Shown one piece after another: positions 1 through 64,000 of a DNA stretch of 64,000 nt. A model generated the notes under the pieces. That model did no database searches. It had not been told where the DNA came from and saw only the letters and a program-made list of their open reading frames with translations. Origin of the DNA: Monarcha castaneiventris obscurior (taxonomy: Eukaryota; Chordata; Aves; Passeriformes; Monarchidae); the NCBI GenBank assembly GCA_026261815.1, contig JAMPIT010000348.1, positions 372,001 to 436,000 of the forward strand, given 5' to 3'. Position numbers and translations under genes: made by a program. Every line of letters starts with the position of its first letter. The first letter of the stretch is position 1.

Positions 1-389
1 CAGTTACTAAATAATCAAGAAATCAATTCAACTAAAGAAACCTTTGCAACAACGTTCAAAAGCTCTCAGTCCAGCCCCTTTCATTCCCATCCAGTGGGGT
101 TACCTGAGTAAAGGGAGATCTTTCAGCCACGGATCTCCGGATCTCCCGAATCATTGCCTCAACCTGAAGGCCCAGATCCATTGGTGGCAATTCCTCTTGC
201 CCAGGTGCCTTCTGTGCCCCGCTGGAGGCCGTCGATGCTGCACCAGCAGCACTGCCAGGTGGAGCATTGGGGGCTGAACTGCCCAGGGTGGCTGCAGGAA
301 TCCAAATACATTGGTCAGGCTCCAGAATGTGGCTTTGGGAAGCAGAGCTCTGTTGCTGCCTTGCAGCAATTATCACCGAAAGCACACAG
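1..389 (-). repeat. Left copy of a duplicated HSF5-like gene block
   Basis: Bases 1-389 match 9254-9642 at a constant offset of 9253, with only three differences (231, 307 and 371, all transitions), about 99.2% identity. The match runs off the left edge of the window, so the duplicated unit is longer than seen. It ends abruptly after the CACACAG at 383-389. To the right of that point this copy continues into the HSF-like exon 1, while the other copy continues into unrelated sequence. The block carries exon 2 of the HSF-like gene. The near identity implies a recent duplication, ongoing gene conversion, or an assembly duplication; the sequence alone does not separate these. Confidence 0.9.
104..291 (-). 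CDS. HSF5-like: HSF5-like gene, exon 2 (internal coding exon)
   Basis: This 188-bp exon is inferred on the minus strand. The acceptor is CTGCAG before base 291 and the donor is ACTCAG/GTAACC after base 104. It starts with two bases, which complete the codon split by the exon 1 donor at 545, and it ends in phase 0. It encodes about 62 residues: an Ala/Ser/Gly/Pro-rich stretch, then an acidic-to-amphipathic segment (EELPPMDLGLQVEAMI) followed by REIRRSVAERSPF. That segment may be a short helix used in regulation or oligomerisation. The open frame continues upstream of the acceptor, so a longer exon is possible. Exons 3 and 4 of this copy would lie left of the window. I do not recognise the segment as a named domain; its membership in the HSF gene rests on phase, strand and proximity. 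Confidence 0.6.
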
Positions 390-544
390 GAAAACCAGAC
401 AGTGATGCTTTTGGTTTTCCAGGTCCCCCTTCCTAGTAGGTTTAACGATTTCTGTCTGAGAATGACAGAGCGTTGTGGGGAAATACTTCAAACGGTCACT
501 TTTCATGAACTTTTGGAAAAGCAAGGGTAGAACTCTTTTCCTAC

Positions 545-1565
545 CTGATGGCTTGTAGGCTGGGGACTGCTGCTCCGTGTGGAGCTGCTGGAAGCTGCAC
601 GGCGGGATCCTGAGCACCTCCCGCCCGGCCGGAGGCGGCCGCTCCGTATGGAGCTGCTGGGAGGCCCAGGGCGGGAGCCTGGCCGGCGGCGGCTGCAGCC
701 CGTACAGCTGCTGGAAGTGGCTCAGCCCGTCCCGCCCGAGCGGCAGCAGTGGCTCCCCGTAGAGCCCGAGGAGTTCCCCGGGCGGGATCCTGAGCAGCTC
801 CCTCTCGGCAGGCAGCGGCCGCCCCCCGTACAGCTCCTGGAAGCGGCTGGGCCCCTCCCGCCGGGCCGGCTGCGGCCGGTCCCTGTGGAGGAGGTGGAAG
901 CCACAGGGTGGGCGCCTGACCAGGAGCGGCCGCTCCCTGGGGGGCTGCTGGAAGCGGCTGGGCCGGCAGCTGCGCAGCTCCCGCCCGTCCGGCAGCGTCC
1001 GCTCCCTCTGCAGCAGCAGGAAGCCGCTGGGCGGGCGCCCGGCCGGCAGCGGCGGCCGCTCCCGAGGGAGCGGCTGGAACCGCCTGTGCCCCTCCGGCCC
1101 CGCCGGCCGCGGCCGCTCCCTGGGGGGCTGCTGGAAGCCGCAGGGCGGGCGCCTGCGCCTCTCCGCCCCGGCCGCCAGCCGGTGCCTGTTGGCCGCGCTC
1201 CGGCGCTTGACGCGCAGCAGCAGGTCGCGGCGGTCGCGGCGAAACCAGGGGTTCCTGTAGTGGAGCCAGGCCCCGGCCTGGCCCGGCACGGCCTCGCCAC
1301 CCCGGCCTGGCACCTTGTAGAAGCCGTAGCGGTTCAGCTGGCGCAGAAAGCTGCGGAACTGCGTGGCTCTGAAGGTGTGCGGAGCCGGCCCGTGGGCGCC
1401 GGCCGGGCTGAGCAGCTCCTGCTCGAAGAGGGCGCGGTCGATGAGCAGCCCCTGGGCCTGGCTGTCCCAGCGCACGGAGCGGACGCGGGGGCTGTTCGCC
1501 AGACGCCACAGCTTGGCGGGGAAGGTGCGGGCGTCGAGCCCCGCGGGCAGCGGCAGCTCCGCCAT
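545..1565 (-). CDS. HSF5-like: HSF5-like heat shock factor, exon 1 (DNA-binding domain plus repeats)
   Basis: The first coding exon starts at ATG 1565-1563 and ends at the splice donor CATCAG/GTAGGA after base 545 (340 codons plus one base). Residues about 12-122 form an HSF-type winged-helix DNA-binding domain: FPAKLWRLANSP near the start, SVRWD and LLID in the first half, and the recognition region FRATQFRSFLRQLNRYGF, followed by NPWFRRDRRDLLLRVKRR. These features are closer to HSF5 than to HSF1-4 or HSFY. HSFs bind nGAAn elements in the nucleus; HSF5 relatives are testis-biased in mammals. Residues about 140-340 are a tandem repeat instead of the usual coiled-coil trimerisation region. The frame stays open upstream to 2006, but the ATG at 1565 fits the family start. 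The reading frame is intact and very GC-rich. Confidence 0.82.
548..1148 (-). repeat. Coding tandem repeat in the HSF5-like exon 1
   Basis: About ten degenerate copies of a 16-25 residue unit lie head to tail. The rough consensus is (S/G)FQQL(H/Y)xERPxPAGRE, sometimes extended by VLRIPP. Examples are FQQPPRERPRPAGPE, FQELYGGRPLPAERE and QQLHTERPPPAGREVLRIPP. The units share a phenylalanine, an aromatic or histidine, and an Arg-Pro core. Period length varies, so the array is old or evolves by unequal exchange. Such an array is not part of the HSF5 architecture I know, which suggests lineage-specific expansion. Confidence 0.75.
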
Positions 1566-1800
1566 CGCGCCTGGCCCCGACTGTGGCCGCAACGGCCGCA
1601 GCGCAACGGCCGCGGCTGCGCCGGCGCCGCGCGGCCTGAGGGGGGCGCTGTGCTCGGCCTCGCGCGCGCCCAGCGCGGCCCCGGCGCGGGCCGGACTCGG
1701 CGGGCACGAGCGCCACGGAGCCGCGGCTGTGGGCACAGCGCGGGCATGGCGGCTCCCGGGGCGCTGCCCGGGCACCGCACGGCAGGGGAAGGCCCTGGCG
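560..1800. promoter_or_regulatory. CpG island over exon 1 and putative promoter of the HSF5-like gene
   Basis: This interval is strongly GC-rich with many CpG dinucleotides, against a much more AT-rich background to the right. It covers exon 1 and about 230 bp upstream of the ATG on the minus strand. CpG-island promoters without a clear TATA box are usual for such genes. No transcription start can be named from the sequence. Confidence 0.55.
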
Positions 1801-4740
1801 AGGGCACTGGGAGCAGTGGCGGGCTGTGTCCCCACGTTGTGTGCCGTGCCTGGGTCACCATCGGTGCCAGAGGGAAAGGACCTTGCTCTGTCTTGGCTGG
1901 GGAAAGGATGGAAAGGGGAGATTAGGAAACACTCTTTTTGCCTCCTTTTCAGCAGAGCAGCTGTTTCTTTCTTGCCATCTCTGCCTGTCTTTGGCAGAGT
2001 TGGCACATTTCTCGTGATTTGGGGTCAGCAGCAGCAGCAGCAGGAAGGGGCAGCAATTTAGTCAGCATTGTCATCAAAGCTGAAGTGCTGCACCATGGAT
2101 GGATGGTGCTTTCCCCAAGGGATTAATGGCCTGCAGCTGTAGCGAACTCACGCTGATGTCTTCCCAAAGGACGTTGCATTTTTCTTTCCTCAGAAATCAC
2201 TTACTCTGTTCTTTGTTTTCCCCCCATCTGGGGAGAGTTCCAATGCACATTCCTCCTGCAGGCAGCTCTTGTCGATGCAGACTGACAAAGGAGATCTTGC
2301 AATGGAAAGAGCCTCCTTAGAGCTGGTGTGGAGAGGTCAAGGGGGAAGCTTTGTCCTTTAGTCTTGAAGTGTTGTTGGGGAGCTGCTTGTGCTCTGGGGG
2401 ATGGACACAAATGATGTGTATCCAAGCCCTGCAGGTGCATTCACAAGCTTCCCAACACACCACAGAGACTGCGTGTTGAGGCAGAAATTTCTGTGTGGGA
2501 ACTTTTTGGAATGTTATTTCAATTCTTTGTCTGTTTGGTTTTTGTTTTTTTTCTTTCTGCAGAGCTGTTGCCATAATCTTTTGCTTTCAGAGACTCTTTT
2601 CCTTCTTTTTGGGCAACTTGCCTCTGCTGGCCTCCCAAATCAGGCCATTTCCCTGGGTTGGGTTCCTTCCCAAAGTGAGGAGCAGGCCATGGCCTCGTTC
2701 CTCCAAGTGGAACTTAAGGAAGCACAGAGTTTGCTGCTGTGGGACAGTAGCTTCTCTTTCCTGCCTGCTTTCCCTTTGGGACCGGTCGGGGTGTGTTCAG
2801 TTGATAAAGGAAGGTTTAAACTCTGAAGGAGCTGCGTTTCAGACCGCTCCACCCTCGAGCTCCTCTGTGGGTATCCTTGGACAAAAGGCCTCTTGGTGTG
2901 AGCTCCCAGGGGGCCGGTTGAGGAAGGAGGTTGGTATTTCAGGATTGCCGCTGCTGGAAGCAGTTGGTTTGCGGAGGAGCCCAGAGCTGGGAGTGGATCC
3001 TTTTCTCACCTGTGGGCAGAAAATGGAGTTGAAAAGTGGGAATTTCATTGGCGGAGATGGCGATCAGGGGTGTTTTCCAAGACATGGGCTGGCAGAGAGG
3101 CAGGTCTTGTGCTGAACTGGCTGTGTTTGTTTTGATGGTGGAGAGGGTCAGAGACACAGACACACCAGCTGAAGGAATAGTGTCATTTACTCTAATGCAA
3201 AATTGCAAGGAAACAATCAGAAAAGGATAAGCTCAGCAATGCACCTCATCATTGTCACAAAAGGTTGCTTCTAGCGATTAAGAGAGATACATCACCACAT
3301 ACCCTAATCCTTTCCCCTTCATCCAGATCCACACATCAGCTGCAGGAAGCTGTCCCAGCAAAGCCCTGGAGAGCCACGGCCGGGAACTGGGAAATCCTGA
3401 GGTTTCCACCTTTGCTGGCCACGAGGCTTCCGACTGCGCTGTGAGAGTAGCTTGGCTTGGATAGTGCTGAATGAGCAAACTGACAGAACTTCCAGGGCGA
3501 GGACATCTGATTTCATCCTCCTCTTGGTTTTTTCCCAAAGCCTGGCCACAGCTCAAGGCGGAACTATGGCCAGATGTGGCCTTATCCGGTTTCTTAATGC
3601 AGAAAGCTAAAGACACATTTCACCAAAGAATGGATGCACAGATCCGATTGATGGTAATACCTGGTTAAGGAGCAGATCCCTAGAACGTTTGGTTGGAAGG
3701 GTCATCTAGAGGGCAGCTTTGGCTCAGGGCCTGTTGTTGAGGCCTCAGTCCTCCAGTGTTTTGTGGTGCAAATGAATGCCCTGGAGAGCTGGAAAGGAAC
3801 AAGTCCCTCTTTAGCACACTTCAGACAGGGAACGGGATTAGCCCTGCAAGGCCGGGCTAGGGCCAAGAGCAGAAGGCCAGCACACTGCGTTTGCCCACAG
3901 GCAGCCGTGCAGACCAAGGAGGCCGCTCCTGCCCAGGGGCTGAGGTGCCCGAAGCTGCCTCCCTGCTGCGCAGCTTTGCGGAGCCCGTGGTGCGCAGGGT
4001 TCTGGGCAGCCAGGGCAGCCCACCTGCCTTGGAGCACAAGGAGCGTCCCAAAGAAGCTGCAGCCCTTTGCTTTGGAACTATTTCTCCGAGTCTTGTCATG
4101 CACCCATAGCGTCTGCCGTGTTTTCCTTTCTTCTCGCAAATTTTAGACAGCTTTTTGAGAGAAGTGACTGACGTAGCTTCTGCTGCTGGTGGTGGTGCTT
4201 TTGTCTGCAGGTCAGAGCAGGTGATTTTAACCAAGGAAGGAGTCCACAGTTAACACTCCAGTTTCAATAACGCCATTTACAAGTGGGCTACTGACGCTGA
4301 GCAGCTTTCCTAATTTTTGAGAAGTTACGACCTTAAAAAAGCTCACGGATGTTCCTACCTGAGGATACCAGCAGTAGCATGATGCCAATTCTTTGCAGCT
4401 CTTTTCTGTATCTTTGGTGCTTTTAAGAGTTCCTCGGTCCCCAGCAGGAATGAAAGCACGTGTGATATGTAAGTGATTTGAGAGCTCTGTGTTGTGCCTT
4501 GCCACATCACTGCCCGTGACAAGCTGGACACCCCACTCGTAGGTCTGTCGAGTTGAATTCATCCTAATTCTGTGCAAACAGCAGCCCAGAGATGCTGAGA
4601 AGAACAAGGACAGGGGGTGGGTGTGCACAGACACACCCGTGGGCTGATTGCTGTGTGGGCAGAAGGCTTTGGACAGCAGTGCATCTTCACTCTCCCAAGT
4701 TGGAAGAGTATTTCAAATCTATATGAAATGAAAGTATTTC
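1801..4740. other. No gene recognised upstream of the HSF5-like exon 1
   Basis: I see only short overlapping ORFs without recognisable motifs, a short CAG run (2028-2042) and T-rich stretches. Some 5' untranslated or promoter sequence of the minus-strand HSF-like gene may lie in the first few hundred bases. Confidence 0.5.
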
Positions 4741-4880
4741 TCAAAATAGATCAAAATGTATCAAATAATATATATTAATTTATCATCTATGTAATTTATC
4801 CTTTATAGTATGATATAGGATATATTCTATTAGATATCATATAATAAACAGAATATGTAAAAGATATACTTGATCTTTTT
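4741..4880. repeat. AT-rich low-complexity block
   Basis: The stretch is almost pure A/T with repeated ATAT, TATCAT and AATATA words. It separates the GC-rich left region from the next block. Bases 4881-5510 hold nothing recognisable. Confidence 0.7.
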
Positions 4881-5520
4881 CTAAGCCATTGCCTGTGGGA
4901 ACTAAAAGGGCTTCCATCATTTCAGCGCTTGTGAGAACTTGTTGCTTCCCAATTCTCCAGCATCCTTCTGGATTTTGTAGCATTTCAGCACTTGGGTCAG
5001 TGGCCCTTCCCTCATCCCTACCCTGCAGCAGTTACAGTCATTGTTCCCTCGCCCTTGCTCCAGATCCTTTGCCAAAGTGCTGCCAAAGGCAGCGCAGCTG
5101 GCTCAGGATCCCTGGTTGCTGCTGCTCTCCAGGATGACCTTCAGAGGGACACTTGGAGCGCTTCCTGAAGAGCTCCCCGTGGGATGGGGGTGGATTTCTC
5201 CTCCCCAGGTGGCTCCTGGTTGCAGTTCTGCACTCAGGGGAGTCACATTTTCTGAGCAGGCCTTTGCAGCGAGTTCGTACCCACCGTGTGGCTCTGCTGC
5301 CATCCCAAATCTGCCGTTCCCTTGCCCAGCCTGGCTGCAGCTGGGGCATCTGCTGGGCACGGCTGGAGATTTTCATGGCCAAAACCCTCCAGCATCATCC
5401 CATTTACATCTGCCCACTGCTTTGGATAGCACAAATCTACCCTTCTTTCAGTTGAATTTATTGCAGATTGTTACACTTGCACTGCTAATGTACAAATACA
5501 CAAAAAGCAACTGAAGTTTA

Positions 5521-6290
5521 AAAATTACATTTATTTTAAATTGATACACCTGCGCTGGCAATATATAAACATACAAATATCAACTGAAGTATAAATATCA
5601 ATTTAGACAACTACTTTATTGTTACAGTCATGCTATGTAAACATATACAGAGATCAACTTCAGTAAAAAAAATTAATTTATTGCAACCCTCTACCACCAT
5701 TCACTATACACAAATATGAAGTTTAACTATTTACTGCATATTACTACAACTGTACAGCCCATATATGAATACAGAACTATTGATATCCCTCTCTAAAGAA
5801 TCCCAGATCCAGACCTAAATGATACAATTTCAGAACTATACAAATTCATACCTATTTAAATATGACTAAGTAGATATATAACCATAACAAGGTACAGTGT
5901 AAATATATATTGTTACATATTACATACAACAAGACACATCTATATATATATATACACATAAGAATCCTACCTATAAATATACAGTTATCAGTGTAGCAAT
6001 ATAAAAATCCAAGCTACTCCAAGAATAGAACTGTGCATCTGTACAACTGTACTCACATGAGAATATAACAAAGGATGGATATAAACAGAACATTGATATG
6101 AAACTAGATACATAGATATACATAAATATAACTACATACATATATATGTACATATATACATAATGACATACATCTATACATGTAACTGGATACACATACT
6201 TAAATATAGCTAGACATGTATCAATCTACGTATGTAAATACCCCTATACTTGTAACTATCCAACTCTACACATCTATAAACATAACTAAA
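5521..6290. repeat. AT-rich degenerate minisatellite, first array
   Basis: Diverged units built on words such as ACTATATACAT, TATAAATATAACTA and CATCTATAAACATAACTA are spread over about 770 bp. The same words form a second array at 7640-7920. Each array is followed on its right by the same exon-like cassette, so array and cassette were probably duplicated together. Confidence 0.65.
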
Positions 6291-6309
6291 TCAGGAGGGA
6301 TTGCAGGCA

Positions 6310-6388
6310 CTGATGTTCCCAGGGTCTCCCTCTGTCGTTTCCTCCCATGCAGCGCAGCTCTCCTGCACAAGGACAGGAGACGGCACAT
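6310..6388 (-). other. Putative exon-like cassette, copy A
   Basis: On the minus strand a good acceptor (TTGCCTTTGCTTCCCAG) precedes base 6388. The following frame reads VPSPVLVQESCAAWEETTEG, then DPGNIS, and runs to a stop shortly after. It aligns with copy B at 7939-8019 (IPSDLPLQEACPAWEEETEG, then EPVNIRQ). The differences include a 2-base indel at the exon start. The donor is weaker here than in copy B, so this may be a decaying duplicate. I do not recognise the protein. Confidence 0.4.
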
Positions 6389-7639
6389 CTGGGAAGCAAA
6401 GGCAACACTGAGTCAGGATCGGGACGTTTCCCTTGGCAGCACCTGCACTTCCATCAGGGAAGAGGAAATCTCAGAGCCTCCCCAGGAGGGTTACAAGGAA
6501 AAACCAGGCCGAGCAGGCCAGGCTGTGGCGAGCGCAGCCCCGGCGGGACCGTCCCGCAGCCCCCGGCACAGCCGGCACAGCTCCCGGGCCCTGCCTTGCC
6601 CAAGGACAGCCCCTGTGCCGGCCGGGACAGCCGCGCTGAGCGGCCCCGGCACGGGCAGGGCCCGCTCCTGCCGAGCCAGGCAGTGCCCACGGCCAAAGCC
6701 CACGCCACCCTCACGCCCACCCTGCCTCACCGGCCCTGGGGCCTCACCCAGGGTCTCGGGCGGCAGCACCAGGTCCCTGCTCACTGCTCTTGCACTGGCG
6801 GCCTTCAGCTTCTCCCTGCTGGGTCCTGTCAGTCTCTGGCTCTTCTCAAGGTCTTCATGGCAGCTGTGGCAAAAGGGGAGGCTCTGGAATTGGTTCCAAG
6901 ACCTGGCAGAGCTGCAGGCCCAGACCCCTCTGTGCTCCCTGCTGGTCCCCTCCCTCCCCTCAGCCCCACCATCCCCACGGCAAATGCCCAGTCCTGCCAG
7001 TTGCTGCAGACCCTCAAATTCCTTACATCCCCCTCAGTCCCTTCAGACCCATCGAGTCCCCTTAGACCTGCCACCCCCCTCAGCCTGTGCCACTTCCCTC
7101 ATGGGACTTCTACCCCACAGTCCCACCATTCATTCCCCAGTTTTCCCAGTTCCCTCAGCCCCACTGTTCCCCTCAGCTCCCTCTAGAGCCCTCAGTTCCT
7201 GCCACTCCCCTCAGTCCTGACATCCCCCTCAGCCTGTGCCACTTCCCTGTCCCCTCAGTCCCCACCACCCCCAGCAGCTCCTCCACACCTCTCTGCTCCA
7301 CCATTCCCTTCAGCTCTCACAGTCCCTTCAATCCCCACCATTCTTCTCTGCTCCCCCACACCGCTCAGCCCCACCAGTACCTCAAAGTCACTGTCCCTTC
7401 AGTGTCCCCTCTCCCCAGCCCCCTCTGTCTCACCGTCCTTCAGCAGCTCCTCAGGGCACAGTGCCTGGGGCCACCGGCAGCTCCCAGCACTCCAGGGACA
7501 CCCAGGGCTCCAACTGCTGCTCCTCCCGGCCCGGCCGCAGCTCGGACCCAGCACAGGATGAGGGGACAGAGGGGGCACAGGGGCAAAAGCAAGAGATGGA
7601 AAAAGGAAGCAGAGTAGAGAAAGACATTAAAAAGCAGCC
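6389..7639. other. GC-rich stretch without a recognised gene
   Basis: The interval is GC-rich, with CpG dinucleotides mainly at 6520-6700 and 7500-7560. Long open frames exist on both strands but overlap each other and follow base composition. Some may hide exons of the same unrecognised minus-strand gene as the cassettes at 6310 and 7939; none can be supported on its own. Confidence 0.4.
6955..7455. repeat. C-rich degenerate minisatellite
   Basis: Imperfect units of the form CCCCTCAGYCCC with spacers recur throughout. Longer words such as CCCTCAGCCTGTGCCACTTC occur twice (near 7078 and 7228). The plus-strand open frames here are Pro/Ser-rich by-products of this composition. Confidence 0.6.
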
Positions 7640-7920
7640 TATACTTATACAAATATCAATCTATCTATCTAAAGCTCCATATACCTATGGGTATATAACT
7701 ATGCCCGTTTATAACTATCTACATATAAAAATGTAACTACACATCTATAAATTCAACTACATATATAAAAAACCAACTATATACATCTACAACTATATAT
7801 ATAAATTTAACTACTCAGATCTATAACAACTATACAGACATAGAAATACAACTATATAAATCTATAAATGTAAGTACGTAGATACATAACTATAACTCTA
7901 CACATCTATAAATGCAGCTA
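7640..7920. repeat. AT-rich degenerate minisatellite, second array
   Basis: Units of about 20-26 bp carry ACTATATACATCTA and TATAAATTTAACTA words, matching the array at 5521-6290. It lies directly left of the second exon-like cassette, as the first array does for its cassette. Confidence 0.65.
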
Positions 7921-7938
7921 GAGACAGAGGCATTGCAC

Positions 7939-8019
7939 CTGCCTGATGTTCACAGGCTCTCCCTCTGTCTCTTCCTCCCATGCAGGACAGGCCTCCTGGA
8001 GAGGTAGATCAGATGGAAT
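7939..8019 (-). CDS. Putative 81-bp coding exon, copy B
   Basis: The acceptor CCCTTTGCCTCCCAG precedes base 8019 and the donor CAGGCAG/GTGCAATG follows base 7939, giving a symmetrical phase-0 exon of 27 codons with no stop. The product begins IPSDLPLQEACPAWEEETEG. Protein-level resemblance to copy A (6310-6388) at several positions, despite DNA changes, suggests it was once under coding constraint. It lies past the poly(A) signal of the HSF-like 3' end, so it probably belongs to another transcript. No family recognised. Confidence 0.4.
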
Positions 8020-8425
8020 CTGGGAGGCAAAGGGAATGCTGAGTCAATATCGGCCCTTGTGCCCATTGCCCTTGGGCAGCAATTGTCCTCCTGTAAAGGA
8101 CTGAAAAAGGTGACCTGAAAGGCAGACTCTTATTTAGGAATTTGAAGGCTGCTCTTTAAAGAACAGGGATTCTTTCAACTTTTCAAAACCTCCAAAGGTT
8201 TGAAGTATCCCGACAGCCACTGCACCCGCAGTGCAAATGGCACCACGAGAGCCTGAAACACAGCCAGTCCCAGGTCCCACAGAGAAGCCTGGCCTTGCTC
8301 TTTCTCTGTGCTGACAGCGACACCTCAGTCCTCACTGAAATGGCTGAAGCTGAAGGCTGCTGTGAGCTGAGTTATGAACCACATTGGGACACCCGGGTTG
8401 GTGACACAACTCCCACAGGGTCGGG

Positions 8426-8431
8426 TTTATT
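8426..8431 (-). terminator. Poly(A) signal of the HSF5-like gene copy
   Basis: A minus-strand AATAAA lies 34 bases past the stop codon of exon 4 (TGA at 8467-8465). Its position supports this as the 3' end of the gene copy whose exons are at 9357-9544, 8656-8776 and 8465-8553. Confidence 0.6.
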
Positions 8432-8464
8432 CACTGCTCTCTGGCCACAGCAGAGCTCTCGGTG

Positions 8465-8553
8465 TCAGTGCCTCTGGAGAAGTGTGGAAGGCGGGGCTCG
8501 GGGAGGCAGTGCCAGGGCAGGATTTGAACTAAAGGCACCAGGAAGCACCAAGC
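8465..8553 (-). CDS. HSF5-like: HSF5-like gene copy 2, terminal exon 4
   Basis: The acceptor TTCTTGTCTGCAG precedes base 8553. The exon begins with two bases that complete the codon split by the exon 3 donor, then runs 28 sense codons to TGA at 8467-8465. The end of the product is Leu/Pro/Ala-rich and finishes LLQRH. A poly(A) signal follows within 40 bases. Phase, stop and poly(A) signal all agree, which is the main support. The gap to exon 3 is only 102 bp, a short intron typical of compact avian genes. Confidence 0.55.
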
Positions 8554-8655
8554 CTGCAGACAAGAACTCAGCTCTTCTCATCTTCCTTCCTGGCAGAGGC
8601 AGGCTCAGAGCAGCTGCCTCAGAGCTCTCCAAACCAATGTGGGCTCTCTCCTTAC

Positions 8656-8776
8656 CAGGCTCCTCAGGCTCCAGGGAACTGTTCCCGCAGCTCTCGGTGC
8701 CAGGCAAAGCTCCCTCTGCTGCAGCCCTGTTCCCAGCCTCCCCTCCTGAAGCCTCGGGTGCAACATTAGCATTCCC
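8656..8776 (-). CDS. HSF5-like: HSF5-like gene copy 2, exon 3
   Basis: A long polypyrimidine tract ending TTTTTCTTTCAAG precedes base 8776, and a strong donor CCTG/GTAAGG follows base 8656. The 121-bp exon enters in phase 0, matching the end of exon 2, and leaves in phase 1, matching exon 4. It encodes an Ala/Gly/Glu-rich, probably disordered segment beginning GNANVAPEASGGEAG and ending SLEPEEP. No domain is visible. These are the best splice signals of the gene in this window. Confidence 0.6.
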
Positions 8777-9253
8777 CTTGAAAGAAAAACAGAAAGAAAG
8801 AAACCCAAAGATCACTCCAGATTTTCTTGGAATCACATCGGGGATACAATGACTCTTCTCCACTCCCAAAGGACATGTAACAGGAGGGGAACGCTGCCCA
8901 CACGGTTCACATGAGAAGCTGCAGCCCAGCCCTTGCTTTGCCTTGGCCTTCCCACCCAAAAGAGGCAGAGCCCACATCTGCTGCTGTCATAGAGGCACCT
9001 CTCGCATGCCCCTCCCTGCACGGGACACTCTACCTTCCCTGGCAATTCTCCAAACACTCTTCTCTTCTTTCCCACCAAACAGAGCCTCCTAGAACCTACA
9101 AAGCATCACCACAAATGCCCCCGCACCAGGGATTCTTCCCAGCAAAAGGAGCACCCAAACCTGGAAAATAGAGGCTCACACCTCTCATCCTGACTAAGGG
9201 AGGAGACTTTTTCATCCATCTTTTTTAGAAATTTTGCTTGGCCAACAAGGATT

Positions 9254-9642
9254 CAGTTACTAAATAATCAAGAAATCAATTCAACTAAAGAAACCTTTGC
9301 AACAACGTTCAAAAGCTCTCAGTCCAGCCCCTTTCATTCCCATCCAGTGGGGTTACCTGAGTAAAGGGAGATCTTTCAGCCACGGATCTCCGGATCTCCC
9401 GAATCATTGCCTCAACCTGAAGGCCCAGATCCATTGGTGGCAATTCCTCTTGCCCAGGTGCCTTCTGTGCCCCGCTGGAGGCCATCGATGCTGCACCAGC
9501 AGCACTGCCAGGTGGAGCATTGGGGGCTGAACTGCCCAGGGTGGCTGCAGGAATCCAAACACATTGGTCAGGCTCCAGAATGTGGCTTTGGGAAGCAGAG
9601 CTCTGTTGCTGCCTTGCAGCAATCATCACCGAAAGCACACAG
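9254..9642 (-). repeat. Right copy of the duplicated HSF5-like gene block
   Basis: This is the partner of 1-389 (386 of 389 bases identical). Homology stops after CACACAG at 9642. Beyond that point there is no trace of the HSF DNA-binding-domain exon, so this copy appears truncated at its 5' side within intron 1. Leftwards it continues into exons 3 and 4. Confidence 0.9.
9357..9544 (-). CDS. HSF5-like: HSF5-like gene copy 2, exon 2
   Basis: It is the exact counterpart of 104-291, with the same acceptor and donor. One base differs (231 versus 9484), changing a Thr to Met. It is followed on the minus strand by exon 3 (8776-8656) and exon 4 (8553-8465) in compatible phases, so the 3' half of the gene is complete here. 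No exon 1 is found up to the microsatellite at 11.3 kb. Either the copy is a 5'-truncated pseudogene, or it is spliced from a distant or different first exon. Confidence 0.55.
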
Positions 9643-11313
9643 CAAACTCAATTCCAGAAATGTATTCCAACTTTCCAGGGGATTGGAATACTGATCTCTT
9701 CCTCTTAAAAAGGATTTCTTCTAGTTCATGGGTATGTATATTAAAGGATGGATTGTAAAATTGATCTACACACACACACTGACACTTTATATCTCCCCAG
9801 AAGCCTTTGGATTTGGCTGCTTCTGAGTTTCTCATCACAGCCAACCACAGGAAGTGGATTCACCCAGGAAGAGCCCAGATCTGCAGACACACATGCTAAA
9901 ATTCAACTGTGATTGTATTGTAAAGAGCAACCTTGTGGGTGAGGCCGTATTCTGCAGCTGCAGTAGTTCTGGGGACACACAGAGCTCATTGAAATTTAAC
10001 AGCATTCTTTGCAGGAGAGACAATCTGTTAACTCTGCAGTATCCCATCAGCATCCTAGTTGGGCTTCATTCAAGGATGGGAGTTCACCTGACACGGACTG
10101 GTTGTGGACAAATGTTTTTTGCCTCTCCACTGGCCGATTCTTCCACTCCCATCAGTTGTAGGCAGCCGGAATGTGGGGCTCAAAGTGCTGCTCGGCCAGG
10201 CCCAGCTGCCAGCCCAGACCCCAGCATGGCCAGAGGGCACAGAGGTGGCACAAGGCAGGGCAAGAGGGGACAGAGGCAGCAGAGTGGGGACAGAGGTGAC
10301 AAAGCAGCATGTGCCTCTACAGGTACCAAGAGACGTACCTAATTATCCATTGACAGAAAATGTGAAAGAGCGACCTTTGGAATGAAAACGTTCAATACAT
10401 CTCCCTTGAAGAAGAACTAGAGGGAGAGGGGTTCCAGCTGCCCCATCTTCACAGCCTCTCCCTTGGCCACCTGCTCCCACTCAGAGCCGTCCTCCTGCAG
10501 AGGTTCAGCACGTGGGCATGAAGGAAGCCAAGGGCTGCAGAGCCCCTGCACAGCTGCCATGGAGCTCTTGCCAAGCCCTTCCCAGCAGCAGCCCTTGCCA
10601 GCACCTTGGGCTGACTTAGGGCACTGTGGAGAAAAAGGTGGGCAGCAGAGCCTGGCACATCCATACCTGGGCTTCTTCGCCTGCCGGAGCTTCCTGCATT
10701 TCTCCAGTCTTTGGTGTGTCCTCCTCCTCTTCCTTTCTGGCTGGTATTCCCTGTCTTCTGGCCAGGCCTCTTCTCGCTGTCTTTTCCTTGTCTTTTTCTC
10801 TTCCTGCGGGTAGCAGCCTACAAGCCTTTAGCCACAAAGTTGGATTAGAGAGGCAAAGCCAGGAGGCACGAGCTCAGTCCCTTCTTGTTGGAACCAATGC
10901 GGGCTCCTTTTACCTTCCTGACGCAGAAAGGCTCGTCAGAGCTTCGGCCTTCGCCAGTGACTCTGTGGAGCTCTGGTGAGTGTTTGGAGACAAAGCTGGA
11001 CGTGCCTAAAGCAGAAATTCTGGAGGTGAGAGGTGGCAAGGGACAGCCTGGAGGAGGAAGGGAGCGATTGCCAAATGGCCCCCTTAGCTCTACGGAGAAG
11101 ACACTGCTTTGCATCAGCCCCCCTGGCATGGTCCAGCTGCCCCCAAAGAGACTGCAGGGAGCTGGGATGAGCTGGGGTCTGAGCAAAAGGCCTCTCAAGT
11201 GACAGCTCTCCCCCTGCCACTTTAATATGCAAGTATTTTATACATGGATGAAGCACATGCCTAAGGCATTGGGCAAGCAACCTGTGGAGTTTTTGCTAGC
11301 GTGTGTCAGTGCA
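9643..11313. other. Mostly unassigned sequence right of the duplication breakpoint
   Basis: No clear gene. A possible minus-strand exon at 10667-10803 is listed separately. The segment near 10910-10980 has a donor-like context (GGAAG/GTAAAAGG), and its following intron start (GGAGCCCGCATTGG) resembles that after exon 3 at 8655. A diverged remnant of the same gene family is possible but not proven. Confidence 0.35.
10667..10803 (-). other. Possible Lys/Glu-rich exon, minus strand
   Basis: The acceptor CTGCTACCCGCAG precedes base 10803 and the donor GCCCAG/GTATGG follows base 10667, giving 137 bp (two bases plus 45 codons). The translation is highly charged: REKDKEKTARRG, then ARKEEEEDTPKTGEM. 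It has the same entry and exit phases as HSF-like exon 2, so it could be an alternative exon of the truncated copy. It could equally be chance in a purine-rich stretch. Confidence 0.3.
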
Positions 11314-11955
11314 GGGGGAAGGAAGGAAGGATGGAGGGAGAGAGGGAGGAAAGGAAGGAAGGAAGGATGGAGGGAGGGAGGGAGGGAGGACAGGAAGGAA
11401 GGAAGGAAGGAAGGAAGAAAGGAAGGAAGGATGGAGGGAGGGGGGGGGGGACAGGAAGGAAGACAAGGAAGGAGGAAGGAAGGAGAAGGAAGAAGGAGAG
11501 GGGGAGGAGGGAGGGAGGACAGAAGGAAGGAAAGGAAGAAGGAAGGAAGGAAGGAGGAAGGAGGGAAGGAAGGGAGGGGAAGGAATGAGGGAGGAAGGAG
11601 GAAAGGAAGGAAGGAAAGGAAGGAAGGAAGGAAGGAAGAGGAAGGAAGGAAGGAAGGAAGAAGGAAGGAAGGAAGGAAGGAAGGAAGGAAGAAGAAGGAA
11701 GGAAGGAAGGAAGGAAGGAAGGAAGGAAGGAAGGAAGGAAGGAAGGAAGGAAGGAAGGAAGGAAGGAAGGAAGGAAGGAAGGAAGGAAGGAGGGAGAGAG
11801 GGAGGAAAGGAAGGAAGGAAGGATGGAGGGAGGGAGGGAGGACAGGAAGGAAGGAAGGAAGGAAGGAAGGAAGGAAGGAAGGAAGGAAGGAAGGATGGAG
11901 GGAGGGAGGGAGGACAGGAAGGAAGGAAGGAAGGATGGAGGGAGGGAGGGAGAGG
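11314..11955. repeat. Polypurine (GGAA/GGGA)n microsatellite
   Basis: About 640 bp of almost uninterrupted purines on the plus strand, with GGAA units dominating and GGAG/GATGGAGG variants at intervals. A higher-order word (GGATGGAGGGAGGGAGG) recurs near 11330, 11365, 11430, 11822, 11893 and 11934. The long open frames in all phases are artefacts of this repeat. Such tracts can form triplex DNA and mutate quickly. Confidence 0.95.
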
Positions 11956-13887
11956 CCAGAGGCACGCACACTTACACAAACTTCCTGTTTATATGCTTTA
12001 GCATTATGCATATTAATAAACCACCATGCATGTGCATAGTTTTTCTGAGAACTAATTTACATTTTCTTTTTTGGAAGGGATTAACATAGTCCCTGTCCCG
12101 ATCTGCCTTTTAGAGCATGTGTAATGTGATCATGAGAGTCTTTTGGGGTCTTTTCAGATGAAGGCTCAGGTTTTCCTCAAATCTTGAACTTTTCAACTTT
12201 GTCTTTGGAGCATGCGCAGCTATGGTGTTCCTAGGTCTTTCTGGATCCAACTGGTTTAAATTCTTTACTTTGTGGCTAATTGGTTTCACTGTAGCCAGCT
12301 TCTCATTAGTACATCTTGCTGCTTCTCTATCTAGCTATACTTGTCTGTTTTTGAGATTATTCACCTGGCTAGTTTCCGTTTATTTGAGTATTAAGCGATG
12401 AGTTAATCATATACTAGCTATAACATTGTATAGAAAGTTATGATTCAGGTTATATTGGTATCTTATAACTCAAGCTGTATAAGCATCTTGTAACTTTGAC
12501 CCCAGTTATAATGTTAACTTAGTTAATATCTGCATAGCAAAGTTATGCTTTGCACATTATATTTCGTAACATACTCTAATACATAGTATTTCTTACATTT
12601 CACTACCTGTGAAAGCCAATGCTATAATAGTTGTTATCACAGCCTTAAGGGTCTTTTTCAGTGTAAGTGATTCTGTTGATCCATATTATCATATCCTGGG
12701 GTGAGAAATATCCAGTACCTCATTCAGTGGGACTGATAGTTCTTGCCTTCGTGCCTTGTTCAAAGCCTGCACACACTAGTCCAGTCTGTCTAGTGAATAC
12801 AGCCACAATTCTGCACAATATTTTAGCACGTTTGACAGCAAACATTTCTGTTTGACAGCAAACATTCCGTGATTCCGTGCTTTGAATGCACACTCCATTG
12901 ATTTTTCCCCTGTGGGCTGCAGCTTCAGTAGCTCTCTCACAACTGAATGTCTTGGCAGATGGATGTTTGATGTAAGTGACTTCCTTGCGTTTGCACCAGG
13001 AGCAACACCCACAGCTGGCAGTCCTGGGCTGGTATCTGCTACTTGGACATTCATATACAAGAAAGGGCACGCCAGGAGACCCTGTGTGACGTGTGAAATT
13101 GCGTGTGATGCAGAAAATTAGGAGTAATTTACTAATTAGCAAAGTGTAAAGTAACATTCACTGAGCACAGCTAGGACAGCCACAGAGAAGGGAACTGAGA
13201 CACTTCTATGTATTTGGATTTTTATTCTGTAATACTCTGTATCACTTATATATGTGAGACAGAAGCACAGCACCAGCCAGTAAAACTGGTCCTACAGAAA
13301 AAATGTCCCTTTTAACTTTTTATTTCAGATGAACTGGTTGTCAGCAGTTTTCCCAGGGGACATCCTACAGACATTCTGCAGGGCATGATGCTGAATTACA
13401 GTTTGCTACCAGGGAATAAGGAAAACTACTCTGGCAATCTTGGACAGAGCAGGGTCAGACCTTTCTGTTTGGTGGGACTTACAGGTATGTCCAACCAGCA
13501 TTTTGGATTTGCTTTCCCTTCCTTATGTTGCTAAAAAAACCCCAAGTAGTGGTATAAATTAGGTCTTCCAGCAATTTCTGACAAAATAATACATACTGAG
13601 GATATGAGAGCCCAGAGGACAGATTACATATCTCCTGCTAGTCTGGTGGGGCAAGAGCCTCCTGGTCTCTCAAGCTATTTATGTTAACCACTTCCAACAC
13701 GCTGACTGCCAACAGCAGCAAGCCCATTTGTGTTAAGGAACAGATATGAAAACGCTTGAAGGGGAACTACCAATATTTTGTCAGCAGAGTCTGCCATCCT
13801 TTACAGTCTTCAAAGGTCAGATGAAAATTTTTCTCCTTCTGTTGTGGTTATTGCAATGCCAATGACCATGACAGCGGCAAGATCAGC
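11956..13887. other. Intergenic sequence, no gene seen
   Basis: AT-rich unique-looking sequence. The only structure noted is a tandem 20-bp duplication at 12831-12868. Confidence 0.5.
12831..12868. repeat. Short tandem duplication
   Basis: TTTGACAGCAAACATT occurs twice in immediate succession (starts 12831 and 12851), a period of 20 bases. It was probably created by slippage. Confidence 0.8.
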
Positions 13888-14210
13888 TACCTGAAAGGAG
13901 GTTGTAGCAAGGTGGGGCTTGGCCTCTTCTGCCAGGCAGTGACAGGACAAGAGGACACGGCCTCAAGCTGCGCCTGCAGAGGTTCAGGTTGGATGTCAGG
14001 AAGAATTTATTCCTTGAAATGGTTGTCAAGCATTGGAATGGGCTGCCCAGGGCAGTGGTGGAATCACCATCCCTGGAAGTGTTCAAGATACAACTGGATG
14101 TGGCAATTAATGCTGTGGTTTAATTGACAAGGTGGTGATCAGTCAAAGGCTGGACTGCATAATCTTGGAGGTCTTTTCCAAACTTAATGATTCTCTGGTT
14201 TTCTAATTCT
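13888..14210 (+). mobile_element. CR1 LINE, 3' end fragment
   Basis: The fragment carries typical CR1 3' words in order: GTTGGATGTCAGGAAGAAT, GGGCTGCCCAGGGCAGTGG, CACCATCCCTGGAAGTGTT and TTTTCCAAACTTAATGATTC. It closes with a decayed ATTCT-type tail near 14205. CR1 is the dominant LINE of birds. It is 5'-truncated as usual and diverged, so it is not mobile. Confidence 0.88.
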
Positions 14211-17186
14211 CCGGTTCCAGTAAAAGGTTTCCCTGTGTCTGGACAATCAACACCTAATTCACAGAATCATTTGCAGTTATTTTCAGCTTGGACAATATCC
14301 CTGTGCATGTCGGGTGTGTGCACAAAAACTCAAAGGAAACATTCCTCTCTCACTCTCTTTAGGCAAGGAATTTGTTTCCATTTCTTGTGCAGTCCTACAG
14401 AGCCATGAAATCCAAACTGTATCTGAGCCCTTTTTGATTCCAACAATCCATTTTATATTCTGAACCTGCTAATTCATTTCCTCAATACACCTTCCCTCTC
14501 ACATCCTATTTGCTTTATGCTACAGGTACTGCTCTCTCAAGTGATGAATCTTTCTTTGCTGTCCAGGAAGTCGGAATCAATTCCAGAGCCCCATATAGGG
14601 AATTAATTTGTCATGACTTCAGTAAGCCCTCTTAGGTGCCTATGGCATTAGTTCTCTTCACCAGATTGAAGCTGTGGTGCCTCAGAATGCTCTCATGAAG
14701 GACAGAGGTGAAGTGGTGAGGAATATTCCTTCCGTGATGTGCTGTGGCTGTGTCTTTTCATGTTTATGTTTGCTTGTGTGCACAGGCAATGGTGGCAGAA
14801 CAACTCTGGGAATTTGTTCCCATGTGGACACTCTGGTGCTGCACTGGACTATCAACTATCTGCTTATTTTGTCCGGTCAGATTTGAGACTTGCACACAAA
14901 ATGTCACTTTCTAATTTAAATGGTAAGTTAGTGTAAGTATTTTCCTTTTGCTTCCTAAATTACCTTTTCAGTAGAAGTCTTACTGACCAAGCAGTACAGT
15001 CTGAGGAGCACAAAAATGATTTGCAAATGGAATCTTAGATCAGTTAAAGAAAACCTATTAGAAAAGAAGCTGACTGAGTAAACAAAATTAAGTCAGAAAT
15101 TATTTTGAGTTACTTGTTGGGTTGGTCCTTAATGACAGGTTCTCCCCACAGAGAGTTCAGCTGAACTCTGGTGCTTTCAGTGCTTTCATTTTGGCAAATT
15201 TTGGGGAGGGTATGGACAAGCACCTATGAATTGGGTAAACAAAATGGATTTAAGTATTTAAATAACGCAGACCACTACCATCTGTAAAATTTTGCTGTAG
15301 TGCCTCTACATACTAGCACAAATATTTGTGTCCCCAAGTCTAATCACTGATTTATTGCTTTCCTGAAATACTGCTTATTTCCTGAAATAATGTTCATTTC
15401 CTTAAATACTTCTTTTGCTTCAGGATAATGTGCAAATGAGATGTTACTGTATGATTTTCATACTTCATCCTTTTAGGACTAGACATTGGATCTCTGTCAT
15501 CATTGTATATGCAGCTAATATGTGTATTTCTTTTATTTCATTTTCTACTGGACAGCAGCTAATACAGAATTGTATTAAATTTGAATATAATATTGTGAAA
15601 CATGAAGAACAGCAGCTTTTATGTGCATCTCTCTATTTATTTATCTACACAATTATCCATGGTTTTGAGAATAGATTTTGTACTAATCTTTCCATTTTAC
15701 ACTTTTTTTCAGATATAAAGCCATTTTTATTTGCTTAAAAATAGGTGTCTAGCACTGATTTTTACTGCCAGCAATTCCTGCAGGCTAAAAAAGGGTGAAG
15801 ATTGAAGCAGAGCGAGACTTATTTTGTTGTGGTGTTTGGTTTATCAGAAAAGGTAAGTTTTACATTTGTTATTGTTTTTCTAGTTCTCTATTTCAAAAGA
15901 AAATAGGAAAAAAAGGAAGTGGAAGAAATACATCCAAAGTGCCATCCATCAAATGTGGAAATGAGTGTAGAAGGGTTTGGCAGAGGCCTCTGTGAATGCA
16001 GCCAGGCTGTGGCACTGACTCTCCTGAGCTCCAGCTGCACATCTCTTCCTCATGGTCATTATTTCCTGGTGTTTGACCTGGTGTCCTCTCTCAAAAGGAC
16101 TCTATTGCTCCCAGTTGGTACAGATTTTAACTGCTTTTCCTGGCAATCCTAAATGTGGTCAAGAATCTTTCAGGCTGTTTCCACAATGGATCCTAATGAG
16201 CTCAATGAAAGCTCAGCCCTTTGGCAGCTGCTTTGAAAACTGAAGGCATTTTCAGCTGAGATGCTGGTGGCTCCTCATTTCAGTTTATGACGGCTCATGG
16301 CTCTCTGGCCCGGGGCCTCAGCCCTCAGGACCCGCTAAGCTTTTGATTGAACAAAGGGCTGTAATCACCTTGCTGAGGATTTTATTTAAGAGGATCTCAG
16401 GAAGTAAAGAAGGAACAAGACAGAGATGGAAAAGGGCAGTTGGGTTAGAGACAAAAAAATTGGATATGCATCAGTGGGTGCCCTGTGGTGATTCCTGAGC
16501 ATTTTATGGTAGAAAGGTAAAATATAAAAGTGCTAACACCCTGAACAGGCTAAACAGCACCAAGTGTTCCTGAGCTGAAACCACAGAAGCAGAGAGGTCA
16601 TTGGAAGAAATTTCAAATACCATTTCCATCTGTGTTTTTGCAGATCACCATAGAAAGCCAGTTGAAGTGTTTGCTGTATTTATTGTCTGTATTTATTACA
16701 CGTTACAACAGAGGGAGGAGCCCAGCTCTGAAGCTGTACTCTCAAAATACCTTGACTGTTCTTCAAACCTCAAAGGTGGAATGTGTGATGGAGAGGCTAC
16801 AAAAAGAAGGTTGGAAGAACAGAGTTGTTTGTAATTGATTTCTTCCTGAAGAGCTGATTTTACAATTTTGCAAGGCTGATAAAAGTTCATCTGTCATTTC
16901 AGTGTGAGGCTGTAAAGGTGAAGTGAAAGATGCAGAACTGATCTTTGAAAACCCATCTGAAATTTGGCAAAAAGGAGTCAGGAGCATTGTGTTGTGACTC
17001 TGTAGTTATCACTGAGAAATCTGAAAATTAAGAGAAAGTAGAACGAATGAATAGGCAGAATCCAGAATCAACTCAGTCAAGAACAAGATAAAGAAACATT
17101 CACCATGACAAGAACTGACAGTCAGCATGAGGCCCTGCATTAAGGATGAATTTGTGTAGTATTTAGGAGAACTGGGAATTCATGGA
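14211..17186. other. Intergenic sequence, no gene seen
   Basis: AT-rich sequence with short, motif-free ORFs only. No RNA gene or further recognisable repeat was found by eye. Confidence 0.5.
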
Positions 17187-18705
17187 TGTAGCGGGTTGAG
17201 TTTGGTAACCAGGCAAAAACACCAATTCAGTGTAGTGGTTTAAGGGTTAACTTGGGCAGTAGCCCCCTGATGTCCCTTCTGTGAGATAAGCATTAGGAGG
17301 AAAAACAAAGCAGGCACAAAAACTTAAAGAACATAAACAACTTTATTAACGGATTTAAAAGAGGGAAAAGAGAGTCAGACTAAACCTTCAGAACACCTCT
17401 CTCCCCCCACCTCTGCTCCCTTCTACCACCAACGTAAAAGAAAAACACAACCTTGAGGATTCTAGTCAGTTCACCACCTATATAATAATTTCTGGTTTTC
17501 AGTTCACTTAGGGAGAGGAGTCTCTCTTGGTCAAAACCACGGAAACATCTCCACACGAAACAATCTCGTGCAGCTTCAGTGTCACAGCAAAAGCAGCCAC
17601 CCGGAATGGTTTTCTGCTTGCATGTGAAAGTCTCACCCCCCAACTTACAGCTTTCCCCACAGCTGCTTCGAGGGTTTCTTTAGCTAAGGGGGTATATTTT
17701 TAAGGATGAGCTGTTCAGAAACAAAAGTTTTCTTCACTTATCAAAGTGCCTGAGAGGCGTAAGGACACTATCTCTGGGAGTATCCGCATGGTCTAGGAAC
17801 AGAGGTCCCTTTTGTCTCGTGGGATCTCTGCTCAAATTTCTCATCAAATCACAGCTACTTCAGCATGTACTTATTGCAGCACAAGTACTGTTGCTCACAG
17901 CAAGTCACAGCTACTTCAGCATTTTGCTTGTTCTAGTACAAGCACTTTTGCTCACAGTTGCAGTTTGAACGCTCCACCCCCCCCGCAATGCTTTTAAGAA
18001 ATTACAATGGGTAGTTTAATATATCATAGTCCATCACCATGGTTTTTTTCCAACAGAATTTCAGCTGCTACGATTAAAGCATCTCCTCAGTCTCCTCCCT
18101 TGAGGTCTCAGGTTTTTCTTCCCCACTGACTTGGGCATCTTTGTAGTGTTTCCTTCACAAGCCTTCACTTTCCTCTCTCCATCTAATCGAGGAGATAATT
18201 GGTCTCTGCAGGCTTCATCTGGTCTGGAAGAATCTTAACAGCACTAAAAAAAAGTTAACACCCGGGCCTTGCAGCTGGAGTTTGGAATTTGCTTATCTCT
18301 TGGCCATATGATCCTGCCGGACGGCAGTCTCAGGGGAATTTCAGCTGCTCTGGGGGTGAGGTGAGGGCCATCCTGGCCTCTGGGGGGGGTGGTGTCTGGC
18401 GAGCTGAAGTGGCTGTGATCTCAGCCAAGCCACCCCCCAGCCGACCTGGGCCAGGCCCGGCCAGCAGAGCCCGGCCTGGCCCGGCCACACCCCCCCAAGT
18501 TACCTGTTGGGCTGCCGGAAGCAAGAGAGGGCTTCCCGGCCTCTGTTCCTTCTTAAAATGTGGCTCACAGAGGCATGTCCAGCTCTCTAAGTGGTTTAGA
18601 AAGTTGCCAATATTCAACCTGGCCAGCTGATTTGGTCTAGAGGAAGCTGAATGCACCTTTTTGCAAAGAATCACTTCCTGGCAGATGCAGCCTTCTTCAA
18701 CTACA
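17187..18705 (-). mobile_element. Probable long solo LTR, minus orientation
   Basis: Ends form a perfect 5-bp inverted pair (TGTAG at 17187, CTACA ending 18705). A minus-strand AATAAA sits at 17342-17347, about 155 bp from the right-hand end in transcription sense, fitting an R/U5 boundary. The internal sequence is GC-rich near 18300-18560 and holds a 56-bp tandem duplication. No target-site duplication is visible and the length (1.5 kb) is long for an avian LTR, so it may be two elements or a chance pairing of ends. Confidence 0.4.
17849..17957. repeat. Tandem duplication of about 56 bp
   Basis: Two consecutive units begin with TCACAGCTACTTCAGCAT (17849 and 17905) and end with TTGCTCACAG. 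They differ by several substitutions and small indels. Paired units of this kind in an LTR often act as enhancer repeats. Confidence 0.8.
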
Positions 18706-19689
18706 ATTCCCAGCTATCCTAAACCACAACAATGGAAGAGAGAAATTGAATCAGAAAGAGCTGTTGGAGTCTTCAACAGAAATCATTCTTTCAGAAGGCT
18801 GAGTTTTGCAACAAACTTGTCCACTCTTATCTTTGATTGCTGCAGTTAATTAAGTGTTGTAGCACAGTGGGGATGTGGTGGACAGTGGCTGGGTAGAAGG
18901 CACTAAGAAAAATTCATAATGCATCAGAATAAGCAAGATTTTTGTTAAAACTAAGGGGCGTTTTTTTATTTTATTGACGTGACAGGAGCTTTTTAGCATT
19001 TTACAGTAACAGTTATCTTCTAGTCCATCGACATTTAGCTCACATTTACTCACTCCACTGAATCTTGGGGGTTATAGTTACTAGCTGGTCACTGAGAATT
19101 AGACTTGGGTTCTTGCTCTCAGTTTCTGAATATCTTTAATAATGATTACAATGTTCTTTAGCTATGAAGAGTTTTACCTTGCCTTTGTTTTTATTTGCAT
19201 GCAACCTTTTTATCTCTGATATAAACATAGCAAGTAAAAAATTCAAGGGGAAGCAGGAAGAATGGTGGACCTTCAGTGTAGTGAATATGAATGCACATTT
19301 CAAGTACTTGATCACTTAACCAGGTGAATGTGATGTTAATTGACTGGGGTTAGGGGAGCAGAAAAATACAAGAGGAAAGACACAAAATAAAAATGTGTGA
19401 AAAGTAATGAGAGAGGTCACTATTAATGAAGTTCATGGACTAGGAAAACTATGACACAGTGCTGCTGACCCCTCTGAAATGGTGAGTGTAGAGCTGCAAT
19501 GAGATTCCACTAGAAAGACTGTGTGAAAACTTATCTGGAAAGTCCTTCAAGTAAAGGCAAAGAAAACAGCAAAGAAAAAACAAAACAAAACAAGAAAAAA
19601 CCCCAACCAACCAAAAGACTGAGGTTACAAATCCTTTTACCATGGCTGGTAATGACAGAACAAGGGCCAAAGTTCTAAACCAAGAGCAG
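18706..19689. other. Intergenic sequence, no gene seen
   Basis: Nothing recognisable beyond A-rich runs around 19570-19610. Confidence 0.5.
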
Positions 19690-19922
19690 GTAGATTTAGA
19701 CAGGACCTAGGGAAGAAAATGTTTATGATGAGAGTGGTGATGCCCTGGCACAGGCTGTCCAGAGAAGCTGTGGCTGACCTTGGATCCCTGGAAGTGTCCA
19801 AAGGCCAGGTTGGATGGGGCTTGGAACAACCTGGGATAGGGGAAGATGTCTCTGCCCATGGCAGGGGTTGGGACCGATCTTTGAGGTCCCTTTCAACCCA
19901 AACCATTCTGTGATTTGGTGTT
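19690..19922 (+). mobile_element. CR1 LINE, 3' end fragment (second subfamily type)
   Basis: Diagnostic CR1 words occur in order: GCCCTGGCACAGGCTGTCCA, GGCCAGGTTGGATGGGGCTT, CTGCCCATGGCAGGGGTTGG and TTTCAACCCAAACCATTCTG. It is 5'-truncated and differs from the copy at 13.9 kb, so another subfamily. Confidence 0.88.
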
Positions 19923-20226
19923 CCTAGCCAGACAGTGTATCTGGGAAGTTTTATCCTGACAAAGAAGATCAATAAAATTGCCAGAGAGGGATGTTTGTTG
20001 TGGCTCTGCTTTCTTTGAAAGGCAGTGCACTGGCCAAAACCCAGTGATTTGTATTTGCCACTCTGAATGTTTTCTCTCCATGGTTAGATGCCATCCTACT
20101 GAATTCTTGCTCTCAGGATGAATTACCTGTGATGCCATGATGATTTTTGTCTTTTCTTTTATACCCCTGTTATACCTTTCTGCAACTTCTGTATTTTCGG
20201 TGCTTTTTGCCTACATTCTTAGACTT

Positions 20227-20595
20227 GTTTGTTAAGCCAAGAGACTAAACATTTTAGAAGCTTCGTAGTTAAGGTGCCAGGGTGCCCAAACCCCAAGGTC
20301 CTCTCCAGAACACATTTTGTAAACTAAGATAGAACCATCCAGGGGAAGGTTCCTTGGGAGGGGGTCGGCTCATTTGAGCCTCTCATTGGGGAATATTTGA
20401 TAAATATGCTAATTAGTAAGACCTGGAATGTAAGACCAAATCTAAGAGAGAGGGACTTGGCGGTGGTGATGGTGAGGTGCACAAAAGTGTATTCGACCTG
20501 TTCGTGGTGCACCTAAGAATCCTTACAATAAATACCAAGGTACCTTTTTCCCCTTCTAACCGTGTTCGCCTCTTGATTTTTAAGACTAGGAAAGG
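20227..20595 (+). mobile_element. LTR-like fragment
   Basis: A TG-start, a plausible poly(A) signal (AATAAA near 20528) and a following T-rich, U5-like stretch suggest a short LTR. The ends and target duplication could not be fixed. Confidence 0.3.
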
Positions 20596-21489
20596 CATCA
20601 CCTGGAATTGGTATTCAAATTCATATTTCTCTTACATGCCAGATAGCTTATGTTTTAAATTGAGTTGTTCATAAATGAGCACTGTGATGCGCTTAAAAGA
20701 AAATTACTTTCTTTGTGCTAAAAATCCAAGACTACATGCTAATTGTGCCAGTGTGTAGCTAATTAACCTTTATTCTGCTGCTCCCTAAGAGATGATGGGT
20801 GTATCCATGGATTGGTAGAGTGGCTGAAACTTGCAACTCTCCCCCAGAAAGGAGAGTTTTTAAGTGATGCACATTGCACAGTTTTCTTCTTTTTACTGAC
20901 AGGTGGCAAAGGCTAGGAAGAGAAAGAGGTACACTGGAAATGGAAAGTGAACAAGATACTTCTATGGATATGATTTTAGAAGAGCTGTGATTCATTTCAG
21001 AAGACATTTCAGATTCATTCTTCTTTCAGAAGACATGATTCATTATTGTTCTCTTACTGACTGTACTGCAGAGTCTGAAACCTCATTGATAAGTCTCTGA
21101 AGCCACAAGTGTCTTCAACATCCACTAGGGTGGTGTAAGTCTGGAAAGAACATTGCATCTTTGATGTTCCCTTTTCTTTCATACTCCATAAATACACCTA
21201 GTAAGAGGATTATGAAAATGGCACCTGAACTCATACTGTAGCCAAATTATAGTTTTACTCTGAGCTTGTTTTCAAAATCTTTTTATTAACACCATGAACT
21301 TGGTTTGCATGGCAAAGTTTGTTGGGGATTAGATCATTAGCAAAGGACAAAAATTGCTGAGCAGCAACTAGGACAGAGAATACATGAGAGGAACAAGCTC
21401 CAAGGTCAAAGAAGAGCCAAGTCTCTGTTCCAGGGGCCCAAGCTGATTCCCTACAGTCCGTGAGGAAGAGCATGGGGAGGCAGGCTCCC
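20596..21489. other. Intergenic sequence, no gene seen
   Basis: Short duplicated words (TTTCAGAAGACAT near 20996 and 21026) are the only structure noted. Confidence 0.5.
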
Positions 21490-21930
21490 AGCTGCCCAGG
21501 GAGGTCCATGATGGAGCTGACAACCACCTAGAGGACCCCATGCTGGAGCAGGGGGATGTGCTCTGAAGGGAGCTGCAGCCCTTGGAGAGCCTGTGCTGGA
21601 GCAGGGTCCTGGCAAGAGCTAAGATCTGTAGGGAGGATCTCAGCATGTGCTGGAACAGGTTTTCTGGCAGGACCTGTGACCCCATGGAAAGGACCCATGC
21701 TGGAGCAGTTAATGGGGAACTTCAGCCTGTGGGAAGGACCCACACTGGGGAGCTCATGGACTGTAGACCACATTGGAGCAGGGAGGAACATGAGGGGAAA
21801 GGAGCAGCACAGACAATGTGTGATGAACTGACCACAGCCCCCATTCACTGTCCCCCTGTGGCTACTTGTGGGAAGGAGGGAGGGATGTTGGCAGCAGGAG
21901 ACGAAGGAGGGGTGGGGAGAAGGTTAACTC
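21490..21930 (+). repeat. Interspersed repeat-like block with internal direct repeats
   Basis: The phrase CATGCTGGAGCAG and variants (GTGCTGGAGCAGGG, ACATTGGAGCAGGG) recur about every 30-90 bases, followed by TGTGATGAACTGACCACAGC. I have the impression of a common avian dispersed repeat, but cannot name its family from the sequence. Confidence 0.45.
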
Positions 21931-24900
21931 AAAAGCAGTTCCCTCATCCCCAGAAAAAGCCCCTGTTTGTCCAGTGCAGGAAATTGCAATATACTTTCCA
22001 CAGCAGTGCTTTCCTCCGATCATAGTTTCTGCTCCTTCTGAAGATTTTTTATGAAGTGGAGATGTGACAGACAGAGGTGGTTTATGCACGTGACCTTGTC
22101 AAGTGACACAGGAAGGAGCTGCAAAAGGACACAAAGGACTGTCTCATGAATAACAAAGTATTTGCTCAAATTCACTGCCCTTATGAGAAACAGTGGTCTG
22201 CATTAAAATTAAAATAACGTAAATAAAACCATTGGGAAGTGCTATGAGACAAAAAGCTCAGCATTCCTGAGTGGTAGGAGAGAAACAGAGAGACACCTCA
22301 AAGCACACAAAGTGTTCTCATCAAGTTGTGATTCCTCACAGGCACTGGAATCTGCTGACGCTCTTCTGCTGTTCTGCATCCCTGCCGGGTTTAGCACTGA
22401 CAGGATAGACTGAAGTGACATCTGGTTTCTGACAGGGTTGGCCACTGTGTAACTTCAGGATGAGCAAATTACTATAGCCTTAGGGCCTTCAGCTACAACT
22501 CCAGAGCCTGAATTCTGACCCTTGGGCATTCTCCCTTCAGAGTTTCCCTTTTCTCTGCCTGCGGGATGTTTTCTGCCTGAAGAGACAGAAATTTCTATTC
22601 CGTTTGCGTTCTCTGATCCAGACTGTTGGCACGTGATGAGTCAGTATGTGACAAGAGTTCTTCCAACCTTTGAGCACTGTCTCAGGAATGGTTATAGAAA
22701 CAAGCACAGGGGAAGGGGAGGGTAGGACTTGGTTATTTCTGAGCAAAGGGAAGGTTTAGAGGTATTTATAGAGGGATCTTGTCATGATCCATTTTTCTAG
22801 TCTCATTTCATTGTAGTGGTGAGGGCCCAGTTAGTCTGGAGTTTTTCTGGGTCTGACATAAAGAGAATCTCGTCTCAGAAGAGAAACCTACACTGCTTGG
22901 TCCTGATTTCCAACTAGGAAGGCCAAGCTGTTTAATTTTTCCTTTTTTTTAGACCACAGTCAGTTCGAGGCTCAGTTCCAGCAGAGCTTGGCATTACATC
23001 TACATATATCTCCAGATATTACAGTAAGAACAACTCCAGGGCACATCCAGAGAGCCCCAGTCCAGGTGACATCCCAATTCCTCTATCAGGTAAACTTGCT
23101 TTTGTTTATAGCATTACGGTGGTGCTAAAACAGGCAGTACCTGGATTAAATTCTATTTTCTAAGGAACGAAACATCAGCAAAGCTGGGCAGACACCCCAT
23201 TGCTGTTTGTTAGCAGAAGGAAAAGCACCTTCTTTTGACTTGCTCAGAAATGATCACTGACTAAATTTGTAAATCTGAATTGTTCTGAGTTTTTACTAAG
23301 GACGTAACTATTGCTTAGCAACCAGAATGTTTCCTTTAGACAATAGGAATTAAACACATCATTCACGTGAAGGTCAGTTCAGCAAAGAAAGGGAGAGGTT
23401 GCTACTGGAGCAGAAAAGTGGAGATAGCTGCGAGGGGGAAGAAGTGTGGTGAGTTAAAGGAGTGCATGTACACCAGTGGAGGCTGAAGACCAGAGTAAAG
23501 AAGCAAACCCACCCAGAGTGAAGAAGAGGTGTGTAGGGACACTGACAGATGTGCAGGGGTTATGGTGGGGCTTTGGCAGAGAACTGGAGTGTGAATTCCA
23601 TGGAAGCAGCACTGGAGACAGGAAGAGCTGCGGCAAAAAGCAGTCACTGGAGCACAGGCGGAGGCCAGCAGGCAGCAGAGGGATGTGTGTGGGTGAGGAT
23701 GGAGCTGCCAGAAAGCAGATCAGCCACAGCAGCCAGTTCAGCATTGCTGATGGGAGCTAACACAGGCAGGAGGTGATGCTGCTGAGTCTGAAATTAAAAG
23801 CCAAGAGAAGAAAGGAAAACACGGCGATAGAGAGGGAACTGCAGTCAAACAAAGTGCTTTTCTTTGGAAGTGAGTGTTTACAGGCAGCCTTGGAAACTGA
23901 GCTGAACCAAGGCCAGCATGGAGAAAATGTAAGTTGGCATAAATAGTGCCTGGATGTTACTGTGCTGCTAATTTTCCAATTAGGCATTTTCACACCTGGT
24001 GAATAGAGGTGGATCCCATACAAGTGCTTTGGCCTGGACAAATCCCTCTCAGCTGGATTGGTTGTTGGTGGTGATTCCTTTCACGTGTTTTGTTTTGCTG
24101 TATGCAAACTGCAGAGCAAGCTGACATTTCCTGCATAAACAGGAGTAAAACCAGGTGGAATTGAGCTCTGTGACAGACTCCAAGGGGAACACTTGCTCTT
24201 TGTATCAGGGAGTGTATTAGACACAGATAACTGGTAGGCAAATCAAATAGGCAGTACCGGTGTCTTTTTGTTTAGTCTGACCAAACTTTGGCCTTTGAAT
24301 TCAGCTGGTGAACTCTGCCTGACTCCCTTTGTGCGTTCTGTGGTCAGAACAGAAGGAAACAGAACAGTTTCTCCAAAGGCTCATTGCAACTGGCAATGTC
24401 ACCACCCCTTGTTAGCTCTCATAACCCTCATGTCCACTTAGGATGGGAACTTTTATGTCTTTTGCCTTCCTTGCTGCTGTTTCCCACTGAAAGGAGATTT
24501 CAAAAGCAGAGTTGTCACCAGACATAGCTGAGACCCATTGATTTCTTCCTGTGCCAGGACATGGGTCAAGCAGCCCCCACAAAGGACAGAGGAAATGTCC
24601 CCTTTGCACTGCGGCGCCTTCAGAGACATGGGATGGATTGCCCTGGAGATCACAACCCTCCAGCAGCTCTCACACCTTCAGCCCTCATTTCTGGCTGTAC
24701 CTTTCTGTCATAAGCAAGATGTGCCTTTTTTGTTGCTTTTCCCCCAGTTTTCTTCTCTCAAGACTTGACACAAGTCTCTCCTTATTTCTTCTTACCATGT
24801 GCTTTGTTTACTCCATTTGCTGTTTCCTTCACTGCACCCGTCCTGTCTTTCCAGAGTTCACACTTCCGCTGCCCTTCTCGTGTTGCAGGTTGTGAAGAGG

Positions 24901-25901
24901 TGGCATGGTTTGGCACATTTTGGCACATTCCGGGCTTCACTCCCTCTGTGAGCCTGCTTTGGGTTCTGCCTCATACACAGCTGGGCACTGGCAGCACTTC
25001 AGCAGCAGTAGAGCATCTTTGCAGCTCAGTGCTCAATCCCAGAGCCATGGCCTGCCTTTGCCGAGGGCTGAGCTCAGTAACTGACAGCTCACTATAGAGC
25101 TGTGGGCAGTAGCAGTGAGACCCTTTGCCTGATATGTCTGGCTGAACTGCATCTGCTATTTGAGTGCTCTTTTACCCTTCCTGGGCGTGGCTTTATCCTT
25201 TATGCTGTGTTTTACCTTGTGGAAAAAATTACTTTTTCACTCTTAAATATTTTTCTCGTTTTCCTCTAATGAAAAAGCATTCTCCCAAGAAGGGCATTGG
25301 GCAGTTCCTCAGGACTGGTCAGCCAAGGAGAGTCTTTAATGGAGCACTGCCTCCACGGGAGTGCATCTCTGCAAGGAATATCAAGCTCACTGCTTTCTTT
25401 TGCCTCTGTGAATCTGCTCTGAGAGTGCTGTGAGCAGCCACAGAGCTCTGACTATCCCTGCAAAGTGGTGTTTGGGTGCAGGAAGGCTCTGCTGGGAAGA
25501 AGAGCAGATCAGGAAGGCTCACTGGTGAGAGGGACTGATGGATTTCAGGAGAACACTGCTCTCTCTGCAGCCCCTGTACCTGCCTGGCAAAAGCTCTGCT
25601 TTCTCAGTGGTGCCTGTGGTGCATAACTGCTCACAGATTTGCAAAGGAACATTTAGCTAAATCAATTCCAACCACCTTGACACCTTCTCACCCCCAAGGC
25701 TCATGCTGGGGCTTGTGCTGCCTTATTCCTGTGACTGAAAGCACAGAGTTAATGCAGAAAGAGTTAATGGGACTTTGGAGCAGAAACCAAGTCTTTCTGT
25801 ACTGCAAACCCTGTAACAAAGACTACATCTGCTTCCGTTGCTTTCCCTGCTTGAGAGAGAAAGCATTTGTGAAACTTAAGATGGGTAGTGAAGAAATTGG
25901 A
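21931..25901. other. Intergenic sequence, no gene seen
   Basis: Several 60-110 codon ORFs occur on both strands without motifs, splice context or mutual consistency. No RNA gene is visible. Confidence 0.5.
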
Positions 25902-26062
25902 CTCCCCTCCCCTCCCCTCCCCTCCCCTCCCCTCCCCTCCCCTCCCCTCCCCTCCCCTCCCCTCCCCCTCCCCTCCCTCCCCTCCCTCCCCTCCCCTCCC
26001 CTCCCCTCCCTCCCCTCCCCTCCCTCCCCTCCCTCCCCTCCCCCCCTCCCCTCCCCTCCCCT
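25902..26062. repeat. Polypyrimidine (CCCCT)n microsatellite
   Basis: Roughly 160 bp of CCCCT and CCCTCC units, uninterrupted by purines. Its complement is G-rich enough to form G-quadruplexes. It is the reverse complement of the 3' part of the repeat at 39.4-39.64 kb, on the other side of the provirus. Confidence 0.95.
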
Positions 26063-27153
26063 CTTTCTCTCTTCTCGTTTCATTTTGTTTCATTTCTGAC
26101 TGACATAAGAGTTTGTTACAGTGGAGTCCAAGGGGATTTCACTGTAATGGCCATAGCAGTGGTGTGGAGGCCTGCAGAAAAGGCCACTCTTCCAGGGGAC
26201 ATCCCTCTGCTGGGGCAAATAGAAAGAAGATGAGACACTTTGAGGCAAAGCAGATTTCCACGTCCTCTCCCTGCAATGGTGGCACCACGCTGTGCCGGTG
26301 CTGCCCAAGCTCCAGGTGGCTCTGGGGACCTGCTGGGCAGCTCTGCCTCAGCAGCAGAGTTTCATTCACTTTCCTGGGTGCTCTGCCTGATCCCTTGCTC
26401 CAGAGATCACTGGGCAGATTGTGAACACTCTGCCTTTGCAAGGAGAAAACATTCTGCAAACTCCCTGGACTTGTTACGGGAACAGCATGCTAACGTTAAT
26501 TACGGCAAAGCCACTTGTGAAGCATTTAATGAAAACCTTCTCTGAATGTGCTGGCTTCCCAGCCAACACTGAATTACGCATCTTTGATGGTTATTAAGAA
26601 AAATCTGGTATTTTGATATTGTGTCTTCACTTGACATTAAAGGATGACACCCGAGCTCAAGTGTGTCATCAACTTCTTGTATAATTTAGTCAATAAATTT
26701 GACAACATTTTCATTTCCATTAACTGAATAATTGCTTTCATTTGCCAGTTTAATTTGCACAGAATAAGCCACTGCTAGGGAAAGGGAGGCTTGACAGTCA
26801 GGCTTTGAAAGCAGATCAGTACTTTAAATCATACTAATTTAAGAAAGATGTTGGATTTCTTTTGTAAGATGACTGCAGCTACAGCCTATGTGCTTCATTT
26901 GGTTTAACTGTGCTTCAGACAAGAGCACCTGATCTCCAGCTCCCTCATGTCCTAGGAAAAGAGTGGCATGTGTGACTTACTTCCTTAGAACATGTGACAT
27001 TAACGTCTGTATCTGTCAGCTTGATTGAAAGGAGAATATTTGATTGCAAGAACATGTGGATGGATTTTTTTAAATTGGGAAAGCTGACCTCAGTAATTGC
27101 TGCAGAACAAAGAACCTATGGAACAGGAGCTCACAGCTGCTGGCAGTGAGGAA
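26063..27153. other. Left flank of the provirus, no gene seen
   Basis: Unique-looking AT-rich sequence. The last bases before the 5' LTR read AGGAA, to be compared with AGGGA after the 3' LTR. Confidence 0.5.
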
Positions 27154-27538
27154 TGTGATAAGTTAAATTTACAATTTATTGTTTGTTAATCAAATCTTGC
27201 TAAATAATGATAAGTTAAAACCATAAGATACTATTTGTTACTTTTGCTGAAGCTAACAGAAATAAATATAGTTATCATGTGGATATTACTAAAGCCTAAA
27301 AGTTGTAGACATAAATCTAAAAACTGCTATTATTGCTTAAGCCTAAAAGTTGCAAAAGAGTTTTTATTTAAGCTTAAGAAACCACAAGAAGCCCACACCC
27401 AATTTAGAAAAGAAGACAAAGCAAATCACCATGAGAAAGCAAGAAAAGACCCTAATCACCATGAAACAGCAGAAAAGGACCCTTTTGCAACAGGCTGCGC
27501 AAACGCAGAGTACTTTATGGGATGCGGAAGAAGAAAAG

Positions 27539-27545
27539 TATATAA
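27539..27545 (+). promoter_or_regulatory. Proviral TATA box
   Basis: TATATAA lies about 97 bases before the poly(A) signal of the LTR, the expected U3 position. Transcription would start roughly 25-30 bases downstream. The 3' LTR carries the same box at 37118-37124. Confidence 0.75.
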
Positions 27546-27635
27546 CCAGAGACTTTTGGGGAGTGGGCTGCGCGCCATTGGTGGAGCGGAGACTCCCCGG
27601 CTGCCCAGCGCTGTTTTGCTTGTTGCCGCTTGCTT

Positions 27636-27641
27636 AATAAA
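27636..27641 (+). terminator. Poly(A) signal in the 5' LTR
   Basis: AATAAA lies about 55 bases before the LTR end, defining the R region together with the TATA box. The active copy would be the one in the 3' LTR at 37215-37220. Confidence 0.75.
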
Positions 27642-27700
27642 CTAATTTGTTTAATTGGCCAGAGCTCTGTCAATTTCTTGAGCAAAACCTATAACAAATT

Positions 27701-27718
27701 TGGTGCCGTGACTCGGAT
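27701..27718 (+). other. Primer binding site, tRNA-His type
   Basis: TGGTGCCGTGACTCGGAT starts four bases after the LTR. It is complementary to the 3' end of tRNA-His (GTG anticodon), the primer that names the ERV-H group. All 18 bases are intact. Confidence 0.88.
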
Positions 27719-28075
27719 ACAGGCAATCTGGTGTGAAACCCCACACAAGGGAGGCGCCCCGCTTTACAGCGGCCCTTGTTTGAATGTTTCCACCACCACC
27801 TGTACCCAACGAACCTAAATTCGGCAACAAGCAAAGGAAGCCGGCAACCCCATAATCTTTGTGCACGAAGCTCCGAACGAAGACTCAGGAGTGAGTAAGT
27901 ATAGGCCGTGATCCGTTCGGTTGGGGTTGGGTATCCCGGAATGCGCCTGTGTGAGACGTCCAAGTAAGGACGAAGTGAGTGCGGACCCTCTAGTAGTGCG
28001 GTTCCCACATCCCGTGAGGGACTGGGCCACGAACGAGGGGCTGAGATTGTATGTGTGTGAGAAGGCCTCTGGAAG
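27719..28075 (+). promoter_or_regulatory. Untranslated leader with the probable major splice donor
   Basis: The 357-bp leader lies between primer site and gag ATG. GTGAGTAAGT at 27891-27900 offers two overlapping donor consensus sites (GTGAGT, GTAAGT). This is the expected position for the donor used to make env and accessory mRNAs. The part after the donor would normally contain the packaging signal, since only unspliced RNA keeps it. Confidence 0.6.
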
Positions 28076-29542
28076 ATGGGACAGAGGAAAAGCAAGCCCT
28101 CTGGCCCCATGGGTGGGTCGGAGCTTAAGGTTAGGCTCCCCCAGATACCGTCGGATAGTCCATTAGGATTAATGTTAGAAAATTGGGATGTATACCCTTC
28201 TAGGCAGGGTAAAAATAAAGTCAAAATGATACACTATTGTATGGAGGTCTGGGGAGGAAAACAGATTAGGGGAGACCACCTGTTTTGGCCCGTTTTTGGA
28301 TCATTTGAAGACTGGATTTGTCAGGCTTTAAACATATATGTGAATTCTAAGGAGCCTTTTAATCTAGAAGAAAGTGAATATGCACACTTGTGGATAACAT
28401 CTGACACTAGAGCATTTTTGTTCCCCCTTAAAGAAAAAGCGGGGGGTAAAAAGAGGAGAAACCGTAAAGAGGAAGAGGTTCCTGTTTCGCCTCCTCCCTA
28501 TGTTCCACCACCGCCACCTCCTCAGCCTCTGCCCCCCCCATCGGCACCACCTCTTGAATCAGACTCCCCCCAAGGTTCCCCTGAAGAAACCAGGAGGGTG
28601 ACACAGAGCCAAGTTAAAAACAAAGGGAAAATTAAGAACTTATATCCCCTGAGGGAGGTTGCGATGGGGGGACCCCAACCTGGGATGGGATATGTGTCAG
28701 TCCCTCTAAGTTCGGGGGATGTTCGGGAATTCAAGAAGGAAATGGGGAATCTATTAGAGGACCCATTGGGGGTGGCTGAACGGGTGGATCAGTTCTTGGG
28801 ACCCAATGTATACACCTGGGAGGAAATACAGTCTATATTAAGTATGTTATTTACTGCTGAAGAGAGAGGCATGATCAGGAGGGCCAGAATGAGAATTTGG
28901 GATCAACAGCATCAGCAGGGTCCTGCAGCAGATATTAAGTGGCCTCTTCAGCGACCTAATTGGGATAACCAAAATCCCATTGACTGAGGCCATATGCAGG
29001 ATTTAAGAACCATCATTGTTCAGGGAATTAGAGACTCCGTTCCTAGGGGACAGAATATCAACATGGCATTTAGAGAACCCCAGAAGAAAGATGAGACTCC
29101 TACTGAGTGGTTGGAAAGATTAAGAAAAAACTTGCAGCTATACTCTGGGGTGGATCCGGCTACACCAGCAGGGCAGGCCTTATTAAAAACACAGTTTGTA
29201 GCACAGTCATGGGAAGACATCAGGAAGAAGCTGGAAAAGTTAGATGATTGGCATAATCGTGACTTAGATGAGTTGTTGAGAGAGGCACAGAAAGTGTATG
29301 TTCGAAGGGAAGAGGAGGTTAGGAAAGGGGCAATGTTGTTGGTGGCAGCAGTGAGAGGAGTGCAAAGGAGGGAATTTGGGTCACGACTGCAAGGTCCAGA
29401 ACCCAGAGGAATACGGAGGGAAAAAGAACAGGAGAACTCAGGACGCAGACAGATGGTTTGTTTTTATTGTCAGATGAGAGGACACTTAAAAAAGGAATGT
29501 AGGAAAAGGATGAGAGATGAACAGATGTTTAAAGAAGACTAG
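28076..29542 (+). pseudogene. gag: gag, one in-frame stop
   Basis: Gag forms the virion core. The frame starts ATG-GGA, giving a Gly-2 myristoylation site for membrane targeting. After the matrix region comes a PPPY late-budding motif (28490-28501) in a long proline-rich stretch. The capsid region starts near residue 190, and a major homology region lies just past the break. One CCHC zinc knuckle (C-x2-C-x4-H-x4-C) is at 29459-29500 in nucleocapsid. Total length is 488 codons, usual for a gamma-type Gag. A TGA at 28985-28987 splits the frame inside capsid; the frame resumes without a shift. The native end is TAG at 29540-29542, with pol continuing in the same frame. The capsid style and single knuckle point to gammaretrovirus-like ancestry. 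Confidence 0.92.
29540..29542 (+). other. gag-pol UAG, likely read-through site
   Basis: The TAG is followed by GGG and the pol frame continues in the same phase. Gammaretroviruses express Gag-Pol by suppressing a UAG stop followed by G, helped by a downstream RNA structure. The downstream sequence is G-rich at first, but I cannot fold it here. Confidence 0.65.
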
Positions 29543-32500
29543 GGGTGTCAGGGGCTCTATTTGCTGGGGACCAGGAAGATAACAGAGCCCTTGATAAAAA
29601 TTAAAGTGAGTCCCTGGCAACAAGGAATTGAGTTCCTAGTGGACTCAGGAGCTGAAAGATCTACGGTTCAAGATATACCCCGAGGATGCACAGTATCCTC
29701 AGAAAAAGTACAAGTTATAGGAGCAAAAGGAGAACCATTTGGGGTTCCAGTCATAAAAAATGTATTTTTTGAGACTTCTTCTAAAATGGGGATAGGATCT
29801 TTGTTGTTAATGCCTGAGGCAGAATATAATCTATTAGGAAGGGACTTAATGATTGAACTAGGAATTGGCTTAAAAATAGAAGATGACACCTTAAAAATTA
29901 AATTGTGCCCACTACAAGTATCTGATGAAGAAAAAATAAACCCAGAAGTGTGGTATACTCTGGAGACAGTGGGCAGACTGAATATTAAACCATTTTCAGT
30001 CACAATAAAGAACCCAGAAATACCTGTAAAAATAAAACAATATCCTTTGCCGAGAGAAGGCAAACTAGGTGTGAAACCTGAAATCCAAAGACTGCTTGAA
30101 AGAGGGTTACTAGAACCTTGTATGTCACCATTTAATACCCCGATCTTACCTGTTAAGAAACCAGATGGAACATACTGATTAGTGCATGATTTGCGAGAAA
30201 TAAATAAGAGAACAGTGGCTAGATTCCCCGTGGTGACAAATCCTTACACTTTATTAAGCCAACTAGGCCCAGATGATCAATGGTATAGTGTGATAGATTT
30301 GAAAGATGCCTTCTGGGCCTGTCCTCTAAAGGAGGAATGCAGAGATTATTTTGCCTTTGAATGGGAAGACCCTGATACACACAGAAAGCAGCAACTGAGA
30401 TGGACAGTGCTGCCCCAGGGCTTTACTGAATCACCTAATTTGTTTGGGCAAGCCTTAGAGCAGATCCTGAAAGAATATGAACTAGGCGATGGCATCACTT
30501 TGGTTCAGTATGTGGATGATTTGCTTTTGGCTGGAAAAAGTGAAGAAGCAGTAAGACAAGAAAGCATTAAGTTATTAAACTTTTTAAGCTTGCAAGGGTT
30601 AAAGGTGTCAAAGTCAAAATTACAGTTTGTTGAACAGGAAGTGAAATATCTAGGGCACAGGCTGAGTAGGGGAACTAAGAAGTTGGACCCCGAAAGAGTG
30701 AATGGTATATTGTCTCTAACTGCTCCAAGAACTAAGAGACAAGTTAGGCAGCTTTTAGGTCTTTTTGGGTATTGTAGGCACTGGATTGAAGATTATAGCA
30801 AAAAGGTGAAATTTTTATATGCTAAATTAACAAAAGATGGGTTGTTAAAGTGGTCAGAAGATGATGAAAAACAATTAGAATTGCTAAAAACAGACCTGGT
30901 AAATGCTCCCGTGTTGAGCTTACCAGATATAAAGAAACCGTTTTATTTATTTGTCAACATTGATGAAGGAACTGCATTTGGGGTATTAGCACAAGAATGG
31001 GCAGGGAAAAAGAAACCCATAGGGTATCTTTCTAAACTTTTGGATCCCGTGAGTAGTGGATGGCCTACGTGTTTACAGGCGGTGGTGGCTGCGGCTCTCC
31101 TAATAGAGGAAGCCCGTAAGATTACCTTTGGGGGAGAATTGAAGGTATTATCCCCCCATAATATCAGAGGAATTTTACAACAAAAAGCTGATAAATGGAT
31201 AACTGATGCCCGACTTTTGAAATATGAAAGCATTTTAATCTCTTCTCCCAAATTAGAACTTGAAATAACCAAATTACAAAATCCGGCACAGTTCTTATAC
31301 GGGGAGCCTAGTGAGAAGCTAACTCATGATTGTTTGCGGAACATAGAGGAACAAACTAAAATCAGGCCAGATTTAGAAGAAGAGGAACTGGGAGAAGGGG
31401 AAAAGTTGTTTGTAGACGGATCCTCCCGAGTGGTAGAAGGAAAATGAAAATCAGGATATGCCATAATTGATGGAAAACAACTCAGTGTAATAGAATCTGG
31501 ACCCCTAACTCCAAGCTGGTCTGCTCAAGCGTGCGAATTATATGCAGTGTTGAAGGCTTTACAATTATTAGAAGGTAAAATTGGGACTATATACACTGAT
31601 TCGAAATATGCTTTTGGAGTAGTACATACATTTGGGAAAATATGGGAAGAAAGAGGGTTAATAAACTCACAAGGAAAAGGGCTCATATATGAGGCCTTAA
31701 TCACTCAGACTCTCCGTGCCCTAAGAAAACCACAGAAAATAGCTGTAGTACATATAAAAGGACATCAGAGGGGGTTGTCATTCACAATAAGAGGCAATAA
31801 CTTAGCAGATAGCGAAGCAAAAAGAGCTGCACTGCTAACAGTATCTGCAGTTGAACATGATCCAGATCAACAACCTAAGGATAAGAAACTTCAACCAGTA
31901 GTGTTTACCACACAAGAGCGAGAAAAACTGGCTCAGATGGGGGTGGCTGAAAACCAAGGAGAGTGGAAGCTACCAGACGGCAGAAGTGTATTGCCTAAGA
32001 GTTTAGCCTGGAAGATTATGGAAAAATATCACAAGATTACACATTGGGGGGTTCAAGCTTTAATAGATCAGTTTGCTCTTAAATATATGTGTATTGGAAT
32101 TTGCAATATTGCAAAACGAGTAGTAGGGGATTGCTTAACTTGCCAATGTGTAAATAAGCAGCAGCTCCGGAAACAAATACCTGGAGGACGGGAATTAGCA
32201 GCTCGTCCTTTTGCAAGAATACAGGTAGATTTTACTGAGCTACCCAAAACAGGGAGATATAGGTACCTTTTAGTGATTGTGGATCATTTAACACACTACG
32301 TGGAAGCATTTCCTACTGCAAGGGCTACTGCTCAAAGTGTTGTAAAAATTTTGTTAGAAAATACTATCCCAAGGTATGGAAATATAGAAGTTATTGATTC
32401 TGATAGGGGTCCTCATTTTGTTTCCAAGGCAGTCAAAGAAGCATTGGCCCCTATGGGAATAAAGTGGGAATACCATACACCATGGCATCTGCAAAGCTCT

Positions 32501-33037
32501 GGGCGAGTAGAAAGAATGAATGGAGAAATTAAGAAACAATTGACAAAAATCATGTTAGAAATAAAAACCTCTTGGGTAAAAAGTTTACCCTTGGCATTGT
32601 TAAATGTAAGGACTCAACCAAGGACTGATGTAGGGATATCACCCTTTGAGATGCTATATGGGATGCCATATGATATGGAATTCCCAGTTGAACATCCAAA
32701 AATAGCAGATGATAAGCTGAAACCATACATTATACATTTAATGAACAAAAGAGAAGAATTATGTAAAAAAGGCTTAATAACTCAAAGACCACCCTTAGAG
32801 ATGTCTATACATTCTATTAAACCTGGGGACAGAATGTTAATTAGAACATGTAAAGAAGTATCCCTAACTCCCCGATGGGAGGGACCATTTCTTGTTTTAC
32901 TTACTACAGATACCGCAATTCGGACGGCTGAACGTGGATGGACACATGCCAGCCGGGTTAAAGGACCTATTCAGGATTCGCAATGGAGAGTAACCAGCAG
33001 CCCTGGTGATCTCAAGCTTACCTTAAAAAGAAAATAG
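29543..33037 (+). pseudogene. pol: pol (protease, reverse transcriptase, RNase H, integrase), two in-frame stops
   Basis: The frame is continuous with gag beyond the UAG. Protease has the aspartyl motif DSGAE at 29642 and LLGRD downstream. Reverse transcriptase has VIDLKDAF, LPQGF and the catalytic YVDD (30509-30520). RNase H begins with the VDGSS aspartate at 31415. Integrase has an HHCC zinc region near 32030-32150 and a D-x57-D-x35-E triad (32228, 32402, 32510), plus a gamma-type C-terminal domain with WEGPF. TGA codons at 30176-30178 (start of RT) and 31445-31447 (inside RNase H) break it, without frameshift. Length is normal for the family. All catalytic residues seen are intact, so inactivation seems to rest on the stops. 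Confidence 0.95.
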
Positions 33038-33178
33038 TGTACCAGGCATAAAACCTCAGGCATCTCCTGGGATACTCCTGTACTCTTAATAGTAGAAGTT
33101 ATATGTGTTCTGTCATAGGTAAAGGCCCTTGTGAGTACATGCTCAATCTAAAGGGAGGTCAACATAAGAACATCCCGG

Positions 33179-33832
33179 ATGCTCGACCCTGAAGCACAAG
33201 AACGAGAAGATTACTGTGCTAGGCGAACGCTCCTCCCTCTAGTGAATGAATTATCTCAATTAACGGGAACAAAATATCATTTACGATATGTGGATCAAAC
33301 TACATTTATTTGGCTTTTCGGAGAAGCAAATTTAGCAATCCAACCTAATAAGTCCTTCATATCAGAGAAGTCTCGCTTGTATCCCTGTAAACAATGTTTT
33401 AACTGTTTTCCTTGGTTTAAAATTAGGTGTGGCAGGTGTTTTAGAAAAAAGTGGGTAAATTACAGATATCTTTGTCTTCATATTACTTGCAATAGCTGCT
33501 TTGGTGAGCTTAGGCAACAAGAGAACGAATTTGTTGCTTTAAGAAAATTTGCTGGTATGCCATGGCTGCCTGCCCACGATTTAATAAATTTAATTGAAAA
33601 TGAAGGACAACGGCAGCTAGCTCAGTTTGCTTACCTTTTACAAGTTCGAATAGATAAAGCAAAAGCTTGGAGGAATACTTTTATTTTACAAGTGCAGTGT
33701 AAGAAAGGAATATGTATTCCCGAACAGCATGAAGTAGAAGAACGATTTTGGAATCAGGAATGCATTCGCTGGTCTCAACATCGGGCTGTTATTCGTTCAC
33801 TTCGTACCAGTAGGAAGGCTATACAAAATTGA
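33179..33832 (+). CDS. Accessory ORF 1 between pol and env, cysteine-rich, unrecognised
   Basis: The 217-codon frame is intact, starts at ATG 33179 and is in the same phase as pol, 141 bp after its stop. A plausible splice acceptor (GTTCTGTCATAG ending 33118) precedes it. Residues 70-107 hold eight cysteines (C-x2-C-x2-C-x7-C-x2-C-x11-C-x4-C-x2-C) with RKKW after the fifth, likely binding two zinc ions. A second conserved stretch at 174-191 fits C-x-K-x4-P-E-x2-E-x2-E-R-x-W. Both are shared with ORF 2, implying tandem duplication. No signal peptide or membrane segment is seen. It is basic near the cysteines, so nucleic-acid binding or a role like transactivator or restriction-factor antagonist is possible, but function is unknown. 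No counterpart exists in simple gammaretroviruses. Confidence 0.75.
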   Translation: MLDPEAQEREDYCARRTLLPLVNELSQLTGTKYHLRYVDQTTFIWLFGEANLAIQPNKSFISEKSRLYPCKQCFNCFPWFKIRCGRCFRKKWVNYRYLCLHITCNSCFGELRQQENEFVALRKFAGMPWLPAHDLINLIENEGQRQLAQFAYLLQVRIDKAKAWRNTFILQVQCKKGICIPEQHEVEERFWNQECIRWSQHRAVIRSLRTSRKAIQN

Positions 33833-33902
33833 TGTGACTCAATTATTCCTATTAGATTTTACAGGTGACCAGCCCAACCTGAGAACTCCAAACTTATCTT
33901 GA

Positions 33903-34466
33903 AAAGAAAGCAGCACTCTTAACACTGTGGCTGAAGGAGAAGCTATAGCATCTCCCTCTCCTAAATGGTTCGGCCTTGACCCATGGGAATTTGTTAATCT
34001 TGTAAGACCTCGGGTAAATTTAAGAGGGGAACTTATCCGCACTGAAGGACTTTACAGAACATCAGCTGGCAATTACGTGGCTCTGGACTGGGAACAACCT
34101 ACTGTAGAAAATAACCAGGTTGAGAGGGTAATTGGAATACCATGCATCTGTGGCTGTGGGAACTTGCGGGTATTAGGATCTGATCAAGGGTGGCATGCAG
34201 CTTGGGTATTAACTGAATGTGAAAGGTGTAAGAAGAAATGGTATTGTTCCTCTATATGTCAAAACAACTTATGCCCTAAATGCCGTCAGCAATATTCAAG
34301 TCGGGCAACTGGTGAGCTAAGAATTTTGAAGTTGTTTTGTGGGAAAAAGTATTTGCTTCCTGAAGAGTGGGAAATAAAAGAAAGGGATTGGAAACATACT
34401 ATTAAAATTTGTAAAATAAGATTTGGGTGGAAACAGAGAGGACAGAAAACAAGAAATAAATATTAA
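33903..34466 (+). CDS. Accessory ORF 2 between pol and env, cysteine-rich paralogue of ORF 1
   Basis: The open frame runs from 33903 (after a stop) to TAA at 34464. It contains no ATG; a GTG at 33927 begins the 179-codon part I describe. Either it is a downstream exon of a spliced message, or its initiator was lost, or it starts at a non-AUG codon. Nine cysteines lie at residues 73-119, including C-x2-C-KKKW and C-x4-C-x2-C, matching ORF 1. Residues 138-155 align without gaps to ORF 1 174-191, with eight identities in eighteen positions. ORF 1 has about 48 extra residues between these parts. It shares its phase with env. The C-terminus is basic. Function unknown; no stops interrupt it. Confidence 0.68.
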   Translation, partial: KESSTLNTVAEGEAIASPSPKWFGLDPWEFVNLVRPRVNLRGELIRTEGLYRTSAGNYVALDWEQPTVENNQVERVIGIPCICGCGNLRVLGSDQGWHAAWVLTECERCKKKWYCSSICQNNLCPKCRQQYSSRATGELRILKLFCGKKYLLPEEWEIKERDWKHTIKICKIRFGWKQRGQKTRNKY

Positions 34467-34652
34467 AAGCTGTAAAGAAAGCTGGTGGGTACCTAAATAG
34501 GCATTTTGTGCCTAAGTATATAAAGGAGAAGGGGGTATAATAACTAATTGAATAAATAAGAGGCATAACCACACTATTGGGTTAAAGGGCTGATATTTCC
34601 CTGGAGAGTTCCCATAGATTTACCCCTGAAGACTACGACTGTTGCCGAGAAG

Positions 34653-34775
34653 ATGAATAACCTCACTGCCCCAAGCAACCGGGTAGGTGATGGAGGCAGA
34701 GGCGTACAACAGTGGGGATGGAGTGGGACTCAAGGTGGAAAGCGCCAGAGAAAAAGAAAACGCTCAGTGAACCAG
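34653..34775 (+). other. Candidate regulatory exon: basic env leader ending at a strong splice donor
   Basis: The first 41 env codons end exactly at CAG/GTATGT (donor after 34775), in phase 0. They contain a Lys/Arg cluster, KRQRKRKR (residues 30-37), typical of nuclear-localisation and RNA-binding motifs. In MMTV (Rem) and HERV-K HML-2 (Rec), the RNA-export protein is made from a basic env leader, with HML-2 Rec spliced to a 3' exon. That resemblance is positional and compositional, not sequence homology. The downstream exon is not identified; acceptor-like TTTTACAG occurs near 36093-36100. Confidence 0.45.
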
Positions 34776-36713
34776 GTATGTGGTAAAGGCCTCCCAAAAT
34801 GCAGGAGGATGAACTGGGACTTTAACATGGTAAGAAGAAATTACCCACCAACTTTCTGGACAATTTATTGGATACTAGGGTGGATCATACTATCAGCATG
34901 GGGATATGCTCACCAACCCTATAAATGGACGTTAGGCAGATGGGAAGATACGACAGTGGTTAGCCAAGAAATTACCCCAGGAAGCCCATCGTTTAAGGTC
35001 ACAATAGGATCTTTGGGACCTACATGGCCACGAGAGCGAGTTGTTGGGTATTATATGTGCCCTAGATCTAATCCCGGGAAAAGTTACTGTAACCATCCTA
35101 AACATTACTATTGTGCTTATTGGGGTTGTGAAACCATCGCATCAGAATGGCAACCCGCCATCCGTGACTCATTCATTAAAACACAATGGGGGCCGGTGGG
35201 CTGCCGATCTCAGTCATGTGGACCTGGCTGTCTGACCACTATACGAGGAATCTCAGATGTCTCAGGCCCTGATCGCAAACGAATATGTACATACATTCTG
35301 ATAAATGTTACTCGACCAGAAGACCCAGGATGGTTAACAGGAAGGACCTGGGGAGTCCGGCTCTATGTGGCAGGGGCAGATCCGGGAAGTCTAATATATA
35401 TCAAAAAGGAACTGGTTCCGAATGACCCTGAGCCAGTGGGCCCTAATAAGGCACTGGCAGACAAGCCTCCTGTGGTACTCCCTTTTATAGATGAAAATAT
35501 AACTAGTAAAACAGTCATTAACAGTACCACAGCAACCCCTTCGTCTATGAACACTCAGGCCCATGGGGACAATTCTCTTTGGAAATTGGCACAAGCAAGT
35601 TATCAAATACTAAATGCTACCAATTCGAATTTAACTAAACATTGTTGGTTATGTTATAGTATCCAACCACCTTTCTATGAGGCAATAGGGGTTACTGCCA
35701 AACCCACAAGGATCAATGGATCAAACCCTTCACAATGTTTATGGAAAAAAGGTGGGGAGAATCTTAGTCAAGGTATTACTTTAGCACAAGTAACCGGAAA
35801 AGGAAGGTGTATTGGGAAGGTGCCCTGAGAAAAAGAACATTTATGTAAGGTCATGGCTTCTTTAAAAGAAAAGCCACCAGCTGATTGGTTAATACCGGCA
35901 AAGAATACCAAATGGGTTTGTGCCTCTATCAGAGTAACACCTTGTTTGTCTTTAAAATTATTTAACAAAAGCCACGATTATTGCATTCAAGTATTAGTAG
36001 TCCCTAGAGTCATGTACCATCCTGAGGAGTTCATGTATGATTATCAGACAACACCAGAGCATCATTTACAGAGAAGGGAACCTTTTACAGCTTTAACCGT
36101 GGCAGCCTTAGTTGCTATGGGGGCTGCAGGAGTAGGTACTGGAGCAGCTTCACTGATACAACAAAATCAGCAGTTTAGTTCTTTAAGGGCAGCAGTAGAT
36201 GACGACTTAGAGAGGATAGAGAAATCAGTAAGTGCCTTGGAAACTTCACTTCGGTCACTATCAGAACTAGTTTTACAAAATAGAAGGGGATTGGACTTGT
36301 TATACTTAAAGGAGGGTGGATTATGTGCTGCGTTACGGGAGGAGTGTTGTATATATGCAGATCATACTGGGATTGTGAGGGATACAATGACTAAACTGCG
36401 TGAAGGACTGGAGAAGCGGAAAAAGGAACGAGAAGCCCAGCAAAGTTGGTATGAATCATGGTTTACACACTCCCCGTGGCTAACTACATTGTTATCTACC
36501 ATAGCGGGACCTGTTATATTATTGATTTTAGGACTAACTTTTGGCCCTTGCATATTTAATAAAGTTATTGCCATTGTTAAGAGTAGGCTGGAAGCAGCAC
36601 ATTTAATGTTGGTAAGAACAAAATATGAACAGGAAGATAAAGAGTCAGTTATTGAGGAAGCCCTGATTTTAAGTAAACAAGAACTTGAAAGATTTGATAA
36701 ACAAAATAGTTAG
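34653..36713 (+). pseudogene. env: env, one in-frame stop
   Basis: The envelope glycoprotein mediates entry. The leader is long: about 65 residues precede a hydrophobic signal segment at roughly 67-82. The surface subunit has several N-glycosylation sites and the CWLC motif (35643-35654) that gamma-type Envs use for a disulfide link to the transmembrane subunit. A QRR-type basic site near 36070 marks the likely subunit border, followed by an Ala/Gly-rich fusion peptide. The transmembrane subunit has heptad repeats, an immunosuppressive-domain-like region ending in CX6CC (near 36326-36352), and one membrane anchor at about 36480-36545 with a cytoplasmic tail. A TGA at 35826-35828 separates the end of the surface subunit; the frame resumes in phase. 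Two internal ATGs (34809, 34827) offer a shorter signal peptide. Confidence 0.92.
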
Positions 36714-36719
36714 AAACAG

Positions 36720-36731
36720 AAAAAGGGGGGA
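36720..36731 (+). other. Polypurine tract
   Basis: AAAAAGGGGGGA lies directly before the 3' LTR and just after the env stop. It primes plus-strand DNA synthesis in retroviruses. Confidence 0.9.
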
Positions 36732-36732
36732 T

Positions 36733-37275
36733 TGTGATAAGTTAAATTTACAATTTATTGTTTGTTAATCAAATCTTGCTAAATAATGATAAGTTAAAAC
36801 CATAAGATACTATTTGTTACTTTTGCTGAAGCTAACAGAAATAAATATAGTTATCATGTGGATATTACTAAAGCCTAAAAGTTGTAGACATAAATCTAAA
36901 AACTGCTATTATTGCTTAAGCCTAAAAGTTGCAAAAGAGTTTTTATTTAAGCTTAAGAAACCACAAGAAGCCCACACCCAATTTAGAAAAGAAGACAAAG
37001 CAAATCACCATGAGAAAGCAAGAAAAGACCCTAATCACCATGAAACAGCAGAAAAGGACCCTTTTGCAACAGGCTGCGCAGACGCAGAGTACTTTATGGG
37101 ATGTGGAAGAAGAAAAGTATATAACCAGAGACTTTTGGGGAGTGGGCTGCGCGCCGTTGGTGGAGCGGAGACTCCCTGGCCGCCCAGCGCTGTTTTGCTT
37201 GTTGCCGCTTGCTTAATAAACTAATTTGTTTAATTGGCCGGAGCTCTGTCAATTTATTGAGCAAAACCTGTACCA
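36733..37275 (+). repeat. 3' LTR
   Basis: It is 543 bp long at an offset of 9579 from the 5' LTR, with the same TATA box and AATAAA. Nine substitutions (seven transitions) separate the two LTRs, all after base 348. It ends GTACCA where the 5' LTR ends ATAACA, and is followed by AGGGA. Confidence 0.95.
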
Positions 37276-39071
37276 AGGGAGATCCAGGCCCCACCCAGGG
37301 CTTGTGGAGAAAATATGTGTGCCTTCAATTAAAGCTTCTTTTCCTTTTCCTTGTTCTCTTTCCTCATTCCAGAGTGTTCTCCTTAAACTGCCTTAAACCA
37401 AGACACCATCTGGTCATCACCTTTTGGAAAGTGGGGACAGGCGCATGGACTGTGTGCCTCTTCTGTTTGACAAATGCTTTAAGTCCTTTCACAATGCAGA
37501 GAATCTGAGAGTGCCACAAGTGTTTCAACGCTCTCTGCTTTGCTGGTTTTAATGGAGTTTTTGAGTGTTATTTCGAGTTCATTTACCCTCCAGGTGTAAA
37601 GGACAAAAGTGGCAAAAGAGGAGCAACAGAATAGAGAAAGAGAGGAGAGCCACAGAAAGGCCAGGGTGTGCTCAGGCAGTCTGTGCTACCTCAGCAGGAT
37701 GAGGAACAGGAAAAAATAAGCAGATTCATTACATTCAATGGCATGAAAATACTCAACTGCATTTCGAATGAGCCTATGCACATGGTGACTTTTTATAAAA
37801 TTGCTGGGTATTGACATGTTGGTTGGGCAAGAGAGATAAGCCAAAACCACGTTACTGCAAATTAACCAGTGCAGCATAATAAAAGTCAGTGCCTTATCAG
37901 TATACACTATTTGTGCTACACAGCTCAAAAAGTGAGCTGGTGGGGCTGATTCTGAATGCAGAAAAACTTCTGAAGTCAACAAAGTTTCAGTCCTGAAAAG
38001 GTGCAGGGTGCTGAGGAGCCAAAGACGTTGTGATTAGTATTTTGCTGAAGATGATGAATTGCTGGAAGAGCAACCTGTTCTAAATGAAAATGAAATATGG
38101 GGATATTTCAGTTGTCCTTTTCTCCCTGTAGCCATAAAGATCAAAATTTCAGAGCTGTTGGTGGAGATTCCCTTTGTACTTTTTGGGGGTGTTCCCCTGA
38201 GGGCTACAGCATAGTTTCTGTAGTTGTTAAACATTTGCTGCATATCGTGTCCACCACAAACAGCTGGCTTTGCAACAGTAGTAAATCCATCTGCATACCT
38301 CACAGGAAGCCCATTCTGTATAACAGACTTTTCCTCCTGTATGAGAATTAAAATCTCCATCTAATTTCAATAATTATAGAAACTGATACTAATAATTAAA
38401 CAACCTGATGCTTAATTATCTGCTAAGCAACGAATTGCAACTAGTCCATTACCCTCAACACCAAGCAATGTAACTGAGCAGATGGCTTAGCAGTAGTTTT
38501 TCCCTGTGCACCTGACTGCACAACAGCTTTTTTTCAATGAAAGGAAATAAAACTTAATTTTTGGAAATTCAACTCCTCAGAGACACATAGTGTTTACATA
38601 TTTTATAGAAGTCTCTGCTCCCTACACAGCTTGGGAAAATTTACTTTACTTTTCCAAAACCTTTTCATAGTTCTTAGTTTTCCTTTTGGTGCTTGTTTCG
38701 TTTTGTTTTCTTTAAAAATAAGAGACTTTATGTCAGAAAGAATGGCATGATTAATGTATTTATTTTAAAATTAGAAAAGGAGTTCCTCTATTTGACCACC
38801 TCCTCTTTTTTTTTAAAGTCTGCATTTTATCGATAAATGGTACTAATTTGATTCTCAAAATTTAAAATATTGAATTTTTAGTAAGATGAGTGTCTTCATT
38901 TATCTTGCTGTCTTATCTTTGGTCTTTTGGTGTAAATTCTGGCAGTGAAGACTCCAGGACAGACATGTCATGGATTAGCTGGAGTCAGACTGCTGTAAGG
39001 ACAGAGTTACATAATTCTGACCAGTAAATGTTGAAAATCAGCAAAAAGAACCATTATTTAGGAATCAAAGT
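37276..39071. other. Right flank of the provirus, no gene seen
   Basis: No recognisable coding region or element. Small motif-free ORFs only. Confidence 0.5.
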
Positions 39072-39125
39072 AAAAAAGAGAAAGAGAAGGAGAAAGCGAA
39101 AGAGGAAGAAAGCGAAAGCGAAACC

Positions 39126-39157
<32 letters not shown>

Positions 39158-39218
39158 AAGAGAAAGAGAAAGAGAAAGAGAAAGAGAAAGAGAAAGAGAA
39201 AGAGAAAGAGAAAGAGAA

Positions 39219-39251
<33 letters not shown>

Positions 39252-39643
39252 AGAGAAAGAGAAAGAGAAAGAGAAAGAGAAAGAGAAAGAGAAAGAGAAA
39301 GAGAAGAGAGAAAGAGAAAGAAAGAAAGAAAGAGAAGGAAGAGAGAGAAAGAGAAAGGAGGGAAGGGGAAAGGGGAAGGGGAAGGGGAAGGGGAAGGGGA
39401 GAGGGGAAGGGAAGGGGAAAGGGGAGGGAAGGGAAGGGGAAGGGGAAGGGGAAGGGGAAGGGGAAGGAGGGAAGGGGAAGGGGGGAGGGGAAGGGAAGGG
39501 AAGGGGAGGGAGGGGGAGGGGAGGGGAGGGGGGAGGGGAGGGAGGGGAGGGAGGGGAGGGGAGGGGAGGGGAGGTGGGGGAGGGAGGGGAGGGGGAGGGG
39601 AGGGGAGGGGAGGGGAGGGGAGGGGAGGGGAGGGGAGGGGAGG
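39072..39643. repeat. Polypurine tract shifting from (AAAGAG)n to (AGGGG)n
   Basis: About 570 bp of purines on the plus strand. The left third is GAAAGA units, the middle AAGGGG units, and the right third GGGGA/GGAGGG units, so G content rises steadily from left to right. The right part is the reverse complement of the repeat at 25902-26062. The 207-codon charged open frame here is a repeat artefact. Confidence 0.95.
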
Positions 39644-39794
39644 AATACTAATACATTCCTGTTATCAAATAAAACTGGTTGAAGTGAGCTTCATATTTGT
39701 TCCAATAATCAATGCAAAATGGATAATTAACATTCTTCCTTAGTCCACTAAGGACATTTTTTTGAGCCCACAAAGTGTGATCCTTTCAGTTGTT

Positions 39795-40385
39795 CTGTGT
39801 GGTGGTGTCCCTGGCCAGTGAGCTGTGGCCGGCGCCTGTCCATCATGCCTTGGCCATCAGATGGGCGGACGAATCAGAGTCGGAGGGCTCGTCCATGGGC
39901 AGAGGCGCCGAGTAGGGACACCACCCAGGCTTCTAGAGAAATTGTCTGTATTCGGTTGTTAATTGGTTCTATGTGGAACCCGCCCCCCTTTGGCTGTAGG
40001 TAATTGGATGTTGAGATCGGTATCCTCCCCTTTGTTCTCCTCCCATTGGTCGTTTGCCCTAAACCCGTCTCCTTTGTAGGCCCCTTAAAACCCCCTGCGC
40101 AGGGAGAGAGAGAAAGAGTTCTCCCTCATCCTAGTTCATTAATAAATCCTTATTGGACTTCACCTGGAGTCTCCCTCTCCCTGTCTCTTCACCTCAGGGA
40201 GCTTGGCAGCCTGCTCGTCAGGTGCCCTTGTGGCAGGCTTCTCCTAACCAGGAGGCGGCCCTGCCGACCACTCTGGCCAGTTTCGGGACTTTGAGACAGT
40301 CCTTATACCGGTCGCTGCTACTCCTGCACCCACCGGGCCATCCGCAAGGGAGGTCAAGCAGCAGTTCTGTGCAGGGCTTGGAGTT
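39795..40385 (+). mobile_element. Probable solo LTR (family shared with 46.5 kb)
   Basis: The start is TGTGTGGTGG-like. A CCCATTGGTC box and a CTTAAAACCCC TATA-like box (near 40085) precede an AATAAA at 40141-40146. The sequence GACGAATCAGAGTC and the following CCATGGGCAG recur in the element at 46.5 kb. No internal retroviral genes adjoin it. The right boundary is uncertain. Confidence 0.6.
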
Positions 40386-40394
40386 AGAGTTTCC

Positions 40395-40442
40395 TTGTGG
40401 ATCCCTTCCAAATCAGAGTATTCTATGATTTTATGATTCCGT
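40395..40442 (+). mobile_element. Short CR1-like 3' tail
   Basis: GATCCCTTCCAAATCAGAGT is followed by TATTCTATGATTTTATGATT, the usual end of a CR1 element. Only about 50 bp remain. Confidence 0.5.
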
Positions 40443-43400
40443 GCTTGAACAATTTGAGTATATGGTGTCATTCAAGCTGTAAAAAAAAATGCAAAAATAT
40501 GAAGGAAAATGTGTATTTTAATTTAAGTAAACAGACTTGAAGAGGCTCCAGCTCAGTATGAACTGACCAAGGTTTTGAATGCGCTGCTGAGTCTGACATG
40601 GGAACACCCAAATTCCTTCTTTTGCACAGCATCCTGACAAACCCTGCTGACAACAGTCCCATAAAGGTCTTCGGCAGCCTTGGGCTCACTAGCCCAGTAA
40701 GGGTTAGGTTTGGCACCTTCTCTTTCCCCTTCTTTCCCATGAAATCGTTGAGATCCTACTACAGACAAGTTCTACCTCCTGAGAAGCCCTGGGCATACAG
40801 GGATGGAAAGCCAGCTTTTTCCAGGAGGGTGGAAAACATTAGAAACACGTAAAATCTTATAAAATTACTAACCCTGTTTTCAAAGAGAAGGCAAAATTTA
40901 CCAATTTTCAGTGATAAAGTGTGAAAATTTACCCTGACATGAGCTACTGCCTGAAACATGAGGCATCAGGTGGCTGGTGAGTGAAGCAGTGGTGGAGTTA
41001 TTCCACGAGCACTCTTAAGCATGAAAACACGGAGGGAGAGCATCAGAGGGATTCAGAATTTATTATTCAGAATGTGGAAGTCAGTTAAGGTTTAATTTGC
41101 TGCCTTCAGCACAGACAATCCAAATTTATCACCATGTAAGCCAAGTGTCATGTCATGTGGGACTTCCCCACTGACTTCTTAAATTCACAGTTACTTAACT
41201 GCAAATGATGGGCCAAATGAGTTTAGGACAGCAAAACAGGATGTCAGCTTCACAGAAACTTCAATAATACACTGTATGTTTTTGTTAGCTGCATTTTTGG
41301 CAGCACAGTAAAAAGCACCTTTGAGTCGTAAAATCCATGAACTTTTGTTTCTTTCTTCTAATCTGTTGCTGATTACTCTAACTGCACAGGTTTACATCAA
41401 ATCCAAAGCGCTTTTAAAAGAGAGCTATTCCATCACACATTGCCACTAAAGATTAGATTTACAGCAAAACACAACACAATTTTCAGAATCCCTTGGCCTG
41501 GACAGGCTCTGGAACACAAACCACCATGGCCCTGGGCTGCTCCAGGATCAGCATCGCTCACATCTCTACAAACCAGTCCAAGTGGGCTGCAAGGAGCTGC
41601 CGCTGAGCCAGCCTTGGTGCTGACATTCAACTTCTGAAGGCTCCCATTTTGTTTCTGGCAGTTCTTGCCCATAGTGACAGGTCAGACATTTGCTCCCATT
41701 TTTAACTCCCGTCGTTGGGTCCGAAGCCATGGCAGGCTCAGAGCTGACTCACATATCATGTGATTCACATTATTGTTCTGGCTTCTCTTCAGTAATTACA
41801 CACAGAGGCCAAATACACTGCTGAGAATTACAGTATTATAACCACGATGCTGAGGTTGTGGTGGAAAAGGCAGTGCAGGCTCAAGTGCAGCTGATGGAGA
41901 GAAAAGTCAGTAGAACTCAACAGTAAAACGAGCCCCTAGGTTTCTTCCTATTTTATATTTTCCTGTGCATCAGTTGCTAAACTCTGTGAAATATAAACTG
42001 AAACTTGCTGCTTTCCAATGTGTTATGTCAGTCTCAGATTCTCTAAAACAGGTGTACAGCTTTACAAAAGGAAGTGCTGCTGTCAGATGTTGTTCCCAGG
42101 AGCAGAACTACTGACTTTCTCCTCTTCAAAGTAAAATTCCATTTTATTTACAGTAGTTGGGAAAAAAATGGTTTCTGATTGGAAAAAGCCCATTTTCAAG
42201 ATAGCATAGAAATAAACAGGAAATTCTTCTTGAGATCAAAGTAATGTCTTAAGTCCAGATCAAGAAGGGTGTTAAATTTATTATTGTGTTAATAATAGTA
42301 ATTATTATTATTTAACAGTGTGTTTGTTTTTCTGGTTTTTTTTTTTTTTTTTTTTTTAACTGAGGTGACACAGAAACAATACTCTTTTGCATTTGGTAGA
42401 TACAGAATAAAAACTCCCCATTATATTATATATTACTACATTTTGTATTTATGCATATAAATACAGTTATTACATGTTAGTATAGTGCATATAATATATG
42501 CACCACCATATTGTACATTACTGTAGTAATATTCGCTTGAGTAGTGGTTTTCTCAATAAAAAAAATGAGATAAATGTCTATCCCAGGAAACAAAAAAATG
42601 TTTTACACTGAAGGTATGCTCACCTCTCACAGTTACAGAGAAAGGAGCTCTGCACACAAATGGCCTGCTCAACTGAGCATCTTCAATTATAATTATCCCT
42701 TTCTCACCTCATCTGCATCTCACGTCTGCATGTCCTATTCAGTATCCATTTAACTTGTAAATACAGAAAAAAAGATGCTGTTCCTGTTTACTGCTTCTTG
42801 TTTTCATTCCCCATTGTGTTGTTTTCAGTTGGAAATCCATTCTGAATCTTTACTATGCACTGTTCGAACATTAAAGAGATGTAAATATTTGACAGAAGAG
42901 AAATTATTCTCTCTCTTGTCATTGCTGTAAGTGCACTTACATGGCCTCTGTCGTGATATTTCTACCGAAGAGGTTAGAATAGGTTATCTAATTAGGCTGT
43001 CTGGCCTCAAAGAACTATTAACAGATAAAACATGGGATTCTCTGCCTCAAAATATCTGGTAGCCTACAGTGCTATAACTGTTCTTTTATTTGAGAATCTA
43101 AGGAAGCAAGAAGCTGTGAGTGTGGTTAGAAAACTTGAAAACATGTCTTTCCCAAAGCACTTCTGTAAACGTGCCCCAAGGCAAAGGGAAGATATTCACA
43201 ATGCAAGAGCACACGCTGGCTAAACATTTTACTGGCTTCTGATGGGAGTGATTCCTTGTTTTGTGAAAACTGTGATCACACCACTTCATTCACCCACTTT
43301 TTTCTCTACAAGCAGAAATTACAAAGCCAGGCTGTCTCACAGGACATGGTCGTCTTCTTTTGTTCTGTTTGGACTCAAAGGCAGAGTGTTTTTTAATGTG

Positions 43401-46400
43401 TATCAAGCAGCCAGTTCCAGTAACAAAGAAAAATCAGTCCCCAGATATTCAAATAATCAAGAACACAGTCTGGAGTATTCATGTATCTTGCAGAACACTT
43501 GACACAAGAATAAACACCAACAATAAACCCAGCTGCTGATCAGCCTCTCTGTGATTTCTGTATTCAAAAAACAATTTCACTGCACTATCACAATTGTATG
43601 AATATCACCAGGATCTGTGCTGAAACCTGTGCTGCCTTTCATAACTCTCCATAATTAAAGTTACCTGTGAGGTATGGCATTGCTAAAAATAGTACACATT
43701 TTACCAGGGAAGAAGGAAAGGAAATAGGGAATCAGGTTTTAAGAGTAAATCCACAAAAAACATGTCACACTATGCCAGAGAATGTATGGCAGAAGCCTGG
43801 TGTGACCAAAACCCTGCAATTTTCAGTGGAAAACTTTACTGTGAGTGCTTAACTGCTGTGTTCACTCAGTTTTAATTCATATGTTACTGCTTATTTCACA
43901 CTCACAACACAACCCCAGAGGAATATATAATGGACACTGCAAATTTTTAGGGTTGCATCATCACTGAGGTACATCAGCTTGCTCTTGAAGGCAAGAATCC
44001 TAAGTAACATCGATTTTGTGAGTAAGTCTAGCAAAAGATCAGACAAATTCTTCTGTATTTGCAAAAAGAAAATAAAAGAAATCAAGAAAAACAGGAAAGG
44101 TATATGCAGAAATCCTGCCAAACAGAATGCTTTTGCAGAAATAGGCTTTTCCTAAAATTACTTTAATGAAAATTCAAGCCTTCTGAAGTTGGTGGCTTTC
44201 ATTATGCAAAGCCACTGTTAACCACTTTATCAGCTAATTCCTTAGCTTGTAAAATGCACTTTCAGTGAAAAGCAGTGCATGACTCATTTGTCAGCCTGCA
44301 AAAATCCATCATGAGCTTGTAAAAGCTGTCCACTCCCTGGTGATTGATGGACTCAAGGATGTTGTTTACAGAAAAGCCAAGTAGATGTTCATGTTAGGGT
44401 AGAAGGGCCGAGTGATGAAGATAGGAAGTTAAAGCATCTGACAGGGGATGTACTCCAGCTCCCCTTTGCTATCACTTCATTGTTATTCAGTGACTATTTT
44501 ATGGCCCATGTCAGTATGTAAATTCTCCTGGTTTCATATTTTGCAATGCATAAACTGGAAAGGAATTAACTTTGAAAGTTTGAAAAAAGGAGATACAGTT
44601 TAAAAATGAGACACTGTTAAAGTGATGCACTTGGTCCTGTCTTTCCTTGTAATGCCCAACTTGTTTGGTTATTAAATAGTGAAAAATGTTGAACTACAAT
44701 GGGTGTGCCATATTTAGTATTTCAGAATTATGTGTTTTGTGAGTGACACAGGTTACCTGTTAGAATTTTCATCTGTTTGTGATTGCCTAAAAGAGGGGGA
44801 TTTCTTGTCTGAGTCCTCTCCTTCTTCACCTGTCCCACTCAACTTATTGCGTACACTCTCTGGATAAATGACATATAAACCATAATTCTGTAGGTGCTTT
44901 CTCCTACAGAGCAGAAGAAATCACAATATTACTTTTTAATAAACTCTCTACTGCTACCACTTCTGAGAAAAAATGTTTTCGAGTTTTCTATAAAATGATT
45001 TTAAGACTAGAGTTAAAAAAAAAAAAAATTAAGCAATGTATGCAATGAACAGGTGGCAGTAAGGATTCTGGAAAATTTTACCAGAAGGTGAAGTCTTTGT
45101 TAGTTGACTATTCATCTGAGCAAAACACTTAAAAATGTTTCTTACCCATAAATGTCAGAGAAAGCAGAGAACAAGAGAGCCAGAACAGAGCACAAGTACC
45201 TTTAATTAAACAGATAGCCTGAAGAGTGTCAGAATTATGTTCATCCAGGTACAGGTCCCAGTGGCTGAAGGTGCTTCCGTGCTATGTGTATCTTCTTTGA
45301 CTTAAAGTACCTCAAAAGTTCTACAGTTCTGAATCAGAGAGGTTTCAGGTTAAATAGAGGAAGAGAAAAAAACACTGAGAGCTCACATGACTGCATCTGT
45401 GAGGGTGAAGTGTCCCTTCTCCATTAAGTTTTCCTCAGCTGATGGGCCTTACCAGAGCAGATCATTGTGCTTAGGATTACGTAAGTGTGGGAAACTAAAT
45501 TTTTAATAAAAAATAAAGAGTAGAATAGAATAGAATAGAATAGAATAAGTGAATGTCTCAAAATACACAGACACTATATTTTAAATTGCATAATACAGTT
45601 TCACTCTCCCTTCTAAGTTCTCTTTGTGACATAGAGCACATCAGGTTGGAAGGAAGAAACAGCTTTTACAGCTAGTTACCCTTTCATGACAAAGGGGAGC
45701 AAGTGTCGTCTTCACTGCCTTTTCAGGAAGTAAAAACCATAATTTTAAATACCTCTAAAAGTTCAGGAAATGTTGTAAAATACTGATTGAAACTTCCTGA
45801 CTGTGTAGAAGCAACCTTGATCTGCGAGAACACATGGAAGGAATGCCTGCAGGACACTGAACAAAGTGAGCTGCAGAAAACTCAGATTAAACCTTGCCGA
45901 AAAGAGATTTATGTGACATATATGAAACTAATAGGATTTAGCCCTCTCAGCCTCTGCATAACATGCCTTTATGGTTTTGCCCCCATTTTTGTAGTGTTCT
46001 TGGCTTCACATCCCTTATTTTCTTAAGAAGCTATCTGCAAAGTATATTGCTTGTGAAGGTTTTGAAGCTTGAACTTTTGCTCTCTGGGAAGCAATTAGGA
46101 AGAATGTAGATATTGAAAATATTATCTCTTTGGTTTTCAGTGATGTCTTGGTCCAGCAAAGACATAACATTTTCTTAACAACCTGACCTTGCTGACTCTA
46201 AATATGGGGAATAATTTTATGCTGGTGCCATTCCACTGGATTTCTCAAATTCTAAATTATCTGTAATGATTTACATTAGAAAAGAAGAAGACTGCCTTCT
46301 AACATAGTGATGGAGGAGGAGACTGAGGACCTCCAAGGGACTTTTGCTCATCCAGACGCACAGAACAAGTGAAGGACAAGCACAAAAGTGAAGTGCATTG

Positions 46401-46474
46401 AATCTGTGTTACAACTCAGCAGGTTCCCACTGCTGGTCCAGGAGGTTTCTCTCCCTCCAGTTGAGGACTCTCAG
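40443..46474. other. Intergenic sequence, no gene seen
   Basis: AT-rich sequence with a 22-base T run (42336-42357) and a pentanucleotide repeat (45521-45548). ORFs are short and motif-free. No RNA gene recognised. Confidence 0.5.
45521..45548. repeat. (TAGAA)n microsatellite
   Basis: Five and a half perfect TAGAA units. Confidence 0.95.
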
Positions 46475-47070
46475 GCTAAGCACTGCTGTGGTGCCTTAGC
46501 ATCCCTCCAGGCTGCCTCCCGTCCATCAAGCTCTGCAAATCCGGTGGGACGAATCAGAGTCTGAAGGCAGATCCATGGGCAGTGCTGAGGCATAAGGTTC
46601 TTCCCCCAGTTCTAGAAAATTCTGTTGTACTCTGTTGCCCATTGGTTTGTAACTGTCTCCCCTCCCCTGGTTACCTGTTACTGGAAGTTTTGCCCCGGTT
46701 CCACCCACTTGTTCCTCCCTGACTGGGTGCTTCCCCAAAACTCCACCCATTTTTCCTCCCTTAAAATCGCTTGCAGGCCCCTCTCTTGGGGCTCTTTGTC
46801 CCTGTCTCTTTTTGAATAAAAAACCCTCGAAATAGCACACAAAGAGTCCTCTCTCCAATTCCTTCATCTTCGGGTTTGGGACCTAACACCCTGCCTCTAA
46901 TAGCGTACATAGTGCGCCTGGAGACAGCGCTGCCTGACTACCGGCTTCCAAGAGCAGACCAAACACCTTTACTGTGTCTTGTCTGCGAGAAGGTCGCTGG
47001 AACCTCCACAGAGAGTGGGCAGCAGCCCAGGAGGCCGACCCCAGGGACTAGCACCACTGAGGGGTTTAGA
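46475..47070 (+). mobile_element. Probable solo LTR, diverged relative of the 39.8-kb element
   Basis: It shares GACGAATCAGAGTC, CCATGGGCAG and a CCCATTGGTTTGTAA box with the element at 39795. A TATA-like CCTTAAAATCGC is near 46758 and AATAAA near 46815, in the same order and spacing. Boundaries are approximate and no target duplication was found. Confidence 0.55.
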
Positions 47071-47755
47071 TAATTATCTGGATGATTCTGCTCCATGTCC
47101 AAGAGAGAGTTACCAGGTGCCTAAAGCCATTAATTGATACTGTTTTGATGCAGTGGGGTATCTTATCCAGGTTTTGCAAGTCAGCCAATTTTTATTGTAT
47201 TTCTTAATACTGAGAGACAGCACATAGAAGATTTTGCAAACAAAACTGATGATGGCTTGTTCTAAGGAATTTACTCACCCTTCAGCTTGAATACTCCTGG
47301 GCACTTATCCTAACAGAGAACAAAAATGCTTGACTGACCAACAAACAAACAAAAAGGTGGCAGGATTGCCCCATTTTCTGTTCTGCCGGTAGTCACAGCA
47401 GGGTTGTGTCCCACACAGTGGGTTGCAAGGCAGCAGAGATCGAAAAATGTATGTCCCACATGCCAGAGAAACATCCATGTCCCGTATCAGCAGTGATAAA
47501 GGCAGGGAATGTGAGCAGGGTGTGAATGGCAGTGATGAGAGTGAACATGAGCATTTCTTCTCATTCTTGTTCCACTAAGTGAATCTAAGCCACTGGCTTC
47601 AGAAAATTAGGTACATGTCAAGAACAACGTGTTTATCAGCTTCTTGTACAAATATTCTTCCAGGGTGGTCACACTGCAGAAAAGCACACAGAATTCTACC
47701 TCTTGTTCAGTCATGCTGGCATCCTCTGCTTCATAAGACCAGCAGCAAAACTCTG
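47071..47755. other. Intergenic sequence, no gene seen
   Basis: Nothing recognisable. Confidence 0.4.
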
Positions 47756-47811
47756 CTTCTGTGCTAATAAAGTCTCTTGCTCGCTTCTGTGCTAATAAAG
47801 TCTCTTGCTCG
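47756..47811 (+). repeat. Perfect 28-bp tandem duplication containing a poly(A) signal
   Basis: Two identical units (47756-47783 and 47784-47811) each contain GCTAATAAAGTCTCTTGCTC. The AATAAAG followed by CT-rich sequence resembles an LTR R/U5 region. It runs straight into the CT microsatellite. Confidence 0.9.
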
Positions 47812-47856
47812 CTCTCTCCCTCTCCCTCCCTCTCTCTCCCTCTCCCTCTCCCTCCT

Positions 47857-47902
<46 letters not shown>
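47812..47902. repeat. (CT)n / (CCCTCT)n microsatellite
   Basis: About 90 bp of pyrimidines: first mixed CCCTCTC units, then a pure CT run to 47902. Confidence 0.95.
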
Positions 47903-47905
<3 letters not shown>

Positions 47906-50900
47906 CTGCCATGGTTTTGTTTAGAGCCGGAAAGGAAAACTGGTTCATGGCATAGGTATAGAGTGCCTAAAGAAAGCCCTGGGTGTGATTTAGAATAACC
48001 TGAAATGAAAGGCCAGAAATCATAAGGATTAAAAAGGGGAAAAAAAAGAAATAATGAGAAAAAAGAAAGGAAGTAGAAATTTATAAGAAGCTTGCAAGAT
48101 TTATTGCTTCTTGGTGATATTTCCAGCATTCTGTGGTTGCTCAAGAGGCTAAGGGAAATTAACTACACATACATATATTCCCCATGCTCCCCCATAGCTT
48201 CCTAGAGCTGAGGGAATTCAGCCATGTGAGAGTAAAGAAGAATGACTTGCCCTCAGCAAGATCAATAGTTGGTACAGATAAGGCACATTAAACAGACCCT
48301 GGTTTTCCCTGGCTGCTGTCACGGCCCAGTCCTCAGAGCTGAGCACAAACTCAGCTTGGGTCCTCCATTCCTTCCCACTCTGATCTCAGCGTGGGATGCT
48401 GGTGTCTGGTGCCCAAATATTACACAGGGCAGCTGAGAGGCTATAGAGCGTCTTGATTTTGCATCAGTCTTGTCACTACCTGCAAAGAAAGCAATCTCTG
48501 GGCAGACCTTTCTCTCAGTTTCTGTTCCATTCACATTAACGTGACTGAGCAGGGACACCCATGAGTGCCCAAGTGTTTTTGACAAAGAATGTTGTATCTA
48601 TGCAGGTGGAGGTGAGTAAGAAACTGGCAGGAACTTCTTGGGTCAGGAAATAAAATCCTACAAGCCCACTCATAAATTACATCAAGTTCTGTGTAACACC
48701 AAGTTTTCTGTTCTCACCTCTATTAGAAGAGCTATTCTATTACCTCCTCCCTCTGACAACTAGAAATCATCTTCTAAATTGCATCCTAAGCGTTTTAATA
48801 GCCAGTTGATACCCATTTGTTCTTGTGCCAACAGTGTTCTCCAGTTTGAATCATTCTCCTGCCCCTCCCATCCCCCGCTCCTTGTTGGAACAAGTGACTA
48901 ATTAATATGCTGAGAGAAAATGCTGAGAATGTGCCAAATCTCTTCATGCTGAACTTATAATTTCCCTGTTTTCTTTTCATTTTTTCATCAGATTCAGTAT
49001 GTCCTGGAACCAGCCATTTAGTTGTGTACTGACATCTTACCCTTTATCATCAGTAATGCTCCCTTTGGACTTCTGTCTATCTGGAGTTGTGATGAGGTTT
49101 GCAGGGGAGTTGGAAGGTGTGTGAACTCTGGCAGCTTCAAAAATGCACGAGGACTAAGGGCCAGGGAAGGAACCGCATTTCTCTTTTGCGGTGTTCTTCT
49201 TTTCCCACCTCTGTGAAACTTCTCAGTGACATTTATGCTCATCCAAAGTCTTGAGTCTTTAGGATTTTCAAAATCTTCCTTTCGTGACCTTTCCCTAATT
49301 GAAAGCTTGCTGGCTCTTGGAAGGCTAGTGGGGGTGGGATAGACATAATTATCTCACCTCATTAGCTGTGGTATTTTATGCAAGGGACAGGCAGGCTGTC
49401 AAATGGCAGGACAGCTGACAGCTCTCCACCTGCACTGAGTCTGAGTCAGATGAAATCCGTGTTGATACAGAAATCAGAGTACAAGAGAAAGAAGACAGCA
49501 CGTGACCTGACGTTTAGAGAAAATAGTGACCAAGCGTGCAAATCTGCGTCCTTTCTTCTGTGTTTAGGCCCAAATAAGTTATTATTCCTGATGTGGGCAT
49601 CCTTTCAGGGCGTACAAGTGAATGCATTGTGCCAGTTTCCATGGGTGCTGGATGGGAGCGTCAGCCTCTTTTCTATGGCACATTTCAAAGGAAGCTGAGG
49701 AGCCTGAGCTATGACTGGGGGTGCTGTTGGAGAACTTAATCTTCACTACAACACATTTTGGGAATAAGGCTCGACGCTCCCTGTGCTAATGCTTAAACAA
49801 GAAGTTATGGACTACTTCTATCCCTTAGTCCATTAGCCCTTGGTACCTGTAGCACCTCTTACACCATGCCAAGTGCTGCTGTGGTCAGGTGGGCAGTGGG
49901 ATATTCTGATTTTCTTCTTCTTCCTTTTTTTTTTTTTTTCTTATTTGAGCATATTTCTAGATTGATTTGTGACCTGAACTAGCTGAACATACCCACAGGA
50001 GCACTGGGCATCAGTTTAAGGAAAGCAGCATGAAGCTGGAAGAGGGCTGGAAGGACATGCATTTGGGCATCACCTCAGTTTAAAGCTAAATAATGGGTCT
50101 ATGAACTGCACCAGTTCTGCATTCAGTTTAGATCTGGCTCTGCCTTGCTTTGTGCTTAATTTCTTCATTTACAGAAAAAGTGACAAGCACTTTCCCTCTC
50201 CAAAGTAATGTGGTGAGAATCAGGGAGCATTACCTGCTTGGAAAAGATGAGGATGGAGGTTGAATGTCCTTGTGAAGAAGAGGAGAATGCAGAGCTTTTA
50301 TGTTTGTGTGAAGTAAGAGCTGCTTTAGCCTGGTACAAGGAATTCAGAGAGGCAGACTAGGGAGGAAGAAGGGGAAAGCTTCCAAAACTATGCATAAAGC
50401 CTTTGCCCCTTTCAGGGGTGTTTGCAGCAGGACACAGACGCACCTGGAGCAGGTGTTGCTGCACTGTGCTTCCACAAGAGCTTCTGTGATTTTTTTTCAG
50501 AAGGAGTTGTTTAACCCATCGAGAATGCAGAGGGTTATGGTGACTCCTGTTCCCAGAACACGGAGTTAAAGCTACAGGTGCAAAAACAAACCACTAAGTT
50601 TTCTTCTGGCATGAGTTATTTCAAAACGGTGGCTTTGACTTTTGTACGATTGTCAGTGACTCACATGTAAAAGTTTCCGATGTACTCTGCATGGAAAGCT
50701 GTGGGAGAACAGGCTCATAAATGTGACTGCCTGGCTAAAGATGCTGAGAATGTGAAAACTATAAGCGAGATTGAAATGAAGACAAGCTTTGAGTTACCCA
50801 ACCCCAGTTACTGAACAACTGGAAAACAATGGTGTGGCCAGCTGAAGACAATCCCCTTTGATTAAACAATGCCCTCTGCTTGCAGACAGGTCCAAGGGTC

Positions 50901-50936
50901 AGAGCAGACCCTGCCAGCTTAGCAGAGGGTCCAAAA
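47903..50936. other. Intergenic sequence, no gene seen
   Basis: No recognisable genes or elements. A T run lies near 49926-49939. Confidence 0.5.
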
Positions 50937-51382
50937 TGTAGTTTTTAGAGTTTAAAATGTAACCCCATATGGTAATACAATGATTCCTATAGGCTGTATG
51001 TAAATGTTATAAGATTTGTAGCTTGTTCTAGATTGGTTAATGGAAATTAGAATATTCAGCACAGAAGATGATTTATGGTGCTGCAAACGGGAACTCGCTC
51101 TCTTGCCCTGCCTTCTTGCTCTTGCTCTCTTGCCTTGCCCTCTTGCCCTCTTGCTTTTACTCTCTTGCCCCTCTCCCTTGCTTTTGCCCTTGCCCCTTTT
51201 CTTCCTACACCACTTCTGCACCCCTGCATCTCTTCACTGTTTCTCTGACCTGCTTCGAGCTGCGTCTGGCAGCTCCTAGCAGGTCCCTTTACACCCACGC
51301 CTTCATCAATAAATCTCATGCTCTAAGACCAGCTCCAGAGATCTCCTGTCTCCCGTTTGTCCCGACCATCTGAAGCCCTACA
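50937..51382 (+). mobile_element. Probable solo LTR with TGTAG...CTACA ends
   Basis: A 446-bp segment bounded by a 5-bp inverted pair (TGTAG, CTACA). AATAAA sits at 51308-51313, about 70 bp before the end. The middle is a CT-rich run of CTCTTGCC words. The appearance recalls avian betaretrovirus-like LTRs. No target duplication is seen. Confidence 0.6.
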
Positions 51383-52984
51383 CTCCACACACCAACAGAA
51401 AGTTGTTATGAACAGATAGTTCTTACGAATCATTCAGATTCAAAAAAATAGGAAGATGTGATGGGCCATAAAGACAGAAAATGCTTTGACGTGTTTAAAT
51501 AAAAAAAAAAAAAAGGGAAAAACATGCAAAACTCCCCTAAACTGAAAACAGACTGTCATGTGGTTAACTCAATGTGGGATTTAGCATGTACAAATTGAAA
51601 AGGCAGCATGTTTAGGTCCATTACAGTATAATCAGAGAGTGCTGTTGGCACCCATCAAGGGCTCTGACTTAAATCAGTAATGATTTAAGTTCATTTAGCA
51701 ACAGCCGCACAGTGACTTGCCCTTCTTTCCACACTCACACACACCTGTTTGACATACTTTAAAAAGTTCACTACCCTGGAAGAAACACAAATTTCCACAT
51801 GCAAAGCAGTAGTACACAGGTCCTCTTTGGCATCAGGCAAACACAAATCATGTAAACTGAAACCACCCTCGGATGCATCCCCAGGACCCATTCCACAGCA
51901 AGGTCACCTACCTCTTACACAGCCCATTCCCTCTGCAGGAAGTGTTTTATCAAGCAAGCAAACACCACCAGAATCATTTTAGTGCTAAGGAAACAGAATT
52001 CCAGAGCTGTCTCTTCACCTGCTAATGGGGGTGATCCTTTAGAGTACAGGTCCCAGTCCAGTGCTTTAACCTCGAGACCTCAGTGCTTCATCATTACCAA
52101 GGCACAACTGAGCTGGTGCTGCTGCTGCACAGCTCTCAGCCCCTCTGTTAACGTGCTGAAAGCACCTAAAGAGCTTTCTCCTTCCCAGAGATCAGACTGT
52201 TAGTGAAATAGAATAGTGCAAACCCACCTCACATAAATGACAGGAGTTGTGTGCCTCTTTTTGTTGATGGATGAATAAAGTAGATAGGGTGTGTTGCCCT
52301 AAGCCAAGCACACAAAGCAGTGGGGGGAGAGGCAGAAAAAAGGCTGCAAAAGTATCAAGAGCACTGTGGGGAAGATTGGAGAGTTTGAAATAATACATAT
52401 TGAGAAGGGACCTGACAAAAAAATTGAAAATGCTGGAGTTCCATTCACTCTTGCAGAAGCTTGAGCAGTTTTGTCATGGGTGACACCAACAATGGGCAGG
52501 ACAGTTCATACCACCAGGAAGAATTTCTTCACCACTTTGCAAGTGTCCACCATCCCCTTGCAGCCTGCTTTGCCTCTTCAGAGTAGGTTGCAGTATCTCA
52601 ATCACCTTTTTGTCCTTTTTATATTAATGATCTTGAGCACAGACCACACTGAACAGCACCCAGCCTCTGGTTTTTGAGGTAGTTTGCTTCTTTTCAGCAA
52701 CACTGTGCACAATTTGTTATATTTTCAGAGACATTTCGAGTTCTGAGAAGGCTGAGTGCAAAAGAGAAAAGGCTTAAAAACAACACAGGAAAACATCTGA
52801 GTTCTTTCTTTTCCATAAACCAGAAGAGAAGAAAATGAGCCAGAGGAAAGCCCAAATTCATTACAGATTTATATACTTGAGATTGCCTTTCATGAAGCAA
52901 GTTTTAAAGGGTATTAATTCAATACAAGCATTTCCCAAGGTCTGTAAAAAATAATGTTGAAATAGGAAAATGTCATGAGGAGAT
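51383..52984. other. Intergenic sequence, no gene seen
   Basis: A GAAGAATTTCTTCACC word near 52520 may be a CR1 remnant. Nothing else recognised. Confidence 0.45.
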
Positions 52985-53197
52985 AGGAGCCCAGATTTAT
53001 CCACTGAGTCAAACACTGGAAAAGGCTGCCCAGGGCAGTGGTGTAGTCACCATCCCTGGAGGGATTTAAAATACATGGAGATGTGGCACTTACAGGCATG
53101 GTTTTGTGGTGGGTTTGGCAGTGCTTGGATAAGAATTTGGCTTGATATCTCAGAGATTTTTTTCCAACATAAACGATTCTGTGATTATGTGATTAAA
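52985..53197 (+). mobile_element. CR1 LINE, 3' end fragment
   Basis: CR1 words occur in order: GGCTGCCCAGGGCAGTGG, CACCATCCCTGGAGGGATTT, GATGTGGCACTTACAGGCAT and a decayed GATTCTGTGATTATGTGATT tail. It is related to the copy at 13.9 kb. Confidence 0.85.
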
Positions 53198-54424
53198 AAA
53201 AAAGATGGGAAAGCCTTATCCAGCACAGTTTTCAGAGTGCTTGACTGTTCATGACAATATATATTAGTAATCACTCAAGACTTTTCATACAAAGAACATT
53301 TGTAGACAATCTGCAAATGTGTTAGTGTTTTTCTGCATTTCCCTGCAAAAGAGTAAAAAGGAAATACGTCTTCGTTTTGAAACAGCATTATCAGCTGGCA
53401 ATTTACACTCCTTTAAAGAAAGAAGGTAAGATTGTATATGAGTTACAAACAAGACTGTTTTAAGAGGTTTGACTCACATGCGGTCAGTCCAAAATTGTGT
53501 CCCTTAATCCCCTTTTTAAGCAACCAGTAGAAAATAAAAATTCCTTTTATTTCCTGTTGGTGTTTCCTGGTTTAGAAATGGTTTGTATGTGTTTGTTTCT
53601 AATTATCCACTCGTACGTTTCCTAACACAAGATGTTGTGGTCCAGCAGTGAAGCTGCATAAAGCAACGTAGAGGAGAAAAAAAAATCAAAAAATGTACCA
53701 CCTTCCTTGTTCTCTGTACTTAATTTAGTTCTCTCTAGGGAGGAGGAGAAAAATAATGGTGGGGGAAAAGGGGGAGGGCTCAAGAGAGCAGGACAGTCAA
53801 GTCTCAAGTACAAGTGACTGTAAGAGAATTGAAGCAAAGAGAATTGCCCAGAACCTCTTGAAAACTTCAGGTTTTGGAAACCTGGAAATTGTGCCAAGGA
53901 AAATGAAGTGCTTGGTGCTCTGACCCTGGGGAAAAGTTATTGTCATCTCTTCTTTTACTGAAGGGTTGGGGTCTCTCCCTTTCTCTTTTTTTTCTCCTAA
54001 ATTCGTGGGTTTAAGGCAGTATTTGGAACCTTTCAAGTCACTGTTTCAAATTCAGTCTGCTAAATTCAGAAATTGAGTGGCAGTGAGAGGAGGACAAATA
54101 CAAACTGTGTATTTTGCATTTCATCAGAGAAACAGGCTAAAAAGAGGATTGTCAAACAGGAAGGGTTAAAATCCTGGAGTATTCCCCCCTTACCCCAAGC
54201 CCTCTTTTTTCCTTTCATTGAATTCTAGCCAGCAATTCCAAACTAAAAGTTTGCCACTGAAAGCACCAGGCTGCCTGTCATGGTTTCTTTTTTATTCTGT
54301 AAATAGTCTGATGTTACAGGTCATGTCTTCCCACACAACAAGTAAGGAACTGGAAAAAAAATGATCCCTGAAGAACAGGGCCACGCAGAGGTCCAGGGGA
54401 TGCTCAGCAGGCTTAGCAGGGACC
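53198..54424. other. Intergenic sequence, no gene seen
   Basis: Nothing recognisable. The last bases carry the left copy of the target duplication of the next element. Confidence 0.5.
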
Positions 54425-54429
54425 ATCAG

Positions 54430-55375
54430 TGTCATATATGAACCAGACTAATTAGCCGTTGCATATTAAGTGGCCTTAATTTTTACCTGTCAAAATGTTA
54501 ATTGTTACATATTTTAAAGTATTGGCATGAAAATTAGATTAAAATTGTTCTATGCAGATACCTGTTGAAACCCCTCTCTAGTTAAAACTGTTTGTTAACT
54601 TTCTCTTTGAGTTCTTAAAATTTCTACAAGTTCCCCCTTGTTATTACCCAGTTTTTAAAGATTTCTACAAAGTTGTAATTCAATTGTACTGTTTGTATTA
54701 AGAATTTTGAAGTATTTTAACTGTTTTATTAATGATTTCGAACTGTTTTATCAAATCATAAAGTCAGTCAAAGACTGGCTTATTAACTGACAAGAGCTAT
54801 TTTTGGTACCTGTCCACCCCCCCCCCCCCCCCCCCCCCCCCGTAACTTGCATTGCAACCATGGCAACCTTGCATTTCAATAAGGACTTTTCCCGCCGTTT
54901 GAGCAACTGACATCATACCCCTAGACTACTGGCGGGCTGAGATGATCTCACTCCGAAGGGGCACCAATCATGGGGAACCATGGAGGCACAGTTGTGGGCA
55001 GTACTGGGCGGGACCAAGACCATAGAAAAGCACCGAACACAAGGAAGACGCCGCCATTCTCCTCCAGGCTAGCTGAGGGAGATGTCTGACACTCACTGGC
55101 CTCATCTCTTCAAGAGACAATTTAAAAATTCAGACTTTGGGTTAGCTAAAGTCAACCTAGTGTCGCAGGCTCCCTGCCTTGGGGACCCAGTGCCGATTCG
55201 GCCAACTGAGTCTCCAATTCCTGTGTACCCGGGTTTTATTATTTATGCTAGATTGGGTTGTTACTTATTTTTCCTAATTTTCCCCGGATCCCGGATTTTT
55301 CTTAAATTATCCTTTTTCCTTAAATAAATAATTTTAATTAATCATAAAATTAAGAGTAGTCTTCTATTCCTGACA
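54430..55375 (+). mobile_element. Solo LTR with 5-bp target-site duplication
   Basis: The 946-bp LTR begins TGTCATATATG and ends TTCCTGACA, so its termini form the inverted pair TGTCA/TGACA. It is flanked by ATCAG on both sides (54425-54429 and 55376-55380). AATAAA at 55323-55328 gives plus orientation. A 25-base C run (54817-54841) divides an AT-rich U3 part from a GC-richer promoter part. A 5-bp duplication fits ERVL-type elements. The structure reflects recombination between the two LTRs of a former provirus. Confidence 0.85.
54817..54841. repeat. Poly(C) run inside the solo LTR
   Basis: Twenty-five consecutive C. Length is likely to vary between individuals and may be misassembled. Confidence 0.95.
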
Positions 55376-55380
55376 ATCAG

Positions 55381-58300
55381 GCTCATCGCTAGGATACTTG
55401 GTAAGGTTAAATCAGTGTAGCTCTAAGTAAGTTTGTTTGTTTAGGCTGCACTAATTGCATCTAATTTAACTTTCCATTTCAGACAATTTTAGTTTTTAAA
55501 TTAGGGTGGCATTGCTGTGCTTGTCATCCAATTGCATTCATTTACATAACTATCCTTGTGTGCATATTTTGAGAGGGCGAAAAGGAAAATTAATTAGTTA
55601 ATTTAGGAAAGCCCATTAGAAACTGGTTTTGCCTGTTCACTTTTATCTCTCAGGTTGCAAATTTTGAGATTCTCAGCTGCCTCTGCTGTTCTAGGGACAG
55701 TCAAATTACATCCCCCTCAACAGCAGTTAAGACAGGTTAAATAAAATCTATGTAACTCTGCCTGGGTCTGCTTTTGGAGAAGGATCAAACCACAAAGGTT
55801 TCAAATCAGCACCTGGTATCTCTGTGTGCATGAAAACAAAGGCACCGGGGCAGAGAGGAATGGCTGTGGAACAGGTTAGGGCTGAGGCTGAAGTTTGAAT
55901 TTTAAGGTTTACACATCCTCAGGGATGCTGGTCCTCCTTCTGACACGTGAGTCTGAGGGAGAGTCCCACCAAAATAAATGTTTTTCAGGCTACTGAAAAT
56001 GCCACAGCCTTTATTGGCTGCCCCAGGAAGGGGCTTTAATACCCTTTTAACTACCTGCCCTTAAAGCTTAGCTATAGGCAGCGTGTTTCTGCTCCTGCCG
56101 CAGATCTCCAGAACATCAGAGAGAAGCCTTCTGCCCTCACAGTGACCTGTGGTGTTATTTCAGTGTTTCTGTAGCGAGTAGGACAGAGGCATCTGTGTAG
56201 TTTTCTAAATCTGTGGCAAAACATAATGCTTTAATTGGCTGTCCTTTGTTCCAAACCAAGCTTTTTAAAATGTTTTAGTCATTAGGAGGTTTAGAGGTTT
56301 GAACACCAATTACTCACGTGCCTGCAGACCCAGGTGGAGCTAAAAAATACCCAAATGAATCCCCTTGCCTGGCTGTAAGAGCTGTTTGGCAGCAAAAGCC
56401 AAGCGGTTTATCAGAACATTAGGGTATGCAAATGAGCAACTAGATTCACCTCATCTCACTAGGCAGGCAGCTGCAACCAGCACAGACTCAGTGTAAGGAT
56501 ATTGATGGGAAAAACACGTTACTTCGGTTATTTAAAGCTAGCATTATGCACCGTAATTGCAAAACACTTCTACTGCACCTTTTAGTCTGTTTTTCTGCTG
56601 GTGGAGAGAAAACAGTGCAATGATTTTAATAAAAATGGTTGGGCTAGATGTACCATCAGCAATTTAGTTATCAAATGATTCTAAATACCTCTCAGCTCAT
56701 GAGAGATGCTGATTGCATTTGTTCTGCAAGAAGGTATAAAGGGTTCTTGCTGAATTTTTACTGTAGCTTGGGGAATTTAAAGAAAAAAGTGTTGCCATGG
56801 AAGCAAGTAAACAAAACTGCAGTGTTCTGGTTCTCCCTCTAGCCACCGTGTATACACCTGCATTGAAGGCAGGGGAATGCCCTGGGTTTCGGGCAAACTT
56901 GAAACCAAATCTTAAAAATAAAGAAACTGTGCGATGAGGTAGGTCTTGCCCACTGACCATTCTACTAATTAGAAAATAAAGACAATAAATTAGATGCTTA
57001 ACCACCTGTCAGTCACGGACAGAGCTCAGGGCTTTTAGTAATGCTGTTATTTAGTTCTTTTTCTTTCCTTTGGGTGCTTCAGGTCCCAGTAACCAAGGAA
57101 GGTCCTCCAAGAGTGAAGGTACATCTCAGATGTGGAGAAACCTCTTTAACCAGGGGAGGACGATCCCAGGGAGTTGTGTCCCCCCTTCCTGGATGGCCCA
57201 TGCTTGGGATTCCCCAGGCCAGGTGGTCCTGCCCCACCCTGCAGCTCCCCTGGCCCCATCCCTGTGGATGGCAGGTATTGGTTAATACCCCAATTCCAAA
57301 CCAAAGCTTTTACTGCCATCAGTGAAGGCTTGGATCTAATGCCACATTTTAAAACAAATATTAATGTACTGGAGGGTATCATCACCATTTAGTTCAGCAA
57401 CTCACAAAGGTAGACGAATGACTGCAGATAAGAGCAATTCAATCATTGTTTTGAGAAATTTCAAAGTAATTGGATTGACAATGGTCCCTAGAGGTGCATC
57501 TATTTCTTCCCAGTGTATATATAGATACATAAAACCAAAATTATTTTGCCATTATTTCCAATGAGATTTTTCAGCATGACCTAAGGGACTTACTAGTGTC
57601 TTATTAATAGTTTCAAGGAAATTAGTACCTAATAAAGACCACTGGGAGCTATTACCCAAGAAACATTGGTAAGAAATATAGTGCCATTAAAAAATAAATT
57701 CCCCAAGCAAAATTGTTAATTTCACTAGAGAAGCATTTTCATTGGTTAGATTGATCTGAACTGAAACATTTTGTTGGGAGGTTTTGTTTGGGGTTTTTAC
57801 TTCTGCCTGTGCCTGAGATTTTTCCTTGCAATACTTTATATAGTGCATCTCCCTTTTAAAACAAGCACCTTGAACACTTGTGGAGCTGTCTGTACATCGG
57901 TCCCCTCCTTATTCCAGTGGCAGTGACTTTGTCCAGCTTTGTCTCCACTGCTGCTGCTCATCAAGCACCTCCTGACATGGGTATGTACTGCACCATGGGA
58001 GTCACTTGCTGGCCCTGTGTCAGGGAAGAAGTGAGTTAATTCAGGGAGCTCAGCCCCCAAGAAAGAATGAAAGAGTTAAAGTACATGAACTCTACTTCCT
58101 GTGTTCCCCACAACATTTTAGAGGCGCAATTTAAGGTGTATGTGCTGCAAAACAAGAGAGCGCAGATCTCTGAACTGATGGTGTGATTGTGCTTTTTGTT
58201 TAATAGTTGGCTTTTCATCTGAAGACTGGCTCTTACACTGCGGCTACCAATGTGCGGGAATTTCTGTCTCATGGAAAAACATCTGCTCTTATGCTGAGGC

Positions 58301-60461
58301 CCTGCATCAATGCACCCTGTGTCGTACACATTCCCCTGCCCCTTTACTTTAGTTTTCCTTCAGCACATGCCGAAGTTTCCTTCTTCTCATAAAGCCTGGG
58401 GCATGTCCTCTGCTGCTCCCAAATCCTCACTCTCCTTGGACCCTGATCATGGTCACTGTAGCCAGTGACTGTCACCTCCCCAGCAGCCCCTCTTTGCTGC
58501 TCATCAGTGAGGTCCAGCTCTGCCTGTCCCTGCTTGGTTCAGGAACTGAACCCACTCCATCCCTGACACACTTCAAAAATCCCCTGATGGCTCCTGCTCT
58601 GCTTCATTTCCCTCCCATCCAATGCCAGAGATGTTGAAGTCCCACAGGAAAAACAGGGACAGCAGCCAGAGGCTGGTGGTCAGTAGCAGTCTCCACAGTG
58701 TCATCTGTCCCCTGCTCTCTTTTCCAGCTCTGCCTCAGCCCTGTACTACTAAAGCGCTCAAAGAAGTGCTTGTCATGAAGCAGCACATCTGTGCTGTAGA
58801 GAAAAAAAATCATCACTCTGCTCAGATGCTCCTTGGGCTTTTGTGCAGGCTGATGCGGTTTCCACAAGAGCCTGCAGAGTGCTGCCACCTTCATAGCTCA
58901 ACACAGACCAAAACCCTCACAAGAAAACATCCCAGGCTGGATGCAGGACACATCCCTGCCTTGCCTGATCCATCATAAGCCACCGAGTACACAAAGGAGG
59001 CAAAAAATTAATTCTGATCTGACAAAAGGATTCTGAATCTTCCCAGAGCCACACTCCACTGAGTTCATAAATTCCAACAGGATTATGAAATATTTTGGGA
59101 CTGTCCCTAGCATAAGGTGGGGGGCCTGTGCCATTTGTTATAACAAAGAACAAGGACAACTATCATTCCTTTTGAAATAGTTATCTCAAAAGCCCTTTGA
59201 AATACTGTTCTTAATTACTGAAACACAGCTTAAAATAGAGAAAAATTATCATAATCAGTTAAATGCCAATGTTTCTCACCAATTATTTGACAAAAGCTAA
59301 TGAACTAATTGAAATATCTCAGATTGTTTTTATCAGCCACTATTGCTAGTCATTCTCATTTACATAATTCAAACTATCATTTAAAAAATCATTTAAAAAT
59401 GTTGCAAGTTTATTGCATAGATGATGAAGTTCAAGCCTTCGTTCTCCTGAAGGGCGAATGTCAGGGCTTCTCCCTGTAAACAAGGCTGTGATATGTTTTC
59501 TTGGGTGTCCAGCTGACCTAATTAAAGTTTATTGAACTGTTTCTTTTTGGAAGCATAAAGCAGGAACAAATAACACAATGTAATGCTACGAATGCTCCTC
59601 TCCTGCCACTGTCCTTCCCCATTCAGGCTCTTCTCTGGGCCAAGGTATAACTTTCTTTTTAGTAAAACCCCAAATCTTTTCATGAATTCCCGGGAAGTTC
59701 AGTCATAGTGGCTTTGTCTCCAGTATGTAACTCTGCCTCACACCTTTCCTTCAGCAGCTGGCATGCATTGCTCCTTGACCCCATGAACCTTCTGTTCCTA
59801 TGCCTAAGGATGACACAGTCTCTCTTCTCTGTAGAGGGCCCTGTTTGGGTGGACAGTGAAGTGATGACCCATGAAAACTTCTGTCCTGGACTAGACAGCA
59901 ACAGCCACCAAGTTCTGGAGTTCTTTGTGTCAGAAGCGACCTTTGGAGGCAGCTGCTGAAGCTGCCATGTCACAGCCAAGCCAACAGGAGCAGGCAGTTG
60001 CCCAGGATGAGGGTCCCACAGCCTTTCCAAGCAACCTTCCTGGCTGTGGGGAGCAGATGAGGCCTCTCTTCCCTGCTGCCATGTCCCTCCTGCCACGCTC
60101 CTAAGATGTGTTGGGGAAAAGCCCCTCATCCTTCTCCTCACCCAGGTAACAGCCACTGCCTTCCCCATGTGCCCATCTCTGACTCCCCACCAGACACTGT
60201 CCCCTCATGGCACTGGGCATAGTCCAGGCTCGAGGTACCCAACATTCCCTGCACTGGTGGAGCCCCAGGCCAGACCTTGGACTGTCAGAGCTGTTGGAGA
60301 TGTGCTGGGAGCAGGCAGGGATCCCTCCACGAGGCATGTACTCCAGGAGTGCATGCCTCTGGCTGCATTCCTGGTCCCACAGCCCAGCTGACAGGCAATT
60401 GGCTACCCTTGCTGCAAGGCCACAGGCATCCCCTTGTGATAGACAAATAGACATTTCTGGG
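55381..60461. other. Intergenic sequence, no gene seen
   Basis: Short ORFs on both strands without motifs. The more GC-rich parts (57060-57300, 58390-58980, 59690-60450) could be old repeats or gene remnants, but nothing is recognisable. Confidence 0.45.
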
Positions 60462-60978
60462 TGTTACATGCCACTGTTGGTATTGAATTGGGGCGCGGGA
60501 GATTGATGGGTTGATGTTGCGATTGTATGGGTATAGTGTTGCAATGTGAACGCTAGATGGACCTGTAAATGAAGGGATGCAGTGAGTTTGGAAAAGGGGG
60601 TGAACATTCTAGAAGGTGACTTCATGCACGTGCAGTCAGCATTTTGAACTGTGGTTGGCTAAAGAGCTGACCAATCGCATGGCGTTTCAAAGAAATGATT
60701 GGACAGGAGAGCTCTTCGCTAGAGACTAATCAGAGCCCTGGAAACGAGCCAATCATAAAATGGATTCAAAGCGCACCAATCACAGGCTGACAGACGACAT
60801 AAAAACTGTTCTGAGGCCCTGCACGAGGGGAGTGGTGTGTTCTGGTGTGTCACACAAGTTTTGGCTTTTACTCTGGCTTGTTGTGTGAAGGCCAGGCTTA
60901 TCTTGGGCTCCCACTCTCAGTTGTTAATAAATAAAACTAAGTGCTCCCTGTATGAAAGTCCAAGCCTCGTTTTTAACA
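60462..60978 (+). mobile_element. Probable solo LTR with TGTTA...TAACA ends
   Basis: The 517-bp segment has 5-bp inverted ends (TGTTA, TAACA). It carries several CCAAT-type boxes (GACCAATCG near 60679, AGCCAATCAT near 60749, CACCAATCAC near 60775), a TATA-like CATAAAAAC near 60798, and AATAAA at 60926-60931. This is an ordered U3-R-U5 layout. No target duplication is visible. Confidence 0.65.
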
Positions 60979-61039
60979 CCCTCATGCCCACCTCCTGGGG
61001 TCACTGGGCCAGCTGGTGAGCCAGGGAAAAGGGCTGAGA

Positions 61040-61440
61040 CCGGCTGGTGGAAAAACCTACGCATTTGACAATGTATCTTCTGACCTCTAATGGAAAAGCC
61101 TCTCCCACAAGCCCTTGCAGTTGGAATGTAATCTTACCCCCAGACCCTGTGAATGTAAAATTACCTCTCCCAGCAGCCTGTGTGGCTGCTTCCTGCCCAT
61201 GTCCCTTGCCCTGCCCCTTCCTCTGCTCATTATCTCAGTTCCTTGGCCCCGCCTCTGTACTGCTCCTGTGCCCTCAGATCACAGGGCCCTCCTGTGCCCA
61301 GTAAAAGCGCCCCAGCCACGTGGCCTCATTCTCTTCGCGTGCTCACTTCACCTGCTCATCCCTGTGAATGAAATAAAACCAGCTCCGTGGAATTCCTGGG
61401 CAGCGTTGGGCCCTCCTTGACTCCTTATCTCTGGTAATAT
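61040..61440 (+). mobile_element. LTR-like promoter/poly(A) segment
   Basis: A GC-rich stretch leads to CCAGTAAAAGCGCC (TATA-like, near 61299) and then AATAAA at 61372-61377, spacing typical of an LTR R region. Ends are not defined. It directly follows the LTR at 60462. Confidence 0.4.
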
Positions 61441-62691
61441 TGAGCTATCCGGCTTAAGGTGTGGGGTTGTACCACCAGTGCTTCCAGCTGCGCAGGGCAG
61501 AACAAGGGGCATGCTAACAGCTTAAGACTGTACCCAAATCGCTTCCCTCACGAAGCAGTTTGGGGAACACAGCAGCCACCTCTGACCACCCTATAACCTC
61601 CAACAACCTTTTTTAAATTTATACCCACCCTGGTGCAGAGCCTCTCCAGCACATCTGCGTTCCCAGCATGCCTGCCCACCCCCGGAGCCTGTGCTGCCCA
61701 GGGCACGCTACAGCACTGCCCACGCTGGGTTTCTGTCCATCTCCAGCCTGTCAAAGCCCCTGAGGGGACGGTGCGCGCTGTGGGAACACCTACCTGCTGG
61801 TGGAGTGCTTCTGCTCCCATCAGCACTGGGCTTCGGTGATGCTGCTCCAGCACAGACCAGTGACAGCCTCCCGGAGGGCTTTATGCCCGTGTCACATTCA
61901 AAGCACCTCCCTGGTGACTGCCACCCTGTGACTGTCACCCACCCCGCAGGATTTTATGGCTCCTGAGTGACTTGCAATATTTTCTTACCCAGATTTGCCA
62001 CCAATTCTCCTCTTACAAGGCCTTTGACACTAGGAAAAGCACACCAAGTGCCAAATCTCACTCCTGCCATTCCCAGATACCCTCACTGCAACTCCACCTC
62101 CTGGACATGTTCAAGGAAATCATCCCAAGTTCTTCCATCAACATCTACTAAGAGGTTACCACAAAGGAGAGAAAATCCCACCTGGTAGAAATGCCAATTC
62201 CTTTTCTTTCAGCACAAGACCAGAATTTCTTTGTTACTTAGAGACTTTGATCAAGTGGAAAAAGTCAGCCCTTGATTTCTCCTGGCTTCAATGTCCATCC
62301 ATGTGCATTCCAAAGGAAGAATTACTGTTCAATTAAAAATAACAAAAACACATGCTTTTGGTCCCTGCAATGGCATTTAGGGCTGTTTTCTTCTTTTTTC
62401 TACAGTATATACCACTGCAAGTAACAACTTGAAAACATTCAAATGCATCAAGGCTGGCAGTGCTACCTCGCTGCCTTTTGAAATACAGTTGACAAAATAA
62501 AGGTTGTGTCAGTCATAATTTTCTCTAGTCATAGACACTAAGCCATAATATTACAAGTTTTAAATATATCCTGGATCACATAGTTTGATAGACTGACATC
62601 CAAGAACACTGTTGCCTTCGAAAAATAAAAGAACCAATATTTTTGACAAACTTTACTCCTCTTCCAATGTTCCATATACTAGTCAAAAAGC
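61441..62691. other. Intergenic sequence, no gene seen
   Basis: Motif-free ORFs only. Confidence 0.4.
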
Positions 62692-63070
62692 TGTTTGTTT
62701 ATAAGGATCTGGGTGATGCTCTGTTTACCCTTTCTGCTCTTACCTTACTGCTTTTCTGATCCCATATTGTTCCCTCCCCCTTTCCCTTGTCCCTAGCCCT
62801 GGTCACTCCCTAGGGTTCTCCCTATTGGGTCCTGTACCCCAACTCTGCCCATGTACCGCCCCTGAGCCCCCCAGAAAAAGCCCCTGCACCTGGACCACGA
62901 GGTCTCTCTGCCTCATTGCTGGGGGGTTGCTGGGGCAAGATGTAACTATTAAAAGTCCTCTGAAACCCCCGATAGAGAGACCCTTCTTGCCTCCTTTGCC
63001 ATCACTGTGTTGCAGAGCTGGTAGCTAGCCAGAGGAAAACTGCAGAGCCGTCCGAGATGGACTACGGGAG
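62692..63070 (+). mobile_element. Possible LTR fragment
   Basis: A pyrimidine-rich upstream part is followed by GCAAGATGTAACTATTAAAA (62936-62955) and a GC-rich tail, resembling a U3-R-U5 layout. Ends and target duplication are not found. Confidence 0.3.
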
Positions 63071-64000
63071 GGCAAAATGGTCGCACTGCCCTAAGCAGCT
63101 CTGCTGAGCTCTCAGGGAAAGCTGCAGCTTGCTAAACTAAACCTGGCAGTGCAACAGATCTGATTCCCTGGAAACCATCCACGTCAAAAAACAAACAGCT
63201 GTGGAGATCAGTGAAAAACATGTTTTGATAGGAGTTGTTTGTTATAAAACCTAGGGTGTTGTAATAAGCATACTTTGGAAATATATAAAAAGTGGAGAAA
63301 AACTCTAGTTCCCCCTCTGTGAAGCAGCAGTTACTGCAGAGTAATGCTCTGGAGCCCCAGGCACAATGTTGCTATGCTGGGAACCTGAAATAAAAATTTC
63401 TGTCCACATTTTTTGTGATGTGATTTTTTGTGATGTTTACTATACAGGTTTGTGTGTGACCTGCTATACAGGTCTGGCACACGAGTTCCTCTCCACAGTT
63501 TAATGGCCTGAGGTATATCAGCTGTTTAACTGTGTTGTCCAATTTCATAAAACACCCAAGAATTATGAAAGATCCAGCCTGTAGTTCTGGAAACTGGTGT
63601 GAAACAATTTAGGTAGCTGAGGCTGGTCTGGCTGTATTAAGTATAGTTACATCCACTACTGCAATATCTTTTTCTTCTCCCATGTCTACCAGCAATAATC
63701 ACAAAATATTTCCATTTACAGTACCCCGGATGAAATACATTTCATGCTTACTTGGTTTTGATTTGCTCAGGAACTCCTTGCAGGTTTAATTTAGAATCTC
63801 CTTTAGTCAAAGTGAGTTTTCCTCTCAAGTTAACAAATTTTGGATTTCTCCTCAGCTCCCGAATTTTGGAACATTTTCTGAATAATTCTGAAGAGAAATT
63901 TACGTGCTGTCTTATTTTAGACAGAAACAGGTTAATCGCTAGCAGAAAAAAGGTACAGGGAACTCAGAAAACAAGTTAATAAGGACGTTTCACTTTTTCG
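63071..64000. other. Intergenic sequence, no gene seen
   Basis: Nothing recognisable. A short duplicated word (TTTTTTGTGATGTGATTTTT near 63409) is the only structure noted. Confidence 0.45.

What the first reader, a model, noticed from the sequence alone, without database searches (positions are those of the whole stretch)
33179..34466. Two tandem paralogous cysteine-rich genes between pol and env of a gamma-like provirus
Both frames are free of stops while gag, pol and env are interrupted. They share C-x2-C followed by KKW, the spacing C-x4-C-x2-C, and an ungapped 18-position motif (C-x-K-x4-P-E-x2-E-x2-E-R-x-W, eight identities). Gammaretroviruses are normally simple and have nothing here. 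This would be a new accessory gene family arisen by duplication, possibly zinc-binding. That they are paralogues is inference from the visible pattern.
Basis: partly seen in the sequence, partly recalled or inferred. Interest (0 to 1): 0.92.

Follow-up and report, generated by a model that had tools for sequence, protein, structure and literature searches.

The report
Accessory genes swapped between bird retroviruses
Two unbroken cysteine-rich genes sit between pol and env of this provirus, and relatives of both occur in other proviruses of the same genome, including a different retrovirus class, so an accessory gene family that likely binds zinc has probably been passed between retroviruses by recombination.

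Summary
Between pol and env of a gamma-like provirus (LTRs 98.2% identical) lie two open frames, ORF1 (217 aa) and ORF2 (187 aa), while gag, pol and env carry in-frame stops. Neither reaches a named family's cut-off. In the same genome, ORF1 has 25 matches and ORF2 61 matching stretches, the window included. The 5 distant ORF1 relatives whose flanks I read lie in class II proviruses, before an env of avian gp85 type. Of 30 ORF2-like loci read, 3 are window-type, 17 carry tandem genes X1-X2 or remains of them (gag follows in at least 12), 5 a single gene before gag, 1 is class I pol-X-env, 4 are class II pol-X-env. ORF1 and ORF2 share an ordered Cys/Trp/Pro signature and weak profile similarity: likely remote relatives, but not a duplication in place. 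ORF1 is nearer to a class II gene, ORF2 to X1; a pol-end relic lies between them, and one related provirus runs pol straight into ORF2. dN/dS is mostly below 1. Likely function (inferred): a zinc-binding regulator of viral RNA or transcription; a Vif-like adaptor is the main rival. Fold predictions failed (pLDDT 34-37).

The parts
27154..27696 (+). 5' LTR
   Evidence: 548-bp aligned repeat 98.2% identical to the 3' copy, 10 mismatches; edges read from TG...CA
27424..27483 (+). two 30-nt direct repeats in the LTR (also 37003-37062)
27701..27718 (+). primer binding site, exact match to a tRNA-His complement (that sequence recalled)
28079..29542 (+). gag (MGQ start; one in-frame stop at 28985-28987); ends in a stop followed by pol in the same frame
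   Evidence: Gag_p30 above cut-off in the second piece, just below it in the first; CCHC knuckle below cut-off
29543..33037 (+). pro-pol, with two in-frame stops
   Evidence: RVP, RVT_1, RNase H, rve, MLVIN_C above cut-off
33179..33832 (+). ORF1, cysteine-rich accessory gene, 217 aa
33386..33499 (+). ORF1 predicted zinc region: C70, C73, C76, C84, C87, C104, C107
33698..33751 (+). ORF1 C-terminal motif C174...P181...W191
33865..33920 (+). relic of a second pol 3' end, interpreted as the scar of the ORF1 insertion
   Evidence: alignment to pol end of L029 (C447) score 34, 0 of 2000 shuffles; to this provirus's own pol end score 19, 0 of 2000, best shuffle 18 (junctions)
33903..34466 (+). ORF2, cysteine-rich accessory gene, 187-codon open frame without methionine; possible start at the GTG 33927-33929
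34143..34283 (+). ORF2 predicted zinc region: C81, C85, H98, C106, C109, C124, C127
34338..34391 (+). ORF2 C-terminal motif C146...P153...W163
34653..36713 (+). env, gamma-type, one in-frame stop at 35826-35828
   Evidence: TLV_coat in both pieces
36733..37275 (+). 3' LTR

Best explanation
ORF1 and ORF2 are unbroken genes with relatives in several other proviruses of the same genome, of class I and class II, and they are likely two remote branches of one accessory family whose protein is predicted to bind zinc and would regulate viral RNA or transcription. Shown by calls: open frames; homologues in at least five provirus layouts (pol-ORF1-ORF2-env, pol-X-env of class I and of class II, X1-X2 before gag, single X before gag); conserved cysteines; dN/dS mostly below 1; a pol-end relic between ORF1 and ORF2 and a related provirus without ORF1. 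Inferred: the window's pair was assembled when recombination (template switching between co-packaged genomes) put a 'pol end + ORF1' segment in front of an older 'pol end + ORF2'. Predicted, untested: a zinc-ribbon-like core (C-x2,3-C ... W-x4-C-x2-C ... C-x2-C), with a basic tail in ORF2, X1 and ORF1, binds nucleic acid or a host factor in the nucleus, as Tat-, Tax- or Tas-like regulators do (recalled). Also inferred: ORF2, X1 and X2 are translated from a conserved GTG in good context or from a spliced messenger.
For: ORF1 genome search: 25 matches with the window, 3 at 94-100% and 22 at 23-30%; 20 of 25 without stops. ORF1 against the class II gene of L004: BLASTP 7e-14, with the seven zinc-region cysteines invariant in 5 of 5 aligned. 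Flanks read at 5 distant loci (L004-L008): class II pol upstream in 5 of 5 (integrase present in 4; in L008 the pol frame lacks it) and class II env downstream in 5 of 5; family tests were made on L004 alone (MMTV integrase best in the PDB; Avian_gp85). ORF2: 61 stretches; protein relatives P0001 (Zonotrichia albicollis) to P0007. The class II gene of L047 finds the window's ORF2 at 7e-6. Layouts of 30 loci. Paralogy: after ORF1's own frames, the ORF1-family profile ranks 31 ORF2-type rows (25 distinct sequences) above the first other frame (ORF2 E 2.7e-4, first other 0.1), hhalign P 7.9e-4; spacings W-x4-C-x2-C, C-x6-P and P-x9-W are equal in ORF1 and ORF2. X1 and X2: score 153, 0 of 1000 shuffles. 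dN/dS: ORF1 0.26-0.33, class II gene 0.27-0.51 in 14 of 15 pairs. Scar. Synonymous divergence window to C675: RT 0.53, ORF2 0.33, SU 0.12, a mosaic. GTG at the start position in 7 of 7 X1 and 10 of 10 X2 printed.
Against: The ORF2-family profile does not find ORF1 (E 6.7) and hhalign probability is only 24.8% (12.9%; 1.2% for ORF1 alone). ORF1 had no hit among 39 candidates of the protein database. Folds failed. ORF2 is unbroken in 1 of 5 close copies; window against C673 shows 8 replacement and 0 silent changes in ORF2; one class II gene pair gives 0.75, L047-L054 gives 1.17 and two X2 pairs exceed 1.5; no X2 pair and only 3 of 15 X1 pairs reach z -2. The class II genes compared overlap pol for their first 25 or so of 206 codons. 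Class II ORF1-like genes and X2 lack a strongly basic tail. AUGs upstream of X1 argue against simple scanning to its GTG. Some loci may be assembly duplicates (L047 and L055 have identical genes), so loci are not independent insertions. No transcript or protein evidence exists here; the regulatory role rests on inference.
Confidence: 0.58

Rival explanations
1. Vif-like adaptor: the proteins are zinc-folded adaptors that would disable a host restriction factor rather than regulate expression.
For: Position between pol and env as in lentiviral vif (recalled); conserved zinc-type Cys/Trp core; sharing across retrovirus classes suits a common host target; divergent N-terminal parts.
Against: In 17 of 30 loci read the genes are the X1-X2 pair or its remains, with gag downstream in at least 12, not the vif position; no match above a named family's cut-off; no host target tested.
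Confidence: 0.25
2. In-place tandem duplication: ORF1 and ORF2 are copies of one gene duplicated inside this virus.
For: Head-to-tail order, shared C-terminal motif, and a tandem pair X1-X2 that is clearly related in another lineage.
Against: ORF1 is closer to class II genes than to ORF2, ORF2 closer to X1; the pol-end relic precedes ORF2 and one related provirus has pol directly followed by ORF2.
Confidence: 0.08
3. Captured host gene: the family derives from a bird gene taken up by retroviruses and has no retroviral role of its own.
For: Host gene capture between pol and env is in print for crocodile ERVs (KIT-ligand; PMC4299795, passages read).
Against: No match above cut-off in Pfam, NCBIfam or convincing PDB hit; spread over several provirus lineages with dN/dS mostly below 1. 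Host bird proteins were searched only through.
Confidence: 0.07
4. Chance open frames in a decaying provirus.
For: The provirus is young (LTRs 98.2%), so short frames may simply not have been hit yet.
Against: Homologues with open frames and conserved cysteines in distant proviruses.
Confidence: 0.02

Closest known systems
Simple gammaretroviruses (MLV, REV type)
   Same: Gag_p30, pol in the gag frame after a stop, TLV_coat env
   Different: A 2025 review lists delta-, epsilon-, lenti- and spumaviruses as complex and names MLV as simple, without accessory genes (PMC12789967, passages read); here one or two extra genes
Complex fish retroviruses (SnRV; WDSV and WEHV named in the same passage)
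   Same: Extra small genes besides gag-pol-env
   Different: SnRV extra genes are ORF1 52, ORF2 94, ORF3 76 residues and 3'ORF 205 codons (PMC12193657, passages read); their proteins were not compared here
CrocERV29 with KIT-ligand between pol and env
   Same: An extra gene in the same interval, with a codon Z-test for purifying selection (PMC4299795, passages read)
   Different: A recognisable captured host gene; here no named match
TgERV-F and other env recombinants of birds
   Same: Exchange between retrovirus classes in songbirds (review PMC10536682, passages read)
   Different: There env moved; here an accessory gene
IS91 transposase zinc domain (PF14319) and MYND finger (PF01753)
   Same: Local C-x2-C resemblance in ORF2 (E 0.0014) and in L043 X (E 0.007)
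   Different: Both below the curated cut-off; no transposase context

Membership tests
Gammaretrovirus-like (class I) provirus | Gag_p30, RT and integrase of MLV type, TLV_coat env, pol in the gag frame after a stop | tested here: met
Gammaretrovirus-like (class I) provirus | Simple genome, no gene besides gag-pro-pol-env | tested here: not met
   ORF1 and ORF2
New accessory family (ORF1/ORF2/X) | Ordered Cys/Trp core and C-terminal C...P...W motif | tested here: met
   14 of 876 frames, all at family genes; the signature was written after seeing the families, and 9 of 10 ORF1-like and 8 of 16 ORF2-like sequences meet both halves (several are fragments)
New accessory family (ORF1/ORF2/X) | ORF1 and ORF2 share one ancestor | tested here: inconclusive
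   E 2.7e-4 one way, 6.7 the other; hhalign P 7.9e-4, probability 24.8%
New accessory family (ORF1/ORF2/X) | Purifying selection | tested here: met
   dN/dS below 1 with z about -2 to -4 for ORF1 and most class II gene pairs; weaker for X1, not significant for X2
Zinc-binding protein | Bound zinc | not testable with these tools
   Only conserved ligand-type residues shown
Zn_Tnp_IS91 (PF14319) | Score above curated cut-off | tested here: not met
   19 against 26.3 bits
MYND finger (PF01753) | Score above curated cut-off | tested here: not met
   16.8 against 22.7 bits, in L043 X only
Lentiviral Vif / Tat, spumaviral Tas, deltaretroviral Tax | Sequence homology | tested here: inconclusive
   No Pfam match above cut-off; whether each of these families has a Pfam model was not checked
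Lentiviral Vif / Tat, spumaviral Tas, deltaretroviral Tax | Function | not testable with these tools
   -

The most novel reading that the evidence does not exclude
Bird retroviruses carry a mobile accessory-gene family that has crossed between class I (gamma-like) and class II (beta/alpha-like) viruses, sits either between pol and env or before gag, is often doubled, and is translated from a conserved GUG: complex gammaretroviruses with a shared, exchangeable zinc-binding regulator.
Probability: 0.5. Interest if true: 0.9.

Novelty: new variant of a known kind. Interest (0 to 1): 0.8.

Why it matters
Gammaretroviruses are the textbook simple retroviruses. An accessory family shared by gamma-like and class II proviruses would mean that birds hosted complex gammaretroviruses and that accessory genes, not only env, were exchanged across retrovirus classes. 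Because the genes are open in some copies, the function can be tested one gene at a time.

Tried and rejected
AlphaFold models of ORF2 (with P0001) and ORF1 alone had mean pLDDT 36.7 and 34.0, so no fold search was run. Viral contigs gave no relative by three queries. PDB sequence searches gave nothing convincing. NCBIfam gave nothing above cut-off. In L008, L059 and L071 pol and the ORF1-like gene form one long frame; whether these are deletions or copies of spliced RNA was not settled, since only the joint of L008 was printed. Leaky scanning through X1-X2 to gag fits fewer AUGs than expected (6-8 against about 18-25 in the seven loci counted over the whole region) but not the AUGs upstream of X1, and the window's ORF2 stretch is less depleted (9 against 13-14). 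Splice scoring with recalled tables gives acceptors at 32910, 33119 and 33865 and donors at 27963 and 27974 among the best; nothing decides between them. An exact target-site duplication was not found (five bases, four equal; read). The meaning of source tag lgn for P0002-P0007 is not stated by the tool.

Not in print: the searches were made; they cover only open-licence PMC papers, and the titles and abstract openings listed named no such family. The TgERV-F paper and the 2012 avian ERV survey are not held.

Copies lacking both genes were not counted: a search with the env TM piece did not complete.

Full report
1. The provirus. LTRs at 27154-27696 and 36733-37275 (98.2% over 548 aligned bases, 10 mismatches), a tRNA-His primer site four bases after the 5' LTR (complement recalled), gag starting MGQ, pro-pol in the same frame after a stop, and gamma-type env. 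gag carries one in-frame stop, pro-pol two besides the junction, env one. With a recalled neutral rate of about 2e-9 per site and year the LTR divergence would be some 4-5 million years; this is a rough inference.

2. The two genes. ORF1 (33179-33832) has an ATG. ORF2 (open 33903-34466) has none in frame. Pfam gives nothing above cut-off. BLASTP between them gives E 0.001 over the C-terminal motif, and 6 of 2000 shuffles reach the Smith-Waterman score. So the resemblance is more than chance, but by pairwise comparison only modestly.

3. Relatives of ORF2 elsewhere. A database of 5.8 billion proteins gave one relative, P0001, an uncharacterized protein of Zonotrichia albicollis, 51% identical over 89% of ORF2, and with both as query P0002-P0007 too. 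ORF1 had none at E 1 or better.

4. The same genome, ORF1. 25 matches with the window: three at 94-100%, all open, and 22 at 23-30%, 17 of them without stops. I read the flanks of five distant ones (L004-L008): in 5 of 5 a class II pol frame lies upstream (integrase in 4; in L008 the frame joins pol to the gene without integrase) and a class II env downstream. Tested on L004: the integrase has MMTV integrase as best PDB match and env matches Avian_gp85. BLASTP ORF1 against the L004 gene: 7e-14. Of 14 further distant loci fetched, 12 showed the gene frame by a pattern scan; their flanks were not classified.

5. The same genome, ORF2. 61 matching stretches, several per locus. I read 30 loci. Three are window-type: L057 with ORF1; L029 without ORF1, pol running straight into ORF2; L030 with integrase deleted up to ORF2. 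Seventeen belong to a gamma-like lineage with two tandem genes X1 and X2 or remains of them (RT about 53-56% to the window's at L031, L034 and L037, 41% at L035); 12 show X1, X2 and gag in that order (L031-L034, L037-L040, L042, L050, L051, L058). Four have a single X before gag (L041, L043, L044, L056) and one (L053) a more diverged X before a gag-like frame. L046 has class I integrase, X, then a TM-like frame that stays below the Pfam cut-off. L047, L052, L054 and L055 are class II pol-X-env. L047 and L055 carry identical genes, and other pairs of contigs gave equal matches, so some loci may be assembly duplicates. Searching back with the class II gene of L047 finds the window's ORF2 at 7e-6 among 30 matches.

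6. Are ORF1 and ORF2 paralogues? Likely, not proven. A profile of 10 ORF1-like sequences ranks, after ORF1's own frames, 31 rows of ORF2 type (25 distinct sequences) ahead of the first other frame (ORF2 E 2.7e-4, first other frame 0.1), but these rows are one family and not independent. The reverse profile finds three class II genes at 0.0019-0.013 and ORF1 only at 6.7. hhalign P is 7.9e-4 with probability 24.8%. The ordered pattern is the same in both: two cysteines, then W-x4-C-x2-C, then C-x2-C, then in ORF1 and ORF2 themselves C-x6-P-x9-W; ORF1 has about 48 more residues before the last part. The combined signature, written after seeing the families, is met by 14 of 876 frames, all at family genes. 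X1 and X2 are plainly related (score 153, 0 of 1000 shuffles).

7. How the pair came about. Directly before and into ORF2 the window holds a stretch that aligns with the pol end of L029 (score 34, best of 2000 shuffles 18) and less strongly with the provirus's own pol end (score 19, best shuffle 18). L029 has pol end and ORF2 side by side. The simplest reading is that a segment 'pol end + ORF1' was put in front of 'pol end + ORF2' by recombination; loss of ORF1 in L029 is the alternative and is not excluded. Window and C675 differ at silent sites by 0.53 in RT, 0.33 in ORF2 and 0.12 in SU, which also speaks for a mosaic.

8. Selection. Pairwise NG86 dN/dS: ORF1 0.26, 0.28 and 0.33 (3 pairs, z -1.9 to -2.3); ORF2 0.38-0.53 in 5 of 6 pairs, the sixth having no silent change and 8 replacements; class II gene 0.27-0.51 in 14 of 15 pairs and 0.75 in one, z down to -4.3; single-X lineage 0.24-0.51 (6 pairs); X1 0.32-0.63 (15 pairs, 3 beyond z -2); X2 0.26-1.58 (15 pairs, none beyond z -2); L047-L054 1.17. 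For comparison RT 0.08 (1 pair) and SU 0.37-1.55 (6 pairs). Pairs share ancestry and are not independent; the class II gene's first 25 or so codons overlap pol.

9. Expression. No in-frame AUG occurs in ORF2, in X1 of L031-L035 (L034 and L035 shortened), in X2 of L031, L033, L034, L037, L040, L045, L048 and L049, or in the L047 gene; the broken X1 copies L038, L040 and L042 have one or two. At the start of the conserved part stands GTG, with A at -3 and G at +4, in 7 of 7 X1 and 10 of 10 X2 printed and in the window's ORF2; single-X loci have AUG at about that place in 3 of 3 printed. This suggests non-AUG initiation; a spliced start cannot be excluded.

10. Function. The core looks like a zinc ribbon: C70, C73, C76, C84, C104 and C107 in 10 of 10 and C87 in 9 of 10 ORF1-like; C81 and C124 in 16 of 16, C85, H98, C106, C109 and C127 in 15 of 16 ORF2-like. 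Tails of ORF2, X1, P0001, the L047 gene and ORF1 are basic, those of X2 and the class II ORF1-like genes little or not. I commit to a zinc-dependent regulator of viral RNA or transcription at about 0.35, against a Vif-like adaptor at about 0.25; the family and its spread across classes I hold at about 0.85.

11. Known or new. A 2025 review names MLV as simple and does not list gammaretroviruses among the complex genera (PMC12789967, passages). Accessory genes in fish retroviruses (PMC12193657, passages), a captured gene between pol and env in crocodile ERVs (PMC4299795, passages) and class-crossing env in songbirds (PMC10536682, passages) are precedents for parts of this. OVEX1 of chicken is described as having no obvious accessory frames (PMC2717909, abstract and passages). 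The paper searches named in Tried and rejected listed no paper on this family.

Noticed in passing
window 27424-27483 and 37003-37062: Two 30-nt direct repeats inside each LTR, possibly enhancer repeats.
   Followed up: no
window 34653-34900: Env begins with a leader that holds a strongly basic stretch (GKRQRKRKR) well before the hydrophobic signal, somewhat like the Rem-type leader of MMTV (recalled).
   Followed up: no
L008, L059, L071: Class II copies in which pol and the ORF1-like gene are joined into one long open frame at nearly the same place in the gene.
   Followed up: partly
L045 and L048: X1-X2-gag remains next to nearly equal flanking frames, apparently two copies of one genomic stretch.
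   Followed up: no
window 39021-39743 and 25892-26103: Long purine-rich simple repeats that give long spurious frames on both strands.
   Followed up: no
L031 2508-3580 and six related loci: AUG is about 2.5 to 4 times rarer than expected across X1-X2 in the seven loci counted whole.
   Followed up: partly
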